A stretch of 64,000 nt of DNA from Polyangium mundeleinium (GTDB lineage: Bacteria > Myxococcota_A > Polyangia > Polyangiales > Polyangiaceae). The DNA lies in the NCBI RefSeq assembly GCF_028369105.1, contig NZ_JAQNDO010000001.1:10200501-10264500 (forward strand). The letters are read 5' to 3'. The notes below the pieces were generated by a model. It saw nothing but the letters and a program-made list of their open reading frames with translations, searched no databases and was not told where the DNA came from. A program made the position numbers and the translations under genes. Shown here piece by piece: positions 1 to 64,000 of this stretch (positions are counted from its first letter, which is position 1; every line of letters begins with the position of its first letter).

Positions 1-1450
1 GCCACTCGCTCGCGAGCAGCGCGACTTGCGCGACAGCCTCCGGATCCTCGCCGTTCACGTGGAAGACGGGGACCTTCAGCATGCGCGTGATGTCGGACGC
101 GTACCGCGTGGAGCGCGACTCGCTCGGGTTCGTCGTGAACCCGACCTGGTTGTTCACGATCACGTGAATCGTGCCACCGGTCCGGTAGCCCTCGAGGTTG
201 CTCATGTTGAGCGTCTCGGGGACGATGCCCTGGCCGATGAACGCGGCGTCGCCGTGGATGAGCAAGGGCATGACCTTGCGCGCGGCGTCAGGGGAGCCGG
301 CGCCGATGCGGTCCTGCTTGGCGCGGACGCGGCCCTCGACCACAGGGTTCACGAACTCGAGGTGGCTCGGGTTGAACGTGAGCGTGAGGTGGACCTTGTG
401 GCCCGACTCCGTGATGCGGTCGTTCGAGTAGCCGAGGTGGTACTTCACGTCGCCCGCGCCGACGTACCGCTCGGGATCTTTGTCCTCGAAGTGCGCGAAG
501 ATCTCGCGCGGGCTCTTTTCGAGGATGTTCGAGAGCACGTTGAGGCGGCCGCGGTGCGCCATGCCGAAGACGATCTCGTCGACGCCCTCGGCGCCGGCGC
601 GCTCGATGAGGAGGTCGAGCAGCGGGATCAGCGCCTCGCCGCCTTCGAGCGAGAAGCGCTTCGTGCCGGCCTCGTAGCTCCGGTGGATGAACTGCTCGAA
701 GATCTCGGCGTCGGAGAGCTTCGTCAGGATGCGGAGCTGCTTGTCGCGGCTGAGCTCGAGGCGGTTCTTCGTCGCCTCCATGCGACGCTGGAGCCAAACG
801 CGCTGGTCCGGATCCTCGATGTGCGTGAACTCGACGCCGATCGAGCGGCAGTACGTTTCCTCCAGGCGGTTCATGATCTCGCGGAGCGTGGAGATCGCGG
901 GCAGCCCGGCGAGGTCGACCGTGGGGAAGGGCTGGTCGAGGTCCGCTTCGCTGAGGTCGAAGTTGTCGAGGTTGAGCTCGGGCGGCGCGGGCGGCGGCAA
1001 ACCGAGCGGATCGATGTGCGCGAAGAGGTGGCCTCGCACGCGGTACGCGTTGACGAGCTGGTAGACGCGCGCGCGGGTCGCCGCGGTCGACATCATCTCC
1101 TGCTCGGAGGAGATGAAATCGAAGCCCGGCACGCGCGGCGGCGGGGGCGGCGGCGACGAACGGCGCTGCCGGCGCGCCGGCTCCTGCGTAAACAGGCTCG
1201 CCTGCGCGGGCGCGGCTCCACCGTTCGTGTAGCGCGGCGGCTCCGCGAGCGGCGCGGGGGACGTCACGGGCGACGCCGCCGGCGGAGCGACCTGCACGGG
1301 CGCTCGAACCACCGGGGCGGCTGTCTGGGACGGACCTCGTCGTCCCTCGAAGAAGGTCCTCCAGCTCGGGTCGACCTTCTCGGGATTCTCCAGGTATTGC
1401 GCGTAGAGCTCTTCGACGAACCCTGCGTTGATGCCGAAATCAAGCTGCAT
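1..1450 (-). CDS. sucA: 2-oxoglutarate dehydrogenase E1 component, N-terminal half (partial)
   Basis: The thiamine-diphosphate E1 subunit of the 2-oxoglutarate dehydrogenase complex (TCA cycle; 2-oxoglutarate to succinyl-CoA, with SucB and Lpd). About 483 residues are in the window and the C-terminal half lies beyond the left edge. The N-terminus (residues 4-35) has the family pattern with ELYAQYL and [11 protein letters not shown] proline-rich linker (about 40-108) follows, then the core with GVEFTHI (205-211), KRFSLEGGE (264-272) and the E1 motif [11 protein letters not shown] (296-306). The ATG at 1450 is chosen; a second in-frame ATG lies 9 nt upstream and would add MPP. It is divergent from pgi with about 200 bp between, where I could not define a promoter. 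The linker between the E2-binding tip and the core is long and Pro/Ala-rich. Identity is secure. Confidence 0.95.
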
Positions 1451-1656
1451 GGGTGGCATTGGGGCGGCAGGGAAATAACGCGGGATCGGTGTCGCCGCCA
1501 GCGCAGTTTTTTCGGAGCGCGTATAGCTGGAAACCAGAGAGACCACCCGTGGAGCGGGCGCCCAAGCCCCAGGGTGCGCTACATACGTACCCACGACGAA
1601 GTGGGGACGGCCGGGGACGAGCCCGGCCCGGTGCCACCGACGGGGATTGTACGACA

Positions 1657-3273
1657 ATGAACGACGGGCTCGATCGGTTTCGCGCGCACCTGTTTCACGA
1701 CGAGCGCCTCGGCTTCTGGCTGGACACGAGCCGGATCCGGTGGGCGGCGGACTTCCTCGACGGGCTCGAGCCGCGGCTCCAGGCGGCCTACGAGGCGATG
1801 GCAGCGCTCGAACGCGGCGCGGTCGCGAACCCCGACGAGGGGCGCATGGTGGGTCACTACTGGCTCCGGGCGCCCGAGCTCGCGCCGGATCCGTCGATCC
1901 GCGACGCGATCACCACGACGCTCGGACGCGTGCTCACGTTCGCAGAGGACGTGCACGCCGCGCGCATCCGCCCCGAGCGCGCGAGCCGCTTCCGCGACGT
2001 GTTGCTCATCGGCATCGGCGGCTCGGCACTCGGGCCCCAGCTCGTCTCCGCCGCGCTCACGTCGCCCGCGGATCGCATGCGCGTCTGGTTCTTCGACAAC
2101 ACCGATCCCGACGGATTCGATCGCACCCTCGACGCGATCGGCGACGCGCTCCCCGGGACGCTCGCGGTCGTCATCTCGAAGTCGGGCGGTACGAAGGAGA
2201 CGCGCAACGGGATGCTCGAAGCCGAGGCAGCCTACGCGCGGCTCGGGCTCGACTTCGCGAAGCACGCGGTGGTGGTGACGGGCGAGGGCAGCGAGCTCGA
2301 CAAGCACGCCGTGGCGCGCGGGTTTCTCGATCGGTTCCCGATGTGGGACTGGGTCGGCGGGCGGACGAGCGAGCTCAGCGCGGTGGGCCTCTTGCCGGCG
2401 GCGCTGCAAGGGCTCGACGTGGAGGACATGCTGCGCGGCGCGCGCGCGATGGACGAGGTGACGCGGTCGCGCGTGACGAAGCGGAATCCGGCGGCGCAGC
2501 TCGCAGCGGCGTGGCTGTCGGCGACGGGCGGCGCGGGCAAGAAGGACATGGTGCTCTTGCCGTACAAGGACCGGCTCGAGCTCTTCAGCCGGTACGCGCA
2601 GCAGCTCGTGATGGAGTCGCTCGGCAAGCGGCTCGATCGGCACGGGCGCGAGGTCTGGCAGGGGATCAGCGTCTACGGCAACAAGGGCTCGACGGATCAA
2701 CACGCGTACGTGCAGCAGCTCCGCGACGGGGTCGACAACTTCTTCGTGACGTTCCTCGAAGTGTTGCTCGATCGCGCGCCGCAGCGAGGGGATCTCTCCG
2801 TGGAGCCGGACGTGACGTCGGGCGATTACCTCTCGGGGTTCTTGCAAGGCACGCGGCGCGCGCTCGACGAGCGAGGGCGCGCGTCGATCACGATCACGCT
2901 GGAGGCGCTCGACGCGACGTCGCTCGGCGCGCTCATCGCGCTCTACGAGCGGGCCGTGGGGATCTACGCGGAGCTCGTGGACATCAACGCGTACCACCAG
3001 CCGGGCGTGGAGGCGGGCAAGAAGGCGGCGCAGGCGGTGATCGATCTCGAACAGCGCGTGCTCGCCGCGCTCCGCGCGAAGGCGGGGACGTCGCTCTCGC
3101 TCGCGGAGATCGCGGCGGCGGCGGGCAGCGACGATCCGGAGACGGTGTTCTGGATCCTGCGGCATCTGTCGGCGAACCCGCGTCGCGGCGTGCTCCGCGT
3201 GCGGGGCCAAGGCGCCGCAGCCGAGGTGGGGTCGCCGCTCGACTGGTCGTGGATGGTCGCCGCCGCCCCGTGA
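1657..3273 (+). CDS. pgi: Glucose-6-phosphate isomerase
   Basis: Interconverts glucose-6-phosphate and fructose-6-phosphate in the cytoplasm (glycolysis/gluconeogenesis). The 538-residue protein shows the sugar-phosphate isomerase fold motifs GIGGSALGP (119-127) and SKSGGTKET (174-182), and further on [18 protein letters not shown], which carries the conserved active-site His/Gln region. The open frame extends 68 codons upstream, but that part overlaps the sucA promoter region and has no family match, so the ATG at 1657 (MNDG) is used. The C-terminal 60 residues form a small winged-helix-like extension ([19 protein letters not shown]) beyond the catalytic core, seen in the long form of the family. 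The gene converges on 3411-4184, with palindromic repeat element copy 1 in the gap. Confidence 0.95.
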
Positions 3274-3289
3274 GGCGGCGCGGCGCTCC

Positions 3290-3410
3290 GAGGGTGTTCC
3301 ACAGGCGTCGCGAGCGGCTCGAGGCTAGGGAGACCGAGCGAGGCGTACTCTGTACGTCGAGCGAGGCCGACCGACGCATCGAGCCGCGCAGCAGCCTGGG
3401 GAACACCCTC
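3290..3410. repeat. Dispersed palindromic element, copy 1 (complete, 121 bp)
   Basis: An imperfect palindrome with 11-bp perfect terminal inverted repeats: GAGGGTGTTCC at 3290-3300 and its complement at 3400-3410. The two arms pair, with interruptions, to a centre near GTAC-TCT-GTAC. The internal decamer CGAGCGAGGC occurs twice in the same direction. Positions 3310-3410 match 60821-60921 over 101 bp with only 3 differences. The right end touches the TGA (complement of 3411-3413) of the minus-strand gene, and pgi ends 16 bp to the left, so it fills a convergent gap. It may act as a bidirectional terminator or be a REP/MITE-like mobile element. Confidence 0.85.
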
Positions 3411-4184
3411 TCAGAAGTGGAACCGCACGGCGGCTGAGCTACCGCCCACGAACAGCTCCGGCTTGCCCGGGAGCGCCTTCGCGCGCTCGAGGTACTTCTC
3501 GGGCACGAGGATGCCGGCGGCGAACATGGCGGCGCCGGTCATCTGCGTGAAGCCGTTGAGGAGCATGAAGAACGTGAAGACGTCGTCCTCGGTGCTGCGC
3601 GGGTTCGGGAATTCCGAATCACGCGCATTCTCGATGCCTAGCGAGATGAACGGGCCGAAGACGGGGACGAGCAGCGGGCCGAAGCTCTCGGCGTCGCGGT
3701 CGCCGTCGTCGAAGGCGTAGGCGGCGCCGACGAGCGCGGACAGGCCGTACGGTACGGCGAAGGTGACGAGCCCGGCGACGACGAGGCTCCGCGTCGCCCG
3801 CGTCTTGAGCTCGTAGCCCGGCAGAAGGATGTCGCCCTCTTCGTAGTCGATGCGGCGAGGCAAGACGGGCAGGCGCGGGTCGTCGATCGGGGCCCACATC
3901 GGAGGCTGTTGCGGGCTGTCCCAGGTCTCGTTGCTGAGCTTCGGCGTCCTCCGTTTGGGCTTGGGCGTCGGTTGCTCCTCGGTCGGCGCCGCGCCCTCCG
4001 TCGTCGGCGCCGGAGGAGGCGGAGGCAAGGGCGCGGCAGTCGTGGTCGACGGCGGCGTAGGCGGCGCGGCGGGGGCCGGCTGCGCGCTCGCGGGGAGCGT
4101 GGAGGCGAGGCCCAGCGAGAGCGCGGCGAGCGACGCGAGGCGGCGCGCGAGGCCCGGGATCGACGTGCGCTTGGAGTTGTTCAT
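3411..4184 (-). CDS. Proline-rich exported membrane protein, paralog C of a three-gene family
   Basis: A 257-residue protein of unknown function. The start at 4184 is set by a clear Shine-Dalgarno (AAAGGAG, 9 nt before ATG), not by the longer open frame. It has a signal peptide (about 1-32, ending in ASA), a low-complexity Pro/Thr/Glu linker, then a conserved block YEEGDILLPGYELKTR and two or three hydrophobic segments (for example SLVVAGLVTFAVPYGLSALVG and FGPLLVPVFGPFISLGI), ending VRFHF. The next two genes upstream share the same plan, so they are paralogs in one operon and this is the last gene. The aromatic C-terminal end could suggest envelope insertion, but the helices look like inner-membrane segments. 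Function not recognised. Confidence 0.8.
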   Translation of the reverse strand: MNNSKRTSIPGLARRLASLAALSLGLASTLPASAQPAPAAPPTPPSTTTAAPLPPPPPAPTTEGAAPTEEQPTPKPKRRTPKLSNETWDSPQQPPMWAPIDDPRLPVLPRRIDYEEGDILLPGYELKTRATRSLVVAGLVTFAVPYGLSALVGAAYAFDDGDRDAESFGPLLVPVFGPFISLGIENARDSEFPNPRSTEDDVFTFFMLLNGFTQMTGAAMFAAGILVPEKYLERAKALPGKPELFVGGSSAAVRFHF

Positions 4185-4216
4185 CGACGGAGCTCCTTTC
4201 ATCGTCGATCCACGGC

Positions 4217-4888
4217 TCAGAAATGCCACCGGAGCGTCGCGGCCCGCGGGCCGACCATGACCTCGGGGCGCGGATCGAATGCGGTCGGGGTGCGCGAGAC
4301 GAACGTCTCGTCGGAGAGCATGCCCGCCACGAAGAGCGCGGCGCCCGTGGCCTGCCCGAGGCCGTCGAGCATGAGCATGAAGATGCCGATGCTCTCGGCG
4401 TCGGAGGAGCCGATCGCAACGAAAGGACCGATGACCGGGATGAAGAGCGGCGTGTAGTAGCCGGAGGCCACGCCCTCGTTGCCGGCGAAGGAGCCCGCGA
4501 AGAGGACCGACATGCCGTAGAGCGGCGCGAACGTCGCGATGCCCGCGGTCGCCATCTTGTACCGCGGCCGCGTCTCGATGCCGTAGCCAAGCGGGATCGG
4601 ATCCCCTTCCTTGTACGGCAAGCGCGAAGGCCCGAAGATCGGCGGCGGCGGATAGGAGCTGCGCGGCGGATACCCCGGCGGCGCCGCGCCCATCGGCGGC
4701 GGGTACCCCGGCGGCGCCGCGCCCATCGGCGGCGGAGGCTGCTGCGGCATCACGCCCGGCGGCGGCTGCTGCGGCGCCGCGGCGCCCGGCGGCGGAGGCG
4801 GAGGCGCGCCCTGCGCCAGGGAGATGCTTGCAGCTCCAAGGATTGTCAGCGCGGTGCCGAAAGAGCAGATCGTTCGTCGCGTCGTCAC
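4217..4888 (-). CDS. Proline-rich exported membrane protein, paralog B
   Basis: A 223-residue protein of unknown function, middle gene of the three-paralog operon. It starts with GTG at 4888, overlapping the stop of the upstream paralog by 4 nt (GTGA), which implies translational coupling. It has a signal peptide (about 1-26, AxA-like end at SLAQG), a proline/glycine-rich linker with an 11-residue unit PPMGAAPPGYP in two tandem copies (also visible as a DNA repeat), then the conserved block YKEGDPIPLGY and hydrophobic segments ATAGIATFAPLYGMSVLFAG, FIPVIGPFVAIG and a C-terminal one with LGQATGAALFVAGM. It ends LRWHF, close to the VRFHF end of paralog C. Likely an envelope protein; no enzyme motif seen. 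Confidence 0.8.
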   Translation of the reverse strand: MTTRRTICSFGTALTILGAASISLAQGAPPPPPPGAAAPQQPPPGVMPQQPPPPMGAAPPGYPPPMGAAPPGYPPRSSYPPPPIFGPSRLPYKEGDPIPLGYGIETRPRYKMATAGIATFAPLYGMSVLFAGSFAGNEGVASGYYTPLFIPVIGPFVAIGSSDAESIGIFMLMLDGLGQATGAALFVAGMLSDETFVSRTPTAFDPRPEVMVGPRAATLRWHF

Positions 4889-5706
4889 ATCGTCCCCACG
4901 AGGCCCAGGCCCGCTCCGTGCGGGCCGAACCGGAGAGGCATCACGGTCATGGAGGTGTCGTTCTCGGTGGATCGGACGAGCCGCTTTTCCTGGGCGACGA
5001 TGCCCGCGATGAGCATCGCGATGCCGCCCGATTGCGCGAGCCCGTCGACCGCGAGCCAGAAGGTCCCCGGGCCCTCGGTTTCGAGGGTGCCCATCGCGAT
5101 GAAGGGCCCGAGGGCCGGGATGTAAAGCGGCCAGAGATCCGAGCTGCGCGAGAGGCTGTCGCCGATCGAGGCGATCATGGCGGAGAAGAACCAGGGCACG
5201 CCGAACGTCACGGCGCCGCCGACGACGAGGCCCTTGCGAATGCGGCTGTCGACGCGGTAGCCGGGCGGGATCGGATCCCCTTCCTCGTACGGGAGCGTCG
5301 CGGGGAGCGCGGATCCGGGCGGGCCGTATCCATAGCTGTTCGGCCCGTACCCAGGAGGCGGCTGCCCGTACCCCGGCGGCGCGTACCCCGGCGGCGGATA
5401 CCCCTGCGGATATCCGGGCGGCGGCGCGTACCCCGGCGGCGGATACCCTTGCGGATAGCCCTGCGGGTACCCGGGCGGCGGCGCATATCCCGGCGGCGGC
5501 AGCGGCGCGACCTGCGGAGCTGCAGGCTCATAGCCCGGCGGAGGCGGAGGCGGCGGCGCCGACGTGTCCGGCGATGCGGACGGCGGCGGCGGAGGCGGCG
5601 GCGCTTGCGCGCTGGCGAGCTGCGAGGAGACACCTACCGCGACGAGAAGCGCCGCCGCGAACGCACGTGGAGCTCCCTTCGTCCTGTTCGCCTTCGCCTT
5701 GCGCAT
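4885..5706 (-). CDS. Proline/tyrosine-rich exported membrane protein, paralog A
   Basis: First gene of the three-paralog operon, 273 residues from ATG 5706, which has a GGGAGG Shine-Dalgarno; the open frame extends 15 codons further without support. It has an N-terminal basic stretch and signal sequence ending ASAQ, then about 110 residues of Pro/Gly/Tyr-rich repeats (APPPGYPQGYPPPGY units, repeated at DNA level), then YEEGDPIPPGYRVDSR and hydrophobic segments including VVGGAVTFGVPWFFSAMI and ALGPFIAMG. The repeat resembles the flexible GYP-type linkers of other bacterial membrane proteins, which may extend through the periplasm or promote clustering (inference). Its C-terminus lacks the aromatic ending of paralogs B and C. 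Function not recognised. Confidence 0.8.
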   Translation of the reverse strand: MRKAKANRTKGAPRAFAAALLVAVGVSSQLASAQAPPPPPPPSASPDTSAPPPPPPPGYEPAAPQVAPLPPPGYAPPPGYPQGYPQGYPPPGYAPPPGYPQGYPPPGYAPPGYGQPPPGYGPNSYGYGPPGSALPATLPYEEGDPIPPGYRVDSRIRKGLVVGGAVTFGVPWFFSAMIASIGDSLSRSSDLWPLYIPALGPFIAMGTLETEGPGTFWLAVDGLAQSGGIAMLIAGIVAQEKRLVRSTENDTSMTVMPLRFGPHGAGLGLVGTM

Positions 5707-5781
5707 GCCGATGCCTCCCGCCCTCGCGCGTGGTGCTGCCCGCACGCGCAAAAACGGAGAATACGTGAGGCACCCAGGAGG

Positions 5782-7020
5782 TCAACGCGGCTTTTTCGTT
5801 CCCGCCTTTGCCGCCGCCCACGCGGAGGCGGGCGCGAACGAGGCCACGTGTCGCGCCTCGATGAGCGTGCCCGGCCCAGCGAGATCGAGATCGGGGACGA
5901 ACCCACGTGTCTCGTCGAAGTCGCCGAGCGGATCCACGATGGCGCGCGTGCCGAGCGTGACCACGAGGCGCGAGCGCGGGAGCACGAACGACGCGACCTC
6001 GCCGACCGCCATGCTGCCACGCGTGCGCTCGCCCGCGACGAGCAGCCCCGGGATTTGTCGCGCCAGCGCGACGAACATCTCGCACGCCGAGGCGCAGCCG
6101 CGATCGACGAGCACCACGCCGCGACCCACGAGCGGCGCGGGCGCGGTGCCTTGCAGGATCTCGCCTTTGCGGACGATCTCGATACGTCCCTCCCCGCGCG
6201 CGGCGAGGTCCGCGGCGAGCCCTTCGAGCCGCGTGATGTGTTCGAGGAACATCCCGCGCGCGGCGGGCGGCACGTCACCCCGCGCGAGGCGCCTCTTCGC
6301 GGCGTTCACGCGTCCGAGCGCCGCCGTCACGGACTGGACCTCCCGCGTGCCGAGCGCGTGGATCGGCCCGTGCGCGAGCGCGCGCAGGAAGCGCTCGGCG
6401 AAGGTATAGTTTCCGCCGCGGTTGCCGCGCAGATCCACGACGAAAGCAGGCGCCACGCGGAGGCGCTCGGCGAGGCGCGGCAACGTCGCGAGCGCCTCCG
6501 CCGCGGCCGTCTCGAAGGTGCGCACCACGAGGACGGGGACCTCGCCTTCGACGAGCTCCACGGGTGGAGCTGCGATCACCGGCGGCGCGGGCGGAGCCGG
6601 CAATGCGTCGAGGCGAAGCGGCCGTTCGCCGCCGTAACCGAAGGCGAGGTGCCCATCGTCGGCGCGGAGCAGATCACGCAAGAGCGTCGCGAACTCGAAC
6701 GGCGACCAGGTCGCGCGGCTCCGGATCACGCGGCGTGTTTCGTCGATACGCGCGCGCGGCGGCAGGGGCGCGTGGCCCTCGGGCGCAGCGTACGCGTCGG
6801 CGAAGACGTCGAGCGCGAAGTCGAGATCCGCTTCGGCGAGCGCGGCCGGGACCTCGCGCGGCTCGGCGTCGAAGTCGCTCGGGCTCGCGACGAGCGCGGC
6901 GAAGCTCGGCGAGGGGGTCGTGGAGGCGCGCGGATTTCGCTCGGGTGATCCCCAGGATCCGGCGCAGCCGGCGAGGGTCAGCCCGAGGGCGAGGAGGCCG
7001 CCGTGAAGCAAGGCGCGCAT
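5782..7020 (-). CDS. S41-family peptidase-like lipoprotein
   Basis: A 412-residue predicted lipoprotein (lipobox LAGC, Cys19) of the C-terminal processing/tail-specific protease (S41) family. Visible motifs are VVDLRGNRGGN (194-204), the core S41 signature, and GCASACEMF (308-316) with the candidate nucleophile Ser311. No PDZ domain is obvious between the N-terminal helical region (about 60-130) and the catalytic domain, so it resembles the short tricorn/CtpA-like forms that cut exported substrates. The usual catalytic Lys follows about 25 residues after the Ser; here the sequence around GERTRGSMAVGE (330-341) has Arg residues and no Lys, so activity is not certain. The gene stands alone upstream of the three-paralog operon. 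Confidence 0.8.
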   Translation of the reverse strand: MRALLHGGLLALGLTLAGCAGSWGSPERNPRASTTPSPSFAALVASPSDFDAEPREVPAALAEADLDFALDVFADAYAAPEGHAPLPPRARIDETRRVIRSRATWSPFEFATLLRDLLRADDGHLAFGYGGERPLRLDALPAPPAPPVIAAPPVELVEGEVPVLVVRTFETAAAEALATLPRLAERLRVAPAFVVDLRGNRGGNYTFAERFLRALAHGPIHALGTREVQSVTAALGRVNAAKRRLARGDVPPAARGMFLEHITRLEGLAADLAARGEGRIEIVRKGEILQGTAPAPLVGRGVVLVDRGCASACEMFVALARQIPGLLVAGERTRGSMAVGEVASFVLPRSRLVVTLGTRAIVDPLGDFDETRGFVPDLDLAGPGTLIEARHVASFAPASAWAAAKAGTKKPR

Positions 7021-7117
7021 CGGCCGCGAGGGTGCAACGACGAGTGACCTCGTTGCAACGGCCTCGCGACGATGCGGTGGGGATGAATGCGGGAAGGAAG
7101 CGTATTTCTCGCGAAGA

Positions 7118-7270
7118 CTACGCCTGCGCGGCGAGGGCCTTGTAGGCCTCGGCCCACTTCTTCCACTGCTTCAGGCGCGTACCGGGCTTGCGGTTGTTCA
7201 CCTTGGCGCGGGACTCCTTGCGGGCGATCTTCTCGAGCAGGTGCTGGTGCTGGCGGCTGGGACGATGCAT
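7118..7270 (-). CDS. Small basic hypothetical protein (50 aa)
   Basis: A 50-residue, very basic protein (many Lys/Arg/His, one Trp pair) with sequence features such as HLLEKIARKESRAKVNNRKPG and a helical C-terminus ending KALAAQA. The ATG at 7270 is chosen; a TTG 12 codons upstream would lengthen it. The codon pattern fits the surrounding genes and the frame is closed just before the next minus-strand gene ends at 7319, consistent with one transcription unit from 8100. No family recognised; a nucleic-acid-binding or ribosome-associated role would fit the charge but is only a guess. Confidence 0.55.
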   Translation of the reverse strand: MHRPSRQHQHLLEKIARKESRAKVNNRKPGTRLKQWKKWAEAYKALAAQA

Positions 7271-7318
7271 GCGCGCGATGCTGGTCCAAGCGCGCTTTCT
7301 TCGCAAGCCCGTCGAGCG

Positions 7319-7585
7319 TCAGCCGCCCTGGCTGCCCTTTTCGCCTTCGTCGGGTCCGAGGCGGCCGTACGTATGAATGGCGCCGATGAGGAGGAAGAGC
7401 GCCAGCAGCGTCAGGACCATGCCCAGGTCGATGAGGTTCGTATCGTTCGGGTCGCTCGGGCGCAGCCCCACGAGCCCGAGCCCGACGAGCAGCGCAGTGC
7501 TCGCCACGAGGAGCGCGCGCCGCGGCCCCGCAGCGCGCTCGGACTCGTTCTGCACCAGCGTGGAGATCTTGTCGCCGAGGCTCAC
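7319..7585 (-). CDS. Small two-helix membrane protein
   Basis: An 88-residue protein starting with GTG at 7585, overlapping the stop of the upstream lipoprotein gene by 4 nt (GTGA), so the two are co-translated. It has a short polar N-terminus, a first hydrophobic helix (about 24-41, LLVASTALLVGLGLVGL), a short loop RPSDPNDTN, a second helix (about 51-69, IDLGMVLTLLALFLLIGAI) and a polar Gly/Glu tail. It has the size and plan of a membrane-anchored accessory protein. Nothing identifies its function; tight coupling to the lipoprotein suggests they act together at the envelope. Confidence 0.7.
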   Translation of the reverse strand: MSLGDKISTLVQNESERAAGPRRALLVASTALLVGLGLVGLRPSDPNDTNLIDLGMVLTLLALFLLIGAIHTYGRLGPDEGEKGSQGG

Positions 7586-8100
7586 TTGAACTTCTTGGTC
7601 TTGGCGTACGTGATGAAGTCGCGCACGTCACGCGTGAGCGTGCGCTCGGCGGTGATCGTCGTGAGCTCGTGGGACTCGCCGGCGAGGTCGTCGTAGCGGT
7701 AGTTCGCCTGGTAGAGCAGCACGATGCGGACCTCGCCTTCGGGGCCGACGCGCTCGAGCCGGAGTTTCTCGTCCGCTCCGTTCGGCGGCTTGATGGAGTC
7801 GCTGAGCTTGTCGAGATCCTCGTCGGAGATGTACGCGATCCCGTACTCGTGGCCGTCGATGCTCACGTCGACGCGTAACGCCTTGCCGCTACGCAGCTCG
7901 ACGTCGCGGGCTGGCGCGGGCTGCACGCCTTCCTGGGCGACGGCGCGGCGGATGACCTCGAGCGCGCGGCGCTCATCGAGGGTCCTCGTGGGGTTCGGCG
8001 CGCGGACCGGCTCGGGTCCGCATCCGAGGGCGGCCGTACCGAGGGCGGCGGCCGCGACAATCGGCAAGAGGGTTCGCAAGACGGTAGCCATGAGCGCCAT
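7582..8100 (-). CDS. Hypothetical lipoprotein
   Basis: A 172-residue predicted lipoprotein with signal sequence and lipobox AALGC. ATG codons at 8100 and 8091 are both possible and a TTG at 8112 is less likely; I use 8100. The mature part has a short Pro-rich linker, a helical region (DERRALEVIRRAVAQ) and a mixed alpha/beta domain (RVDVSIDGHEYGIAYIS, GEVRIVLLYQANYRYD) ending with FITYAKTKKFK. No known domain recognised. It is divergent from the Ppx/GppA gene with only about 40 bp between them, so both promoters must overlap, and it is translationally coupled to the small membrane protein downstream. Confidence 0.75.
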   Translation of the reverse strand: MALMATVLRTLLPIVAAAALGTAALGCGPEPVRAPNPTRTLDERRALEVIRRAVAQEGVQPAPARDVELRSGKALRVDVSIDGHEYGIAYISDEDLDKLSDSIKPPNGADEKLRLERVGPEGEVRIVLLYQANYRYDDLAGESHELTTITAERTLTRDVRDFITYAKTKKFK

Positions 8101-8141
8101 GAGAGTAGCCAACCAGGCCGCGCTCCGCTACTTCTCCCGCC

Positions 8142-9773
8142 ATGGCTCGCCTCGCGGCGATCGACATCGGGTCCAACGCCATCCGGCTTCGCGTGGTCGA
8201 CGTGGACCCGCCTCTGCTCACGGATGACGGACCACGGTTTTACCCCTTCCGCGACGTGCTCGTCGACCGCGCGCCGGTGCGGCTCGGGCACGACGTCTTC
8301 ACGAAAGGTCGCCTCGAAAACGGCGTCATCGGCGCGGCCTGCGAGGCGCTGAAGCGCTTCCGCGCGGCCATGGACGCGGCGAAGGTCGAGCGCTACCGAG
8401 CCGTCGCCACGAGCGCCGCGCGTGAGGCGCAAAACGGCGACCTCTTCGTCGAGCGCGCCGAGCGCGAGAGCCGCGTGCACGTGGAGATCATCGAGGGCGT
8501 CGAGGAGGCGCGCCTCGTGCAGCTCGCCGTCGTCGAGCGCATCCCCATGAGCCAGCGTCGCTCGCTCCTCGTCGACATCGGCGGCGGCTCGACGGAGCTC
8601 ACGCTGCTCGAAGGCCGCCTCCCCGTCTACTCGCGCTCCTTGCCCGTCGGGACCGTCCGCTTGCTCGAAGCGTTCCTCGAAGGACGCGGGCCGATCGACA
8701 TGGGCCACAGAAAGCTCCTCGAAGAGTACGTCGACCGCGTCTGTGCCGACGCCTTCCGCGAGATCGAGGACGCCTCCGACGGGCCCGTCGACGTCGTCAT
8801 CGGCACGGGCGGCAACATCGAGACCCTCGCCGACCTCTGCCCGATGCCGATCGCCTTCCCCGAGGGACGCGCGATCGAGGTCCGCGCGATGCGCCGGCTG
8901 CTCGACGATCTCTCGGCGAAGAGCGTGGACGAGCGCGTGATCGCGTATGGCCTCCGGCCCGATCGCGCCGACACGATCGTCCCTGCGGCGACCGTGCTCT
9001 GCCGGGTCGCTGAGGCCTTCGGGCGGGAGTCGATCACGGCGCCGGGCGTAGGGCTCAAGGAAGGCGTGCTCGTGGACCTCGCGCGCCAGCACTTCGTGCC
9101 GCGTGATTTCGGCGGCGAGGCGGCCGCGGTGAGCGAGGCGTGCCTCCGGCTCGGGCGCCGCTACCACTTCGACGAGGCGCACGGCATGCTCGTGGCGCGC
9201 TTCGCGACGCGCCTCTTCGACGAGCTCTCCGCGCGCCACCGCATGAGCCCGCGCGACCGCATCCTCCTCCATGCGGCGTCGCTCCTGCACGACGTTGGCG
9301 ACTTCGTGCGGTACGAGGGCCACCACAAGCACAGCTACTACCTCATCGTGCACGCCGACCTGATGGGCCTCTCGCCCGCGGAGCGCGAGATCGTGGCCAA
9401 CGTGGCGCGGTACCACCGAAAGAGCCCGCCGCAGCTCGACCACGAGAACTTCCGCGCGCTCTCGCGCGAGGATCGGGCGAAGGTCAAGGCGATGGCCGCG
9501 ATCCTGCGGGTCGCGGACGCGCTCGATCGGGAGCACCGGGCCAAGGTCGCCGGCGTCAGCGGGCGTATCGAGGGCGACACGCTGGTGCTCGAGCTCTCGG
9601 GCACGGAGGACCGGTCGCTCGAAGAGTGGACCGTCGCGGCGAAGTGCGGAATGTTGAAGGACGCGCTCGGGCTCGACGTGCGCATCGTGGACGCGGCGAC
9701 GGGCGCGTCGCGGACGCCGACGACGGTGCCGCCTGCCTCGCGGAAGACGCCGATTCCGACGCCACGAAGCTGA
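8142..9773 (+). CDS. ppx: Ppx/GppA family phosphatase with C-terminal HD domain (exopolyphosphatase-like)
   Basis: A 543-residue cytoplasmic enzyme of the sugar-kinase/actin fold family that hydrolyses polyphosphate from the chain end or pppGpp to ppGpp. The first phosphate loop is DIGSNA (8-13) and the second DIGGGSTEL (145-153); GTGGNIETL follows (about 223). The C-terminal third is an HD-type domain with LLHDVGDFV and HHKHSYYLI (about 375-395), and ARYHRKSPP. This domain order fits exopolyphosphatase/guanosine pentaphosphatase. Whether polyP or pppGpp is the substrate cannot be read from the sequence. The gene converges on the first XRE regulator, and a hairpin lies between them. Confidence 0.9.
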   Translation: MARLAAIDIGSNAIRLRVVDVDPPLLTDDGPRFYPFRDVLVDRAPVRLGHDVFTKGRLENGVIGAACEALKRFRAAMDAAKVERYRAVATSAAREAQNGDLFVERAERESRVHVEIIEGVEEARLVQLAVVERIPMSQRRSLLVDIGGGSTELTLLEGRLPVYSRSLPVGTVRLLEAFLEGRGPIDMGHRKLLEEYVDRVCADAFREIEDASDGPVDVVIGTGGNIETLADLCPMPIAFPEGRAIEVRAMRRLLDDLSAKSVDERVIAYGLRPDRADTIVPAATVLCRVAEAFGRESITAPGVGLKEGVLVDLARQHFVPRDFGGEAAAVSEACLRLGRRYHFDEAHGMLVARFATRLFDELSARHRMSPRDRILLHAASLLHDVGDFVRYEGHHKHSYYLIVHADLMGLSPAEREIVANVARYHRKSPPQLDHENFRALSREDRAKVKAMAAILRVADALDREHRAKVAGVSGRIEGDTLVLELSGTEDRSLEEWTVAAKCGMLKDALGLDVRIVDAATGASRTPTTVPPASRKTPIPTPRS

Positions 9774-9808
9774 TCAAAACGGGTGTTACGGGAAGAACCT
9801 CTTCGACA

Positions 9809-9849
9809 TTCGGGGGCGTAACTCGGGCGAACCGAGCGATGTCCCCGAA
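9809..9849. terminator. Bulged hairpin between convergent genes
   Basis: Outer stem TTCGGGG (9809-9815) with CCCCGAA (9843-9849) and inner stem CTCGG (9822-9826) with CCGAG (9832-9836) form one interrupted hairpin. It sits in the 123-bp gap between the stop codons of the Ppx/GppA gene (+) and the XRE gene (-), the expected place for a bidirectional terminator. There is no T-run. Confidence 0.5.
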
Positions 9850-9896
9850 CCCCGGCCGCGCGGGTTTGGCGCGCGGCGCAGAGGTTGTCCGGGCGT

Positions 9897-10421
9897 TCAG
9901 CGCTTGCGGCGACCCTTTGCAGCGGGCGCCGGCGTGGCGGCCGGGGCCGGCGTTGCAGTGGCGGCGACCTTCGCGGGAGTGGCCTTGACCGCGGCTTTCG
10001 CGGGCGTGGCCTTCGCGGGCGTGGCCTTCGCGGGCGCCGCCTTTGCTGCGGCGTTTTTCGTCGGCGTGGCCGTCTTCGGCGGGCGACCGTTCGGCCCGAA
10101 GACGAGCTTGCGCAGCGCGGCAGCGGCCTTGTCGGTGTCGCCGCCTTCGCTCGCGCGCACGTGCTCGACCACGGCGGCGAGCGGCTCTTCCTCGGGGAAC
10201 ATGAGGAGCACGAAGGGCGGGACGCCGAGCGCCTTTGCGGCGGAGACCACGGTCCCGACCGTGATCAGAACGAGCCCGCGCTCCACGCTCGACATGTGCC
10301 CCTTGGACAGACCACTCTCGTCGGCGAGGGCCGCGAGCGACATGCCGCGCTCCTGGCGCAGATCACGGATTCGGGCCCCCACCTTGGCGGCGACGGGCTC
10401 GGGAGTCGGACGACGGGGCAT
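9897..10421 (-). CDS. XRE-family regulator with Ala/Lys/Pro-rich histone-H1-like tail
   Basis: A 174-residue DNA-binding protein. Residues about 12-70 form a Cro/C1-type helix-turn-helix (VGARIRDLRQERGMSLAALADESGLSKGHMSSVERG). A block shared with the next two genes (ALGVPPFVLLMFPEEEPLAAVVEH ... GGD ... LRKLVFG) follows to about 112. The last 60 residues are nearly only Ala, Lys, Pro and Thr (PAKATPAKA units, also a DNA repeat near 9960-10040), ending KGRRKR. Such tails occur in bacterial H1-like nucleoid proteins and add non-specific DNA binding. The start is supported by paralog alignment (MPRR versus MPTRR) and GAGG 10 nt upstream; GGAAAAACC directly precedes the ATG. Target genes unknown; autoregulation is plausible. 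Confidence 0.85.
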   Translation of the reverse strand: MPRRPTPEPVAAKVGARIRDLRQERGMSLAALADESGLSKGHMSSVERGLVLITVGTVVSAAKALGVPPFVLLMFPEEEPLAAVVEHVRASEGGDTDKAAAALRKLVFGPNGRPPKTATPTKNAAAKAAPAKATPAKATPAKAAVKATPAKVAATATPAPAATPAPAAKGRRKR

Positions 10422-10600
10422 GGTTTTTCCACCTCGAACGTGCGCCCCGGCGTACCGGAGACGCGGAGAAGATCCGGACGAAACGCGGCGGTTCGTCTTG
10501 GCCGTGTTCGCGTGGGACGAACTCTACCATGTCGTCCTCGCCCGGTACAACGTCCCCGTAAGACGCGCATGTCCCGACAACCCGCGCCTGCATTCGCGGC

Positions 10601-10960
10601 CTACCCCTGTCCCCTCCCTGGCCCGGGCGATCTGCCGAAGAAGAGCTCGCGCAGCCGCACGGCCGCGCGGCCCACGTCGCCGCCCTCCTCGCGGAGGATC
10701 TTATCGAGGCACGCGGCGAAGGGTTCGTCCTCCTCCCGCATGCACAAGAGGAACGGAGGCACGCCGAGCGCCCGGGCCACGGCGTACACCGTGCCGACGC
10801 TCATGAGCGCGAGTCCATTCTCCAAGTTCGAGGCGTGGCCCTTGGAGAGACCGCTCGCCTTCGCGAATTGAGCGAGTGACATTCCCTTCTCACGCCGCAG
10901 CTCGCGCATTCGAGCACCGATGTGGGCGGCGAGCGGGTCCGGGACACGACGAGTAGGCAC
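10601..10960 (-). CDS. XRE-family transcriptional regulator, paralog 2
   Basis: A 119-residue regulator beginning with GTG at 10960. The open frame extends over 100 codons further but that part has no similarity, while MPTRRVPDPLAAHIGARMREL aligns with the start of paralog 1 and GAGG lies 8 nt before the GTG. The HTH covers about 15-70 (GMSLAQFAKASGLSKGHASNLENG). The shared C-terminal block is ALGVPPFLLCMREEDEPFAACLDKILREEGGDVGRAAVRLRELFFG. There is no basic tail; it ends GPGRGQG. It is same-strand with both XRE neighbours but separated by 179 and 435 bp, so each probably has its own promoter. Confidence 0.85.
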   Translation of the reverse strand: MPTRRVPDPLAAHIGARMRELRREKGMSLAQFAKASGLSKGHASNLENGLALMSVGTVYAVARALGVPPFLLCMREEDEPFAACLDKILREEGGDVGRAAVRLRELFFGRSPGPGRGQG

Positions 10961-11395
10961 GGATTGCACCTCGGAAACCGTTTTTCCTGCCAAGCATGCG
11001 ATCGACCATCGACCGCTTGTTGCAGTCTTCGAAGATTCGAATGGACGAACCAATGGGTTCTTCCAGGCCAAACCACTTACCATGTCGGGCGGCCGTTCCC
11101 AATGTTCGAACGCATTTTCGAACGCCCCGAAATCGACACCGGGATCATTCATTTCCGGAGACGAAATCCGGGTTCGACACAGCAAACACGGAGGCGGCCC
11201 CCGGGCGCCCCGGCGGACGCGCCGAACCATGCGGGATCCCTGGACAAACGTGCGCCGAGCCCCCCGCGCCCGCGGCACGCCAGGGCGGTTGTCAGGGCAA
11301 GCGGCCCCCACGCGGGTCGGTCACACGCGACACCACCCCGCCGCCGACAGGGAGGCCTCGCTACGGCCCCGACATGATTGTCTTGACTTTTCGCT
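10961..11395. other. Non-coding region between XRE paralogs 2 and 3
   Basis: 435 bp without a convincing gene; the open frames here lack a start signal or family match. It is less GC-rich at 10970-11170 than its surroundings and carries several TTCGAA-type sites (around 11027-11040 and two more near 11105-11125), candidate operator half-sites for the XRE family. GTTTTTCC at 10980-10987 lies just upstream of the paralog 2 start. The right part (11200-11390) shows no structure I can interpret. Confidence 0.4.
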
Positions 11396-11845
11396 CTACT
11401 CGTGGAGCGAGCGTTTCGTCGCGCCGCGCCCGCGCTTCTTGCCGAGCTGGCCGCTCGTGCGCTCCTCGATCACCGCGCTCACGCGCCGCATATCGCCGCC
11501 GTACGCCTGCCGGATCTCCTCCAGCACGGCCGAGAGCGGATCCTCGTCGGGAAAAGCCAAGAGCACGAACGGCGGCACGTCGAGCGCTCGCGCCACCGCG
11601 ACGACCGTGCCCATCGTGACCCGCACCCGCCCGCGCTCCGCGCTCGACATCTGGCTCGGCGTCAGGCCACCCGCCTCGCGCAAGCTCGCGAGCGACAAAC
11701 CTCGCTCGAGCCGGAGATCACGCATCCGCGCGCCGAGCTTGCCGGCGTACGGCTCCGGCAGCTCGCTCTTGGTGCCCGCGCGCTCGCGAGTCGCCGCCCG
11801 CGTCTTCGATCCCTGCGCCTGCGTTTCGCTCGACGTGCGCTTCAT
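11396..11845 (-). CDS. XRE-family transcriptional regulator, paralog 3
   Basis: A 149-residue regulator starting at ATG 11845 (MKRTSSETQ); the Shine-Dalgarno is weak. A basic N-terminal arm (about 1-30) precedes the HTH (about 35-90, LGARMRDLRLERGLSLASLREAGGLTPSQMSSAERG). The shared block is ALDVPPFVLLAFPDEDPLSAVLEEIRQAYGGD, and it ends in a basic tail KKRGRGATKRSLHE. It is the most diverged of the three. In the HTH the usual SKGH of the recognition helix is TPSQ, so its DNA target may differ from that of paralogs 1 and 2. A 10-bp inverted repeat lies upstream (11899-11948). Confidence 0.83.
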   Translation of the reverse strand: MKRTSSETQAQGSKTRAATRERAGTKSELPEPYAGKLGARMRDLRLERGLSLASLREAGGLTPSQMSSAERGRVRVTMGTVVAVARALDVPPFVLLAFPDEDPLSAVLEEIRQAYGGDMRRVSAVIEERTSGQLGKKRGRGATKRSLHE

Positions 11846-11898
11846 CCTGACCCGCGACAAACCTAACACGTTCTTCGGGGCCACGTGCACGTGCGATC

Positions 11899-11948
11899 GA
11901 AAAACCCAAGCACGGTTTACGCGAGGTTGGTCCGTCGCTGGGTTTTTC
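11899..11948. promoter_or_regulatory. 10-bp perfect inverted repeat upstream of XRE paralog 3
   Basis: GAAAAACCCA at 11899-11908 and its exact complement TGGGTTTTTC at 11939-11948, with a 30-nt spacer. It lies 54-103 bp upstream of the paralog 3 start and 73 bp beyond the end of the minus-strand hydrolase gene. It could be an operator with two half-sites or a long-loop terminator for the hydrolase transcript. A related GAAAAACC motif occurs upstream of three neighbouring genes (10422-10430, 10980-10987, 13080-13088), which favours the regulatory reading. Confidence 0.5.
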
Positions 11949-12020
11949 AGGCCCTAACCTCATTTTTTAACAGACGATCCAGAGACGCCGAGAGAGCCCT
12001 CCCCCCCTCGGGCCCGCCGG

Positions 12021-13070
12021 TCAGCCGAAGAAGCGCACGATCTCGGCGACGAACGTGTCGTGCGCCTCGATGTGCGGCGAATGTCCGACGTTCGGCAGGA
12101 CCTCTTCCCGGTAGCTGCCGCCGTTTGCCTTGTACGCGTCGAGCACGGCGCGCGTCTGCGCGACCATGGGCTGCGCCGGATAGACGTCGTCGCCAGGCCA
12201 GCCCGGGATCGCGCCGAGCTTGCCGAGGAAGCCGAAGTCGAAGAGCGACGTGTCGCTGACGATCTGATCCCCGTCGCCACGGATCCACAGGACGTCGTGC
12301 TTCGGCGGGATCTTCGCGAAGCCCGAGAGGTTCACGTACTTCGGCGCGAGCGCGTTGTTCACGCCGCGCGTGCCGGGCGCGACGCCGGGCCAGTTCGCCG
12401 ACGTGGTCGTGTCGCCGGGATAGTGCGCGTCATCGACGACCATCTTCAGGACCTCCGCGAGGAAAAACTCCTCGCGCTCCTTCTCCACGCGGAACGGCGG
12501 CTTGAAGTAGAAGTCGTTCATGACCTTGCGCGGCGAGGTCGCGCTCTCCTCGGACGCGTCGCGCGCCTTCAACCGCCGCGCGAAGTCGGGGTTCGCCGTG
12601 CCGCCGCCCGAGCCCGCGAAGTCCGCGAAACACGGCTCGCCGCTCGTGCCCTTCGTCCCGCCGAACCCGTACGGCGCCATCGGCGCTTCGAGGACGAGCT
12701 TTCCGACGAGCTCGGGATGATCGATCGCGAGCTGCATCGCGACGCCACCGCCAACCGACCAGCCCACGACGTGCACCCGGCCCTTCAGGCCAAGCTCGGC
12801 GCTCTGGAGCAGCGCCGCGAGGTCGTCCGAGAAATCACGCAGGCCGCGGGTCGCGTCGATGGGCGCAGGCTCGGAGTCGCCGTAGCCCCGGAGGTCCGCC
12901 GCGATGGCGCGGAAGCCCGCGGGGAGCGCGGCCATCGTCTGCTCGAAGAAACGAGCGGAGGAGCAGTTGCCGTGGATGAACAGGACGGGGACGCCGTCTT
13001 GAGGCCCGCTGACGAGCACGTGCGTGCGAAGGCGGGACGTCTGGATCTTGATCGAGGTGATGGCGGTCAT
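12021..13070 (-). CDS. Alpha/beta-fold hydrolase
   Basis: A 349-residue cytoplasmic alpha/beta hydrolase with no signal peptide. The oxyanion region is FIHGNCSS (31-38), DLRGYGDSE follows (59-67), and the nucleophile elbow is GWSVGG (103-108, Ser105). The acidic residue is likely in the WIRGDGDQIVSD segment (about 260) and the catalytic His in NVGHSPHIEA near the C-terminus (about 328-337). It resembles haloalkane dehalogenase/esterase relatives with a large cap domain (about 140-250), too divergent for a substrate. GGAG lies only 3 nt before the ATG, which is tight. GAAAAACCC lies 10 bp upstream of the start, like the motif near the XRE genes. It is separated from ptsI by 39 bp on the same strand and could be the tail of that transcript. 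Confidence 0.85.
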   Translation of the reverse strand: MTAITSIKIQTSRLRTHVLVSGPQDGVPVLFIHGNCSSARFFEQTMAALPAGFRAIAADLRGYGDSEPAPIDATRGLRDFSDDLAALLQSAELGLKGRVHVVGWSVGGGVAMQLAIDHPELVGKLVLEAPMAPYGFGGTKGTSGEPCFADFAGSGGGTANPDFARRLKARDASEESATSPRKVMNDFYFKPPFRVEKEREEFFLAEVLKMVVDDAHYPGDTTTSANWPGVAPGTRGVNNALAPKYVNLSGFAKIPPKHDVLWIRGDGDQIVSDTSLFDFGFLGKLGAIPGWPGDDVYPAQPMVAQTRAVLDAYKANGGSYREEVLPNVGHSPHIEAHDTFVAEIVRFFG

Positions 13071-13109
13071 GAGCTCCTCGGGTTTTTCGGACCAGAGGAG
13101 AGGATGCCT

Positions 13110-14885
13110 TCAACGCTCGCCGGTGAGAAGATCATAGAGGCGAGGCGCAAACGCCTCCGCCACGCAGTGCTCGACCTCGTCGGAGGTGCCGAAGCGTAAG
13201 GCCTCCCGCGCGACGGCCTCGGCCTCGACGAGCGTCACGCGGCGCAGCGCCTCCTTGATCTCGGGGATCGCGGCCGCCTCCATCGAGAAGTCACGCATGC
13301 CGAGGCCCACGAGCAGGACCGCGGCGAGCGGATCACTCGCCATCGCGCCGCAGATCGACACGGGACAAGCCCAGCCCTCGCCCGCCCGCACCACGCTGCG
13401 GATGAGCCGCAGGATCGCAGGATCGAAGGATGACGCGAGGTAGGCGAGCGAGCGGCTCGTGCGGTCGACGGCGAGCGTGTACTGCACGAGGTCGTTCGTC
13501 CCGAGGCTCATGAAGCTCGCCTCCTGGGCGAAGAGATCCACGAGCACCGCGGCCGCCGGCACCTCGACCATGATCCCGAGCGGGATCTCGTCCGCGCAGG
13601 GCAAGCCCCGCGCCTTCACCTGCTCGATCGCCTTCTCCAGGAGGACACGCACCTGCCGGAGCTCGGAGAGGCTCGCGATCATGGGGATCATGATCTTCAC
13701 CTCGCCGTACGCGCTCGCCCGGACCATCGCGCGCAGGTGTTCGAGGAAGACCTCGGGCTGCGAGAGCGCGAGGCGCACGGCGCGGAGGCCCAGCATCGGG
13801 TTCATCTCGGGCGGGAGCTTGAGGCTCGACATGAACTTGTCGCCGCCGATGTCGAACGTGCGCAGCGTGACGGGCATCGGGCGCATCGTCTCGACGACGG
13901 CGCGGAAGATCTCGAACTGCTGATCCTCGGTCGGCGGTAGCGATCGATCGATGTAGAGAAACTCGGTGCGGTAGAGGCCAATGCCCTCGGCACCGTGATC
14001 ACGCGCCAGGATGGCCTCGGCCGGGAGCTCGACGTTCGCGCGCAGCGTGACGCGCACGCCGTCCTGGGTCGTCGCCTCGCGATCCCGCGAGACGGAGAGC
14101 TCCCGCGAGAGCGCGGTGTGCCGCTCGCCGCGGGCGCGCGCCTCGTCGAGCTCGCGCGGCTGCGGCCCCACGAGGACGCTGCCACGCAGGCCGTCGACGA
14201 CGACGAGATCACCACTCGAGATCCGCTTGAGCGCGTCGGTCACGCCGACGACGGCGGGGATCTCCAGCGCGCGCGCCATGATCGCGGTGTGGCTCGTCCG
14301 CGTGCCGACCTCGGTCACGAAGCCGACGACGGGCTGGTTGATCATCGCCGCCGTGTCCGCAGGCGAGAGGTCGTGCGCGACGACGATCGAGGGCCCTTCG
14401 AGGCGAAGGTTCTGCTGCTCGGGCACGGTCGTGCCGAAGGCGCGCAGGATGCGATCGCCGATGAAGAGCACGTCGTGGCTGCGCTCGCTCAGGTACGGAT
14501 CGTCGAGCGCCGCGAGCCGCTTGGCGATCACGTCGGACGCCTCGGCGACGGCCCACTCGGCGGCGCGCTTCTCCTTCTGGATCTGGTGACGCACGGCCTC
14601 GGCGAGCACGGGGTCGCCGGTCATGAGCACGTACGCTTCGAGGATGGAGGCCTCGGCGCTGCGCTCCGTGAGGCGCAGCGACATCTCGCGCAGGTCGCGC
14701 TGCGCGCGCGCGACAGCCTCCTCGAAACGCGCCACCTCGGCGTCGATCTCCCCCGGGCCGATCGTGCGGCGCGGGCATTGCACGCGGCTCTGCCCGAAGA
14801 CGACGACCTTGCCGATCGCGACGCCTGGCGAGCCCGCGATGCCGCGGAGCACCTCGGTCGCTTTCGAGGGAGGCTCCACGCTCAT
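13110..14885 (-). CDS. ptsI: Phosphoenolpyruvate-protein phosphotransferase (PTS enzyme I)
   Basis: Transfers the phosphate of PEP to HPr, the first step of the phosphotransferase system. The 591-residue protein has the expected full length. It has the N-terminal HPr-binding helices, the phospho-His domain with His199 in GTRTSHTAIMAR (194-205), and the C-terminal PEP-binding TIM barrel with RTEFLY, TFDIGGDK, MIPMIAS, GTNDLVQYTLAVDR and the catalytic-Cys region PVSICGAMASDP. There is no GAF domain, so it is the sugar-type EI and not the PtsP form. ATG 14885 overlaps the ptsH stop by 4 nt (ATGA). As no PTS permease is present in the window, the phosphate probably flows through HPr to PtsN for regulation. 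Confidence 0.95.
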   Translation of the reverse strand: MSVEPPSKATEVLRGIAGSPGVAIGKVVVFGQSRVQCPRRTIGPGEIDAEVARFEEAVARAQRDLREMSLRLTERSAEASILEAYVLMTGDPVLAEAVRHQIQKEKRAAEWAVAEASDVIAKRLAALDDPYLSERSHDVLFIGDRILRAFGTTVPEQQNLRLEGPSIVVAHDLSPADTAAMINQPVVGFVTEVGTRTSHTAIMARALEIPAVVGVTDALKRISSGDLVVVDGLRGSVLVGPQPRELDEARARGERHTALSRELSVSRDREATTQDGVRVTLRANVELPAEAILARDHGAEGIGLYRTEFLYIDRSLPPTEDQQFEIFRAVVETMRPMPVTLRTFDIGGDKFMSSLKLPPEMNPMLGLRAVRLALSQPEVFLEHLRAMVRASAYGEVKIMIPMIASLSELRQVRVLLEKAIEQVKARGLPCADEIPLGIMVEVPAAAVLVDLFAQEASFMSLGTNDLVQYTLAVDRTSRSLAYLASSFDPAILRLIRSVVRAGEGWACPVSICGAMASDPLAAVLLVGLGMRDFSMEAAAIPEIKEALRRVTLVEAEAVAREALRFGTSDEVEHCVAEAFAPRLYDLLTGER

Positions 14886-15166
14886 TCAGGCTCTCCGAAG
14901 CGATCGGCGATGAGCTTGCCGATCGCCGCCACGGCCTCTGCCGAGCCCTCGCCGCGCGCCTTCACCTCGATCACCGTACCGACGCCGCCGCAGAGCAGGA
15001 GCACGCCCATCACGCTCTTCGCGTTCGCTTCCTGCCCATCGGGCCCCGCGATCGTGACCTCGCACGGGTACTTGCCGGCGAGCTGCACGAGCTTCGTGGC
15101 CGCCCGTGCGTGCAAGCCGCGCACGTTGACGATCGTGAACCGCCCCGTCGCGCTCGCGTTGCTCAC
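14882..15166 (-). CDS. ptsH: Phosphocarrier protein HPr
   Basis: A 94-residue phosphocarrier between enzyme I and IIA proteins. His19 in RGLHARAATK is the phosphorylated residue. Ser51 in AKSVMGVLLL corresponds to the regulatory Ser46 and would be the substrate of the HPrK encoded two genes upstream. It starts with GTG at 15166 overlapping the rapZ stop (GTGA) and its own stop overlaps ptsI (ATGA). The presence of both phosphorylation sites together with hprK suggests a working regulatory branch, known from Firmicutes and many proteobacteria. Confidence 0.95.
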   Translation of the reverse strand: MSNASATGRFTIVNVRGLHARAATKLVQLAGKYPCEVTIAGPDGQEANAKSVMGVLLLCGGVGTVIEVKARGEGSAEAVAAIGKLIADRFGEPE

Positions 15167-16164
15167 GTCTTGCTCCCTCCGCCGTCGGGGGAGCGCGGCG
15201 CCCCCTCCGCCCCTTCGGTCGCGCTCCGCTCGAGCAGTTGTGGATCGGGCTCCAGCGGCGCGGTGTGCTCCGCTCTGCCGACGTCACGATGCACGACCGA
15301 GATGGGTAGCTCCACCTTCCTTCGTAGATTGTCGGCCAAAACCTCGGCGAGCGCCACCGATCGATGACGCCCACCGGTGCAGCCGATGCCGATGGTCAGG
15401 TAGCTCTTCCCTTCCCGCTCGTACCGAGGGAGCGAGAATTCGAGGAGCGAACCGATCTTTTCGAGCAACTCGGACGCCTCGGGGCTCTGCAGGACGAAAT
15501 CTCGCACCGCGGGGTGGCTCCCGGGGAGCCGACGGAGCTCCGGGACGAAATGCGGGTTGTCGAGGAACCGCACGTCGAAGATCAGGTCCGCATCGACCGG
15601 GACGCCGAACTTGAAGCCGAACGAGATGAACCTCGTGCGCATGCGCGGCGCCTCGGCCTTGCCCGGCCCGAGGTGCGCGATGATCTGGCGGCGCAGCTCG
15701 TGCACGCTGAGGCGCGTCGTATCGAGGTCGATCGTGGCGAGCGCGCGCAGCGGGGCGAGGCGCTCGCGCTCGAGGTGCACGCCGTCGAGCACGGCGAGGC
15801 CGCCGGAGCTGCCAGGCGCGCGCGAGGCGGCGGCCGAAAGCGGGTGTGGCCTTCGGGTCTCGTTGAAGCGGCGGAGCAACGCCTCGTCGGTCGCGTCGAG
15901 GAAGAGGATCGCCATGTCGCGCCCCTCGGCGATGCGCGAGAGCGTGGGCGCGGCGCCGTCGAGGAAGGCGAAGGCGCGCACGTCGATGCCGAGGCCGATG
16001 CGACGGATGCCGCCGGCCTCGCAGACCTCGATCGTGGCGGGCACGAGGGACGTCGGGAGGTTGTCGACGCAGAAGTAGCCGAGGTCTTCCAGGGCGTTGA
16101 TCGCGGTGGACTTGCCGGCCCCCGAGAGCCCGGTGACCACGACGACGCGGCTCTTGTCGCTCAT
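15163..16164 (-). CDS. rapZ: RNase adapter / nucleotide-binding protein RapZ
   Basis: A 333-residue P-loop protein of the RapZ/YvcJ family. In enterobacteria it directs small RNAs to RNase E and senses cell-wall precursors; elsewhere its role is less clear. Walker A is GLSGAGKS (12-19); the family core FCVDNLPTSLVP follows, then RFISFGFKFG(V)P, FDVRFLDNPH and the C-terminal signature IGIGCTGGRHRSV. A basic/acidic C-terminal extension (about 300-333) is not part of the family core. The ATG at 16164 overlaps the hprK stop by 4 nt and the stop overlaps ptsH, so translation is coupled through the operon. The open frame runs far upstream inside hprK; that part is a shadow. Confidence 0.93.
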   Translation of the reverse strand: MSDKSRVVVVTGLSGAGKSTAINALEDLGYFCVDNLPTSLVPATIEVCEAGGIRRIGLGIDVRAFAFLDGAAPTLSRIAEGRDMAILFLDATDEALLRRFNETRRPHPLSAAASRAPGSSGGLAVLDGVHLERERLAPLRALATIDLDTTRLSVHELRRQIIAHLGPGKAEAPRMRTRFISFGFKFGVPVDADLIFDVRFLDNPHFVPELRRLPGSHPAVRDFVLQSPEASELLEKIGSLLEFSLPRYEREGKSYLTIGIGCTGGRHRSVALAEVLADNLRRKVELPISVVHRDVGRAEHTAPLEPDPQLLERSATEGAEGAPRSPDGGGSKT

Positions 16165-17180
16165 CGATCTCGCCTCCCTCCGCTCATGAGCGCGCCTTCG
16201 AGGTTGCCGAAGAACTCGCGCGCGGCGTGATGCCCTGCGTTCTTGAGCAATTCGTTCCGCGCCGCGACCTCGAGGATCGTCGACATGTCGCGCCCCGGCC
16301 GCACCGGGATCACGAGCTCGCGCACCTTCACGCCGAGGATCGTGTGGTACCGATCTTCGAGGCCGAGCCGGTCGTACTCGACGTCCTTCGACCACTCGAC
16401 GAGCTTGATCACCACGTCGATGCGCTTGCGCTCGCGGATCGCCGTCACGCCGAAGAGGTCCTTCACGTTGAGGATGCCGAGCCCGCGCACCTCCAGGTGG
16501 TGGCGGAGCAGGTGCGCGGCCATGCCGAAGATCATGCCCGGCGGGCGGAAGTCGCACTCGACGACGTCGTCGGCGATGAGGCGATGTCCCCGCATCACGA
16601 GGTCGAGCGCGCACTCGCTCTTGCCGATCGCGCTCGGGCCCGTGAGGAGCACGCCCACGCCGAAGACGTCGACGAGCACGCCGTGCATGCGCACGCGCGG
16701 CGCGAGCCTGTCGTCGAGCAGCGCGTGCAGCGCCGTGATGGTCACGCTCGATCGATCCGCCGAGCGGAGCAGCGGCGTCCCGGATGCCTCGGCCGCGGCC
16801 ACGAGCTCCGGCACCGCGGGGAAGCCGGTCTCCGCGGACGACTCGCCTTCGCTGCGCGCGTCCCGCGTGACGATGACGCAGCACAGGTCACGCGCGAAGA
16901 GATCACGGAGCTTCTTCGCTCGGTCCTCGACATCGAGCGTGTGCAGGAACGAGAGCTCGGTCTGACCGAAGATCTGGATGCGCGACGAGGTGATGCCGTG
17001 GAAGTGCCCCACGAGCGCGAGGCCCGACTTCTGGATGCGCGACGACTCGACGATCCGATCGAGGCCCGCTTCGCCCGCGAGGAGATCGAGCTTCACGCCG
17101 AGCCCGGGATCGGCGAGGAGCGCACGCACGCTCATCGAGGGGCGTGGTGCGGGCACGCTTCGCGGAACCTCGTCAGTCAC
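16161..17180 (-). CDS. hprK: HPr kinase/phosphorylase
   Basis: A 339-residue bifunctional enzyme that phosphorylates Ser of HPr with ATP or PPi and also dephosphorylates it. The N-terminal HprK_N domain covers about 15-150. The C-terminal P-loop is GPSAIGKS (181-188), a variant of the usual G-x-S-G-x-G-K-S with Ala replacing the middle Gly. RGHRLIADD (197-205) and the family signature EVRGLGILNV (230-239) are intact. It starts with GTG at 17180, overlapping the ptsN stop (GTGA), and overlaps rapZ (ATGA). With ptsH next door, HPr-Ser phosphorylation likely controls flow of phosphate to PtsN. Confidence 0.93.
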   Translation of the reverse strand: MTDEVPRSVPAPRPSMSVRALLADPGLGVKLDLLAGEAGLDRIVESSRIQKSGLALVGHFHGITSSRIQIFGQTELSFLHTLDVEDRAKKLRDLFARDLCCVIVTRDARSEGESSAETGFPAVPELVAAAEASGTPLLRSADRSSVTITALHALLDDRLAPRVRMHGVLVDVFGVGVLLTGPSAIGKSECALDLVMRGHRLIADDVVECDFRPPGMIFGMAAHLLRHHLEVRGLGILNVKDLFGVTAIRERKRIDVVIKLVEWSKDVEYDRLGLEDRYHTILGVKVRELVIPVRPGRDMSTILEVAARNELLKNAGHHAAREFFGNLEGALMSGGRRDR

Positions 17181-17656
17181 GGGCCCCTGCCCTCCTCGGC
17201 GGCGATGATCGTGAAGGCGTCAGCGCCGCTCGGCGCGAGCAGCAGTCGCTTGCGAAACTCATCGTCGCGGAGCAGGCGCGAGACACGCGCCAAGGTCTTC
17301 AGGTGCTCGCCGGCGGCGCGCTTCGGGCCGACGACGGCGAAGAGGATGCTCACGGGCGCGCGGTCGATCGCGTCGAAGTCGATCGGGTGCGGGCAGAGCA
17401 GGACCGCGCCCACGTGCCGATCGAGCCCTTCGAGCCCGCCGTGGGGGATGGCCACGCCGCCGCCCACGCCGGTCGACTGGAGCTTTTCGCGCTCGGCGAG
17501 CACGCGCTCGATCTCCACGACCGGCGTGACGGGGATCAGGCCGCGGGCGAGCAGCTCGGCGATGCGGCGCAGCGCCTCGGGCTTGGAGCGGACGACACCC
17601 TCGGCCTCGTTCGCCACCGAGACGTGGTCCGCGCTCAGGATCTCGAGAACACCCAT
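17177..17656 (-). CDS. ptsN: Nitrogen-type PTS IIA protein (PtsN/EIIA-Ntr)
   Basis: A 159-residue IIA domain of the fructose/mannitol-Ntr type. His72 in GVGGGVAIPHGG is the phosphoacceptor, and the C-terminal half has the usual LCPHPIDFDAID and LLFAVVG-like (SILFAVVGPKRAAGEHLKTLARVSRLL) segments. The start is uncertain: ATG 17656 gives a normal-length protein, ATG 17749 would add a 31-residue Arg/Pro-rich leader; neither has a good Shine-Dalgarno. PtsN has no transport partner here and is expected to regulate potassium and nitrogen/phosphate responses by protein contacts. Its stop overlaps hprK. Confidence 0.9.
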   Translation of the reverse strand: MGVLEILSADHVSVANEAEGVVRSKPEALRRIAELLARGLIPVTPVVEIERVLAEREKLQSTGVGGGVAIPHGGLEGLDRHVGAVLLCPHPIDFDAIDRAPVSILFAVVGPKRAAGEHLKTLARVSRLLRDDEFRKRLLLAPSGADAFTIIAAEEGRGP

Positions 17657-17852
17657 GATCGTGCCGGGGGGGTTGGGAGAGCGGGGCGTGCGCCGCCTTT
17701 TGCGCCGCGCGACCGCCGGAGGGGCGACCGCGCGACGCTGCTGCGCCATGGAATCGATCGTTGCCTGTCCCCCCCGTGCCTCGGCGGAAGCACGGCCGAG
17801 CCCTACTACGGAAAGGCTCGCCTGGCGAGGGCGTACAGCGTGGAACTCGCCG

Positions 17853-18212
17853 TCAGTCGCGGGCGCGACCTTCGGCGGCCTCGGAGGCCTCGGCGGCGAA
17901 CTCGGCCGCGCTCGTCCCGCCGCGCTTCTTCGCCATGCTCGCCGTCTTGTCCGCTTCGATCTGGCGGTCCAGCTTGTCGATGACCTTGTCGATCGAGGCG
18001 TACATGTCCTGGCTGCGGACCGTCGCGTGGAATTGCTGGCTGCCCGAGGAGATCCGCACATCGGCGATGTGATCGAGGCCTTCGACCGACAACGTGACCT
18101 GCGCGGTCATGGCTTGACGAAGGAACCTTTGCAGCTTGGCGACCTTGTCATGCGCGTACTGCTTCACCGCGTCCGTGCCCACCATGTGTCGGAACGTGAT
18201 TGCGATGTTCAT
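17853..18212 (-). CDS. hpf: Ribosome hibernation promoting factor, short form
   Basis: A 119-residue protein of the HPF/YfiA (S30AE) family that binds the decoding region of the 30S subunit and inactivates ribosomes in starved cells. The core (1-95) has MNIAITFRHM, VTLSVEGLDHIADVRIS and MYASIDKVIDKLDRQIEADK. The last 24 residues are an Ala/Glu-rich tail without the long-form dimerisation domain. The start at 18212 has a strong GGAAGG. Lying upstream of ptsN matches the common rpoN-hpf-ptsN order, but rpoN is absent. The 196-bp gap to ptsN may hold a second promoter. Confidence 0.93.
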   Translation of the reverse strand: MNIAITFRHMVGTDAVKQYAHDKVAKLQRFLRQAMTAQVTLSVEGLDHIADVRISSGSQQFHATVRSQDMYASIDKVIDKLDRQIEADKTASMAKKRGGTSAAEFAAEASEAAEGRARD

Positions 18213-18488
18213 CGAAGGCTTCCTTCCTTTCCTTCCGGGGCAAAGCACCAGAGGTGCGCTCGTCACAACCGCCATCGGCCATGGTAACACCGCGGGCCGA
18301 GCGGACGCGCGTCGATAAGATGCGCCTCGGGCGTCGCAACGATGCCGGACCTTCGATCCGGTGGAAGCTTGCATGACCGCTACGTTTGCCGGGCCACGCC
18401 TCGTTTTCATCGAGCTGCCGAGACGCTGCATGTCCTCGGCGAAACCCGCGATGCCACCCAGACAATCCCGTGACGCAAGCTTTCGTCG

Positions 18489-19196
18489 TCAAGTCGCGAC
18501 GTAACGAGACTGCACGAGCGGATGAGCACGAAACGCTCCGGGGGAGGCATCGAGCGCGATCTCTCCGTCGAGGAGGAGAACGGCGCGGTCGCAGAGAGAG
18601 AGCGCCGCGTCGACGTGATGATCGGAGACGAGGACCGCGGCCCCTGCGTCGGCGAGGGCGCGTAGTCGCTCGGCGACCCGGGTCGCGCCGAGCGGATCGA
18701 CGGCCGCGAACGGCTCGTCGCAAACGAGGACCCGAGGCGCGGCCGTGAGCGCTCGTGTGATCTCGAGGCGCCGCCGCTCGCCGCCGGAGAGGCGCGCGGC
18801 CTGCATGTCGAGCAGACCGTCGAGCCCGAGCTCGCGCGCGATCACGAGCGCGCCCGGCGCACCGGACGGGCGCGCTCGACGGGTGAGGCGTTCGAAGACG
18901 GCGAGGTTGTCGCGCACCGAGAGATCGGGGAGGACGCTCGGCGTCTGCGGGACGTAGCCGAGGCCGCGGCGCGCGCGCTCGTACAGCGGCAGGCGCGTGA
19001 CGTCTTCGCCGGCGAGCACGACCTTTCCTTCGAGCGGGACGAGCTCGCCGACGAGCACCCGAAACAACGTCGTCTTGCCGGCGCCGCTCGGACCGAAGAC
19101 GGCGACGACCTCGCCGGGCCGCGCTTCGAGGGAGGCGCGGTGCAGGAGCGTGCGGCCCGAGAGGCGCACAGTGAGGGAGGAGGCGAGGAGCGACAT
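18489..19196 (-). CDS. lptB: ABC transporter ATP-binding protein, LptB-like
   Basis: A 235-residue ATPase. Walker A GPSGAGKTT (35-43), Q-loop in YVPQTPSVLPDLSV (81-94), signature LSGGERRRLE (136-145), Walker B VLVCDEP (156-162) and H-loop in SDHHVD. The segment RRGLGYVPQ ... LSVRDNL and the position next to hpf/ptsN match LptB, the motor that extracts lipopolysaccharide from the inner membrane with LptFG and passes it to LptA. LptB proteins usually have GLGYLPQE and SIFRRL; here the match is looser, so another short-chain exporter ATPase is possible. An LptA-like gene occurs at 42519-43007, not adjacent. The 276-bp gap to hpf has no gene, although rpoN often sits there. Confidence 0.75.
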   Translation of the reverse strand: MSLLASSLTVRLSGRTLLHRASLEARPGEVVAVFGPSGAGKTTLFRVLVGELVPLEGKVVLAGEDVTRLPLYERARRGLGYVPQTPSVLPDLSVRDNLAVFERLTRRARPSGAPGALVIARELGLDGLLDMQAARLSGGERRRLEITRALTAAPRVLVCDEPFAAVDPLGATRVAERLRALADAGAAVLVSDHHVDAALSLCDRAVLLLDGEIALDASPGAFRAHPLVQSRYVAT

Positions 19197-19243
19197 CGAG
19201 CGCGGTAGCAGCGAGCTTAGCGGCGAGCTGGTAGGGTGCGCCC

Positions 19244-20776
19244 GTGGCTTTCCTCTACGCGCTCTGGAAGGAAGCGCTCCTCGCGCACACGTTCTGGTTG
19301 CTCACGGCGCTCGTCATCGCGCTCGTCGCGAGCCGGTTCGACACGTCGAGCGAGCCGCGGCTCCGGCCGCTCGGCTTCTTCGTGTCGATGCACGTGCTCT
19401 CGCTCCTCGGGGCGGCGGCGCTCGTGGTGACGGGCTCGTCGTTCGTGGACGAGATCCGGATCCCGGCGGCGGTGTTCGGCGGCGTCGCGTTCGTGGGCGC
19501 AGCGGCCGTGCTGCTCTTCCACGTCGTTCTCCCGCGCCTGCGCCTGCGCGCGCCGCGCATCGTCGAGGATGTGATGGTGGCGATCTTTTCGGTCGTCACG
19601 GCGGTGAGCATCACGAGCCGCGCGGGCATCAACCTCTCGGGCCTCATCGCCACGAGCGCCGTGCTCACGGCGATCCTCGGCTTCTCCTTGCAGGACGTCA
19701 TCGGCAACGTCGCCGGCGGCCTCGCGCTCCAGCTCGACAACTCCATCGCGGTCGGCGACCTCATCAAGGTGAACGACGTGAGCGGGCGGGTGGCAGAGAT
19801 CCGGTGGCGGTACACGGCGATCGAGACGGGCAACTGGGAGACCGTGCTCGTGCCGAACAACGTGCTCATGCGATCCCAGGTGACCGTGTTCGGCCGCCGC
19901 CAGGGCAAACCCGCGTATTTGCGCCGCGTGATCCATTTCAATGTGGATTTCCGGTACCAGCCCTCGGACGTCATCGACGTCGTGCGGGACGTCGTGAAAG
20001 ACGCCAAGGTGCCGCATGTCGCGGAGGACCCCGCGCCGAGCTGCGTGCTCCTCGACCTCGGCGAGTCGTACGGGCGGTATGCGTTGCGGTACTGGCTGAC
20101 CGACCTCGACATGGACACGTTGACCGACTCCGACGTCCGCACGCGTATCTTCTTCGCGCTGGAGCGCGCGGGCATGCACCTCGCCATCCCGGCGGCGTCG
20201 GTTCTGGTGACCGAGGAGACGAGCCGGGCGGCGCAGAAGACGGCGAAGCGTCTTTCGAGGCGGAAGCATTTGCTCGAAATGGTGCCGCTGTTCCAGGCGC
20301 TCTCGGACGCGGAGCGGACCGAGCTTGCCGAGCAGCTGAGATACGCGCCGTTCACGCGCGGGGAGATCATCGCGCACCAGGGGGACGCCGAGCATCATTG
20401 CGTGCATCTGATCGAGGACGGGACGGCGCTCGTGCGTGTCACGGAGAATGGGCGGGAGTTGCCGGTGAAGAAGCTGGGGCCTGGGAGCTTCTTTGGCGAG
20501 ATGTCGCTGCTGACGGGGTCGCCGCGGCTCGCGACGGTGGTTGCCGAGACGGATGTTGAGTGTTTTCGGCTGGAGAAGGGGCCGTTTCAGCGGGTGATCG
20601 AGAAGCGGCCCGAGCTCGCGCGAGAGCTCGCCGGGGTGCTCGCGCAACGGGCCGAGGAGTTGCGGGCTGCGCGGCAGGGGATTGATACGGTGAACGAGGC
20701 GGGGCCGTCTGTCGTGAAGGCGGAGCGGGATATCTTCAATCGGATCCGCAATTTCTTCGAGCTCGGCGCGCCGTAG
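19244..20776 (+). CDS. MscS-family mechanosensitive channel with C-terminal cyclic-nucleotide-binding domain
   Basis: A 510-residue inner-membrane protein starting at GTG 19244. It has three or four N-terminal helices (about 15-130), then the MscS pore-lining helix and beta domain (VLTAILGFSLQDVIGNVAGGLALQLDNSIAVGDLIKV, about 145-185, followed by IRWRYTAIET and LVPNNVLM). After a basic linker, residues about 345-470 form a CRP-type cNMP-binding domain (LFQALSDAERTELAEQL, GEIIAHQGDAEHHCVHLIEDG, GPGSFFGEMSLLTGSPRLATVVAETD). This matches the bacterial cyclic-nucleotide-gated (bCNG) branch of MscS channels. The ligand-contact segment FGEMSLLTGSPRLATV has the Glu but Arg-Leu in place of the Arg-Ser/Thr of many cAMP sites. 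It is divergent from lptB by 47 bp. Confidence 0.9.
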   Translation: MAFLYALWKEALLAHTFWLLTALVIALVASRFDTSSEPRLRPLGFFVSMHVLSLLGAAALVVTGSSFVDEIRIPAAVFGGVAFVGAAAVLLFHVVLPRLRLRAPRIVEDVMVAIFSVVTAVSITSRAGINLSGLIATSAVLTAILGFSLQDVIGNVAGGLALQLDNSIAVGDLIKVNDVSGRVAEIRWRYTAIETGNWETVLVPNNVLMRSQVTVFGRRQGKPAYLRRVIHFNVDFRYQPSDVIDVVRDVVKDAKVPHVAEDPAPSCVLLDLGESYGRYALRYWLTDLDMDTLTDSDVRTRIFFALERAGMHLAIPAASVLVTEETSRAAQKTAKRLSRRKHLLEMVPLFQALSDAERTELAEQLRYAPFTRGEIIAHQGDAEHHCVHLIEDGTALVRVTENGRELPVKKLGPGSFFGEMSLLTGSPRLATVVAETDVECFRLEKGPFQRVIEKRPELARELAGVLAQRAEELRAARQGIDTVNEAGPSVVKAERDIFNRIRNFFELGAP

Positions 20777-21038
20777 GAACGGGAGCGGGCCATGCAGCGC
20801 CGGGGGGCCGACCTCGGCCGGGAATGGATCGGCACCGCCGAGGCTCCGTCGGACGCTGCTCGGCCGCTCCTCTTCTTCGCGGTAGGCCGGCAGAGCGGCC
20901 GAGCCACACGAGGAAGACAGGCGCTCGACCCATTCCTGAACGAATCGTGACGCACCGCATCTTGTCCACGTACCTGCGGGTCGTAGATTGGTCGGCAGGG
21001 TGGGGCGTGGAGGACCAGCGCCCATCGAGGGAATGCAC

Positions 21039-22136
21039 ATGAGCACGCTCGCGACGAACGCGCCGCACGTGGCGCGTACGGCTTCGTTTGCCCTCCGCAC
21101 CACGCAGCGCCTCAGCCGCGCGTTGCTCCTCGACCGTTCGTTCCGGTTCTGGGTCGACGAGCTCGCTCCGGTCGCCTCGCGTGCCGAGCTTCGCGCACGT
21201 GTCCTTTCCGTGGTCGACGTGACCCACGACGTGAAGACGTTCGTGCTCGCACCCCGGGTATGGCCCGGTCACCTGCCAGGGCAATGGGTACCGGTCGAGG
21301 TCGAGGTGGGCGGCATACGCCTCCGTCGTTGTTATTCGATCTCCTCCCCACCGAACGACCCCCACGTCGAGCTCACCGTCAAGAGAATCCCCGGCGGCCG
21401 CGTCTCGAACTGGATGCATACGCATCTGCACGCAGGCGACTTCGTTCGCCTCGGCGCGCCCTCAGGCGACTTCGTCCTCCCCGAGACGAAGCCCACGAAA
21501 CTCCTCCTCCTGAGCGGCGGCAGCGGGGCGACACCGCTGATCGCAATCCTCCGCGACCTTGCCCATCGGCGCGCGCTCGAGGACGTGACGTATCTCCACG
21601 CCGCGCGTTCGCGACGAGACGTCCTCTTCGCCAGCGAGCTCGCGCGCCTTTCGTCGTTGCACCCCGGGCTCCGGGTGGTGCTCCACCTCGACGACGCGTC
21701 GCCACGACTCGATGCCACACAGCTATGGGTGTTGGTCCCCGACCTCGCCCACCGCGAGACGTTCCTTTGTGGTCCGACCGGCATGATGGACGCCGTCGCG
21801 CCCGCGTTCCTGGGTTTCGAAGGGCGGTTGCATCACGAACGATTCGTCGCGGCCAAACCTGCGGCAGCGGCGTCCGGCGCAGGTGCGCGGATTCATCTCG
21901 GTCGCTCGAAACGAACCATCACCACCACGGGTCGCGGGACACTGCTCGACGAGCTCGAGCAGGCCGGAGAACGCCTCGAATACGGCTGCCGCATGGGCAT
22001 CTGCAATACCTGCCGGTGCGCCAAACGGAGCGGGGTGGTCGAAAACGTCCTGACCGGCGCGATCTCCAATGAACCCGACGACGACATCCGCCTCTGCGTG
22101 TCCGTCGCCCGCTCCGATCTCACGCTCGCCCTCTGA
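21039..22136 (+). CDS. Flavin reductase/ferredoxin electron-transfer protein for the adjacent desaturase
   Basis: A 365-residue ferredoxin reductase fused to a plant-type ferredoxin. The start at 21039 is set by GAGGGA 7 nt upstream. The FAD-binding RCYSIS (97-102), the NAD(P)-binding SGGSGATP (159-166) and CGPTGMM are present. The C-terminal [2Fe-2S] domain has Cys317, Cys322, Cys325 and Cys353 (C-x4-C-x2-C-x27-C). Family members pass electrons from NADPH to di-iron enzymes. Only 15 bp separate it from the fatty-acid desaturase, so it is very likely its redox partner, as Rv3230c is for DesA3 in mycobacteria. Confidence 0.9.
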   Translation: MSTLATNAPHVARTASFALRTTQRLSRALLLDRSFRFWVDELAPVASRAELRARVLSVVDVTHDVKTFVLAPRVWPGHLPGQWVPVEVEVGGIRLRRCYSISSPPNDPHVELTVKRIPGGRVSNWMHTHLHAGDFVRLGAPSGDFVLPETKPTKLLLLSGGSGATPLIAILRDLAHRRALEDVTYLHAARSRRDVLFASELARLSSLHPGLRVVLHLDDASPRLDATQLWVLVPDLAHRETFLCGPTGMMDAVAPAFLGFEGRLHHERFVAAKPAAAASGAGARIHLGRSKRTITTTGRGTLLDELEQAGERLEYGCRMGICNTCRCAKRSGVVENVLTGAISNEPDDDIRLCVSVARSDLTLAL

Positions 22137-22151
22137 TCCGACAGGCCTCCG

Positions 22152-23225
22152 ATGAACCGCACCCTCCCCCCCCACGAAATCGACGCCTTCGGCCGCGAGC
22201 TCGATGCACTTCGCCAAGAAGTTCTCGACCAGCGCGGACAACGCGATGTCGATCACATTCGCAGCGTGGTGCGCACCATGCGTTACGCGGAGGCCGCCGG
22301 CCGGTTGCTCCTCCACGTCGGGATCGATCCCGCCACCTTTGCGCTCGGCACCGGAGCCCTCGGCCTGGCCAAGATCCTCGAGAACATGGAGATCGGGCAC
22401 AACGTGATGCACGGCCAGTACGATTGGACGCACGATCCCGAGCTCGACGGCGAAAGCTACGATTGGGACATGGCCTGCGCCGCCCACCAGTGGCGCGAGT
22501 ACCACAACTTCGAGCACCACACGTTCACCAACATCCTCGGTCGCGACCGCGACGTCGGCTACGGCTTTCTTCGGGTCACGTCGGAACAGCCGTGGAATCC
22601 GGCCCATATCATCCAGCCATTCGTCGTGGTGGGGCTCGCATTCCTGTTCCAGTGGGGCATCGGGGCTCATGCGCTGCGCCTCGACGAGACCATCGCCGGC
22701 CGCCAGTCCGTCGCCGAGCTCTGGACCCGTGCGCGGCCATTCCTGGCCAAAGGCGCGCGACAGCTGTTCAAGGACTACGTGTTCTTTCCGGGATTGGCAC
22801 TGGTGAATGCGCCACGGGTCGCGCTCGGAAACTTCATCGCCAACGGGATCCGCAACGTGTGGGCCTTCGCGGTCATCTTCTGCGGGCACTTCCCGGAAGG
22901 GGTGCGCATGTATCACGAGCAGGAGACCCGGGACGAACCACGCGGTGCCTGGTATCTGCGCCAGATCCACGGGTCGGCCAACATCGAAGGCGGTCGCCTG
23001 TTCCACGTGTTGAGTGGCCACCTCAGCCACCAGATCGAACACCACCTGTTCCCCGATCTCCCCGCCTGCCGCTACCCGGAGCTCGCGCCGCGCGTGCGCG
23101 CGATCTGCGAACGGTATGGGCAGAGCTACAACACCGGTCGCTTCCGGGCGCAGCTCACGAGCGTGGCCCGACAGATCCTCGAAAACGCACTCCCCTCGCG
23201 CGCGCGTCCGGCTCGAATGCACTGA
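22152..23225 (+). CDS. Membrane fatty-acid desaturase
   Basis: A 357-residue di-iron desaturase. The three histidine boxes are GHNVMHG (82-88), HNFEHH (118-123) and HQIEHH (about 285-290). Hydrophobic stretches at about 60-75, 155-180 and 235-255 agree with an integral membrane enzyme that puts double bonds into acyl chains. The order reductase-desaturase and the box spacing resemble DesA3-type stearoyl-CoA delta-9 desaturases of actinobacteria, so the substrate is probably acyl-CoA, not acyl-lipid (inference). It forms a two-gene operon with 21039-22136. Its role may be membrane fluidity or supply of unsaturated acids. Confidence 0.92.
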   Translation: MNRTLPPHEIDAFGRELDALRQEVLDQRGQRDVDHIRSVVRTMRYAEAAGRLLLHVGIDPATFALGTGALGLAKILENMEIGHNVMHGQYDWTHDPELDGESYDWDMACAAHQWREYHNFEHHTFTNILGRDRDVGYGFLRVTSEQPWNPAHIIQPFVVVGLAFLFQWGIGAHALRLDETIAGRQSVAELWTRARPFLAKGARQLFKDYVFFPGLALVNAPRVALGNFIANGIRNVWAFAVIFCGHFPEGVRMYHEQETRDEPRGAWYLRQIHGSANIEGGRLFHVLSGHLSHQIEHHLFPDLPACRYPELAPRVRAICERYGQSYNTGRFRAQLTSVARQILENALPSRARPARMH

Positions 23226-23300
23226 CGTTCGAGGAACGTATCTTTCGGAGATGTCATTTTTCGTGCGCGTCGTCGACGGGGGGGTAGGCTTATTCACCCG

Positions 23301-23957
23301 ATGGCGCTTCCACCCGTCCCGCACGAATTCGCGTCGAGCCTCCGGACCAGTCGGATCGAGGCCCTGAGTGATGCGGCCTTCGGCATCGTGATGACGATCC
23401 TCGTCCTCGAAATACCCGTGCCGGAGATCGATCATCCTACAGCCCTGGACATACCCCGCGCGCTGATCCGCTTGTGGCCGATGTTCCTTGGTTATTTCGT
23501 CAGCTTCATCATGCTGGGGATGTCCTGGGTGGCGCAGCACGAGCAATTTCATTTCGTCAAGCGCGCCGATCAAGCCCTCTTGTGGATGACCATGCTGTTC
23601 CTCATGCTCATCGCGACCGTCCCCTTCACGACGACGCTGATCGGCCGGTACCTGGAGCAGCAGGCGGTCGTGGTGCTCTACGGCGCGCACCTCCTCGCCA
23701 TCAGCCTCGTCCACCATGCGACGTGGCGTTATGCGACCACGAACCGGCGGCTCGTCGATCCTCACATGGATCTGGAGGACGTCGAGATCCATCTACGCCG
23801 CTCGCTCATCACACCGGTGATCTATCTGGTCGCCATAGGGCTCTCGTTCCTGAGCACTGTCCTCAGCGTTGTGGTCTATGCACTGGTGCCGCTCGTGTAC
23901 GGCATGTTGCCGAGCATCTACGCCAGGCGGAAGAGGTCCCGCCCTCGCGAGAGCTGA
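23301..23957 (+). CDS. TMEM175-family (DUF1211) potassium-channel-like protein
   Basis: A 218-residue membrane protein with about six hydrophobic helices. The first helix begins RIEALSDAAFGIVMTILVLEIPVP (from residue 18), the TMEM175 hallmark, but the conserved R-x3-F-S-D is here R18-x3-L22-S-D, with the Phe replaced. Prokaryotic TMEM175 proteins form tetrameric leak K+ channels. Further features are MFLGYFVSFIMLGMSWVAQHE (helix 2 or 3, with the typical W-H) and LLFLMLIATVPFTTTLIG-like segments. It follows the desaturase by 75 bp and may have its own promoter. A basic C-terminal tail closes it. Confidence 0.85.
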   Translation: MALPPVPHEFASSLRTSRIEALSDAAFGIVMTILVLEIPVPEIDHPTALDIPRALIRLWPMFLGYFVSFIMLGMSWVAQHEQFHFVKRADQALLWMTMLFLMLIATVPFTTTLIGRYLEQQAVVVLYGAHLLAISLVHHATWRYATTNRRLVDPHMDLEDVEIHLRRSLITPVIYLVAIGLSFLSTVLSVVVYALVPLVYGMLPSIYARRKRSRPRES

Positions 23958-24250
23958 TTCTTCCGCAGCAAGAGGCGAGGCGAGCTCGGCTGCGCCGTGC
24001 GAGGTCCTCGCGCCCTCCTCTCCCGGGACGGGTCGGGGGTGAGGGAAGCTCAGCCCAGGATCAAGGCCCCCATTCCCACGCTCCTCGCACCCTTCCCGGT
24101 GGATCGTGGACTTTCCGGCGACGAACCAATCCACGCTTTCAGCGTTGAGTTTTTCCCTGGTTCGTGGGACAAACAAGCGACGCCGACCGGAGCTACCCAC
24201 ACCGGCCGGCGTCTGACCCACAACCCCGCGTTACCCGGAGCCATGAGCTA

Positions 24251-24790
24251 ATGGTCACCATACTCGTCCATCCTCCGCCGGCAAACTTTTCGGCGACGCA
24301 CGCCTTGCTCGGCCGTCTCTACCTCGAACACCGCGCTTTCCTGCGACGCCTTCTTCTCGGCCAGGCTGTCCCTCCCCGCGACGTGGAGGATGTCCTGCAG
24401 GATATTTTCTTCACGGTCTGGCGTCGCCTCTCGTGCCTGGTCACGCCGGAGCAGGCCCGCCCGTGGCTCTTGGTGATCGGGCTCAACCATGCCCGCAATG
24501 ACCGAAAGCGCCTTCGCTACGAGCGTGAGGTCCTTGTGGGTTTCGCGGAGGATCTCCCCGAGCAGGAGGACGGGACGTCGCCGGAGACGCTCTTGCAGGC
24601 GATGTACGGGTGGTTCCGGCTGAAGCGCTTTCTGGCGAAGATCCGCCCACGCATCCGTGCCGCGGTGATTCCGTACCTGGAGGGCCTCTCGATCACCGAA
24701 ATTGCCGCATCGCTCGGAATCAAGGCGAAAACCGTCTACAGCCGCCTGCACCTCGCTCGTAAGCATCTGGCAACGCTCGCGCTCGCGTGA
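24251..24790 (+). CDS. ECF-type RNA polymerase sigma factor
   Basis: A 179-residue sigma-70 family protein of the extracytoplasmic-function type. Region 2 (about 20-85) has YLEHRAFLRRLLL, DVEDVLQDIFFTVWRRL and ARPWLLVIGLNHARNDRKR; region 4 (about 125-179) has IPYLEGLSITEIAASLGIKAKTVYSRLHLARKHL. The start at 24251 has GGAG about 10 nt upstream; the longer frame upstream is not supported. No anti-sigma gene adjoins it: upstream lies a 293-bp gap and downstream a convergent metalloprotease, so its control must be encoded elsewhere or be transcriptional. An ACGAACCA/TGGTTCGT inverted repeat lies upstream at 24121-24128 and 24158-24165. Confidence 0.88.
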   Translation: MVTILVHPPPANFSATHALLGRLYLEHRAFLRRLLLGQAVPPRDVEDVLQDIFFTVWRRLSCLVTPEQARPWLLVIGLNHARNDRKRLRYEREVLVGFAEDLPEQEDGTSPETLLQAMYGWFRLKRFLAKIRPRIRAAVIPYLEGLSITEIAASLGIKAKTVYSRLHLARKHLATLALA

Positions 24791-24829
24791 CTCGCGCTTG
24801 CGCTTGCGCTTGCGCTCCCGCTCGGCGGC

Positions 24830-24853
24830 GCGGGCCCCCGCTTGGGGGCCCGC
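24830..24853. terminator. Strong GC hairpin between convergent genes
   Basis: A perfect 10-bp stem GCGGGCCCCC (24830-24839) with GGGGGCCCGC (24844-24853) and a 4-nt loop, between the stop of the sigma factor (24790) and the stop of the metalloprotease (24874). It is placed to end transcription from both sides. A hexanucleotide repeat (GCTTGC, about four copies) lies just to its left at about 24795-24818. Confidence 0.75.
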
Positions 24854-24873
24854 CTTCCTGGCCTGGATGAAGC

Positions 24874-27153
24874 TCAGGGCTCCATACGCAAGCTCGCCAC
24901 GCTCAACGTGCCGTCGGTCTCGTTGCAGATGATGTCGGCCCCGTACTGGTTGTCGGTATCGCCGAAGAAGACGTGCTTGACCGACGAGCCGCTGCACCAC
25001 CCATCGAGATCCCCGCGCCACTCGATCGCCGCGAAGTGTCCGCTCGCGTCGACGAGATCGACTTCCATCTTGCCCGTCGATTGGTTTCGGCAGATCAGAT
25101 CGTCACGACCGTCACGATTGATGTCGGCGACGTGCAAGGAAGCGTTGGAACCCAGGCAGAAGTCGAGGTCTTGTATCCAGTTGCTCCCCTCGAACAGCGC
25201 GGTCGTGGTGTTCGCATAGTCGATGAGGATTTCGCCGTCGTTCTGGTTACAGAGGAGGTCTTCCTTCTCATCGTCGTTGAACTTGCCGATGTAGAGGCGC
25301 TCGCTCGATGAGACGCAGAAGTTCCGATCAACACGCACCCATTCGTTCCCGTCGACGTTGAACTCTCCATCCGTGTCGGCAAAGTCGACGATCATATCGC
25401 CATCGTCCTGGTTGCACAGCAGATCGTCTCGGTAATCGCCGTTGAAGTCTCCAATATAGAGGCGCTTGCCCGAACCCACGCAGAAGTTCCTGCCCGAGGA
25501 GATCCAGTTGCTCCCATCGAACACTCCAGCCCCTTCGCTGTAGTCGATGAGCATGTCGCCGTCGTCTTGGTTGCACAGCAGATCGTCGCTGCCATCGCCG
25601 TTGAAGTCGCCGACGTACAGGTGCTCCCATGATTGGATGCAGAAATTACGAGCCGGTTTGGTCCAATCGGAACCATTGAAGGTTCCATTGGTCTCCGCTC
25701 GGTTGATGAGCATGTCCCCGTCGTCGATTTGATTGCAGAGCAGGTCCGAGCGACCGTCGTTGTTGAAGTCTCCTACGTAGAGACGCTCCGTGCTGGCCTT
25801 GCAGTAGTTCGCCGTGCTGGACCAGATGGAGCGGACGAGGCCGAGGCGGGAGCGACCAGCGATGAGAGCGCCCCCGAACAGGCCCGGAAAGATGCTGGAC
25901 GTAAACACGGTCGGAAGCGTGCTGACGCGGTTCGTGAAACTCGACGTCACGGGCGGCTCCTTGTTGAGGAACGACCATAGGACATCGGCCTGCGATGCAG
26001 AGATGTGCCGCGGACAGGATACACCTCGAGGCGGATAGTCCATGACGTTGACGCTTACGATGAGGCCCGGCGGGGACGTGCGTACGATGGCATCGATTTG
26101 CGAATTCCCGGGATAGTACGTAGTTCCGGCGAGTGTGCAGCTAATGTTGCAGGTGCCGTCGGTTGCGTACGAACACGAATTGGCGATCAACTGGAGATCC
26201 GATTCCTGGTCCTCTGCCTCGCTCGGGCTCGTGAAAAACTCGGGCATCAGAACATTGTGGTACCACACCTCATCGTAACGCTTGCTCAACTTCATGGTGT
26301 ACCCCGTGTCAGGGTCCAAACCGCTGCCCACCTTGAACGTATGCTCGAGCCCCACGTAGTGCCCCAATTCATGGGCAAGAACATTGGTACCATTGTCGAG
26401 GTCAGCCCGAGCCAAATTGACGACTTTGCCTTCCGATGGGAAATCACCTGAGGTGCCGCCGGCGCTAATGATGACGATGACCTCGTCACTCGGTGCGAAC
26501 GTCGCAGCGACGGCCTTCCACCAATCACTGCCCCCGGATACGCCAGTCTTGACGACAGCATCCGCCCAGGCATTCGCGGGTATCAGCGGGAACCCATCCA
26601 CGCCGGAGAACGCATTCGTCACCTCGAGCTTTGCCTGACCCCAGGTCAGGGAACCCGGCGTCTTCGTGCACCAAAAGGTTGGCGCCTCTATCGTGGTGAA
26701 GGAGCGCTTCTTGAACGTCACCCCCGCGGCAGCGTAAATCTCATTCACGGTCTGGAGTCGCTCCTCGAGCTCATCTTCGGCATCGGGCCACGCCGTACTC
26801 CCAATGCAAACGGCTGGCATTCCAGTTCCAACGGGGCATTCCCAGTCCGGCGGCGGCGAATCCGGCGGCGTCAGCGTGCGGCTGGAACAAAGCGTATCCG
26901 CCACACCGGGCACGGTCGATGCTCCGCAAGCTGCGCGTGCCGATGGACGGTTGACACAACTTGTATCCACCAGGTGGACGGCGCGAATCGGAATCGTCCT
27001 CTTGTCGAGTGGCGCCACCATCAACGCCTGCCGGGCCACACCCGTCTCCACCCCGTCGTCCACCATCGGCTCGGGCGACGCATCTTTTGAGCCCATATCA
27101 CTACATCCGCACAACATCGCCAGAAGCGACGCCACCACGTATCGTCCGGTCAT
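24874..27153 (-). CDS. Secreted metalloprotease lipoprotein with FG-GAP/VCBS-like repeats
   Basis: A 759-residue exported protein. ATG 27153 is chosen over GTG 27156 because GAGGAG sits 6 nt before it. The signal peptide ends at Cys17 (LCGC), so it is probably lipid-anchored. The protease domain covers about 55-420, with zincin motif HELGHYVGLEH (261-271) and a later Met in MDYPP, so it resembles a metzincin-like secreted protease. Residues about 440-759 hold about six tandem units of about 50 residues, each with LYVGDFNGDG-DDLLCNQ-DGDMLIDY and NFC, of the FG-GAP/VCBS beta-propeller type, with conserved Cys per unit. The codon use is visibly less GC-biased than that of its neighbours, which suggests acquisition or weaker selection. 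Confidence 0.88.
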   Translation of the reverse strand: MTGRYVVASLLAMLCGCSDMGSKDASPEPMVDDGVETGVARQALMVAPLDKRTIPIRAVHLVDTSCVNRPSARAACGASTVPGVADTLCSSRTLTPPDSPPPDWECPVGTGMPAVCIGSTAWPDAEDELEERLQTVNEIYAAAGVTFKKRSFTTIEAPTFWCTKTPGSLTWGQAKLEVTNAFSGVDGFPLIPANAWADAVVKTGVSGGSDWWKAVAATFAPSDEVIVIISAGGTSGDFPSEGKVVNLARADLDNGTNVLAHELGHYVGLEHTFKVGSGLDPDTGYTMKLSKRYDEVWYHNVLMPEFFTSPSEAEDQESDLQLIANSCSYATDGTCNISCTLAGTTYYPGNSQIDAIVRTSPPGLIVSVNVMDYPPRGVSCPRHISASQADVLWSFLNKEPPVTSSFTNRVSTLPTVFTSSIFPGLFGGALIAGRSRLGLVRSIWSSTANYCKASTERLYVGDFNNDGRSDLLCNQIDDGDMLINRAETNGTFNGSDWTKPARNFCIQSWEHLYVGDFNGDGSDDLLCNQDDGDMLIDYSEGAGVFDGSNWISSGRNFCVGSGKRLYIGDFNGDYRDDLLCNQDDGDMIVDFADTDGEFNVDGNEWVRVDRNFCVSSSERLYIGKFNDDEKEDLLCNQNDGEILIDYANTTTALFEGSNWIQDLDFCLGSNASLHVADINRDGRDDLICRNQSTGKMEVDLVDASGHFAAIEWRGDLDGWCSGSSVKHVFFGDTDNQYGADIICNETDGTLSVASLRMEP

Positions 27154-27727
27154 CACAAGCTCCTCGGCACGGCCACACCAGCCGTGCTCATAAAGAAGGC
27201 CGGTACCTAGCTCATGTCCGTGTTGTGTTCAACATGAAGTATGAACCCAAACAACGTTTCTGCGCCAGTGGAAGTTCTCATCGAACCAGGTCGCGTGCGC
27301 TCTCAGGCGCGACAAGTCGTGATGGGATGGGGTACGGCTGCGTGCGGTGGAAATGTTCGTGTCCGGTTCGCAAGAGGGGAGCACGGAATCCGCATCGTCA
27401 AGGGTGGCAACCGCGGTTGGCAGTCCAAAGAGGGGGTCGACAGGGAACTGCAAAGACAGAAGGACGCCTCGCGCCTTGAAGGTGTCGGCTTTCATGGACG
27501 CCCCCTGGCCTGGGCAAACGCTCCGACCTCGGCCATTCCACGGCAATCGTCGGGCGTATGCCGCCCGCTCGCTGCACGCGGGCAAATGCGAGCGGCGTGG
27601 AGCCAGGTCCTCGGCGAACCGCTCGCCATTCCCCACTCGCTCCCGAGGCCATGGTGGACGATAACCGGTTGCGAGCATGAACGCGCCTCGCTCAGCTCCC
27701 ATTTTCCGCTCCCGCCCCCTCAAAACC
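27154..27727. other. Non-coding stretch upstream of the metalloprotease
   Basis: About 570 bp without a gene I can support. Long open frames exist on both strands, but none has a Shine-Dalgarno, a family resemblance or a consistent codon pattern. The part next to the metalloprotease (27160-27260) is AT-richer and should hold its promoter. The right part may be remains of the upstream end of the decayed gene that starts at 27728. Confidence 0.35.
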
Positions 27728-28012
27728 ACGATGCCTTCGTGGCCTCCTACGACGCAGCCGCGAAATACGAAAGCACCTGGCGACGGGAGATGCGCGAGGG
27801 CAAAGGCGCGGTCGCCGCGCTGCTTCGTCGTATCCACGCGCGATATCCCTGGATTCGACCCCTCGACGTTCGGCGACAAGCCCGATGTGCCCGATGACGT
27901 GATCGAGGACGGGAGCCGGCTCGCCGAGGTGCTGGAGGAGGCGACCATGGAAGACGGCAAGCCGCTCGCCTACAAACTCGCGGCGCTCGAAGCGCGGCGG
28001 CACCGGAACGGG
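27728..28012 (+). pseudogene. Frameshifted remnant of an uncharacterised myxobacterial gene
   Basis: Two neighbouring frames carry the two halves of one plausible protein. Frame 1 (from 27728) encodes HDAFVASYDAAAKYESTW and then RREMREGKGAVAALLRRI. After about 27840 the sense continues in another frame as RDIPGFDPSTFGDKPDV, then PDDVIEDGSRLAEVLEEA and DGKPLAYKLAALEA. A deletion between LLRRI and RDIPGFD probably removed a segment and shifted the frame. No good start lies upstream and the downstream end loses its acidic/helical character at about 28012. From memory, similar small proteins occur in Sorangium and Polyangium; this needs a search. The function is unknown. Confidence 0.6.
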
Positions 28013-28063
28013 CGAAAAACAAGGCGTTCGACCCTCCGCCGGCCGATATCGGACGTCCGATCT

Positions 28064-28335
28064 CCCCTTCGACCCTTCCTCGCCGAACCAACGTCCCCCT
28101 GAATCGCCCCACGACCCGTCTTTCGCGCGGACGACCTCCCCGGGATCCGCCGCGGAAGGGTCGTCCGCAAACCAACGGGCCCGAGAACGGGCTCCAACCG
28201 GTCCGCGGCGCGCCGAGGAGGGGCGCGGCCCGGCACGGATGGGACGTGGCGCCGTTGGGCGTTCCGCTTTTTCGTGAGGGAAGGGTCGCTCGACAAAAAA
28301 ACGGAGCCGTTTTTCAGCGAGGAAGGGTCGGCGGC
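28064..28335. repeat. Region with four copies of a GGAAGGGTCG motif, two in inverted orientation
   Basis: CGACCCTTCCTCG at 28070-28082 is the exact complement of CGAGGAAGGGTCG at 28319-28331, and flanking bases extend the match to about 17 of 18. Two more direct copies of GGAAGGGTCG lie near 28154-28163 and 28279-28288. A palindrome AAAAACGG-AG-CCGTTTTT sits at 28297-28314. The stretch lies between the pseudogene and the next membrane-protein gene. It may be a degenerate element or an array of regulatory sites. Confidence 0.4.
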
Positions 28336-28429
28336 CGGTTCGACCTTTCGGGATCGGCGCGCGGCGGGTCGTGGCTCCCCGGCCGCGGCGACTTCACGCG
28401 CTGACTCGAGTTTGGCGTACCGTGCGCCC

Positions 28430-29152
28430 ATGTGGCGCCTCTTCGCGAGCCTCGTCATCGCCCTCTTCGTCACCTTCCCGTTATGCTTCGCCGCCGTCGG
28501 CCTCGCCGTCGAGTACGCGGCCGGCAAGCTGGTCGTCGACGATACCGCACTGCCGACGAGCATCGGCCTGGCCGTGCTCATCGCCCTCTCGTCCTTCGGC
28601 GCGCTCCGCCTCTTCCAGGCCTGGCGCCGGACCCGCACGCCGCGCAGCGAGACCACCGAGACCCGCGGCTTCCTCGAGCGCTACGCCCTCGCCAACCCCG
28701 GCCTCTTCGAGAGCGCCTTCAGCTTCAACGGCTTCGGCCTGCGCTACCTCGACCCGCACCACCGCGGCCCCGGCGGCGTCCTGACCATGACCCTGTGGCT
28801 GACCGTCGCCTTCCTGCCGGTCGCGCCGGTCCGTCGCGAGCGCCTGCGCTTCCTCGGCCCCGAAAAGCAGCGCGGCCTGCCCTTCGTCCTCACCTGGCAG
28901 ACCGCCCCGCTCCAGACCGTCGAGCGCCTCCCCGTCGAGCGCCCGCGCAGCCGCCGCGTCTACGGCTTCTACTACGGCCTCTTCCTGCCGCTCCTCGTCG
29001 CCCCGCCCGTCGTCGGCTTCGTGACGCTGGTGCAACGCCACTTCGACGTCGCGGCCTGGCAGTTCTTTACCGCGGTCGCGCTCTACTTCGTCTGGGGCAT
29101 CGGCCTCGTCGTCGTCGAGCGCCGCGTCATGGGCACGCCCGACGCCCTGTGA
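28430..29152 (+). CDS. Polytopic membrane protein of unknown function
   Basis: A 240-residue membrane protein starting at ATG 28430 (MWRLFASL). It has hydrophobic segments at about 2-28, 42-62, 115-130, 178-198 and 212-232. Between the second and third lies a soluble loop with the pattern FNGFGLRYLDPHHRGPGGVLTM, then LWLTVAFLPVAPVRRERLRF. The pattern G-x-G ... W ... P-x-x-P-V-R is one I associate with uncharacterised membrane proteins of planctomycetes and myxobacteria, but I cannot name the family. It is followed by an 85-bp gap and a lipoprotein hydrolase on the same strand. No enzyme residue is evident. Confidence 0.7.
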   Translation: MWRLFASLVIALFVTFPLCFAAVGLAVEYAAGKLVVDDTALPTSIGLAVLIALSSFGALRLFQAWRRTRTPRSETTETRGFLERYALANPGLFESAFSFNGFGLRYLDPHHRGPGGVLTMTLWLTVAFLPVAPVRRERLRFLGPEKQRGLPFVLTWQTAPLQTVERLPVERPRSRRVYGFYYGLFLPLLVAPPVVGFVTLVQRHFDVAAWQFFTAVALYFVWGIGLVVVERRVMGTPDAL

Positions 29153-29237
29153 GCCGCGGTTCAGGGGTATTCGACGCGCCGTGATGGGGCGTCGGTTGCC
29201 TTGACGCAACCCATGAATCGGCCGAGCATCCGTGCCC

Positions 29238-31358
29238 ATGCGCACGCGTCCTCTACGATCCCTTCTTTTCAGCCTGTTTTTTCTCAACGCTTGCAGCGGC
29301 CCCTCCCCGGTCGTCCAGACGGGCGACACCCCTCCCGCGCCTCCCCTCGCGGGCCCCGCGACGTCCACGACCACGACGCCTCCCCCCACGGCGACGCCCA
29401 AGGACGAGCTCGCGGTCGTCAAGGTCGACGCCGATACCCCCATGACCACGCCCTCCGGCGCCACGTACATCGCCCCGAAGGGCTGGACCGTGACGACGAA
29501 ACACGGCGTCGTCGTGCTCGCGGATCCGAACCGCGAGGTCTCCCTCACGTTCGTCGAACGCAAAGAGCAAGATGGCGCTGCGGCCATTGCTGCGGCATGG
29601 AAACAAGTCCAACCCGACTTCGCGCGCGCCGTGTGGCTGATGACGCCCCAGCCGGGTCGCAATGGGTGGGATGCCGTCGTCGACGTCAACTACGTGACCA
29701 CCCTGGCGGAAGCCCGCCACGTCTCTGCCCGCGCCGCCCGCAAGGGGGACACCTGGTTCGTCCTGTTGTCGGACGGAACCGAGGACGGATGGAGCCGGCG
29801 GAGGCCGCAAGCCAATATCGCGCGGCAGAGCTTCCGGGCCCAGGGCGTCGTCGAGGAGTCCTTCAAGGACAAGCCCGCGCATACGCTCGACGCGGCGCGG
29901 CTCCAGAAGATCGACGCGTTCCTCGAGGAGAGCCGCCTCGCCTTGAAGATTCCTGGGCTCGCGGTCGCGATCGTCCAGAATGGCAAGGTCGTCCTGGAAA
30001 AAGGGTACGGCGTGAAGGAGCTCGGCAAGAAGGCTCCGGTCACGCCCGATACGATGTTCCGTATTGCATCGATGACGAAGCCCCTCACCTCGCTCATGAT
30101 CGCCGGGCTCGTCGACGAGGGGAAATTCACCTGGGATACCCGTGTCACCGAGCTCCTGCCGACGTTCGCGCTCGGCGACGCGGAGCTCACGAAGCGGCTC
30201 AGCGTGCGGAACATCCTCTGCGCGTGCACGGGCATCCCGTACGACAACGTGGGGACCGTCTTCGAGTATGCAAACGTCTCGCCCGAGAAGATGCTCGATC
30301 GCATGAAGCTCCTGAAGCCGACGACGGGGTTTGGCGAGACGTTTCAATACTCGAACGCCATGATCGCGGCCGCCGGGTATGTCGCGGCGCACGCCGCGGA
30401 GCCGAAGAAGCCGCTCGCCGAGGCGTACGAAAAGACGATGAAGGCCAAGGTCTTCGGTCCCCTCGGAATGAAGAACACGACGTTCGACGCGAAGGTCGTG
30501 GCGCGCGGAGATCATGCATCGCCGCACAATCGCAATGCGAAGGCCGAGATGGAGCTCGCGCCCTCGGATACGGCGGCGTGGATCACCCCGCTGAACCCCG
30601 GGGGCGGCGCCTGGTCCACAGTGCGTGATCTTTCCAAGGTCCTCTTGATGGAGCTCGCCAAGGGCAAGACACCGGACGGAAAGCAGGTCGTCTCGGAGCC
30701 GAACCTCCTGGCGCGCCGCGAGCCGCAATCACGCGAGGGTGAAAACTCGAGTTATGGGCTCGCCCTCGCCGCCGTGACCTCCTACGGCGTGCGCTTTTAC
30801 GGGCACGGCGGCGGGCTCGCCGGGTACTCGTCGAATATGTTCTTCTTGCCCGATCACGGAATCGGCGCCGTCATCCTCGCCAACATCGGCGCCCCCGATC
30901 CCTTGGTGTACGTGCAATTCAGGCGAAAGCTCCTCGAGCTCCTCTTCGACGGCCGCGACGAGGCGGTCGAGGACCTCGCGGTCGCGCGGAAGGTTGACGA
31001 CGCGGACCTGTCGAAGGAGGCCGCGAAGGTCGACTTCGCGCCGGGACGGGCCTACATCGAGCGATTCGTCGGGACGTACGAGCATCCGATGTACGGCAAG
31101 ATCACGATACGCCTCGACGGCGATCGTGGCGTCCTCGACGCGGGGGAATGGACGAGCTCCCTCGGAAAGAAAAAAGAGGAGGACGGCACGGAGAAGCTCG
31201 TGGCGACGACGCCGCCCTGGGTGTTCTGGCCCGAGTTCCTCCCGAAGGAGGTCAACGGAAAGATGGCGCTGGAGCTGCCGGACACCCAGCGGAAGGTCCT
31301 TTTCGAGCGGGTGAGCAGCCCGGCCCCTCGCCTGACGGCCGAGCCGAATCGACGGTGA
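29238..31358 (+). CDS. Serine hydrolase lipoprotein of the class-C beta-lactamase fold
   Basis: A 706-residue predicted lipoprotein (LNAC, Cys19; ATG 29238 preferred over GTG 29232). Residues about 60-205 form an unassigned N-terminal domain. Residues about 220-575 form the beta-lactamase/penicillin-binding-protein domain with SMTK (278-281, catalytic Ser and Lys), YSN (371-373) and a late HGGG in place of KTG. Residues about 595-706 form a C-terminal beta-rich domain like the lipocalin-like tails of other members. These proteins are usually esterases, D-amino-acid peptidases or amidases and not true beta-lactamases. The periplasmic or outer-membrane location follows from the lipobox. It lies 55 bp before a two-component gene set. 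Confidence 0.88.
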   Translation: MRTRPLRSLLFSLFFLNACSGPSPVVQTGDTPPAPPLAGPATSTTTTPPPTATPKDELAVVKVDADTPMTTPSGATYIAPKGWTVTTKHGVVVLADPNREVSLTFVERKEQDGAAAIAAAWKQVQPDFARAVWLMTPQPGRNGWDAVVDVNYVTTLAEARHVSARAARKGDTWFVLLSDGTEDGWSRRRPQANIARQSFRAQGVVEESFKDKPAHTLDAARLQKIDAFLEESRLALKIPGLAVAIVQNGKVVLEKGYGVKELGKKAPVTPDTMFRIASMTKPLTSLMIAGLVDEGKFTWDTRVTELLPTFALGDAELTKRLSVRNILCACTGIPYDNVGTVFEYANVSPEKMLDRMKLLKPTTGFGETFQYSNAMIAAAGYVAAHAAEPKKPLAEAYEKTMKAKVFGPLGMKNTTFDAKVVARGDHASPHNRNAKAEMELAPSDTAAWITPLNPGGGAWSTVRDLSKVLLMELAKGKTPDGKQVVSEPNLLARREPQSREGENSSYGLALAAVTSYGVRFYGHGGGLAGYSSNMFFLPDHGIGAVILANIGAPDPLVYVQFRRKLLELLFDGRDEAVEDLAVARKVDDADLSKEAAKVDFAPGRAYIERFVGTYEHPMYGKITIRLDGDRGVLDAGEWTSSLGKKKEEDGTEKLVATTPPWVFWPEFLPKEVNGKMALELPDTQRKVLFERVSSPAPRLTAEPNRR

Positions 31359-31413
31359 ATGAAGTCGCGAAGCGCTACCGAGCGCTTCACGCAGGGCTAC
31401 GTACAGCTATGAA

Positions 31414-33753
31414 ATGTTGTACGACGCCCGAACGAGCCCGCCGGTCTGGTCGCCCCCAGCGGCGAGCGCGAGCCCCAAGCCGCGCCCGGACCGGACGGGG
31501 AAACGGTTCCTTGCGCGGTATGGCGTAGCCGTCGCGGCTGTCGCCGTGGTGACGGCGATCCGGCTCGCGCTCGATCCCGTGCTCGGGGAGCATTCCCCCT
31601 TTTTGATCTTCACCCTGGCCGTCGTGGCAGCGGCCTGGTACGGCGGGCTGCGGGCGGCGCTCTTCGCCATGGCCTTGGCCGCCCTCTCGTCCGCCTTTTT
31701 CGTCGTGCCTCCGAAGTTCGTTCTCGTTCTCCCGACGACGTCGGCGCAGGCGCAATTCACGCTCTTCCTGTGCACCGCGACCGGCCTGAGTTACTTGATG
31801 GATTCGCTCCACCGCGCGCGCATCCGCGCCGAGGTCACAGAGCAAAAGGCGCGCGCGAGCGAGGAGTGGCTGCGCGTCACGCTCCGGAGCATCGGCGACG
31901 GGGTCATCGCCACGGACGAGGTCGGGCGTGTCGCATTCATGAACCCGTCCGCGGAACAACTCACGGGGTGGAGCGCCGCGGACGCCATCGACCGGCCGCT
32001 CGGCGACGTGTTCCGCATCGTGGGCGAGGCCGATCGAGACCCCATGGAAGACCCGGTCGCCCGGGTCTTGCGGGATGGATCGGTGGTTGGGCTCGCCAAC
32101 CACACGGTGCTCGTCGCTCGTGATGACAAGGAATACCCCATTGCGGATTCGGGGGCCCCCATCCTGGACGATACGGGCCGGATCCGCGGGGTCGTGCTCG
32201 TGTTCCAGGACGGGACGGCCGAGCGAGAGGCCGCGCGGCGGCTCGCGGCGAGCGAAGCGGAGTTTCGGGAGGCCTTCGAGCGCGCCGGGGTCGGCGAGGC
32301 GCAGGTGGAGCTCTCGACCGGGCGATTCCTGCGCGTGAACCACATGCTCTCTGAAATCACGGGCTGCACGGCGGACGAGCTCACCCACATGACGTTCCCC
32401 GAGCTCACGCACCCGGACAACCGGACAGCCGATTGGAAGCGATTCCAGGCGGCCGTCCGGGGCGAGTGCCCCATGTTCGAGAGCGACACACGGTACATCC
32501 ACAAAGACGGGCGGGAAATCCAGGTGCGGGTGACCGCGACCATCCTTCGCGACGCAGAGGGGGAGCCGCAGCGCGCCATGCTCGTCTTCCAGGACGTGAC
32601 GGAGCGGGCCAAGGCCGAGGAGGCGCTGCGGGAAGGAAAAGCGCTCTTGCGGGCGGTCACCGACGCCACGAGCGACCTCATTTACGCGAAGGACCTCGCC
32701 GGTCGGCTCACGCTCGCAAACCCGGCCACGCTGCACGTCCTCGGGCGGACCGAGGAAGAAGCAATCGGGAACCGCGACGTCGATTTTGCCCCCCAACCCG
32801 AGCAGGGCCGCTGGATCGCCGAGATTGATCAGCGCGTCTTGACCACGGGCCGGGAAGTCAGGGAAGAGGAGGATTTCGGCCCGCCGGGCGCGGTCCGGAC
32901 CTATTCGACGACGAAAGCCCCGCTCCGGGACGAGCACGGGGCCGTGGTGGGCCTGGTCGGCGTCTCGCGCGACATCACGGACCGAAAGCAGGCGGAGGAG
33001 GAGGTGCGCCGGCTCAATGCCGAGCTCGAGCTGCGGGTGGACGAACGCACCCGCGCGCTCTCCGAGGCAAACGCGGAGCTCGAGGCGTTCTCCTACACGA
33101 TCGCCCACGACCTCCGGGCCCCCGTGCGCAACATGCATTCCCTCGCCGACGCGCTGGTCGAGGATCACGCGGAGGAGCTGTCCCCCGACGCCCGGGACTA
33201 CACGCAGCGTATCGTGGCGGCCGCGGTTCGGATGGACGACCTCATCAAGGATTTGCTCGCGTACGCCCGGCTGGCCCGGGAGGCGATACGCCTCGATCCA
33301 CTCGACTTGGATGCCGTGCTGACCGACGTTCTCGGGCAAATGCGGCCAGAGATTCGCGAGCGAGGGGCCGAGGTGAGCGTGGCGTGGCCGCTCGGCCGGG
33401 CGGTCGCCCAGCGGACGACGCTCGGGCAGGTGGTGACGAACCTGCTCGACAATGCCATCAAATTCGCGGAAGCGGGCAAGAAGGCCGTGGCGCACGTGCG
33501 CTCCGAGGACCGCGGCGACCGCGTCCGGCTCTGGGTCGAAGACAATGGCATCGGCGTCGAGCCCGAGCACCGGGAGCGCATTTTCCGGGTCTTCGAGCGT
33601 CTCCACGCGCAGGAAGCCTACCCGGGCACCGGCATCGGCCTTGCCATCGTGCGAAAAGGCGCCGAACGGATGGGCGGATCGTGCGGGGTCGAGGAGAACC
33701 CGGGCGGAGGGAGCCGGTTCTGGGTCGAGCTGCCGAAGCAGGAGAACACATGA
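31414..33753 (+). CDS. DUF4118-PAS sensor histidine kinase
   Basis: A 779-residue membrane histidine kinase. It has an N-terminal DUF4118-type four-helix membrane domain (about 30-135, as in KdpD), then three PAS/PAC domains (about 145-260, 275-390 and 400-525; FQDGTAEREAARR, VFQDVTERAKAEE and VSRDITDRKQAEEE mark their ends), a short coiled coil, the HisKA domain with FSYTIAHDLRAP (about 553-564) and a HATPase domain with DNAIKFAE, DNGIGV and TGIGLAI to the end. The multi-PAS, phytochrome-like HisKA type often partners with small Rcp1-like response regulators, exactly what follows: the next start overlaps this stop by 4 nt (ATGA). The signal is unknown. Confidence 0.9.
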   Translation: MLYDARTSPPVWSPPAASASPKPRPDRTGKRFLARYGVAVAAVAVVTAIRLALDPVLGEHSPFLIFTLAVVAAAWYGGLRAALFAMALAALSSAFFVVPPKFVLVLPTTSAQAQFTLFLCTATGLSYLMDSLHRARIRAEVTEQKARASEEWLRVTLRSIGDGVIATDEVGRVAFMNPSAEQLTGWSAADAIDRPLGDVFRIVGEADRDPMEDPVARVLRDGSVVGLANHTVLVARDDKEYPIADSGAPILDDTGRIRGVVLVFQDGTAEREAARRLAASEAEFREAFERAGVGEAQVELSTGRFLRVNHMLSEITGCTADELTHMTFPELTHPDNRTADWKRFQAAVRGECPMFESDTRYIHKDGREIQVRVTATILRDAEGEPQRAMLVFQDVTERAKAEEALREGKALLRAVTDATSDLIYAKDLAGRLTLANPATLHVLGRTEEEAIGNRDVDFAPQPEQGRWIAEIDQRVLTTGREVREEEDFGPPGAVRTYSTTKAPLRDEHGAVVGLVGVSRDITDRKQAEEEVRRLNAELELRVDERTRALSEANAELEAFSYTIAHDLRAPVRNMHSLADALVEDHAEELSPDARDYTQRIVAAAVRMDDLIKDLLAYARLAREAIRLDPLDLDAVLTDVLGQMRPEIRERGAEVSVAWPLGRAVAQRTTLGQVVTNLLDNAIKFAEAGKKAVAHVRSEDRGDRVRLWVEDNGIGVEPEHRERIFRVFERLHAQEAYPGTGIGLAIVRKGAERMGGSCGVEENPGGGSRFWVELPKQENT

Positions 33754-34202
33754 ACATCGAAGACCTCGGCGTGCTCGTGGTCGAGGACGATTCGACCGAC
33801 GTGCTCATGATTCGCCGCGCCTTCAAGAAAGCGCAGCTCTTGAACCCGCTCCATTTCGTGGACAACGGCGACACGGCCCTCGATTACCTCTCCGGGCGGC
33901 CCCCGTACGACGATCGCAGGGAGCACCCGCTGCCGGCGCTCATCCTGCTCGACCTGAAGCTGCCGCGGCGCTCCGGGCTGGAGGTCCTGGAATGGCTGCG
34001 GAGCCAGCCGGGGCTCCGGCGGCTCCCGGTCGTCGTGCTGACGTCGTCGATGGAGAGCACCGACGTGCGCAAGGCGTACGACCTCGGGTGCAATTCATAC
34101 CTGGTCAAACCCGTCAGCTTCGAGGGGCTGCTCGACGCGGTGAAGGCGCTCGGGGTCTACTGGCTGATCCTCAATCGGCGGGCGGACACGGAGGTCGCCT
34201 GA
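33750..34202 (+). CDS. Single-domain response regulator (Rcp1/CheY-like)
   Basis: A 150-residue receiver without an output domain. The acidic pocket is E12-D13-D14, the phosphorylated Asp68 lies in LILLDLKLPRRSG, and the Thr/Ser and Lys positions are in VVLTSSMES and SYLVKPVSF. The long loop between beta-2 and beta-3 (SGRPPYDDRREHPLP) is typical of Rcp1-type regulators that serve multi-PAS or phytochrome kinases. It overlaps the upstream kinase by 4 nt and is followed after 4 bp by a hybrid kinase, so it is the likely shuttle between the two kinases. Confidence 0.92.
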   Translation: MNIEDLGVLVVEDDSTDVLMIRRAFKKAQLLNPLHFVDNGDTALDYLSGRPPYDDRREHPLPALILLDLKLPRRSGLEVLEWLRSQPGLRRLPVVVLTSSMESTDVRKAYDLGCNSYLVKPVSFEGLLDAVKALGVYWLILNRRADTEVA

Positions 34203-34206
34203 GCCT

Positions 34207-35691
34207 ATGCGTTTTCTCGTCCTGGACGACAACCCGGACGACCGCCTCGTGGCCATCCGGCTCCTCACGCACGAATTTCCGGAACTCGAGACGGACGAGG
34301 TCTTCGATCGGGCCGGATTCGAACGAGCGCTCGCCCGGGGCGGGTACGACGCCGTCGTGACCGATTACATGATGCAATGGACGGACGGCATTCAGGTCCT
34401 CCAGCTCATCAAGAACCACTGGCCCGCGTGCCCGGTCGTCCTGTTCACGGGCAGCGGGAACGAGGAGGTGGCGGTCGAGGCCATGAAGGCCGGGGCCGAC
34501 GATTACGTGGTCAAGAGCCCCCACCGAATCGGCCGGCTGCCGCTCGCCGTCCGGCACGCGATCGAGCGGTGCACGGCCAAGCGGCGGCTCGCCCAGGTCG
34601 AGACGCACCTCCAGCAGCTCACGGATGCGCTCGACGTCGGGGTGTTTCGAGCCACCCCCGAGGGGGAGCTCCTCTCGTGCAATCCGGCGTTTTTGCGGAT
34701 CATCGGCCGGAGCACGATGGAGGAGGCCCGGGCGGGGAGCATCGAATGCCTCCTTTCGCCGCCCGGACAGGCGGACAAGGTCCGGGAGACCGAGCGCGGG
34801 CGCGCCATGGCGAAGCGGGAGATGGAGGTGCGCCGGCCGGACGGCTCGCGGGGTTGGGCGCGGGTGAGCGAGCGCGTGGGGGTCGAGGACGGCCGGACGG
34901 TGGTGGACGGGCTCGTGGAGGACATCAGCGAACGGAGAGCGCTGGAAGAGGGCCTCCGGGCGCGGACGCTGGAGCTCCAGCAAGCGGACCAGCGCAAGGA
35001 CGAATTCCTCGCCATGCTCGCCCACGAGCTGCGCAATCCGCTGGCGCCGATCCTCAACGCGGCGACCGTCGTGCGATACAAGACGGCCTCGCTTTCGGAC
35101 ACGAGGGTGCGGGACGCCTGCATGATCATCGAGCGCCAGGTGATGACGTTGTCGCGGCTGGTCGACGACCTGCTCGACGCGTCGCGGGTGAGCCAGGGGA
35201 AGATCACGCTGCATCCCGCGATCATCGACCTCGGGGTGGCCGTGACGCAGGCCGTGGAAATGGTGCGTCCGCTCGTGGAGGCGCGGCGGCAGAAGCTCGT
35301 GGTGCAATTGCCTCCAGCGCCGGTGCGGGTGCGCGCGGATCTCACGCGGCTGACGCAGGTCTTCGCGAACCTGCTCAACAACGCGGCCAAGTTCACTCCT
35401 CAGGGAGGGCAGATCGGCATCACCGCCACGCAAAACGGAGAGGACGTGGTCGTGCGGGTCACGGATACGGGCATGGGAATCCACGCGGCGCTCCTGCCGC
35501 GTATCTTCGATCTGTTCACGCAGGGCGACGTATCCCTCGACCGCGCGCAAGGGGGGCTCGGGGTGGGATTGACGCTCGTCAAGCAGCTCGTCGAGATGCA
35601 CGGCGGGGCCGTGATGGCGGAGAGCGCGGGGGTGGGTCAAGGCAGCGCATTCACGGTGCGGCTGCCGGCGTCGAAGGCGAAGGCCGATTGA
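34207..35691 (+). CDS. Hybrid receiver-PAS-histidine kinase
   Basis: A 494-residue cytoplasmic protein. It has an N-terminal receiver (1-120) with Asp53 in AVVTDYMMQ, a PAS domain (about 140-250, DALDVGVFRATPEGELLSCNPAF), a HisKA domain with FLAMLAHELRNPLAP (about 260-274) and a HATPase domain (about 375-494, NLLNNAAKFTP, DTGMGI, GGLGVGLTLV). An N-terminal receiver makes this kinase a likely target of the first kinase, so signals may pass 31414 kinase to 33750 regulator to this protein (inference). No output DNA-binding gene is in the cluster. ATG 34207 follows the response regulator by 4 bp. Confidence 0.9.
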   Translation: MRFLVLDDNPDDRLVAIRLLTHEFPELETDEVFDRAGFERALARGGYDAVVTDYMMQWTDGIQVLQLIKNHWPACPVVLFTGSGNEEVAVEAMKAGADDYVVKSPHRIGRLPLAVRHAIERCTAKRRLAQVETHLQQLTDALDVGVFRATPEGELLSCNPAFLRIIGRSTMEEARAGSIECLLSPPGQADKVRETERGRAMAKREMEVRRPDGSRGWARVSERVGVEDGRTVVDGLVEDISERRALEEGLRARTLELQQADQRKDEFLAMLAHELRNPLAPILNAATVVRYKTASLSDTRVRDACMIIERQVMTLSRLVDDLLDASRVSQGKITLHPAIIDLGVAVTQAVEMVRPLVEARRQKLVVQLPPAPVRVRADLTRLTQVFANLLNNAAKFTPQGGQIGITATQNGEDVVVRVTDTGMGIHAALLPRIFDLFTQGDVSLDRAQGGLGVGLTLVKQLVEMHGGAVMAESAGVGQGSAFTVRLPASKAKAD

Positions 35692-35713
35692 GCAGGCGCG
35701 GTGCGCCGCTCGC

Positions 35714-36565
35714 TCACCAGGGCCCGAGCGTCCCCGTTCGATCCTGCACGAGCCAAGGCCAGGAGCCGCGGATCAGGGTGACGACGCGATCATCCACGAT
35801 ATGCCCGATGTGCCCGGCGGTGATCATCTTCGCCTCGACCCCTGCTCGTTTGAGGATCCCGAGCGCGGGCGGCGTCTCCCTTTCGCAGTCCGCCGTGGAG
35901 CAAACGAAGAGGACACGCTTGCCTCCGCCGCGCGCGAACCGGGAGGCGCGGTCGTCCGTCCACGAGCTTTGCCCGCCCTCGCCGAAGATGGCGACGGGAA
36001 AACGCGCGGGATCGTCTGCGACGATGGACACGCCGAGGTACGCGCCGCGGGAAAACCCTCCATAAATCATCGGCCCTTCGGCCACGTAAGGCCCGAAGTG
36101 CGCGCGGAGCGCTTTCAGGCCCGCGTCGATTTCGAGCTTCAGGTCCTCGGCCGTCGTGAACCCGTAGAGCGGCTCCGGCCCGGCGTGGTGGGGAACGCCG
36201 TGGGGGCAGAGGATGAACGGGTATCCCTTCGTCACGCCGAGAAACTCGCCGCAAGCCCATTCCGGGCGATCACGCGACCCATGCACGCCAATCAGGACCG
36301 GCCGCGGCGAGGTCGTCCCGATGGGCGCGGCGATCACGGCATCCAAGAACCCTTCGAGCCGGAGGCGCACGAGCCAATCCCCGCCGAGCGGCGAGAGCGT
36401 GGAGGCGGAAGGCAAAGGCGCGCTCGAGGCCGGCGGGGGCGGCGCCGTCGTCGGCGTGGCCGTGGGCGTCGACGAACCCTCGGGGGCTCGGTCGCACGAC
36501 ACGAGCAGGAGCGTGGACGTGCCGAGCAGGGCGCCTATCGCGAGGAGGCGCGACCGGACGAGCAT
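35714..36565 (-). CDS. Alpha/beta-hydrolase-like lipoprotein, tandem copy 1
   Basis: A 283-residue predicted lipoprotein (LLLVSC, Cys24). A Ser/Thr/Pro-rich linker precedes the hydrolase domain. The oxyanion region is IGVHGSRDRP (92-101) and the nucleophile elbow YGGFSRGA (168-175, Ser172). AGHIGHIVDD near the C-terminus carries the probable catalytic His. Its DNA is nearly the same as the next gene upstream (36583-37416) over most of its length, including the flank GCCGCTCGCTCACCAG after the stop, so the pair is a recent tandem duplication. The second copy has Ile instead of Arg after the Ser and Pro instead of His in AGHIG[H/P]. Members of this fold act as esterases or carboxyl-ester hydrolases; the substrate is unknown. 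The start at 36565 is chosen to match copy 2. Confidence 0.8.
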   Translation of the reverse strand: MLVRSRLLAIGALLGTSTLLLVSCDRAPEGSSTPTATPTTAPPPPASSAPLPSASTLSPLGGDWLVRLRLEGFLDAVIAAPIGTTSPRPVLIGVHGSRDRPEWACGEFLGVTKGYPFILCPHGVPHHAGPEPLYGFTTAEDLKLEIDAGLKALRAHFGPYVAEGPMIYGGFSRGAYLGVSIVADDPARFPVAIFGEGGQSSWTDDRASRFARGGGKRVLFVCSTADCERETPPALGILKRAGVEAKMITAGHIGHIVDDRVVTLIRGSWPWLVQDRTGTLGPW

Positions 36566-36582
36566 CGGGGCGTGCCGCTCGC

Positions 36583-37416
36583 TCACCAGGGCCCGAGCGC
36601 CCCCGTTCGATCCTGCACGAGCCAAGGCCAGGAGCCGCGGATCAGGGTGACGACGCGATCATCCACGATAGGGCCGATGTGCCCGGCGGTGATCATCTTC
36701 GCCTCGACGCCCGCCCGTTTCAGGTTCTCGAGCCCGGACTGCGTCTCCCTTTCGCAGTCCGCCGTGGAGCAAACGAAGAGGACACGTTTGCCTCCGCCGC
36801 GCGCGAACCGGGAGGCGCGGTCGTCCGTCCAGTAGCTTCCCCCGCCCTCGTCGAAGATGGCGACGGGAAACCGCGCGGGATCGTCCGCGACGATGGACAC
36901 GCCGTGGATCGCGCCGATGGAAAACCCTCCATAAATCATCGGCCCTTCGGCCACCTGAGGCCCGAAGCGCGCGCGGAGCGCTTTCAGGCCCGCGTCGATT
37001 TCGAGCTTCAGGGCCTCGGCCGTCGTGAACCCGTAGACCGGCTCGGCATGCTCAGGAACGCCGTGGGGGCAGAGGATGAACGGATGGCCCTTCGTCACGC
37101 CGAGAAACGCGCCGCAGGCCGATTCCGGGCGAGCGCGCAACCCATGCACGCCAATCAGAACCGGCCGCGGCGACGTCGCCCCGATGGGCGCGGCGATCAC
37201 GGCATCCAAGAACCCTTCGAGCCGGAGGCGCACGAGCCCATCCCCGCCGAGCGGGGGGAGCGCGGAGGCGGAAGGCAAAGGCGGGCTCGAAGCCGGCAGG
37301 AGCGGCGCCGACGGGGGCGTCGACGAAGCATCGGGGGCGCGGTCGCACGACACGAGCAAGAGCGTCGACGCGCCGAGCAGGACGCCTACCGCGAGGACGC
37401 GAGACGGGACGAGCAT
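36583..37416 (-). CDS. Alpha/beta-hydrolase-like lipoprotein, tandem copy 2
   Basis: A 277-residue predicted lipoprotein (Cys24), the paralog of the preceding entry. The same plan holds: LLLVSC lipobox, Ser/Pro linker, IGVHGLRARP oxyanion region and YGGFSIGA elbow. In the C-terminal motif AGHIGPIVDD the second His of copy 1 is Pro. If that His is catalytic, this copy would be inactive; if the first His of the motif is used, both are active. Copy 1 also has three more residues at HHAGPEPL (HAEPV here). Differences cluster in the linker and around the elbow, which fits relaxed or diversifying selection after duplication. The codon bias is the same in both copies. Confidence 0.8.
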   Translation of the reverse strand: MLVPSRVLAVGVLLGASTLLLVSCDRAPDASSTPPSAPLLPASSPPLPSASALPPLGGDGLVRLRLEGFLDAVIAAPIGATSPRPVLIGVHGLRARPESACGAFLGVTKGHPFILCPHGVPEHAEPVYGFTTAEALKLEIDAGLKALRARFGPQVAEGPMIYGGFSIGAIHGVSIVADDPARFPVAIFDEGGGSYWTDDRASRFARGGGKRVLFVCSTADCERETQSGLENLKRAGVEAKMITAGHIGPIVDDRVVTLIRGSWPWLVQDRTGALGPW

Positions 37417-37461
37417 CGGGGCGAGCCTAACACGCCCTGACGGGGCGCGGGAGAGGCGAGG

Positions 37462-39390
<1,929 letters not shown>

Positions 39391-39409
39391 CGTGCCTTTC
39401 TGTGCCAGG

Positions 39410-40210
39410 TCACTCTTTCGATATCACGAGCCAAGTCAGTTCGGTCAAGCCCATTTGCGGCGCCGTCGCAACGCTCGTGCCATCGGCCTCGCCCGGGACC
39501 GGCGCCGAGAAGGCGCCGTCGATTTCGCTGACGGTCCGAAACCGCACCTTCGTGCCGGCGGGGAGGTCCGACGGAGCGCGGACGGCAATGGGGGATGAGC
39601 TGACGGCGGCAAAGGGATGCAACGTATACACGGCGACGAGTTCTTCCCCCGCGGGCACGACCCACGGGCACGCTTGGGACGGCGGAATGCGCCGCGCGGC
39701 GACGTCGACGAGTGTATCTCCGAGGTAAGGCGTGAGATCCGAGGCACGCAGGATCAGCACAAGGCCGTCGCCGGCCATCAATGTTTGCGGATCCGCGGCG
39801 GCGGGCCCGAGGAGCGCGCCCTCCGGGAGGCTCGGGACGTGGAGGGCTCCGACGTCGATCAGGGAATCGTCGACGATACGTATCGGGCAAAGCGCGGCGG
39901 ACGTTCGCGGCGTGGCCGTCGGGTTCGGGAGGGTCTTTAATGCGACCTCGGCGGTGGGCTCGATGGGGAAATGGAATCGACCGTCCGGCTCGGCGTCACC
40001 GAAGAGGCAAATCGTCGCCATGCAGGCGAGGACCTTGCCGCCGCCGATGGGCTGATCTGCGTGGTCTTTCAGGATGCCGGCGAGGCCGGGGCCCATAGGC
40101 ATGGCGCCGTCGGGCCCGGCGTCTTTTTCGGTGGGATGGGTGCCAGGCGGCGGGTTTCCGCAGCCGGCGGCGAACAGGGCAAGGAAAGCAAAAAGGGCAA
40201 TGTGGCGCAT
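39410..40210 (-). CDS. Hypothetical lipoprotein
   Basis: A 266-residue predicted lipoprotein (FAAGC, Cys17), followed by an acidic linker (EKDAGPDGAMP) and a beta-rich mature part. GLAGILKDHADQPIGGGKVLACMATICLFGDAEPDGRFHF looks like a carboxypeptidase-regulatory-type or Cna-B-like beta sandwich (about 44-90). The remainder is not recognised. A Cys pair (ACMATIC) may form a disulfide. It is the first gene of a two-gene unit with the LVIVD-thioredoxin gene, 19 bp away, which would fit a substrate or partner of that thioredoxin (inference). Upstream lies the 43-bp tandem array. Confidence 0.75.
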   Translation of the reverse strand: MRHIALFAFLALFAAGCGNPPPGTHPTEKDAGPDGAMPMGPGLAGILKDHADQPIGGGKVLACMATICLFGDAEPDGRFHFPIEPTAEVALKTLPNPTATPRTSAALCPIRIVDDSLIDVGALHVPSLPEGALLGPAAADPQTLMAGDGLVLILRASDLTPYLGDTLVDVAARRIPPSQACPWVVPAGEELVAVYTLHPFAAVSSSPIAVRAPSDLPAGTKVRFRTVSEIDGAFSAPVPGEADGTSVATAPQMGLTELTWLVISKE

Positions 40211-40346
40211 GCGTCACGGTAGCACCACGCAGGTCCTGGACGCGGCGACGCGCTGCCCTTCGGTCCATCGTGGCCAGGACAACCACGTGCTCTCGTGAAG
40301 CCTGACCCAGGGGTGAGCGCCTGCCCGCAACACGCCCCGGCCCCCT

Positions 40347-40634
40347 CGACGCGTGTCGACCCCCGCGGAACATCGTGATCCGTGCCCCCGGACGCGCGGC
40401 GACCCCCGCGCGTCATCGTGACCTGCGCCCCTCGACACGCGGCGACCCCCGCGCGTCATCGTGACCTGCGCCCCTCGACACGCGGCGACCCCCGCGGTTC
40501 AACCTGACCCGCGCCCCCCGACACGCGGCGACCCCCGCGGTTCAACCTGACCCGCGCCCCCTGACGCGCGGCAACCCCCGCGCGTCATCGTGACCTGCGC
40601 CCCCCGACGCGCGGCGACCCCCGCGGTGACCCGA
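40347..40634. repeat. 43-bp tandem repeat array (about 6.7 units)
   Basis: Contiguous units begin at 40347, 40390, 40433, 40476, 40519, 40562 and 40605, the last partial. Each unit has an invariant half (CGACACGCGGCGACCCCCGCG) and a variable half of two types: GCGTCATCGTGACCTGCGCC (units 2, 3 and 6, and partly 1) and GGTTCAACCTGACCCGCGCC (units 4 and 5). There are no unique spacers, so it is not a CRISPR. The period is not a multiple of 3, and it lies in the 493-bp gap between two minus-strand genes, upstream of the lipoprotein start at 40210. The rest of the gap (40211-40346 and 40635-40703) shows no gene. Confidence 0.9.
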
Positions 40635-40703
40635 GAAACGCCGCGCCTCACGCCCGTCGGGAGCTGACGCCCTCCTTTTCCTCCGGCACCGGCCGCGCGC
40701 CTG

Positions 40704-41960
40704 TCACGCGGCGCTCGTCTGCCAGCGGAGCACCTCGAGCGCGACGGCGACCTCCACGCGGTTGTGCTCGAGCGGTCGCGGCAAAAGCTCTTCGGCGCGG
40801 GCGAGCCGGCGGAGCAGGGTATTGCGATGGGTGTGGAGCCGGGCCGCCGTGCGGGAGGCATTGCAGCCTTCGTCGAGGAACGTCAGCAATGCGCTCCTGA
40901 TCTCGGGGCTCGCCGATTCGAGGTCCCCGAGCGTGTGCTTGACGAATTGGTCCGCGCCCTCGGAATTCTGGGTGACGAGAGAGACGAGCCGGACCCTCTC
41001 GAAGCTGACGACGCGCTGATCGGAGCCCAGGCGGGCGATCATGCGCTGGGTGGTGAGGGCGTCGAGGTGGCTACGACGAAAGCCCTCGACCTTGGGGCTC
41101 TTGGATCCGATCGCAATGCGGACGCCTTGCAGCGGTCGTATCGCTGTGCGCAACCGCTCGACGTCTGGCTCGGTTTCTCCTGGCACCCATACCCACAAAG
41201 TCGCCGCGCTGGCCACGACGACGAGGGGGCGTTGCGCGCCGGTCGAGCGGGCCAGGGCGTCGGCCGCGCTTTCGAGGGAGCCGAGGTCGGATTCGGGGCC
41301 ATCGCTCCAGACGACGGCAGCTCGGTGGGTCTGGTCGAGCTCGTACCCGAGTCGCCGGGAAGCGGTTTGGGCGCTGATCGGCGCGCCGTCGAGGAGGAGC
41401 GCGACGACCTCGCGGCGCTCGGCGTGGGTGCCGCGTGTCAGCTCGTCGCGCTCCGTCTTCATGTGGGCCGAGACGCCCGCGATCGTCGCGTCGAGAAAAA
41501 AAGCGATGGAGCGGGCCGAGATATCGAGCAGCTCGCGCAGCTCGTCCGGCTCGGACGTCAGCTCGAAGGCGATCGACATCCACCGGAGCCAGGCCGCGTT
41601 CTGCCCGGTGCGATAGGCGTGCAAGGCGGATTCGGTGACGCCACGGCGCACGAGGTCACGCGCGAACCCTAGCGACTCGGGGCCGAGGTGGGGCGTGACC
41701 GGCGCTCCAGGCTCATGGAGGTTTGCCGCCGCCCAGTGAAAGAAGTACGCGCGGCTCGTCCTGCGCGTGGCCGCCGCGAGCACGGGGTCCTCGGCAATGA
41801 CCTTCATGTTCTCGATGAACAGCGTCGCCCGGTCGAGCTCCTCGAGCCACTCGTGGGGCGTGTTCAGGGCCATTTCGGCGCCGCGCCGGATGAGCTCGCG
41901 CACGCGCTTCGACGGGCGCGGCCACGGCCACGCGCCCAGGTTGTCATCCCGCTGGTGCAT
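40704..41960 (-). CDS. PucR/CdaR-type transcriptional regulator
   Basis: A 418-residue DNA-binding regulator. The C-terminus (about 355-418) is the PucR HTH (LLTFLDEGCNASRTAARLHTHRNTLLRRLARAEELL) that is diagnostic of the family. The middle (about 175-340) is a GGDEF-like sensor domain (RAAVVWSDGP, VVVASAATLWVWVPGE), and the N-terminus (1-160) is helical. ATG 41960 (with AGGA upstream) is chosen over the TTG at 41969; a later start at 41873 is also possible. Family members often regulate purine, phenolic or amine catabolism and activate or repress near their own gene. Two matching palindromes at 41955-41998 overlap the start, which suggests autoregulation. Confidence 0.85.
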   Translation of the reverse strand: MHQRDDNLGAWPWPRPSKRVRELIRRGAEMALNTPHEWLEELDRATLFIENMKVIAEDPVLAAATRRTSRAYFFHWAAANLHEPGAPVTPHLGPESLGFARDLVRRGVTESALHAYRTGQNAAWLRWMSIAFELTSEPDELRELLDISARSIAFFLDATIAGVSAHMKTERDELTRGTHAERREVVALLLDGAPISAQTASRRLGYELDQTHRAAVVWSDGPESDLGSLESAADALARSTGAQRPLVVVASAATLWVWVPGETEPDVERLRTAIRPLQGVRIAIGSKSPKVEGFRRSHLDALTTQRMIARLGSDQRVVSFERVRLVSLVTQNSEGADQFVKHTLGDLESASPEIRSALLTFLDEGCNASRTAARLHTHRNTLLRRLARAEELLPRPLEHNRVEVAVALEVLRWQTSAA

Positions 41961-41998
41961 ATTGCACAAATCCTAACGAAGTTTGGTGCAGCGTGCAC
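41955..41998. promoter_or_regulatory. Paired GTGCA-N3-TGCAC palindromes over the regulator start
   Basis: Two perfect inverted repeats of the same form: GTGCA-TAT-TGCAC at 41955-41967 and GTGCA-GCG-TGCAC at 41986-41998 (the second also extends to GGTGCA/TGCACC). Their centres are 31 bp apart, close to three helical turns. They cover the start codon and the upstream region of the PucR-type gene (minus) and lie about 90 bp before the lipoprotein at 42088 (plus). They are the best candidate for an operator of this regulator. Confidence 0.65.
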
Positions 41999-42087
41999 CT
42001 TGCCGGACGCGGCCGTTTTCTCCACGTTTCGTGGCACCGGCATGCTCGAACCGCGTGGCAAAGCCGGGATGAGCCTCAGGAACTTCC

Positions 42088-42501
42088 ATGTCGCCAAGGA
42101 TCGGCCGCGCGATTGCAATCTCGTTTTTCATGTTCGGCTGCGCCTCGCAGGAGCCTCTGGAGGAGCAGGGCTGGCACAGAGAGGCGCCCACCCTCGATGA
42201 ATCGTGGGACAAGGACTGCTCGGGTGATCATGATTGGAATGGGTGCGACGACTGCAACCCGTGCACGTGGGACGCGTGGTGCGATCCGGACGAGTGGGAC
42301 GCCTATATCCCCGAATGGTGCCGGGAGGTGGCCACGCTCGGACACGCTGTCTGCGTGCACTTCGATCGGACGACGCCGGACGGGCAGATCAACGACTGCT
42401 TTCCGATCGCGCCCGTGACCGACGTTCGTGCGGGGAAATGTTGCGCGGGCAGATGCGTGGACAACGTGTCGGAATGCGAGACGGACCCGGTTTCACGTTG
42501 A
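42088..42501 (+). CDS. Cysteine-rich lipoprotein
   Basis: A 137-residue predicted lipoprotein (MFGC, Cys18). The mature part is rich in Cys, Trp and Asp (about 14 Cys and 7 Trp in total), with segments such as DHDWNGCDDCNPC, WCDPDEWD and CCAGRCVDN. The Cys pattern suggests several disulfides in a small, stable exported domain. No family recognised. It is divergent from the PucR-type regulator, and the paired palindromes lie in the shared region, so it may be part of that regulon. Confidence 0.7.
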   Translation: MSPRIGRAIAISFFMFGCASQEPLEEQGWHREAPTLDESWDKDCSGDHDWNGCDDCNPCTWDAWCDPDEWDAYIPEWCREVATLGHAVCVHFDRTTPDGQINDCFPIAPVTDVRAGKCCAGRCVDNVSECETDPVSR

Positions 42502-42518
42502 AACCCGTTTTCGCGCCC

Positions 42519-43007
42519 CTACTTCTTCTCCGCCCCCTCCGGCACCGGCAGCGCGCCTTTTACATCCGTGAGCGACACCTTCAGGCTCACGAGATCAATC
42601 GTCGCCTTCTCCGCGCTGATCCACCCCGCGCCTCGCTGAAGGCGCACGCCGCCGCGCAGCGAGAGCGTCTGTTTGGCGAGGTCGATCTCCACCTCGGGCG
42701 CCTCGGCGCGCACGCCCTTCACCTCCGCGACGACCCCGCCCGCGCCCTTCGCCCACGTCACGTTTGGTACCTCGTCGTACCGCACCTCCACCCGCGGCGC
42801 GCGCACCACGAGGGCGCCCTTCGTGAGGCGCACGTGGCCTTCGAGCACGGCGCGCTTCGCCGCGATGTCGATGTCGAGCTGATCGGCGGAGAGCTCCACC
42901 GGCTCCTTCGGCGGCGGCGCGGCTTTGGGCGGCTCCGCGAGCGATCGAGGCGCGATCGTCGTCGCGAGCAGCGCGAGAGCCAAGGAGAGGCGCGGGCCGA
43001 ACGGCAC
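42519..43007 (-). CDS. LptA/OstA-like periplasmic protein
   Basis: A 162-residue exported protein with GTG start at 43007, signal peptide (about 1-24, ending SLAEP) and a Pro/Lys linker. The rest is the beta-jellyroll repeat pattern of LptA: LSADQLDIDIAAKRAVLEGHVRLTKGALVVRAPRVEVRY, and later LAKQTLSLRGGVRLQRGAGWISAEKATIDL. LptA bridges lipopolysaccharide from the LptB2FG complex across the periplasm to LptD. The lptB-like gene in this window lies at 18489, 23 kb away. It converges on the preceding lipoprotein and lies 44 bp beyond the sigma-1.1-like gene on the same strand. Confidence 0.7.
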   Translation of the reverse strand: MPFGPRLSLALALLATTIAPRSLAEPPKAAPPPKEPVELSADQLDIDIAAKRAVLEGHVRLTKGALVVRAPRVEVRYDEVPNVTWAKGAGGVVAEVKGVRAEAPEVEIDLAKQTLSLRGGVRLQRGAGWISAEKATIDLVSLKVSLTDVKGALPVPEGAEKK

Positions 43008-43051
43008 GGCCTCACTCTATCAGTTTTGTCCCGAAGGGGACGCGAGGCGCT

Positions 43052-43405
43052 CTAGTAGCTCCTGACCACGCGCGGCGAGACGCCTCGCTCGAGCGCGCGA
43101 CGCACGACGTGCGCAGGGTCGCCCGAGGACGCGGCGATCTCCGCGATGGTCGGGTTCCGTCCGAGCGACGTGCGCAGTGATCGCGCGGCGCCGAGCACGC
43201 GCTTCATGACGGAGACCTCGATCGCGTCGATCGGCTCGCCGACCAGGAGGCCCAGCGCCTCCAGGCGCTCGACGATGTGGTCGACCTCCTCGTAGGAGAC
43301 GCTGCGTGGGCCAATGATCTCCGCGATGTCGTTGAGGTCGACTCGACCCGCCTTGTGATGACGTGCGTACAGCTCGTCGATGATGCTCTGGATCACGGGG
43401 CGCAC
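43052..43405 (-). CDS. Small protein resembling sigma-70 region 1.1 plus a region-3-like helix bundle
   Basis: A 117-residue protein starting with GTG at 43405. The N-terminal part (about 4-57: IIDELYARHHKAGRVDLNDIAEII followed by VSYEEVDHIVERLEALGLLVGE) closely follows sigma-70 region 1.1, which mimics DNA and keeps free sigma from binding promoters. Residues 65-105 (VMKRVLGAARSLRTSLGRNPTIAEIAASSGDPAHVVRRAL) resemble the start of sigma region 3. There is no region 2 or region 4, so it cannot direct promoter recognition as a normal sigma factor. It might be a sigma competitor or an RNA polymerase-binding regulator (inference). The C-terminus is very short and basic. It is divergent from the large lipoprotein gene. 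Confidence 0.6.
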   Translation of the reverse strand: MRPVIQSIIDELYARHHKAGRVDLNDIAEIIGPRSVSYEEVDHIVERLEALGLLVGEPIDAIEVSVMKRVLGAARSLRTSLGRNPTIAEIAASSGDPAHVVRRALERGVSPRVVRSY

Positions 43406-43580
43406 GGGTCGGTCTTGGCACGTCCGCGCACCCTCTGCACCCGGAGGACGAAGGCGCGGGCCGTGCGCGGACGTTGCGTCGGCCCGTCGGCTACCGTAAG
43501 CCGTTAGCGTGATGTCTGCTTGGCGCGCCGAACGGCCGCGCCGATGACCTTTCTCCTCCGCAGTCCACGAGGAACGATCG

Positions 43581-45824
43581 ATGAATCAACGCCGCCGTAT
43601 CTTCTTCCCGACCTCGCTCGCTTCAATGACGACAGGCCTCCTCCTCGCTGCCGCCACGCTCCAGGGCTGCGCCACGAGCACGAGCACGCGTGGCGGCGGC
43701 GGAGACGATGGAAGCGACGGAGGATCGGGCGGCACCGGAAACGCCGGCGGCATGGGCGGCCTCGGGGGCATGGGCGGCATGGGCGGCCTCGGGGGCATGG
43801 GCGGCGACGGCGGCATGGGCGGCGTCGGCGGCATGGGCGGCGTCGGCGGCATGGGCGGCGCGTCGTCGTCGTCCTCGTCGTCGTCGTCGTCCTCGTCCTC
43901 CTCGTCGTCCTCGTCGAGCGGCTCGGGCGGTGGGTTCGAGCCGCCCGTGGGCACGGCGGACTACCCGGCGGAGACGGAGCAGAACAACCTGCCCGCGACC
44001 GCGGATCCGCTCGCCGCGGGGACGAAGGGGTTCACGGCATCCATCTACCCGACGGGGGATGTCGACGTGTTCTCGATCGACATCACCGTGGCCGGCTCGA
44101 ACCTCAAGGTGTCGACGGGCGACGGCATGGGCGGCTGCCCGGCCGGCGTGGCCACGCTCGTGCGTGTCTCCGGGCCGAGCGGCTTCCTCGGCTCGGACAC
44201 CGACAGCGGGCCCGCCGCCTGCTCGCAGATCCTGCCCGCCAACCAACCGGCCATGAGCAACCTCGCCGTGGGCACGTACTTCGTGCAGGTCGAGAGCGCG
44301 ACGTTCTCGCCGCTGCCGTTCTACGTCGTCGACATTGCCGTCGTGGAGCCCGGCTGCGGCGACGGGCTCGTGCAGGGCAGCGAGCAGTGCGACGACGGCA
44401 ACAACACGAGCGGCGACGGCTGCACGTCCGACTGCAAGCTCGAAGGCAACTACCCGACCGAGGTGGAGCCGAACCAGCCGATCGGCCAGGCAAACTCGAT
44501 CACCGGCACCGACGGCGTGGTCGCGGCGATCCAGCCCATCGGCGATCAGGACTTCTTCACGTTCGTGGTGAACGTGCCCGGCACCCGCGCGCGCATCGAG
44601 GTCACGAACGGGAACGGCGGCTGCCCGAGCGGCTTCGACTCGAAGATTTACCTCTACAACGCGAGCGGGACGGAGATCGCGGTGGACGACGACGACGGGG
44701 TGGACTCGTGCTCGATGCTCGAGCCCGCCGGCGACGCCGTGGTCGCGAACCTCGCCGCGGGCAAGTACACGGTGAAGGTCGAGGAGTACAACAACGACGA
44801 GGCGCAGGCTGCGTACGTGCTCCAGTACCAGCTCACCGAGCCCGGCTGCGGCGACACGTTCGTGCAGCTCGGCGAGCAGTGCGACGACGGGAACACGGCC
44901 GCGGGCGACGGCTGCTCGCCGACGTGCCAGCTCGAAGGGAACTACCTGAGCGAGACGGAGCCGAACCAGCCGAACAACATGGCGAACTCGGTCGTCGGCT
45001 TCGACGGCGTCGTCGCGTCGATCCTGCCCGCAGGGGATCAGGACTACTTCAGCTTCCAGATCACGGAGCCGGGATCGAGCGTGACGATCGAGGTGACGGA
45101 CGGGTACGGCGGCTGCCCGATCGACTTCGACTCGAAGATCTACCTCTACTCGCCCTCGAACCAGCTCCTCGTGTCGGACGACGACGACGGCGCGAGCACG
45201 TGCTCCCTCATCAGCCCCTTGCTCGACCCGAGCGCCGCCACGAACCTGCCCGTCGGCACGTACGTGGTCATGGTGGAGGAGTACCAGAACGACGAGGCGC
45301 AGAGCTCGTACGTGCTCAAAGTAAAGGTGGCGGCCCCGGGCTGCGGCGACAGCATCCTCGCGAGCCCGGCCGAGCAATGCGACGACGGGAACACGGTCGC
45401 CGGCGACGGCTGCAGCCCGACGTGCATGGCCGAGGCGCCGTGGGAGATCGAGCCGAACGCGAGCACGGCCACGGCGACGCCAGCCTGGCCCATGACGACG
45501 AGCTGGTACGGGAAGATCGATCCGATCGCCGACGTCGACTACTTCCAGTTCGATCTGCCGGCGGGCAAGAGCCCGGTGCTCACGACGCACAACATCGGTG
45601 ACGCGAGCTCCTGCGACTTCGACACGGTGATGCACCTGCTCGACGCGAACGGCGTGCAGATCGTGGAGGACGACGACGACGGCCCGAGCACCTGCTCGTT
45701 GCTGTCGAAGGCGAACGACGCGACGCTCGCGAGCCTCCCGGCCGGCACGTACTACGTGTGGGTCCAGGACTACGACAACGACGCCAAGATCACGGGATAC
45801 GAGCTCAGCCTCACGTTCGAGTGA
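43581..45824 (+). CDS. Surface lipoprotein with Gly-Met and poly-Ser tracts, PPC-like and DUF4215 domains
   Basis: A 747-residue predicted lipoprotein (LQGC, Cys30; GAGG before the ATG). After the anchor comes a low-complexity stalk: GGMGG units (about residues 50-93, from an 18-bp DNA repeat) and 19 consecutive Ser (about 95-113, from TCG/TCC repeats at 43863-43919). Four PPC-like beta domains follow (TEQNNLPATAD ... YFVQVE, TEVEPNQPIGQAN ... YTVKVEEY, TETEPNQPNNMAN ... YVVMVEEY and IEPNASTATATPAW ... YYVWVQDY), three linked by DUF4215 Cys units (CGDGLVQGSEQCDDGN-x-GDGC, CGDTFVQLGEQCDDGN and CGDSILASPAEQCDDGN). DUF4215 units are typical of myxobacterial surface proteins. The Ser stalk could extend the protein away from the outer membrane. 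Confidence 0.85.
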   Translation: MNQRRRIFFPTSLASMTTGLLLAAATLQGCATSTSTRGGGGDDGSDGGSGGTGNAGGMGGLGGMGGMGGLGGMGGDGGMGGVGGMGGVGGMGGASSSSSSSSSSSSSSSSSSSGSGGGFEPPVGTADYPAETEQNNLPATADPLAAGTKGFTASIYPTGDVDVFSIDITVAGSNLKVSTGDGMGGCPAGVATLVRVSGPSGFLGSDTDSGPAACSQILPANQPAMSNLAVGTYFVQVESATFSPLPFYVVDIAVVEPGCGDGLVQGSEQCDDGNNTSGDGCTSDCKLEGNYPTEVEPNQPIGQANSITGTDGVVAAIQPIGDQDFFTFVVNVPGTRARIEVTNGNGGCPSGFDSKIYLYNASGTEIAVDDDDGVDSCSMLEPAGDAVVANLAAGKYTVKVEEYNNDEAQAAYVLQYQLTEPGCGDTFVQLGEQCDDGNTAAGDGCSPTCQLEGNYLSETEPNQPNNMANSVVGFDGVVASILPAGDQDYFSFQITEPGSSVTIEVTDGYGGCPIDFDSKIYLYSPSNQLLVSDDDDGASTCSLISPLLDPSAATNLPVGTYVVMVEEYQNDEAQSSYVLKVKVAAPGCGDSILASPAEQCDDGNTVAGDGCSPTCMAEAPWEIEPNASTATATPAWPMTTSWYGKIDPIADVDYFQFDLPAGKSPVLTTHNIGDASSCDFDTVMHLLDANGVQIVEDDDDGPSTCSLLSKANDATLASLPAGTYYVWVQDYDNDAKITGYELSLTFE

Positions 45825-45835
45825 CGCGGCCCGCG

Positions 45836-47017
45836 ATGCTGCGCGCTTCGTCCTTCGTCGTGACGACCGCGCTCCTCGCGGGCTGCAGCCCCGAGGAGGT
45901 GGTGAACCCCGCGGGCGCGAGGATCGAGGGCTACCGGCAGGTCGTCCCGTTCGTCGCGCCGCCCGCAGGGGTCGAGACGCAGAACGCCAACAACAACCTC
46001 GACGTCGTGCGGCACGAGGGGCGCGTCTACCTCGCGTTCCGCACGGCGCCGAGCCACTTCGCGAGCGCGGAGACGGTCCTCTACGTGGTGTCGAGCGAGG
46101 ACCAGGAGTCCTTTCGCTACGAGACGCACGTGGCGATGGAGACCGATCTGCGCGAGATGCGGCTGCTCTCGCTCGAAGGAAAGCTCGTCCTCTACTTCGC
46201 CGTGCTCGGTTCGAACCCGCTCGACTTCGAGCCGCAGGGCATGATGGCCATGACCTACGAGGGCGGCGCGTGGAGCGAGCCCGCGCCGCTCTACGAGCCG
46301 GGCTTCATCCCGTGGCGGGCGAAGGTCGTGGACGGCGCCGCGTACCTCATCGGCTACGTCGGCGGCGAGAACATCTACGACTTCGACGGCGAGCCGATCC
46401 GGATCCATCTGCTCCGCACCGAGGACGGGCTCACGTTCGAGCCGCTCGTGCCCGGACGGCCGGTGGTGCAGGAGGGCGGCGGATCCGAGACGGACTTTGT
46501 CCTCCTCGCCAATGGCGATCTCGTCGCCGTGCAGCGCAACGAGGCCGGCGACGCGCTCGGCTTCGGCTCGAAGATCTGCCGCGCGAAGGCCGCCGATCTC
46601 GGGACCTGGGACTGCAAGCCCGACAAGAAGAAGTACGACTCGCCGCTGCTCTTCCGCAGCGGCGACGACGTCTGGCTCATCGGACGGCGCAACCTCACCG
46701 AGACAGGGAACTTCGGTCTCGATCGGGACGAGCTCTCGCTCGCGGATCAGGCAGGGGTGTACGCGGTCGAGTACTCGTTCCAGCCGAAGCGCTGCTCGCT
46801 CTGGCGTGTCGATCCGGAGACGCTGACGGCGTCGTTCGAGCTCGACCTTCCCTCGCGCGGGGACACCTGCTTCGCCTCGCTCGTGCCCGCGGGGGAAGGC
46901 GCGTACGACGTCTACAACTACACGAGCCCGCTCGACGGCGACGCGGAGCCCCGCTGGATCGAAGGGCAAGGCGGGCCCACGCTCATCTATCGGGTCCGGC
47001 TCGACGTGCCGCGCTAG
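45836..47017 (+). CDS. Beta-propeller-like lipoprotein
   Basis: A 393-residue predicted lipoprotein (LLAGC, Cys17). The start at 45836 lies 12 bp after the preceding lipoprotein gene, so they are one operon; the longer open frame overlaps that gene. The mature part has blades typical of sialidase/BNR-like or LVIVD propellers (VYLAFRTAPSHFASAETVLYVV, KLVLYFAVLGSN, GDLVAVQRNEAGD, DVWLIGRRNL), and several Trp/Tyr. Catalytic residues of sialidases (Asp boxes, Arg triad) are not clear, so the call is structural only. The segment QNANNNLDVVRHEGR (about 46-60) may be the first blade. Confidence 0.7.
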   Translation: MLRASSFVVTTALLAGCSPEEVVNPAGARIEGYRQVVPFVAPPAGVETQNANNNLDVVRHEGRVYLAFRTAPSHFASAETVLYVVSSEDQESFRYETHVAMETDLREMRLLSLEGKLVLYFAVLGSNPLDFEPQGMMAMTYEGGAWSEPAPLYEPGFIPWRAKVVDGAAYLIGYVGGENIYDFDGEPIRIHLLRTEDGLTFEPLVPGRPVVQEGGGSETDFVLLANGDLVAVQRNEAGDALGFGSKICRAKAADLGTWDCKPDKKKYDSPLLFRSGDDVWLIGRRNLTETGNFGLDRDELSLADQAGVYAVEYSFQPKRCSLWRVDPETLTASFELDLPSRGDTCFASLVPAGEGAYDVYNYTSPLDGDAEPRWIEGQGGPTLIYRVRLDVPR

Positions 47018-47027
47018 GGTCGACGAC

Positions 47028-47885
47028 GTGACGTTCCTCGCGCCAAAAGGGACGGAGTTCGTTCGCCTGCTGGGCGGCGGGAGCGTGTTCGAGGTGGCCC
47101 TCGTGCGCGAGGGAGACCACGAGCTCGTGTGCAAGCGGCTCGTGCCACGCGCGCTCGCCGCGCGGGAAGGGCGCGTGGCGATGGTGCGCGAGGCGCGGCT
47201 CCTGTCGACGATCGAGCACCCCGCGCTGCCCTCGCTCGTGCGCGTGGGGAACGACGCGCGGGGGCCGTTCTTTCTGGAGACGTTCGCGGCCGGGACGTCG
47301 GTGGCGGCGCTCGTGCACGGATGGCAGGAGCGAGGCGCGCGCGTGCCGAGGACGCTCGTGCGGCACGTGGCGATCCAGGCGCTCGAAGCGCTCGCCGAGA
47401 TCCACGCGCTCGGAGGCGAGGCAGGGCCGCTCGACGTGGTGCACGGGGATCTCGGCCCCGCGCACGTGCTCCTCGGCCCGCTCGGTGAGGTGCGGATCGT
47501 GGACCTCGGCGCCGCGCGGTTTCGAGGGCTCGAAGCCGAGCTCGAGACGGACGATCGCGGCACGCTGCCGTACGCGGCGCCGGAGATCGCGTCGGGCGAG
47601 GCGAAGCCGTCGCAGGCGACCGACGTGTACGCGATGGCCGCGACGCTGCTGTTTTTGGCGACGGGCGAGCGGCTCTGCGAGGCCGACACGGAGGCCGCGA
47701 TGCTCGCCGAGGTGGCGACGCGCGGGCTTCGGCGCGAGCTCGTCCTTCACGCAGAGGCGTTCGAGGTGAAGGAGCGCGAGGCGCTGTTCGAGGCGCTCGA
47801 TCCGGATCCGTCGCGGCGGCGCGCGTCGGCGCGAGAACTGTGCGACGCGCTCGCGCCGGTGCCACGTGCGCCGGACCTGCGCTAG
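47028..47885 (+). CDS. Degenerate Ser/Thr protein kinase domain (probable pseudokinase)
   Basis: A 285-residue single kinase-like domain starting at GTG 47028, with no membrane segment. The N-lobe has LLGGGSVFEV (14-23, Gly loop), the ATP-binding Lys in VCKRL (Lys36) and Glu in MVREARLL. The catalytic loop is HGDLGPAH (139-146) in place of H-R-D-x-K-x-x-N: Asp is kept, but the Lys is Gly and the Asn is His. The metal motif DFG is DLG (159-161). The activation segment reads GTLPYAAPE. The loss of Lys and Asn makes catalysis doubtful, so a scaffold or sensor role is possible. It lies 10 bp after the lipoprotein gene. Confidence 0.8.
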   Translation: MTFLAPKGTEFVRLLGGGSVFEVALVREGDHELVCKRLVPRALAAREGRVAMVREARLLSTIEHPALPSLVRVGNDARGPFFLETFAAGTSVAALVHGWQERGARVPRTLVRHVAIQALEALAEIHALGGEAGPLDVVHGDLGPAHVLLGPLGEVRIVDLGAARFRGLEAELETDDRGTLPYAAPEIASGEAKPSQATDVYAMAATLLFLATGERLCEADTEAAMLAEVATRGLRRELVLHAEAFEVKEREALFEALDPDPSRRRASARELCDALAPVPRAPDLR

Positions 47886-47899
47886 AGTCGCGCAGCCAA

Positions 47900-49066
47900 A
47901 TGAAGACCAAGGACGCGCCTTTCCCGGTTTCCCTCGACACCCTCGCCATTCACGCCGGCCAGGAGCCCGATCCGACCAGCGGAGCGGTGATGATGCCGAT
48001 CGTGCTCGCCAGCACGTTCGCGCAGGAGAGCCCGGGCGTGCACAAGGGCTACGAGTACTCGCGCAGCGGCAACCCCACGCGTCGCGCGCTCGAAGCGTGC
48101 CTCGCGGCCCTCGAAGGCGGCGTGCACGGCTACAGCTTCGGAAGCGGGCTCGCCGCGACGACCACGCTCCTGCACACGCTTTCGCCCGGCGCGCACATCC
48201 TCTGCGGCGACGACGTCTACGGCGGCACGTTCCGCTTGATGGACAAGGTCATGGGCCCGATGGGGATCTCGTCGAGCTTCGTCGACATGCGTGATCCCGC
48301 GGCGGTGCGCGCGGCGATCCGGCCCTCGACGCGCCTGCTCTGGATCGAGACGCCGACGAACCCGATGCTCAAGGTCTTCGACATCGCGGCGCTCGCAGAG
48401 GTGGCGCGCGAGGCGAAGATTACCTTCGTCGTCGACAACACGTTCGCCACGCCCATGCTCCAGCGCCCGCTCGATCTCGGCGCGGACGTGGTGGTTCACT
48501 CGGTGACGAAGTACCTGAACGGGCACTCGGACGTCGTCGGCGGGGCGATCGTGACGTCGAACCCGAAGGTCGCGGAGCGGATCGGCTTCCTGCAGAACGC
48601 GATGGGCGCCGTGCCGAGCCCCTTCGACTGCTACCTCGTGCTGCGCGGCCTGAAGACGTTGCCCGTGCGCGTGCGTCACCAGAGCATGGCGGCGCTCGCG
48701 CTCGCCGAGCGGCTCGCGCGTCATCCGCGCGTCGAGCGTGTGCACTACCCGGGCCTCGCGTCGCATCCGGACCACGCCGTGGCGGCGCGGCAGATGCGCG
48801 GCGGGTTCGGGGGCATGATCTCGATCGAGGTCGCGGGAGGGCTCACGGCGGCGCGGACCGTGCTGGAGCGGCTGCACGTGTTCTCGTGCGCGGAGAGCCT
48901 TGGCGGCGTGGAGTCGCTCGCCGAGCATCCGGCGATCATGACGCACGCATCGGTCCCCGAGGAGACGCGCAAGGTGCTCGGCATCTCCGACGGCCTCGTG
49001 CGGCTCTCGGTGGGGCTCGAAGCGGTCGATGATCTCTGGAAAGATCTCGAACACGCGCTCGGCTGA
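47900..49066 (+). CDS. metB: Cystathionine gamma-synthase/lyase family PLP enzyme
   Basis: A 388-residue pyridoxal-phosphate enzyme of the Cys/Met metabolism gamma family. Motifs include YEYSRSGNPTRRALEACLA, FGSGLAATTTLL, ETPTNPMLKVFDI, VDNTFATP and SVTKYLNGHSDVVGG, the last with the PLP-binding Lys at about 208. Such enzymes make or break cystathionine (methionine biosynthesis or reverse transsulfuration); the family members cannot be told apart by these motifs, so MetB is one option and CTH-type lyase another. The protein starts at ATG 47900; the longer frame overlaps the kinase gene. It ends before a clear hairpin terminator. Confidence 0.85.
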   Translation: MKTKDAPFPVSLDTLAIHAGQEPDPTSGAVMMPIVLASTFAQESPGVHKGYEYSRSGNPTRRALEACLAALEGGVHGYSFGSGLAATTTLLHTLSPGAHILCGDDVYGGTFRLMDKVMGPMGISSSFVDMRDPAAVRAAIRPSTRLLWIETPTNPMLKVFDIAALAEVAREAKITFVVDNTFATPMLQRPLDLGADVVVHSVTKYLNGHSDVVGGAIVTSNPKVAERIGFLQNAMGAVPSPFDCYLVLRGLKTLPVRVRHQSMAALALAERLARHPRVERVHYPGLASHPDHAVAARQMRGGFGGMISIEVAGGLTAARTVLERLHVFSCAESLGGVESLAEHPAIMTHASVPEETRKVLGISDGLVRLSVGLEAVDDLWKDLEHALG

Positions 49067-49078
49067 GAGACGAAGCTC

Positions 49079-49102
49079 GGGGCGTAGCCGGAGCTACGCC
49101 CC
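49079..49102 (+). terminator. Hairpin after the PLP enzyme gene
   Basis: A perfect 10-bp stem GGGGCGTAGC (49079-49088) and GCTACGCCCC (49093-49102) with loop CGGA, 13 bp after the stop of the PLP gene and 72 bp before the next start. There is no strong T-run. Confidence 0.7.
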
Positions 49103-49173
49103 GCGCACTGAAATGCGGTAGAACCAGGAGCGTCGGCGCATCGGCGCGCCGCAGATACCCCTGGGAGACTTCC

Positions 49174-49719
49174 ATGCTGCGTGCTGCCTGTCTTGCTTTC
49201 CCGCTCGTCGCGTTCGCCTTGCTCGGCGGTTGCAGCGACCCCGTGCCCCCGACGCCGCAAGGCGCGTTCAACGTGCAGTTCTCGAAGACGGGCGCGACCT
49301 GCCCGATCGCCTCGCACAAGTCCGAGATCGGCACGATCAGCGCCTCGACGAAGACGGCCGTCGTGATCGACGGCGTGGAAGGCGCGACGGTGACCTGCTC
49401 GGTCTCGGGCGCGGGGCCGTTCAGCGTGAGCGCGCAGCTCCGCCTCGGCAGCGACGGGATCAACCTGTCGATCCCCGCGATCAACGTGGGCGCGACGGAG
49501 GCGAGCCCGGCGACTGGCTCGCTCGCATTCTTCTCGGACCGGACGGCGGGCGACGCGTTCAGCTCGTCGAAGTGCAACTTCTACTTCAAGGAAGGCACGG
49601 GCGAGGGCATCGCGTCAGGCAAGATCTGGGTTTCGTTCGTGTGCCCCGAGGTCGTCGAGTCGACGAACACGTGTGGCATCGCCGAGAGCCACTTGATCCT
49701 CGAGAACTGCGATCAGTGA
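49174..49719 (+). CDS. Hypothetical lipoprotein with disulfide-rich mature domain
   Basis: A 181-residue predicted lipoprotein (LLGGC, Cys20). The mature part is a beta-rich domain with FNVQFSKTGATCPIASHKSEIG, ATVTCSVSGAGPFSVSAQLRL, SSSKCNFYFKEGTGEGIASGKIWVSFVCPE and ends CGIAESHLILENC, so six Cys besides the anchor could form disulfides. No known domain. It is transcribed alone, between a terminator on each side (49079-49102 and 49740-49767). Confidence 0.75.
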   Translation: MLRAACLAFPLVAFALLGGCSDPVPPTPQGAFNVQFSKTGATCPIASHKSEIGTISASTKTAVVIDGVEGATVTCSVSGAGPFSVSAQLRLGSDGINLSIPAINVGATEASPATGSLAFFSDRTAGDAFSSSKCNFYFKEGTGEGIASGKIWVSFVCPEVVESTNTCGIAESHLILENCDQ

Positions 49720-49739
49720 CCGTCCCCCTCCGCCCCTGA

Positions 49740-49767
49740 TCCTCACCCCCGAGAAGAGGGGTGAGGA
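49740..49767. terminator. Bidirectional hairpin between convergent genes
   Basis: A perfect 10-bp stem TCCTCACCCC (49740-49749) with GGGGTGAGGA (49758-49767) and an 8-nt loop, between the stop of the lipoprotein (49719) and the stop of the PP2C gene (49787). Confidence 0.7.
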
Positions 49768-49786
49768 GGGGGCGTGAGGCCGAGGA

Positions 49787-50635
49787 TCAGGAGTCGCCGT
49801 CGTCGCCGACCGTCACGGCGATGCGGTGCGCCGGGACCTGGAGCGTGGGCTCGTCGCCGTACTCCACGTCGTCCTGGAGGAAGCGGATCGCCAGCACGGT
49901 GATGTTGTCCTCGCCGCCGAGCTCGTTCGCCTTGGCGATGAGGCGCCTGCACATCTCGGACGTGTCCTGCGAGGACGCGACGATGTCGCGGATCTGCTCG
50001 TCGGTGAGCATGCCGGAGAGGCCGTCGGAGCAGAGGATGTAGACGTCGCCGAGGTGCGGCTCGTCGCTCATCAGGTCGACGGCGACGCTGTCCTGCATGC
50101 CGAGCGCGCGGGTGATCACGTTGCGCGGCAGCTCCGCCCGTTGCTCCTCCGTGAGCTCGGGCATCGCCATGAGGTAGTCGTTGATCAGCGAGTGATCCCG
50201 CGTGAGCTGCTGGATCGTGCCGCCGCGGACGCGGTAGGCGCGGCTGTCGCCGACGTGCCCCACGTAGATGCGGTTGCGCCGGCGCGAGAAGACGGCGCTG
50301 ACCACGGTCGTGCCCATGCCGGCGCACTCGCGTGAGCGGATGCTGCGCTCGAAGATCCGCCGGTTCGCGACCATGATGCCGCTGAGCAGGCGATTTTCAT
50401 CCTCGGTCAGGTTCGCGTCGAAGTGGATCGGCCAGGTCGCGTCGTCGTTCGCCGTGGAGCGAAAGAACTCGGTGATGGAGTCGGTCGCGAGGCGGCTCGC
50501 CACATCGCCGGCGCGATGGCCCCCCATGCCATCGGCGACGATGAACAGATCGAACTCCTGCAGGACAGCGTAGCTGTCCTCGTTGTGATCGCGCTGGAGA
50601 CCGACATCGGTCATCCCGGAAGCAAATGCGCGCAT
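49787..50635 (-). CDS. PP2C-family Ser/Thr protein phosphatase
   Basis: A 282-residue soluble PPM/PP2C metal-dependent phosphatase. ATG 50635 is used (GAGG 5 nt before); a TTG 12 nt further is less likely. Motifs: DVGLQRDHNEDSY (metal Asp/Glu), VADGMGGHRAGDVAS, GTTVVSAVF, VGHVGDSRAYRV, LTRDHSLIN, VYILCSDGLSGML and GGEDNITVLAI; all the metal-binding Asp positions are kept. Such phosphatases reverse Ser/Thr kinase signals. Myxobacteria have many kinases, and the window holds a kinase-like gene about 2 kb away, but a direct link is not shown. A 190-bp gap follows to frr. Confidence 0.93.
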   Translation of the reverse strand: MRAFASGMTDVGLQRDHNEDSYAVLQEFDLFIVADGMGGHRAGDVASRLATDSITEFFRSTANDDATWPIHFDANLTEDENRLLSGIMVANRRIFERSIRSRECAGMGTTVVSAVFSRRRNRIYVGHVGDSRAYRVRGGTIQQLTRDHSLINDYLMAMPELTEEQRAELPRNVITRALGMQDSVAVDLMSDEPHLGDVYILCSDGLSGMLTDEQIRDIVASSQDTSEMCRRLIAKANELGGEDNITVLAIRFLQDDVEYGDEPTLQVPAHRIAVTVGDDGDS

Positions 50636-50838
50636 AAACCTCGGCAACCTTAGACCGGGTCAAAACCGACGATTTTCACGGTTTCACGCAGCGTTTCCGC
50701 TGTCAAGCCGTCTTCCTCGCTCGGGGCAAGGAAGCCGCGCCGCGCGAGGCCTTCGGCGCCCTCTGCGCCGTGCGTGAAGCTTGGATCTCGGCTGCCTTGG
50801 GCCATGCGTTCCCCCTCCTTTGCCTCCTCCGGAGACCC

Positions 50839-51396
50839 CTACACCTCCAGGATGTCCTTTTCCTTGTGGGCGATGACGCCGTCGACCTGCTTGATGCCCT
50901 CGGCCACCACCTCCTCGATCTTCTTCTTCGCCCGATCGGCGTCGTCGCCGCTGACCTCGCCGTCCTTGTCGAGCGTGTCGACGAGCTCGTTCGCGTCCCT
51001 GCGGTGCTTGCGGATCGCGACGCGCGCCTCCTCGCCGTACTTCTTGGTCAGCTTGACCATCTCCTTGCGCCGGTCCTCGGTGAGGGCCGGGATCGGGATG
51101 CGGATGAGGTCGGCGTCGACCTGAGGGTTCAGGTTCAGGTCGCTCTCGCGGATGGCCTTGTCCACGGCCTTCACCTGGTTCTTCTCCCAGGGCTTGATCG
51201 TGATGAGGCGAGGCTCGGGCACGCTCACCGTGGCCATCTGTTGGATGGGCGTGGGCACGCCGTAGTAGTCGACGCGGACGCCATCGAGCATCCCGGCGTG
51301 GGCGCGGCCCGTGCGCACGCGCGTGAGATCGCGGCGAAGCGCCTCGATGGATTTCTCGATGCCTGTCCGCAAATCATTCAACACGTCTTCCAGCAT
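50839..51396 (-). CDS. frr: Ribosome recycling factor
   Basis: Exactly the usual 185 residues. It releases the post-termination ribosome with EF-G. The conserved core is DLTRVRTGRAHAGMLDGVRVDYYGVPTPIQQMATVSVPEPR, PWEKN, DLNLNPQVDADLIRIPIPALTEDRRKEMVKLTKK and the long C-terminal helix ending EKDILEV. The start at 51396 has AGGAGA 7 nt upstream. Its usual neighbours (pyrH, tsf, uppS) are not here, and it is divergent from an NtrC-like regulator with about 220 bp between. Confidence 0.97.
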   Translation of the reverse strand: MLEDVLNDLRTGIEKSIEALRRDLTRVRTGRAHAGMLDGVRVDYYGVPTPIQQMATVSVPEPRLITIKPWEKNQVKAVDKAIRESDLNLNPQVDADLIRIPIPALTEDRRKEMVKLTKKYGEEARVAIRKHRRDANELVDTLDKDGEVSGDDADRAKKKIEEVVAEGIKQVDGVIAHKEKDILEV

Positions 51397-51620
51397 GCCG
51401 GTCTCTCCTCGGTCTCGTGCGGCGGGGGCGAGCTTAGCTCTCTTTTGTGCAGGAGGGGGCAGTTGCGGAGGGGCCCCGCGCACGGAAGCGCGGAAGCAGG
51501 GCGGCCCCGACGGTCCGCGCCGGCCAAGGCCAGGCAAGCCGGCGCCCGAAGTTCGCGAGGCAGCCTGCCCCTGCCCGCTGCCCCAGGGCGGTCGCCCGTA
51601 GTAGGTGTAGGGGAGGCGCA

Positions 51621-53072
<1,452 letters not shown>

Positions 53073-53237
53073 TTCGTGGGGAACGGATCCTCCGCGTCGC
53101 GGTCGAACGCGGGGAGACGTGCTCGCGCGAGCGCCCGCGAAAAGTTGACGGATCCTCCTCGCCTGCGCGATGATCCCGTGGTTTCCCGGTTATTCCGGAG
53201 CGCCGCCTGGGCGCCGCGAAGAGGACGACGAGAGGCG

Positions 53238-54440
53238 ATGGCTTTCTGGAGCACGGCCGATGTGGAGCTCGTTTCGCGCGTCGTCACGGCGAAGACGAAG
53301 AACGATCGCCGCGTGCGCGGCAAGCTGACCTTGCACTTCGCCGAGGCGCAGACGCAGGGGAACGCCGACGACGCCGCCGATCGGTGTGCGACGCTCGCCG
53401 AGGAGCTCTTCGGCGAGGCCGACGATCACGAGCAGCTCATCGGCGCCGAGGCCGATCTCGCCGCCGCGCTGCGCCTCCGCCTGCCGCCGCGGTTTCCCTC
53501 GATCCGCTCGCTCGACCTCGCGGCCCTGCACGTCGTCGGTGATCCGAGCACGTCGGCGGCGCTCCGGCGCGCGTCGACCACCACGATGCGCGCCGTGGCC
53601 GGGCCCGTCTCCACGCCGGCGCCGAACACGATGCGCGGCCGCTCGCCCTCGTCGATGCCCCCGAGCGGCGACGCTCCCTCGGCCAGCTTCCGCGTCTCGC
53701 AGCTCGCGGGCTCGCCTTCGGGCAGCTTCCGCGCGCCGATCTCGAGCGCGGGGCCGGCGAGTGGTCCCATCTCGACGCCCGGACCTCGCTCCTCGCCGCC
53801 CACGCGGCGGGGCACGCTCGGCCGGATGCGCGCGATCATGCCGGGCATGATGCTCGCGCCCGGCGCGCCGCCGGAGGCGATCGGCCAGGCGCTCGCACCC
53901 TTCGTGCGGGACTGCGCCGGCCGCATCCTCGTTGGCTTCCTCCGCGGCTACGACCTGCTCGCGCTGCGCGGCCTCGCGCTCGAAGAAGGCTCGGCCGAGA
54001 TGCTCGCCGCGCTCGTCCCTGTCTCCGACGCGCCGCTCGGCGGCTACGAGGCGAGCCGCACGGCCGAGCTCGCGCGCTGGCAAAATGCCTTCGGCGAGGC
54101 CGTCTTCCAGCGTGTGCGCCGCGAGAGCCAGGTCGCGGCCATCTACCTCGCGCACATGGCGCTCGGCCGCCTCGGCGTTCCGCCCAGCGTCGGCTTGCCG
54201 ATCCTGCAGGAGGCCGCGCCTTCGGCCTTCGGCGGCGAGCGCGGCACGGTCCTGGAGATGGCGCGTTACGTCTCGATCCCCGCGGAGAACTTCGTCCCCG
54301 CGCTCTGCCAGCACCTCGTCGATACCGTCGGCCATGGGGACGCGACGCTGCTCGCGGCCGCGCTCGCGCCGCTCGTCACGTCGGTCGAGGAGGACATGGC
54401 CATCGCCGCGACCTTCGCCAGGGACGCGTCGGGCGTCTAG
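53238..54440 (+). CDS. Conserved myxobacterial protein of unknown function
   Basis: A 400-residue cytoplasmic protein, start at ATG 53238 (the longer frame is not supported). An N-terminal helical domain (about 1-105), a Ser/Pro-rich linker (about 110-195, with repeated SGSFRAP-like units), and a C-terminal helical domain (about 205-400) with FVRDCAGRILVGFLRGYDLLALRGLALE and FGEAVFQRVRRESQVAAIYLAHMALGRLGVPP. The whole is 1.2 kb of normal codon bias and probably real. The linker separates two globular units, but I do not recognise either. The plan could fit a regulatory adaptor. Confidence 0.7.
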   Translation: MAFWSTADVELVSRVVTAKTKNDRRVRGKLTLHFAEAQTQGNADDAADRCATLAEELFGEADDHEQLIGAEADLAAALRLRLPPRFPSIRSLDLAALHVVGDPSTSAALRRASTTTMRAVAGPVSTPAPNTMRGRSPSSMPPSGDAPSASFRVSQLAGSPSGSFRAPISSAGPASGPISTPGPRSSPPTRRGTLGRMRAIMPGMMLAPGAPPEAIGQALAPFVRDCAGRILVGFLRGYDLLALRGLALEEGSAEMLAALVPVSDAPLGGYEASRTAELARWQNAFGEAVFQRVRRESQVAAIYLAHMALGRLGVPPSVGLPILQEAAPSAFGGERGTVLEMARYVSIPAENFVPALCQHLVDTVGHGDATLLAAALAPLVTSVEEDMAIAATFARDASGV

Positions 54441-54479
54441 CCGTTCCCTCCGCGCTCGCAAAAGGCTAGAGCGTCGATC

Positions 54480-56327
54480 GTGCTCCCCGCGTCCGCCCGA
54501 CGTCTCGCTGCGATCGCCGCCATGTCCACAGCCTCCGCCGTTTCCTCCTTGTCGTGCTCTCCCGCCGGCGGAGCGCCGCCCGTGCAAGCCGAAGGCGCCG
54601 TCGCTTCAGCGGAGAGCTCGTCCGCGCCCGGCCCTGCCGCTCCTCCGGCCCCGCCCGACACGCCCGATCGCGCGTTCGCCTCGCTCGCCGAGCGCTTCCT
54701 CTCGGGCTACCTCGCGCGTGAGCCCGTCGCGGCCACCGAGGCGGGCGAGCACGCGCACGACGCGCGCTGGCCCGATCGCAGCGACGAGGGCGAGGCCGAG
54801 GCCCGCCGCTTCTACGTCGGCCTCCTCGACGAGCTCGACCGCATCCCCGCCTCGGCCCTCGACACGCAGGGCCGCGTCGATCACGCGATGCTGGGCAACC
54901 AGCTCCGGTACGCGCTCTTCGCGATCGACGAGCTCCGCGAGGCATCCGGGAGCCCGCTCTACTACACGCGCCTCGTCGGCGACGGCCTCGATCCGCTGGT
55001 CACGCGGAGCTTCGGCACGCAGACATCGCGCGCGAAAAGCCTCGTCGGCCGCCTCGAAGGCATCCCCGCGATCGTCGCGGTCGCGAAGAAGCGGCTCGGC
55101 CGTCCCCCGCGCCTGCACACCGAAACGGCCATCGTGCAGAACCGCGGCCTCGTCTCGCTCTGCCGCGGCGACGTCCTCGCCCCCTATGGAAAACTCCCCG
55201 ACGCGGCGCTCGTCTCCCAGCTCGCCGCAGCGAGCGAGCGGGCGGCCAAGGCGCTCGAGGACTTCCAGAGCTTCCTCGAAAAGGACCTCCTCCCCCGCAG
55301 CGACGGCGAGATCCGCCTCGGCCGCGCGCGCTTCGAGAAGAAGCTCCGGTTCTACCTCGACGACGACGTCGACGTCGACGGGATCGCCAAGGGCGCCCGC
55401 GCGCTGCTCGAACGCACACAGGCCGAGATGGTCGAGACCTCGAAGCAGCTCTGGCCGACGCTCTTCCCCAAGCGCAAGCTCCCCACGACGACGACGCAGG
55501 TCGATCGCAAGGCGCTCGTGCGCGAGGTCCTCGCCGCGCTCGGCGACGATCACCCGACGAACGAGACGATCGTCTCCGAAGCGCGGGAGCTCGTGCAGAA
55601 GGCGACGGCATTCGTCCGCGAGCGCGACATCGTTCGGGTCCCCGACGAGGTCTGTCAGGTCATCGAGATGCCCGAGTACCGGCGCGGCGTATCCGTCGCG
55701 TATTGCGACGCCTCGGGCCCGCTGGAGGAGCGCGCCGAGACCTTCTACGCGATCGCGCCCACGCCGAACGACTGGGACGACAAGCGCCGTCTCTCGTTCT
55801 ACCGCGAGTACAACCGCAGCATGCTCGCCGACCTCACCGTGCACGAGGCGATGCCCGGGCATTTCCTCCAGCTCATGCACAACAACCGCTTCCCCTCGAA
55901 GCTCCGGGCCGTGTTCTCGAGTGGCCCCTTCGTCGAGGGCTGGGCCGTCTACAGCGAGTGGGTCATGGCCAAGCACGGCTTCGGCGGCCCCAAGGTGCGC
56001 ATCCAGCGCGAGAAGATGGTCCTCCGGCTCGCGGTGAACGCGCTGCTCGACCACGGCGTGCACGCCGGCACGATGACCGAGGCCGAGGGGCTCGCGCTCA
56101 TGACGAACGAGGCGTTCCAGGAGGAGGGTGAGGCCGTGGGCAAGTGGAAACGCGCCCGGCTCACGAGCGCCCAGCTCACGACCTACTATTACGGCTTCAC
56201 CGAGATGATGAAGCTCCGCGCGGCGAACGAGGGGGCTCCGGGTTTCACGGAGCGAACCTTCCACGACAAGGTGCTGAGCTTCGGCTCGCCGTCGATGCGC
56301 CACCTGCGCGACCTCGTCCGGCCGTAG
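54480..56327 (+). CDS. DUF885-family lipoprotein
   Basis: A 615-residue protein of the DUF885 family, which contains exported metal-dependent peptidase-like proteins. It starts at GTG 54480; the signal sequence ends near SSLSC (Cys26, a weak lipobox). The zinc-motif region is VHEAMPGHFLQL with HEAMPGH at 455-461, and the following Glu is in EGWAVYSEW. Other family segments are DRIPASALDTQGRVDHAML, PLYYTRLVGDGLDPLVTR and TYYYGFTEM. It lies 39 bp after the preceding gene and 16 bp before the TPR gene, a likely operon. Substrate not known. Confidence 0.85.
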   Translation: MLPASARRLAAIAAMSTASAVSSLSCSPAGGAPPVQAEGAVASAESSSAPGPAAPPAPPDTPDRAFASLAERFLSGYLAREPVAATEAGEHAHDARWPDRSDEGEAEARRFYVGLLDELDRIPASALDTQGRVDHAMLGNQLRYALFAIDELREASGSPLYYTRLVGDGLDPLVTRSFGTQTSRAKSLVGRLEGIPAIVAVAKKRLGRPPRLHTETAIVQNRGLVSLCRGDVLAPYGKLPDAALVSQLAAASERAAKALEDFQSFLEKDLLPRSDGEIRLGRARFEKKLRFYLDDDVDVDGIAKGARALLERTQAEMVETSKQLWPTLFPKRKLPTTTTQVDRKALVREVLAALGDDHPTNETIVSEARELVQKATAFVRERDIVRVPDEVCQVIEMPEYRRGVSVAYCDASGPLEERAETFYAIAPTPNDWDDKRRLSFYREYNRSMLADLTVHEAMPGHFLQLMHNNRFPSKLRAVFSSGPFVEGWAVYSEWVMAKHGFGGPKVRIQREKMVLRLAVNALLDHGVHAGTMTEAEGLALMTNEAFQEEGEAVGKWKRARLTSAQLTTYYYGFTEMMKLRAANEGAPGFTERTFHDKVLSFGSPSMRHLRDLVRP

Positions 56328-56343
56328 AAAGGAGCGCGAGCGC

Positions 56344-57327
56344 ATGCTGCGTCGCCTCCGCCGCGCCCTGCGAAGACGTGCGTTCGAGCGGAAGCTCGCG
56401 GCCTTGCCCGCGTTGCTCGAAGGCGCGCGGATGGCCGAGGCCGAAGCTGCGGCAGCGGACGCGCTCGGGATCGGCGAGGAGGTCTTCGGCGACGAAGCCG
56501 CCGAGCTCACGACGCCGCTCTACGTGCTCGCTGCGGCGCGGCTCGCCGCGGGCCGCATGGAGGACGCGCTCGCCGCCTGCACGCGGGCGCTTCGTATCGC
56601 CGAGGCGCTCGCCGGCGCGCCCACCGAGCCCCGCCTGCCGAAGCTCTACGAGCTCGCCGCCGCGATCCACGAGCGAGCCGGCCGCCTGGAGGAAACGACC
56701 CGCCTCTACCGCCGGCTCCTCGCGGGCTACGAGCGCATGCGCAGCCTCGACGAGGCCGCGATCGCCGACGTCGCGGGCCGGCTCGGCCTGCTCCTCGGCA
56801 AGCAAAAACAAGCCGCGGAGGCCGAGCTCCTCCTCTCCCGCGCGCTCACCCTCACCGAACGTGTCTTCGGCGCGCGCTCGCGTCCCGCGGCCGAGGCCCT
56901 CTACAACCTCGGCACAGTCCTCGCGGCGGCGGGCCGACGCGACGACGCCGCGCGGTCCTTGCGACGCGCGATCGGCATCCTCACGGAGGGCGACACGCGG
57001 ACGGACGTGGGGCTCCTCGCGCTCGCGCAGCACAACCTCGCGACACTCGTCGAGGCCGACGGCCGCGCCGACGAGGCCGAGGAGCTCTACCGGCGCGCGC
57101 TCGCCGCCCACGCGGGCGCGCCGAACGGCGATCCGCCGGAGATCCGCCCGACGCTCGTCCGGCTCGGAAACCTCCTCGAAGCCAAGGGCCGCGTGGACGA
57201 TGCGCTTCGCCTCTACGACCGCGCGTTGTCCCTGGCGGAACGTGATCTCGGGCCGGATCACGCCGTCACGCTCGGCATCCGCGCGTTCCGCGAGGCAGCG
57301 CAGAAGAGACCCCCGCCGCCCCGTTGA
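56344..57327 (+). CDS. TPR-repeat protein
   Basis: A 327-residue cytoplasmic protein of about six to seven TPR-type helix pairs. Repeats include LEDALAACTRALRIAEAL-like, RLEETTRLYRRLLAGYERM, AEALYNLGTVLAAAGRRDDAARSLRRAIG, AQHNLATLVEADGRADEAEELYRRALAAH and VRLGNLLEAKGRVDDALRLYDRALSLAERDLGPDH. The last repeats resemble the kinesin light-chain type (DLGPDH). The N-terminus is Arg-rich. It lies 16 bp after the DUF885 gene and probably assists a protein complex. Confidence 0.85.
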   Translation: MLRRLRRALRRRAFERKLAALPALLEGARMAEAEAAAADALGIGEEVFGDEAAELTTPLYVLAAARLAAGRMEDALAACTRALRIAEALAGAPTEPRLPKLYELAAAIHERAGRLEETTRLYRRLLAGYERMRSLDEAAIADVAGRLGLLLGKQKQAAEAELLLSRALTLTERVFGARSRPAAEALYNLGTVLAAAGRRDDAARSLRRAIGILTEGDTRTDVGLLALAQHNLATLVEADGRADEAEELYRRALAAHAGAPNGDPPEIRPTLVRLGNLLEAKGRVDDALRLYDRALSLAERDLGPDHAVTLGIRAFREAAQKRPPPPR

Positions 57328-57433
57328 CTGCGGATTTTGGTGCTCGCGCTGCTTCTCCCGCCCGAGCCGAACGCACCCTGGGGAACGCAGCCCAGGACAC
57401 GCGATTGCAATCGTTAACCGAATATCCACCCGT

Positions 57434-57473
57434 CAGACATCGGTCTGTCACGCCCTTGTGACGGAGCTGTCCC
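57434..57473 (+). promoter_or_regulatory. Candidate Pho-box array: four 7-bp direct repeats, 11-bp period
   Basis: CAGACAT (57434-57440), CTGTCAC (57445-57451), TTGTGAC (57456-57462) and CTGTCCC (57467-57473) are spaced by exactly 11 bp. The PhoB-box consensus is CTGTCAT with 4-bp spacers. A possible -10-like TAGCAT follows at 57474-57479, about 110 bp before the PiT gene. A 12-bp palindrome CGATTGCAATCG lies at 57402-57413. PhoB binds such pairs of direct repeats in phosphate-starved cells. Confidence 0.7.
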
Positions 57474-57587
57474 TAGCATGCGGTCGCTCGTTCCACTAAG
57501 GAGACGGCGCCCCGCGTCTCCGGCGCGCGATGGCCCTCGGGTCATGGCGCGGATGGGCGGTCGGGGCGCCGAAAGGCTCTCGTGTCC

Positions 57588-59000
57588 ATGGAGGCTCTTT
57601 TCGATCCGTCGCTTGGCAACGGGGTGCGCGCACTCCTCGCCCTCTGCCTCTTGATCGCCCTCGGCTTCGAGTTCGTGAACGGCTTTCACGACACCGCCAA
57701 CGCGGTCGCGACGGTCATCTACACGAACACCCTGAAGCCCCACGTCGCCGTCGTCCTCTCGGGCATCTGCAACTTCGTCGGCGTCTTCATGGGCGGCATC
57801 GCGGTCGCCATGGGCATCATGAAGCTCCTGCCCGTCGAGCTGCTCGTTTCGAGCGGCGTGGGCGCGGGCCTCGCGATGGTCCTCGCGCTCCTCCTGGCCG
57901 CGATCTCCTGGAATCTAGGCACCTGGTACCTCGGCCTCCCCGCGTCGAGCTCACACACCCTCATCGGCGCGATCCTGGGCGTCGGCATCGCCAACTCGCT
58001 CCTGCCCGGCCACAAGTTCGGCGACGGCGTGAGCTGGAGCAAGGCCGCCGACATCGGCATCGCGCTGCTCGTCTCGCCGCTCTTCGGCTTCAGCCTCGCG
58101 GCGCTGCTCGTCGTCCTGATCAAGCGCTACACGACGAACAAGACGCTGCTCGAGCCGCCGCCGAAGGATGCGCCGCCGCCGCGCGGCACCCGCGCCCTGC
58201 TCGTCTCGACCTGCGCCGCCGTGAGCTTCGCGCACGGCTCGAACGACGGCCAGAAGGGCGTGGGCCTCGTGATGCTCATCCTGATCGGCCTCGTCCCGGC
58301 CGGGTTCGCGATCAACATGGACGCGACCCCCACGCAGCTCGAACGCACGCTGCGCGCCGCGGACAACGTCGCGGCCCTCGTCCGCGACCACCACGACCAG
58401 CACTCCAAGGCGGAAGCCGAGAAGACGCTCGTGCGCCTCGGCGAGCTCCACCAGGTCCTCGCAGGCCGCAAGACGGCGGCCGAGATCCCGGCGATGGATC
58501 GCTTCAAGTTCCGGCAGGACCTCCTGCTCGCGGACAAGTCCATCGGCGACATGCTGAAGGGCGGCCACCTCGGCCTCACGTCCGTCGAGGAGGCGAAGCT
58601 CACGGAGGAGCGCAAGGCCTTGCGTGGGCTCACCGAGTACGCGCCGTCCTGGGTGCTCGTGGCGATCGCGCTCTCGCTCGGCATCGGCACGATGTTCGGC
58701 TGGAAGCGCATCGTCGTGACGGTCGGCGAGAAGATCGGCAAGAGCCACCTCACGTACGCGCAGGGCGCCTCGGCGGAGATCGTCGCGGCGAGCACGATCG
58801 GCGTCTCGGCCTGGCTCGGGCTGCCGGTGAGTACGACACACGTCCTCTCCTCGGGCATCGCCGGCACGATGGTGGCGCAACGCTCGGGCCTGCAGGGCTC
58901 GACGGTGCGGAACATCGGCCTCGCCTGGGTGCTCACCCTGCCCGCGTCGATGACGCTCTCCGCGCTGTTTTTCCTGCTCTTCCGCGCGATCTTCAGCTGA
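57588..59000 (+). CDS. pitA: PiT-family inorganic phosphate transporter
   Basis: A 470-residue membrane transporter that imports phosphate with H+ or a cation. ATG 57588 is chosen; the GTG at 57582 is possible. The two duplicated family signatures are GFHDTANAVATVIYTN (32 onward) and HGSNDGQKGVGLVMLILIGL (about 223-242). About ten hydrophobic helices flank a large cytoplasmic loop (about 250-345, with HDQHSKAEAEKTL). NLGTWYLGLPASSSHTLIGAILG and WLGLPVSTTHVLSSGI are the paired mid-helix P-S-S-H motifs. The upstream Pho-box-like repeats suggest control by phosphate starvation. Confidence 0.92.
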   Translation: MEALFDPSLGNGVRALLALCLLIALGFEFVNGFHDTANAVATVIYTNTLKPHVAVVLSGICNFVGVFMGGIAVAMGIMKLLPVELLVSSGVGAGLAMVLALLLAAISWNLGTWYLGLPASSSHTLIGAILGVGIANSLLPGHKFGDGVSWSKAADIGIALLVSPLFGFSLAALLVVLIKRYTTNKTLLEPPPKDAPPPRGTRALLVSTCAAVSFAHGSNDGQKGVGLVMLILIGLVPAGFAINMDATPTQLERTLRAADNVAALVRDHHDQHSKAEAEKTLVRLGELHQVLAGRKTAAEIPAMDRFKFRQDLLLADKSIGDMLKGGHLGLTSVEEAKLTEERKALRGLTEYAPSWVLVAIALSLGIGTMFGWKRIVVTVGEKIGKSHLTYAQGASAEIVAASTIGVSAWLGLPVSTTHVLSSGIAGTMVAQRSGLQGSTVRNIGLAWVLTLPASMTLSALFFLLFRAIFS

Positions 59001-59061
59001 CGCCTCGCGCGGGCCCGAGGCTTCTCGGCTGGGGCTGCCTTCGATATCCTGCGCCTCGCCC

Positions 59062-60615
59062 ATGCGCACCTTCAGCACCGAGGGTCCCTGCGATCCCGCG
59101 CGCCACTACCACCTGCCCGCGGCGCCGCGGCTCGCGGAGGGCCTCGGCCTCGTCGACGAAGGCGCGTATTTCCTGGTGCGAGCGCCGCGGCGCACGGGCA
59201 AGACGACCACCTTGCGTGCCCTCGCCGCCGCGCTCCTCTCGTCGGGTCGGTATGCCGCGCTCGTGGTCTCCGCCGAGGTCGGCGAGCCCCTCGGGGACGA
59301 CCTCGCCCGCGTGGAGGAAGCGCTCCTCGCCTCGCTCCGCCTCTCCGCGGAGCACGATCTGCCGCCCGAGCTGCGCCCGCCGCCGTTCCCCGCCTCGGCG
59401 GAAGGGACGCGCATCTGGGCCGCGCTCTCGGCCTGGGCGCTGGTTTGTCCTCGCCCGCTCGTCCTTGTTTTCGACGGCGCGGACACGCTGCACGGCGCCG
59501 CGCTCCGGACGGTCCTGCGCCAGCTCGAGATCGGCTTCCCGCGCCGCCCCGCGTCCTTTCCCTGGTCCGTCGTCCTCGCCGGCCAGCACGACCTGCGCCT
59601 CGAACCCTTCGCCGCCGGCGACGCGCCCGTTCGTCCGGGCCTCACCGGCCCTTTCGAGATCGCGCTCTCCCCCGAATCCCTTCGATGCTTCACGGAGGAC
59701 GAGATTCGCGCGCTGTATACACAGCACACCCACGAAACGGACCAGGCCTTCGACGAGGCTGCGATCCGGGCCGCTCGTGAAGCGACGGCGGGCCATCCCT
59801 TCCTCGTGCAGGCGCTCGGCCGCGAGCTCGTGACGACCGTCCCGCGCGCCGAATCCATTCACGAAGCGCACGTCCGCGCGGCGGTCCATCACCTCGTCGA
59901 TCGCCGCACCACCCCGATCGACGCCCTCGCGGCGCGCCTCGCCGAGCCCCGCGTCCGCCGCGTCGTCGAGCCTCTCCTCGCGGGCACGGCGCTCGTGGCG
60001 CGGGCCCATGACGACGACATCCGCCATGCGCGCGACCTCGGCCTGCTCGCCGAGGACGACCCTGCGCGTATCGAGGGCGGCATTCACAACGCGCTCGTCC
60101 CGCGCCTGCTCGCCTCGGGCGTCGGGCGCGCCGTCGCGGACGACCCCGCGCGGTTTTACAAGACAGACGGCGCCCTCGACGTCGAGGCCCTCCTCCACGC
60201 CTTCGCGGTGTTTTACACGACACACGCCCGCCACCTCGTCGCGGACGCCGCGTACCCGGCGGTCGCGCCGGAGCTCGTCTTCCTGGGATATCTCTACCGA
60301 ATGATCGAGCGCCGCGGCTGGGCGTCGGTCCGCTGGGGCGGCTCGCATGGCCGGATCGACGTGACGCTGCGCGTGCTGCTCGCGAATGGGGACGAGCAAC
60401 ACGAGGCGTTCGTCCTTTCGTCACGGCGCAAAGGAGAGCCGGGCGTGAAGTCACGCGCGGTGGCCTTCCTGGAAGACGTGCTCGACGCGGAGGACCTCGC
60501 GCGCGGCACGGTCGTGCTCTTCGATCGCCGGGGCAAGCGGGCCGCGGGGGAACGCGTGAAGCTCAAGGAGACGACGACGGCGAAGGGACGGCCAGCGCGG
60601 GTGCTACGGGCGTAG
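59062..60615 (+). CDS. AAA ATPase-like protein (AAA-ATPase_like/PDDEXK_9 type)
   Basis: A 517-residue protein with an N-terminal P-loop domain: APRRTGKTTT (41-50, Walker A) and LVLVFDGAD (133-141, Walker B). The plan, with a C-terminal domain (about 400-517) containing FVLSSRRKGEPGVKSRAVAFLEDVL and GTVVLFDRRGKR, resembles the AAA-ATPase_like proteins with a nuclease-like tail common in Bacteroidetes and myxobacteria. The typical PD-(D/E)-x-K residues are not clear. These proteins are linked to unknown mobile or stress functions. It is 61 bp after pitA with a separate start at 59062. Confidence 0.8.
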   Translation: MRTFSTEGPCDPARHYHLPAAPRLAEGLGLVDEGAYFLVRAPRRTGKTTTLRALAAALLSSGRYAALVVSAEVGEPLGDDLARVEEALLASLRLSAEHDLPPELRPPPFPASAEGTRIWAALSAWALVCPRPLVLVFDGADTLHGAALRTVLRQLEIGFPRRPASFPWSVVLAGQHDLRLEPFAAGDAPVRPGLTGPFEIALSPESLRCFTEDEIRALYTQHTHETDQAFDEAAIRAAREATAGHPFLVQALGRELVTTVPRAESIHEAHVRAAVHHLVDRRTTPIDALAARLAEPRVRRVVEPLLAGTALVARAHDDDIRHARDLGLLAEDDPARIEGGIHNALVPRLLASGVGRAVADDPARFYKTDGALDVEALLHAFAVFYTTHARHLVADAAYPAVAPELVFLGYLYRMIERRGWASVRWGGSHGRIDVTLRVLLANGDEQHEAFVLSSRRKGEPGVKSRAVAFLEDVLDAEDLARGTVVLFDRRGKRAAGERVKLKETTTAKGRPARVLRA

Positions 60616-60755
60616 AAGGAAGTTTCGCTCGGCCAAACGCAAATTTCCCCAAACGAAATCTGGCCTCGACACACCATTTGACGAAAGCACGCCTGCGTGG
60701 AAGCGTGGCCGGGGTCCGCTACCGTATCGAAGCCGGGACGGCCCCTGTCACCCCC

Positions 60756-60839
60756 ATGGACGAGGAGTTGCTGATGAACACGCAGGAAATCATGGACATG
60801 TGGGAGCGCCAGGCCAAGGAGCGAGCGGCTCGAGGCTAG
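60756..60839 (+). pseudogene. Short ORF truncated at the palindromic element
   Basis: An open frame of 27 residues (MDEELLMNTQEIMDMWERQA then KERAARG) from 60756 that ends at TAG 60837 inside the repeat copy 2. Its last codons are made by the element, so the original reading frame was probably interrupted when the element inserted or was rearranged. The N-terminal part has good codon use. It may also be a real peptide; there is no strong Shine-Dalgarno. Confidence 0.35.
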
Positions 60840-60921
60840 GGAGGCCGAGCGAGGCGTACACTGTACGTCGAGCAAGGCCGACCGACGCATCGAGCCGCGC
60901 AGCAGCCTGGGGAACACCCTC
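60821..60921. repeat. Dispersed palindromic element, copy 2 (left end missing)
   Basis: 101 bp matching 3310-3410 of copy 1 with three differences, all single bases (a/g, t/a and g/a). The left 20 bp, which in copy 1 hold the left terminal repeat GAGGGTGTTCC, are replaced by a short ORF, but the right terminal repeat GGAACACCCTC (60911-60921) is intact. It touches the TGA (complement of 60922-60924) of the minus-strand gene, exactly as copy 1 does. Confidence 0.85.
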
Positions 60922-61248
60922 TCAGGACTCGGACGGCGTCAGGTCGGCTACGCGGTGGATCGTCCAGCGCTCGGTGCCGTCCACGATCACCTCGGCGAGC
61001 TGCTTCTGGTACTCCGCGTGGTACGGCACGGCGGCCATATCGCGCCACGCCGCTTCGAGGTCGTCCACGTTATCGATCTGCACTTCGAGCTCGATCTGCG
61101 ACTCGGGCCCGCCAATGCTGCCGGAGAGCACGCGGAGCGATCGCCAGCCGACGCGTTGTGCCACGTCGACGTACCACTTCCGCAGCACCCTGAGACACTC
61201 GTCCCTGCGACCGAACCGGGCCGTGAACTGCCAACGCGCAACGTACAT
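60922..61248 (-). CDS. Small dimeric alpha/beta-barrel-like protein
   Basis: A 108-residue protein starting at ATG 61248, preceded by AGGGAG. The pattern is two halves of beta-alpha-beta: MYVARWQFTARFGRRDECLRVLRKWYVDVAQRVGWRSLRVLSGSIGG and SQIELEVQIDNVDDLEAAWRDMAAVPYHAEYQKQLAEVIVDGTERWTIHRV. It resembles the ABM/NIPSNAP-type ferredoxin-like fold, used for catabolism of small aromatics or as a stress-related enzyme. No catalytic residue is evident. The stop codon touches the palindromic element copy 2. Confidence 0.7.
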   Translation of the reverse strand: MYVARWQFTARFGRRDECLRVLRKWYVDVAQRVGWRSLRVLSGSIGGPESQIELEVQIDNVDDLEAAWRDMAAVPYHAEYQKQLAEVIVDGTERWTIHRVADLTPSES

Positions 61249-61482
61249 GATCCGGGCTCCCTTCTGGCACAAGCGTCCGCCTCCCCGCAGGTAGACCGCA
61301 TGCGCGCGGCGCGCGGGAAGACCGGGGCCGCGGGGCCCCTCCGGCCTCGCATACCCCCGTGAGCCCGGCATCATAATCCCCGCTGCCGGCTCCGGGATCC
61401 AAAAACGTCCGGTCCCAAGGTGACACGTCGCGTTACAGCCGGCGTCGAAACGCGTCGACGCCTCCCATAACGTCGCGAATCG

Positions 61483-63309
61483 TCACCCCATCACGATCAC
61501 GCCCGGCTCCCCGTCGCGGTAGAGCGCCGCGACCTGGTCCGCGCGTCGCGTGAGGACCGCGCGCTGGTTGATGTACCCCTTGTCCGTGATCTCGCCGGCG
61601 TCGATGCTCGGCGGCTCGATCAGAAACATCACGCGCGTGATTCGTGTGCTGCTCCCGGGGTGCGCCTCGTTGTACGCCCCGAGCCCCGCCGTGAGGTGGG
61701 AAAGCACCTCCGGACGCTGCACGAGGGAATCGAGCGGCTCGCCTTCGGCCCCCGGGCAGAGCGAACGACACCCGACGAGGCTCGGAAAGACGAGCAGGCC
61801 GATCTCGTCCCGATCGTGCCCCGCCACCACCGCGTCCTGGATCACCGGCGCCGCCGCGGCGATGGCCGTGATCCGCACCTGCCCCACGTGCACCCACGTC
61901 GCGCTCGTCAGCTTGAAATCCTCGGCCACCCGCCCATCGAACACGACCCCTTTCGCCGGATCGCCCGGATCCGCGAGCTTGCCGGCGTCGCCGATCTTGT
62001 AAAACCCTTCCTCGTCGAAGGCCGCGCGCGTGAGATCGTCGCGACCGAAATACCCGGGCGTCACGTTCGGCCCGCGCACGCGCATCTCCAGCTTGCTGCC
62101 GTTCGGCACCATCTTGAGCTCGCACCCGGGCGCGGGCAGACCGATCACCCCCGCGCGGTCGATCGGGAAATGCACCGTCGTCACCATCGGCGCCGTCTCC
62201 GTCGACCCCCACGCGGACACCATCGTGACGCGCTCGCCCCGCGCCCTCTGGCTCACCTCTTCGAGCCGCTTCCACGTGCTCTGCGGCAGCGCGGCCGCCG
62301 CATAAAAGAGCAGGTCGAGCTCCTTGAAGAAATGGTCCCGCAGGCCGGCGTCGTTTTCGAGGTACGGCAGGATCGCATCAAACCCGCGCGGCACGTTGAA
62401 ATAAAGCGTCGGCTCCACCTCGCGCAGGTTGCGCACCGTCTTCTCGACGTGCTCGGGCATCGGGCGGCCCTCGTCGATGAAAAGCGTGCCGCCGTGGAAC
62501 AGCACCATGTTGAAATTGTGGTTGCCCCCGAACGTGTGGCTCCAGGGCAGCCAATCCACGACGACCGGCGGCCGCCGGCGCAGGAAAGGCCAGACCTCCA
62601 CGATCGCCTGCTGGTTCGAGCAGAGCATACGGTGCGTGTTGATCACGCCCTTCGGCTCGCCCGTGGATCCCGAGGTGAACAGGATCTTCGCCACCGTGTC
62701 GGGTCCGACCCTTTCCATCGCGCGGCCCGCGCGCTCCCCCGGCAGCTCGCGGCACAGCTCGTCGAACCGTGTCGCCGACGAGGGGCCCTCGGTCACCACA
62801 ATCTCCGCGCCTCCGAGATCGAGCGCCCCGAACGCCCTGCCAAACCGCCCCTCGTCCCGCGCATACACGAGGCCCGGCTTCACGAGGCCGAGGATGTACC
62901 GGAGTTTTTCGAAGTCACGCGAGAGCAGCGCATACGCCGGCGACACCGGGCATACCGGGACCCCCACGACCATCGCCCCGAGCGCGAGCAGCGCGTGGTC
63001 GATGCCATTCTCGCTCAGGATCACGACCGGCCGCGCGGCCGAAAGATCCCGCCGCGCGAGCGCCTCACCGATCGAAGCCACGACCGCCGCCGCCTCGGCA
63101 TACGTCACCCGACGCACGCCCCCGGACGCCTCCCGCTCCGCCAGAAACACCCGATCCGGCGCGTGATCCGCCCAGGCGTAGAGCAGCTCGCCGAGGTGCC
63201 GCGGATACGCCGGAAGCGGCCTCGGCGAGCGCAGGATCATGCCTCCGCCCGGGAGGTTCGTCACGACGACCTCCGGCGGCGCGAATTCGAGGCGGGCGGC
63301 CTTCTCCAT
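61483..63309 (-). CDS. Acyl-CoA synthetase of the feruloyl-CoA synthase type
   Basis: A 608-residue adenylate-forming enzyme. The start ATG 63309 is 12 nt from the stop of the upstream acyl-CoA dehydrogenase gene, so the two form an operon. The AMP-binding signature FTSGSTGEPKG is at 211-221. WLPWSHTFGGNHNFNMVLFHGGT, WGSTETAP (the A5-type motif) and GYFGRDD are typical; the A8 motif region is KGVVFDGRVAEDFKLTSATWVHVG. The last of these is the hallmark of feruloyl-CoA synthases (VAEDFKL). Such enzymes make feruloyl- or other aryl- or acyl-CoA from the acid and ATP. With an acyl-CoA dehydrogenase beside it, it may act on a short or aromatic acid (inference). Confidence 0.88.
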   Translation of the reverse strand: MEKAARLEFAPPEVVVTNLPGGGMILRSPRPLPAYPRHLGELLYAWADHAPDRVFLAEREASGGVRRVTYAEAAAVVASIGEALARRDLSAARPVVILSENGIDHALLALGAMVVGVPVCPVSPAYALLSRDFEKLRYILGLVKPGLVYARDEGRFGRAFGALDLGGAEIVVTEGPSSATRFDELCRELPGERAGRAMERVGPDTVAKILFTSGSTGEPKGVINTHRMLCSNQQAIVEVWPFLRRRPPVVVDWLPWSHTFGGNHNFNMVLFHGGTLFIDEGRPMPEHVEKTVRNLREVEPTLYFNVPRGFDAILPYLENDAGLRDHFFKELDLLFYAAAALPQSTWKRLEEVSQRARGERVTMVSAWGSTETAPMVTTVHFPIDRAGVIGLPAPGCELKMVPNGSKLEMRVRGPNVTPGYFGRDDLTRAAFDEEGFYKIGDAGKLADPGDPAKGVVFDGRVAEDFKLTSATWVHVGQVRITAIAAAAPVIQDAVVAGHDRDEIGLLVFPSLVGCRSLCPGAEGEPLDSLVQRPEVLSHLTAGLGAYNEAHPGSSTRITRVMFLIEPPSIDAGEITDKGYINQRAVLTRRADQVAALYRDGEPGVIVMG

Positions 63310-63320
63310 AAAGAACCCCG

Positions 63321-64000
63321 TCAGAACGCGATATCGTTGGCGAGCGCGGCGGCGAGCGCGCGATCCTCCTCGTCCCGCACGAGGTCCACGCCCCGCGTGA
63401 GGAACCGCAGCGCCGCGGCCCGCGGGCGGCCATCCTTCTCGTGCACGAGCGCGTGCGACGCGTGCCCCACGAGCAGCGCCAGCTCGTAGGCGCGGCCGAG
63501 CGTCAACGCGAACCGCCGCGCGCCCGCCTCGACCCCGAGCGGATCCTTCTGGAACGTCGTGGCGAGCCACCGCGCCGCGTGCGTCGCCGCGGCCACCGCC
63601 GCCTCGCCCGCCTTCCGGAGCGCGTCGTCCGGCGCCGTCGCCACGAGCGACCGAATGTCGGCCAGCAAATCCTCCAGCGGCCCCTCCTTTTGCAAGGCGC
63701 GCAGCGTGTCCAGCGAGAGCACGTTCGTCGTCCCCTCCCAGATCGGGAGCACCTGCGCATCCCGATAAAGCCGCGGAATCCCCGTGTCCTCCACGTACCC
63801 GGCGCCGCCGAAGCATTCGAGCACCTCGCTCAGCACGGTGACCGCCTGCTTGCCCGTCGTCAGCTTCGCGAGCGGCGTCACGAGCCGCAAAAGGCGCGCC
63901 TCCGACTCCGTGATCACGCCCGCCTCCTCGCGCCCGAGCAGCTCGACCGCGCGAAACGCGAGGTGGAACGCGCCCTCGGCCTCGGCCGAAAGATCCGCGA
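63321..64000 (-). CDS. Acyl-CoA dehydrogenase, C-terminal part (partial)
   Basis: A partial protein; about 226 C-terminal residues are in the window and the rest lies to the right. Segments KLTTGKQAVTVLSEVLECFGGAGYVEDTGIPRLYRDAQVLPIWEGTTNVLSLDTLRAL match the C-terminal helical domain of acyl-CoA dehydrogenases, with the RD-x2-x-IWEGT-N motif that recalls the AidB branch. The gene continues with helical segments and ends 11 bp before the CoA-ligase start. Its flavin catalyses alpha,beta-dehydrogenation of acyl-CoA. The catalytic Glu cannot be seen because that region is largely outside the window. Confidence 0.85.
   Translation of the reverse strand, partial: ADLSAEAEGAFHLAFRAVELLGREEAGVITESEARLLRLVTPLAKLTTGKQAVTVLSEVLECFGGAGYVEDTGIPRLYRDAQVLPIWEGTTNVLSLDTLRALQKEGPLEDLLADIRSLVATAPDDALRKAGEAAVAAATHAARWLATTFQKDPLGVEAGARRFALTLGRAYELALLVGHASHALVHEKDGRPRAAALRFLTRGVDLVRDEEDRALAAALANDIAF

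Follow-up and report, generated by a model that had tools for sequence, protein, structure and literature searches.

Target duplications of the forms TNA and YTAR are assigned to subgroups of the IS5 family, and in ordinary MITEs the ends are the most conserved part. A published account gives duplication lengths of 2–9 bp for IS5 elements and, in its available text, no TNA or YTAR consensus (PMC3281130). REP/BIME sequences and GTAG/CGTC palindromes form another group of small repeats resembling the element described here. They are palindromic and lie near 3' ends with convergent or unidirectional neighbours, and the GTAG termini of REPs often give the flanking ORFs a (TAG) stop codon, which is a precedent, in the available part of that source, for contact between an element and a stop (PMC3733652). 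REPs differ from the element by their length of 20–40 bp and by their tyrosine (RAYT) transposases or lack of a known enzyme, as far as the same text goes (PMC3733652). RUP, BOX and SPRITE (PMC10969869) and the enterobacterial RU elements (PMC2759123, PMC2229807), all from other hosts and compared here by the descriptions in the available excerpts, are likewise small non-autonomous intergenic repeats able to fold. MITE terminators are mentioned as conceivable in one of these excerpts (PMC10969869).

The Polyangium element belongs to a new IS5-type MITE family with a common covarying hairpin core, so far found in Polyangiaceae and related records; no description of the family was found in the accessible portion of the open-licence literature. 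In common with IS5-family MITEs it has short TNA or YTAR duplications, lacks a transposase gene, is multi-copy and mostly intergenic, and the IS5-family ISs resident in these genomes (NF033580/PF13340) have ends similar to its type A and type D TIRs. It differs from them in that one structured core, better conserved than the ends, is found across different TIRs and in that the element is mostly one long interrupted hairpin. The first-pass annotation had named a REP/BIME- or MITE-like family. The first of these classes does not fit, as the element measures 121 bp and has DDE-type TIRs and a target duplication. It shows no 20–40 bp palindrome with an unpaired GTAG/CGTC tag, its ends being paired TIRs, and the stop codon at the Polyangium element comes from the target.

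Copies in the window, family size and host range

The window, that is the whole stretch of 64,000 nucleotides that was analysed, carries two copies of the element (Table 1). The 121-bp palindrome previously proposed for copy 1 was reproduced with the same coordinates and with perfect 11-bp terminal repeats (GAGGGTGTTCC/GGAACACCCTC), which extend to 17 bp if one mismatch is allowed. Its fold reaches -77.1 kcal/mol versus a mean of -48.9 kcal/mol for shuffled sequences (z -8.25; 0 of 200 shuffles equal it). The designation of copy 1 as a nearly perfect hairpin does not hold for its whole length, because conserved internal loops interrupt it. Copy 2 has the expected similarity to copy 1 (97% identity to its positions 21–121), and a minus-strand TGA, read TCA, directly adjoins both copies. 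At the copy 2 site, four of the five congeners (G001–G004) keep a longer plus-strand gene with TAG just before TCAG, and G005, the fifth, has a different upstream sequence. Most simply, copy 2 would have inserted first, and a later deletion would then have taken both its distal end and the 3' portion of the plus-strand gene, which would mean that insertions are not always harmless in the long run.

Table 1. Features of the two element copies, in window coordinates
Feature	Position	Strand	Remark
Element copy 1, end type A	3290..3410	-	Core sense is that of the minus-strand gene whose stop adjoins
Distal 16-bp TIR, copy 1	3290..3305	.	Resembles IS5-family IS ends GAGGGTGTTCATCAGG
Hairpin core, copy 1	3306..3394	-	Core model R1 match C1:10203806-10203894 minus, E 7.2e-21
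Proximal 16-bp TIR, copy 1	3395..3410	.	
TCA, TGA stop of minus-strand gene	3411..3413	-	One target-duplication copy (3 bp); single TCA in empty sites
TCC, taken as altered second target-duplication copy	3287..3289	.	Comparison with empty sites
ORF with stop codon targeted by copy 1	3411..4229	-	
Convergent partner gene of copy 1	1453..3273	+	Presumably glucose-6-phosphate isomerase
Element copy 2, truncated, ~20 bp of distal end missing	60821..60921	-	Core model match 60817-60905
Remaining 16-bp terminal repeat of copy 2	60906..60921	.	
TCA, TGA stop of minus-strand gene at copy 2	60922..60924	-	
ORF with stop codon targeted by copy 2	60922..61374	-	
Remnant of plus-strand gene cut by deletion	60756..60820, limits approximate	+	Congener comparison

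The count of two copies is right inside the window and far too low for the genome, where the possibility that no others exist was checked and does not hold. A DNA search of the 13.25-Mb genome returned 14 places with 91–100% identity to copy 1, a number that counts both window copies, the truncated one too, and another 8 places that form a second group and share just the middle 90 bp with copy 1 at 77–78%. Twelve copies from several groups served to build a covariance model of the core, which identified at least 37 distinct core places at E <= 3.7e-7; 13 weaker rows of its output are some of the same 37 places in antisense reading. The same model found the core in 22 of the 59 genomes searched, own genome counted, with 21 of 37 in the same family versus 1 of 22 outside; the copy numbers per genome, for the own genome as for its relatives, are lower bounds, as at most 150 candidates were scored in the own genome and 74 in each genome of the wider search.

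A scan of one genome per species (84,980 species) with a degenerate core pattern, which demands an exact match and would therefore miss diverged cores in other taxa, gave 95 stretches. The 80 of them that were listed are all titled Polyangium, Sorangium, Minicystis, Byssovorax, Polyangiaceae, Myxococcales or delta-proteobacterial MAG, in agreement with the Polyangiales setting suggested for the element. IMG/VR held no exact match to the core pattern. On one Polyangiaceae MAG contig, a core copy is followed in tandem by a second at a distance of 128 bp (L246:608-805).

End types and the hairpin core

Intact copies consist of a ~90-bp hairpin core between two 16-bp TIRs, as seen in 92 copies placed side by side and in the alignments. 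The ends fall into type A (GAGGGTGTTCCNCAGG), type B (CAGCCTGTGGACTTAT), type C (CAGGCTGTTGATAAAC and variants) and type D (AAGTGGTCTCATAAAC), while other end types occur in more distant genera. Note that the sorting of the ends of 152 copies by 16-mers was rough and that type D sorted poorly, with a shifted frame. At least four end types have one common, recognisably same core. What all end types share is the interior and not the ends, counter to the pattern of ordinary MITEs. One conserved structured core across several end types is an unusually modular arrangement.

Pairing is found in 94.3% of the cells of 92 distinct cores versus 79.3% in shuffles, and double changes occupy 363 cells versus 120 in shuffles and at most 59 in slid controls, although the alignment was fitted to the covariance model so that these statistics lean towards the model. 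The last two rows, which are antisense, are included in the pairing and double-change counts and left out of those of loops and G-U pairs. The internal loops GTCGGTC and CCTAGC are near-invariant across the cores. G-U pairs (19 of 2,297 cells, one near-constant T-G position left out) are rarer than A-C mismatches (47), a scarcity that favours Watson-Crick pairing kept in DNA or on both strands over selection on this RNA strand alone.

Orthologous sites with the same end type allow these changes to be followed between species. Compensated double changes, one or more per site, occur in four of the eight (L030/L083, where both arms have extra bases; L040 with L089, L326 and L305; L041/L327; the L306 group) and are absent from the other four. 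Uncompensated paired differences occur too (L026, L035, L042, L322). The double changes in the arms could result from arm-to-arm copying or from selection, either of which fits. Some selection on the core is nevertheless suggested, because the internal loops, which are unlike each other, would not survive copying alone.

Covariation and near-invariant internal loops are also what would be found in a structured RNA gene or cis-regulatory RNA family that is not primarily mobile. The scarce G-U pairs speak against such an RNA, as do the target duplications and empty sites (see next section), and Rfam had nothing over its gathering score at the element in seven loci, the single such hit being the tRNA beside L017. 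We consider this reading very improbable.

Two copies depart from the usual anatomy. L016 (G000:C1:5907958-5908031), of type A, has lost the middle part of its core. L191:3061-3089 is a mini-hairpin of ~45 bp with two type-A ends and nearly no core, perhaps a minimal derivative.

Target duplications and resident IS5-family sequences

The copy 1 site is empty in all five congeners. Where the own genome has CTCC-element-TCAG, the closest empty site, that of G003, reads CTCAG once, and the empty sites of the other congeners show small indels left of the site. Judged from these sites, copy 1 inserted into the TGA of the minus-strand gene and duplicated 3 bp of target, and one of the two duplicates appears to have been altered since.

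Joined-flank searches and junction comparison identified at least one empty congener for 19 of 28 own loci (12 of type A, 15 of types B/C, and window copy 1); the remaining 9 had no empty site among the congener loci compared, which is not proof of absence. Eight type-A loci are among those with an empty site, and in seven the spacing fits a 3-bp duplication; the exception is L035, with extra bases in the congeners. Both own copies of the duplication read TGA in L029, L031, L033 and L037. One copy is changed to GGA in L034 (window copy 1) and in L030, where the empty-site alignment begins 10 bases into the right flank. In L027, TAA and TTA have replaced the TCA of the empty site, and the hairpin now runs through the duplication as a result.

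Types B–D have a 4-bp target duplication, YTAR. Identical TTAG or CTAA pairs flank L017, L095, L109, L096, L102 and L105, and where relatives of L024 and L078 are empty, a single YTAR-type site is present. For types B and C, duplication of three bases, TAG, had been considered and was dropped because of the TTAG/TTAG and CTAA/CTAA pairs. Mobility of the integron attC-like or HUH/REP type was put aside since target duplications are present.

At 18 of the 19 loci one or more empty relatives have, by eye, a stop codon at the matching place, so that insertion does not usually create it. The locus without one is L017, beside a tRNA: its type-B element has a tRNA-Ser gene, and no protein gene, on one side. 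Insertion does not shorten the gene, as it is the stop codon that is duplicated. This mobile hairpin family of large myxobacterial genomes is one in which stop-codon duplication often spares gene length, and its filled and empty congener sites are natural pairs for asking whether hairpins alter transcript 3' ends.

A transposase gene with the same terminal repeats had been proposed as a sign of mobility. Similar ends do adjoin IS5-family transposases, for types A and D only. Genes for PF13340 IS5-family transposases are present in 6 of 6 genomes searched, and NF033580 (cut-off 110 bits) scores 216.5 bits on the transposase of the type-A IS and 121.2 and 120.7 bits on two pieces of that of the type-D IS. 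Transposases adjoin AAGTCATCTCATAAAC or near variants, which resemble type D, in L290, L291, L292, L295 and L300. These ISs have ~900-916 bp between their ends and are flanked by CTAG on both sides in L295 and L300, and on one side or in altered form in L290, L291 and L292. The type-A-like ISs feature GAGGGTGTTCATCAGG at the transposase start (L296/L374, L391) and GAGGGTGTTC(A/G)TCAGG at the transposase end (L375, L383, L387), with flanking TAA, TTA or TCA. These two ends came from different fragments, no complete type-A IS with both ends in one locus having been seen. A search of the own genome for a whole type-A IS (17-bp end pattern, at most 2 mismatches) gave no end pair at IS spacing; the own-genome IS of this type, found via its transposase, has one clear matching end only. 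Among the IS loci examined there was none with type B or C ends, no core was seen next to the displayed IS ends, and no element was seen with both a core and a transposase gene.

The match of two end types to the ends of resident IS5-family ISs identifies the elements as MITEs. This status, the second class named by the first-pass annotation, is well supported: the 121-bp unit is repeated in many copies without a transposase gene, has TIRs and a target duplication that stands against empty congener sites, and transposases with matching ends are resident for two end types.

We regard it as likely that the element is an IS5-family MITE helped in trans and filtered to stops by selection. Resident IS5-family transposases would recognise the two 16-bp TIRs in trans and insert the element at TNA (end type A) or YTAR (types B, C and D), with duplication of the site. 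Elements with different TIRs would have the ~90-bp core in common, which was not seen in the ISs examined. In this GC-rich, gene-dense genome the tolerable target sites would often be stop codons, and copies in coding regions or in promoter-bearing divergent regions would get lost. Purifying selection would thus be the filter, and the core hairpin would be tolerated or useful at 3' ends. Transposition itself is inferred from the empty sites.

For the core itself a further proposal is made tentatively, with confidence somewhat short of even. It may be a transferable parasite of transposons that has repeatedly acquired different IS5-family TIRs and outlived helper turnover, its arms co-evolving in DNA. 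The arms would co-evolve by cruciform or template-switch copying, which would leave double changes and hardly any G-U intermediates, and one mutation could alter both ends at once and lead to a transposase switch. The near-invariant internal loops would then be what an unknown host or helper factor recognises. If the core truly switches helpers, it shows how a non-autonomous element survives the death of its transposase.

Stop codons and gene context

Of 143 non-redundant copies (152 minus 9 same-locus duplicates), 99 have a predicted stop codon at an element end, the genes being called with codon log-odds from 21 window ORFs, a home-made caller and not a curated annotation. In the other 44 the caller places no gene end at the element (43 with none, 1 within a called gene). 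A scatter of copies irrespective of gene ends, which would have spoken against the initial proposal, is not what was found: the bias of the elements to gene ends is real. The stop is on the left only in 57 of the 99 copies, on the right only in 17 and on both sides in 25. The resulting orientation bias (57 versus 17, p 3e-6) is counter to a symmetrical TIR model, which does not predict it. The 143 copies comprise 69 in convergent, 51 in tandem and 2 in divergent context, 9 that overlap a predicted gene and 12 without a neighbour, whereas other gene pairs of the same loci are 25/109/54 convergent/tandem/divergent.

Non-coding target sites of the same loci are stops in 12-29% of cases (CTGAG 25/85, YTAR 27/172, YTGA 84/677). 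The difference shrinks if the comparison is restricted to the vicinity of gene ends: 97 of 119 elements with an inward stop within 100 bp are at the stop versus 48 of 82 target sites 0–100 bp 3' of stops (odds ratio 3.1, p 4e-4). Elements without an inward-pointing stop within 100 bp number 24 of 143. With such a modest excess over sites 3' of genes, the target motif, together with the purging of insertions that fall in genes or promoter regions, may account for most of the pattern. The earlier suggestion that the element targets such sites therefore stands insofar as the duplicated target is a stop codon, while much of the excess is gone once sites 3' of genes are the reference. A residual stop preference and the orientation bias remain unexplained by target motif plus purifying selection.

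The integration machinery could itself prefer stops or gene 3' ends beyond TNA/YTAR, for instance through transcription-coupled exposure. Besides the share of elements at stops relative to the CTGAG, YTAR and YTGA sites, such active targeting would account for one orthologous convergent gap that is occupied in three species by three end types (L080, own, type C; L100, type B; L073, type A) and for elements in opposite orientations at the same stop codon in two species (L031/L050). The latter pair could also be one insertion inverted in place. Active targeting is opposed by the odds ratio, just 3.1 when the reference is target sites up to 100 bp 3' of genes, and by the type-D IS: of ~10 loci that have its end, only 2 (L295, L300) place it clearly at a stop. 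Purifying selection is not separated from targeting in these counts. We hold active targeting to be unlikely.

Selection for a role at 3' ends would explain both the gene-end bias and the paired stems, if the host keeps the hairpin as a domesticated bidirectional terminator or mRNA 3'-end stabiliser. The preference for convergent and tandem 3' ends with divergent regions nearly empty, the excess that remains at the stop itself, the orientation bias and the compensated changes at four of the eight same-type orthologous sites are consistent with domestication. It agrees poorly with the five congeners that do without copy 1, with the uncompensated paired differences listed above and with the ratio of G-U to A-C cells, a misfit with selection on this RNA strand. 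Moreover, a scan of window positions 3200–3500, which covers copy 1 only, gave no terminator-like match of a GC-rich stem with a T run and thus no U-tract. Domestication is possible and somewhat doubtful, and helped transposition followed by purging of harmful copies is preferred as the general explanation.

A selenocysteine/SECIS arrangement (UGA and hairpin) was considered and set aside, as L027 follows TAA and types B–D follow TAG or TAA.

Other repeats adjoin some of the elements. In the right flank of L020 a separate repeat of ~75 bp, with the hairpin TTTTGCATCGACCGC...GCGGTCGATGCAAAA, adjoins the type-B element; the query made from this flank matches dozens of congener places, and a stretch similar to the repeat follows a type-A end in the own genome (L185:2847). 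The right flank of L018 (query 94-195), beside a type-B element, recurs often in congeners and is perhaps a gene family or an IS. The right flank of L026 carries a repeat of the GTAGATGGGGTTTGGGG type that is found at many places in all five congeners.
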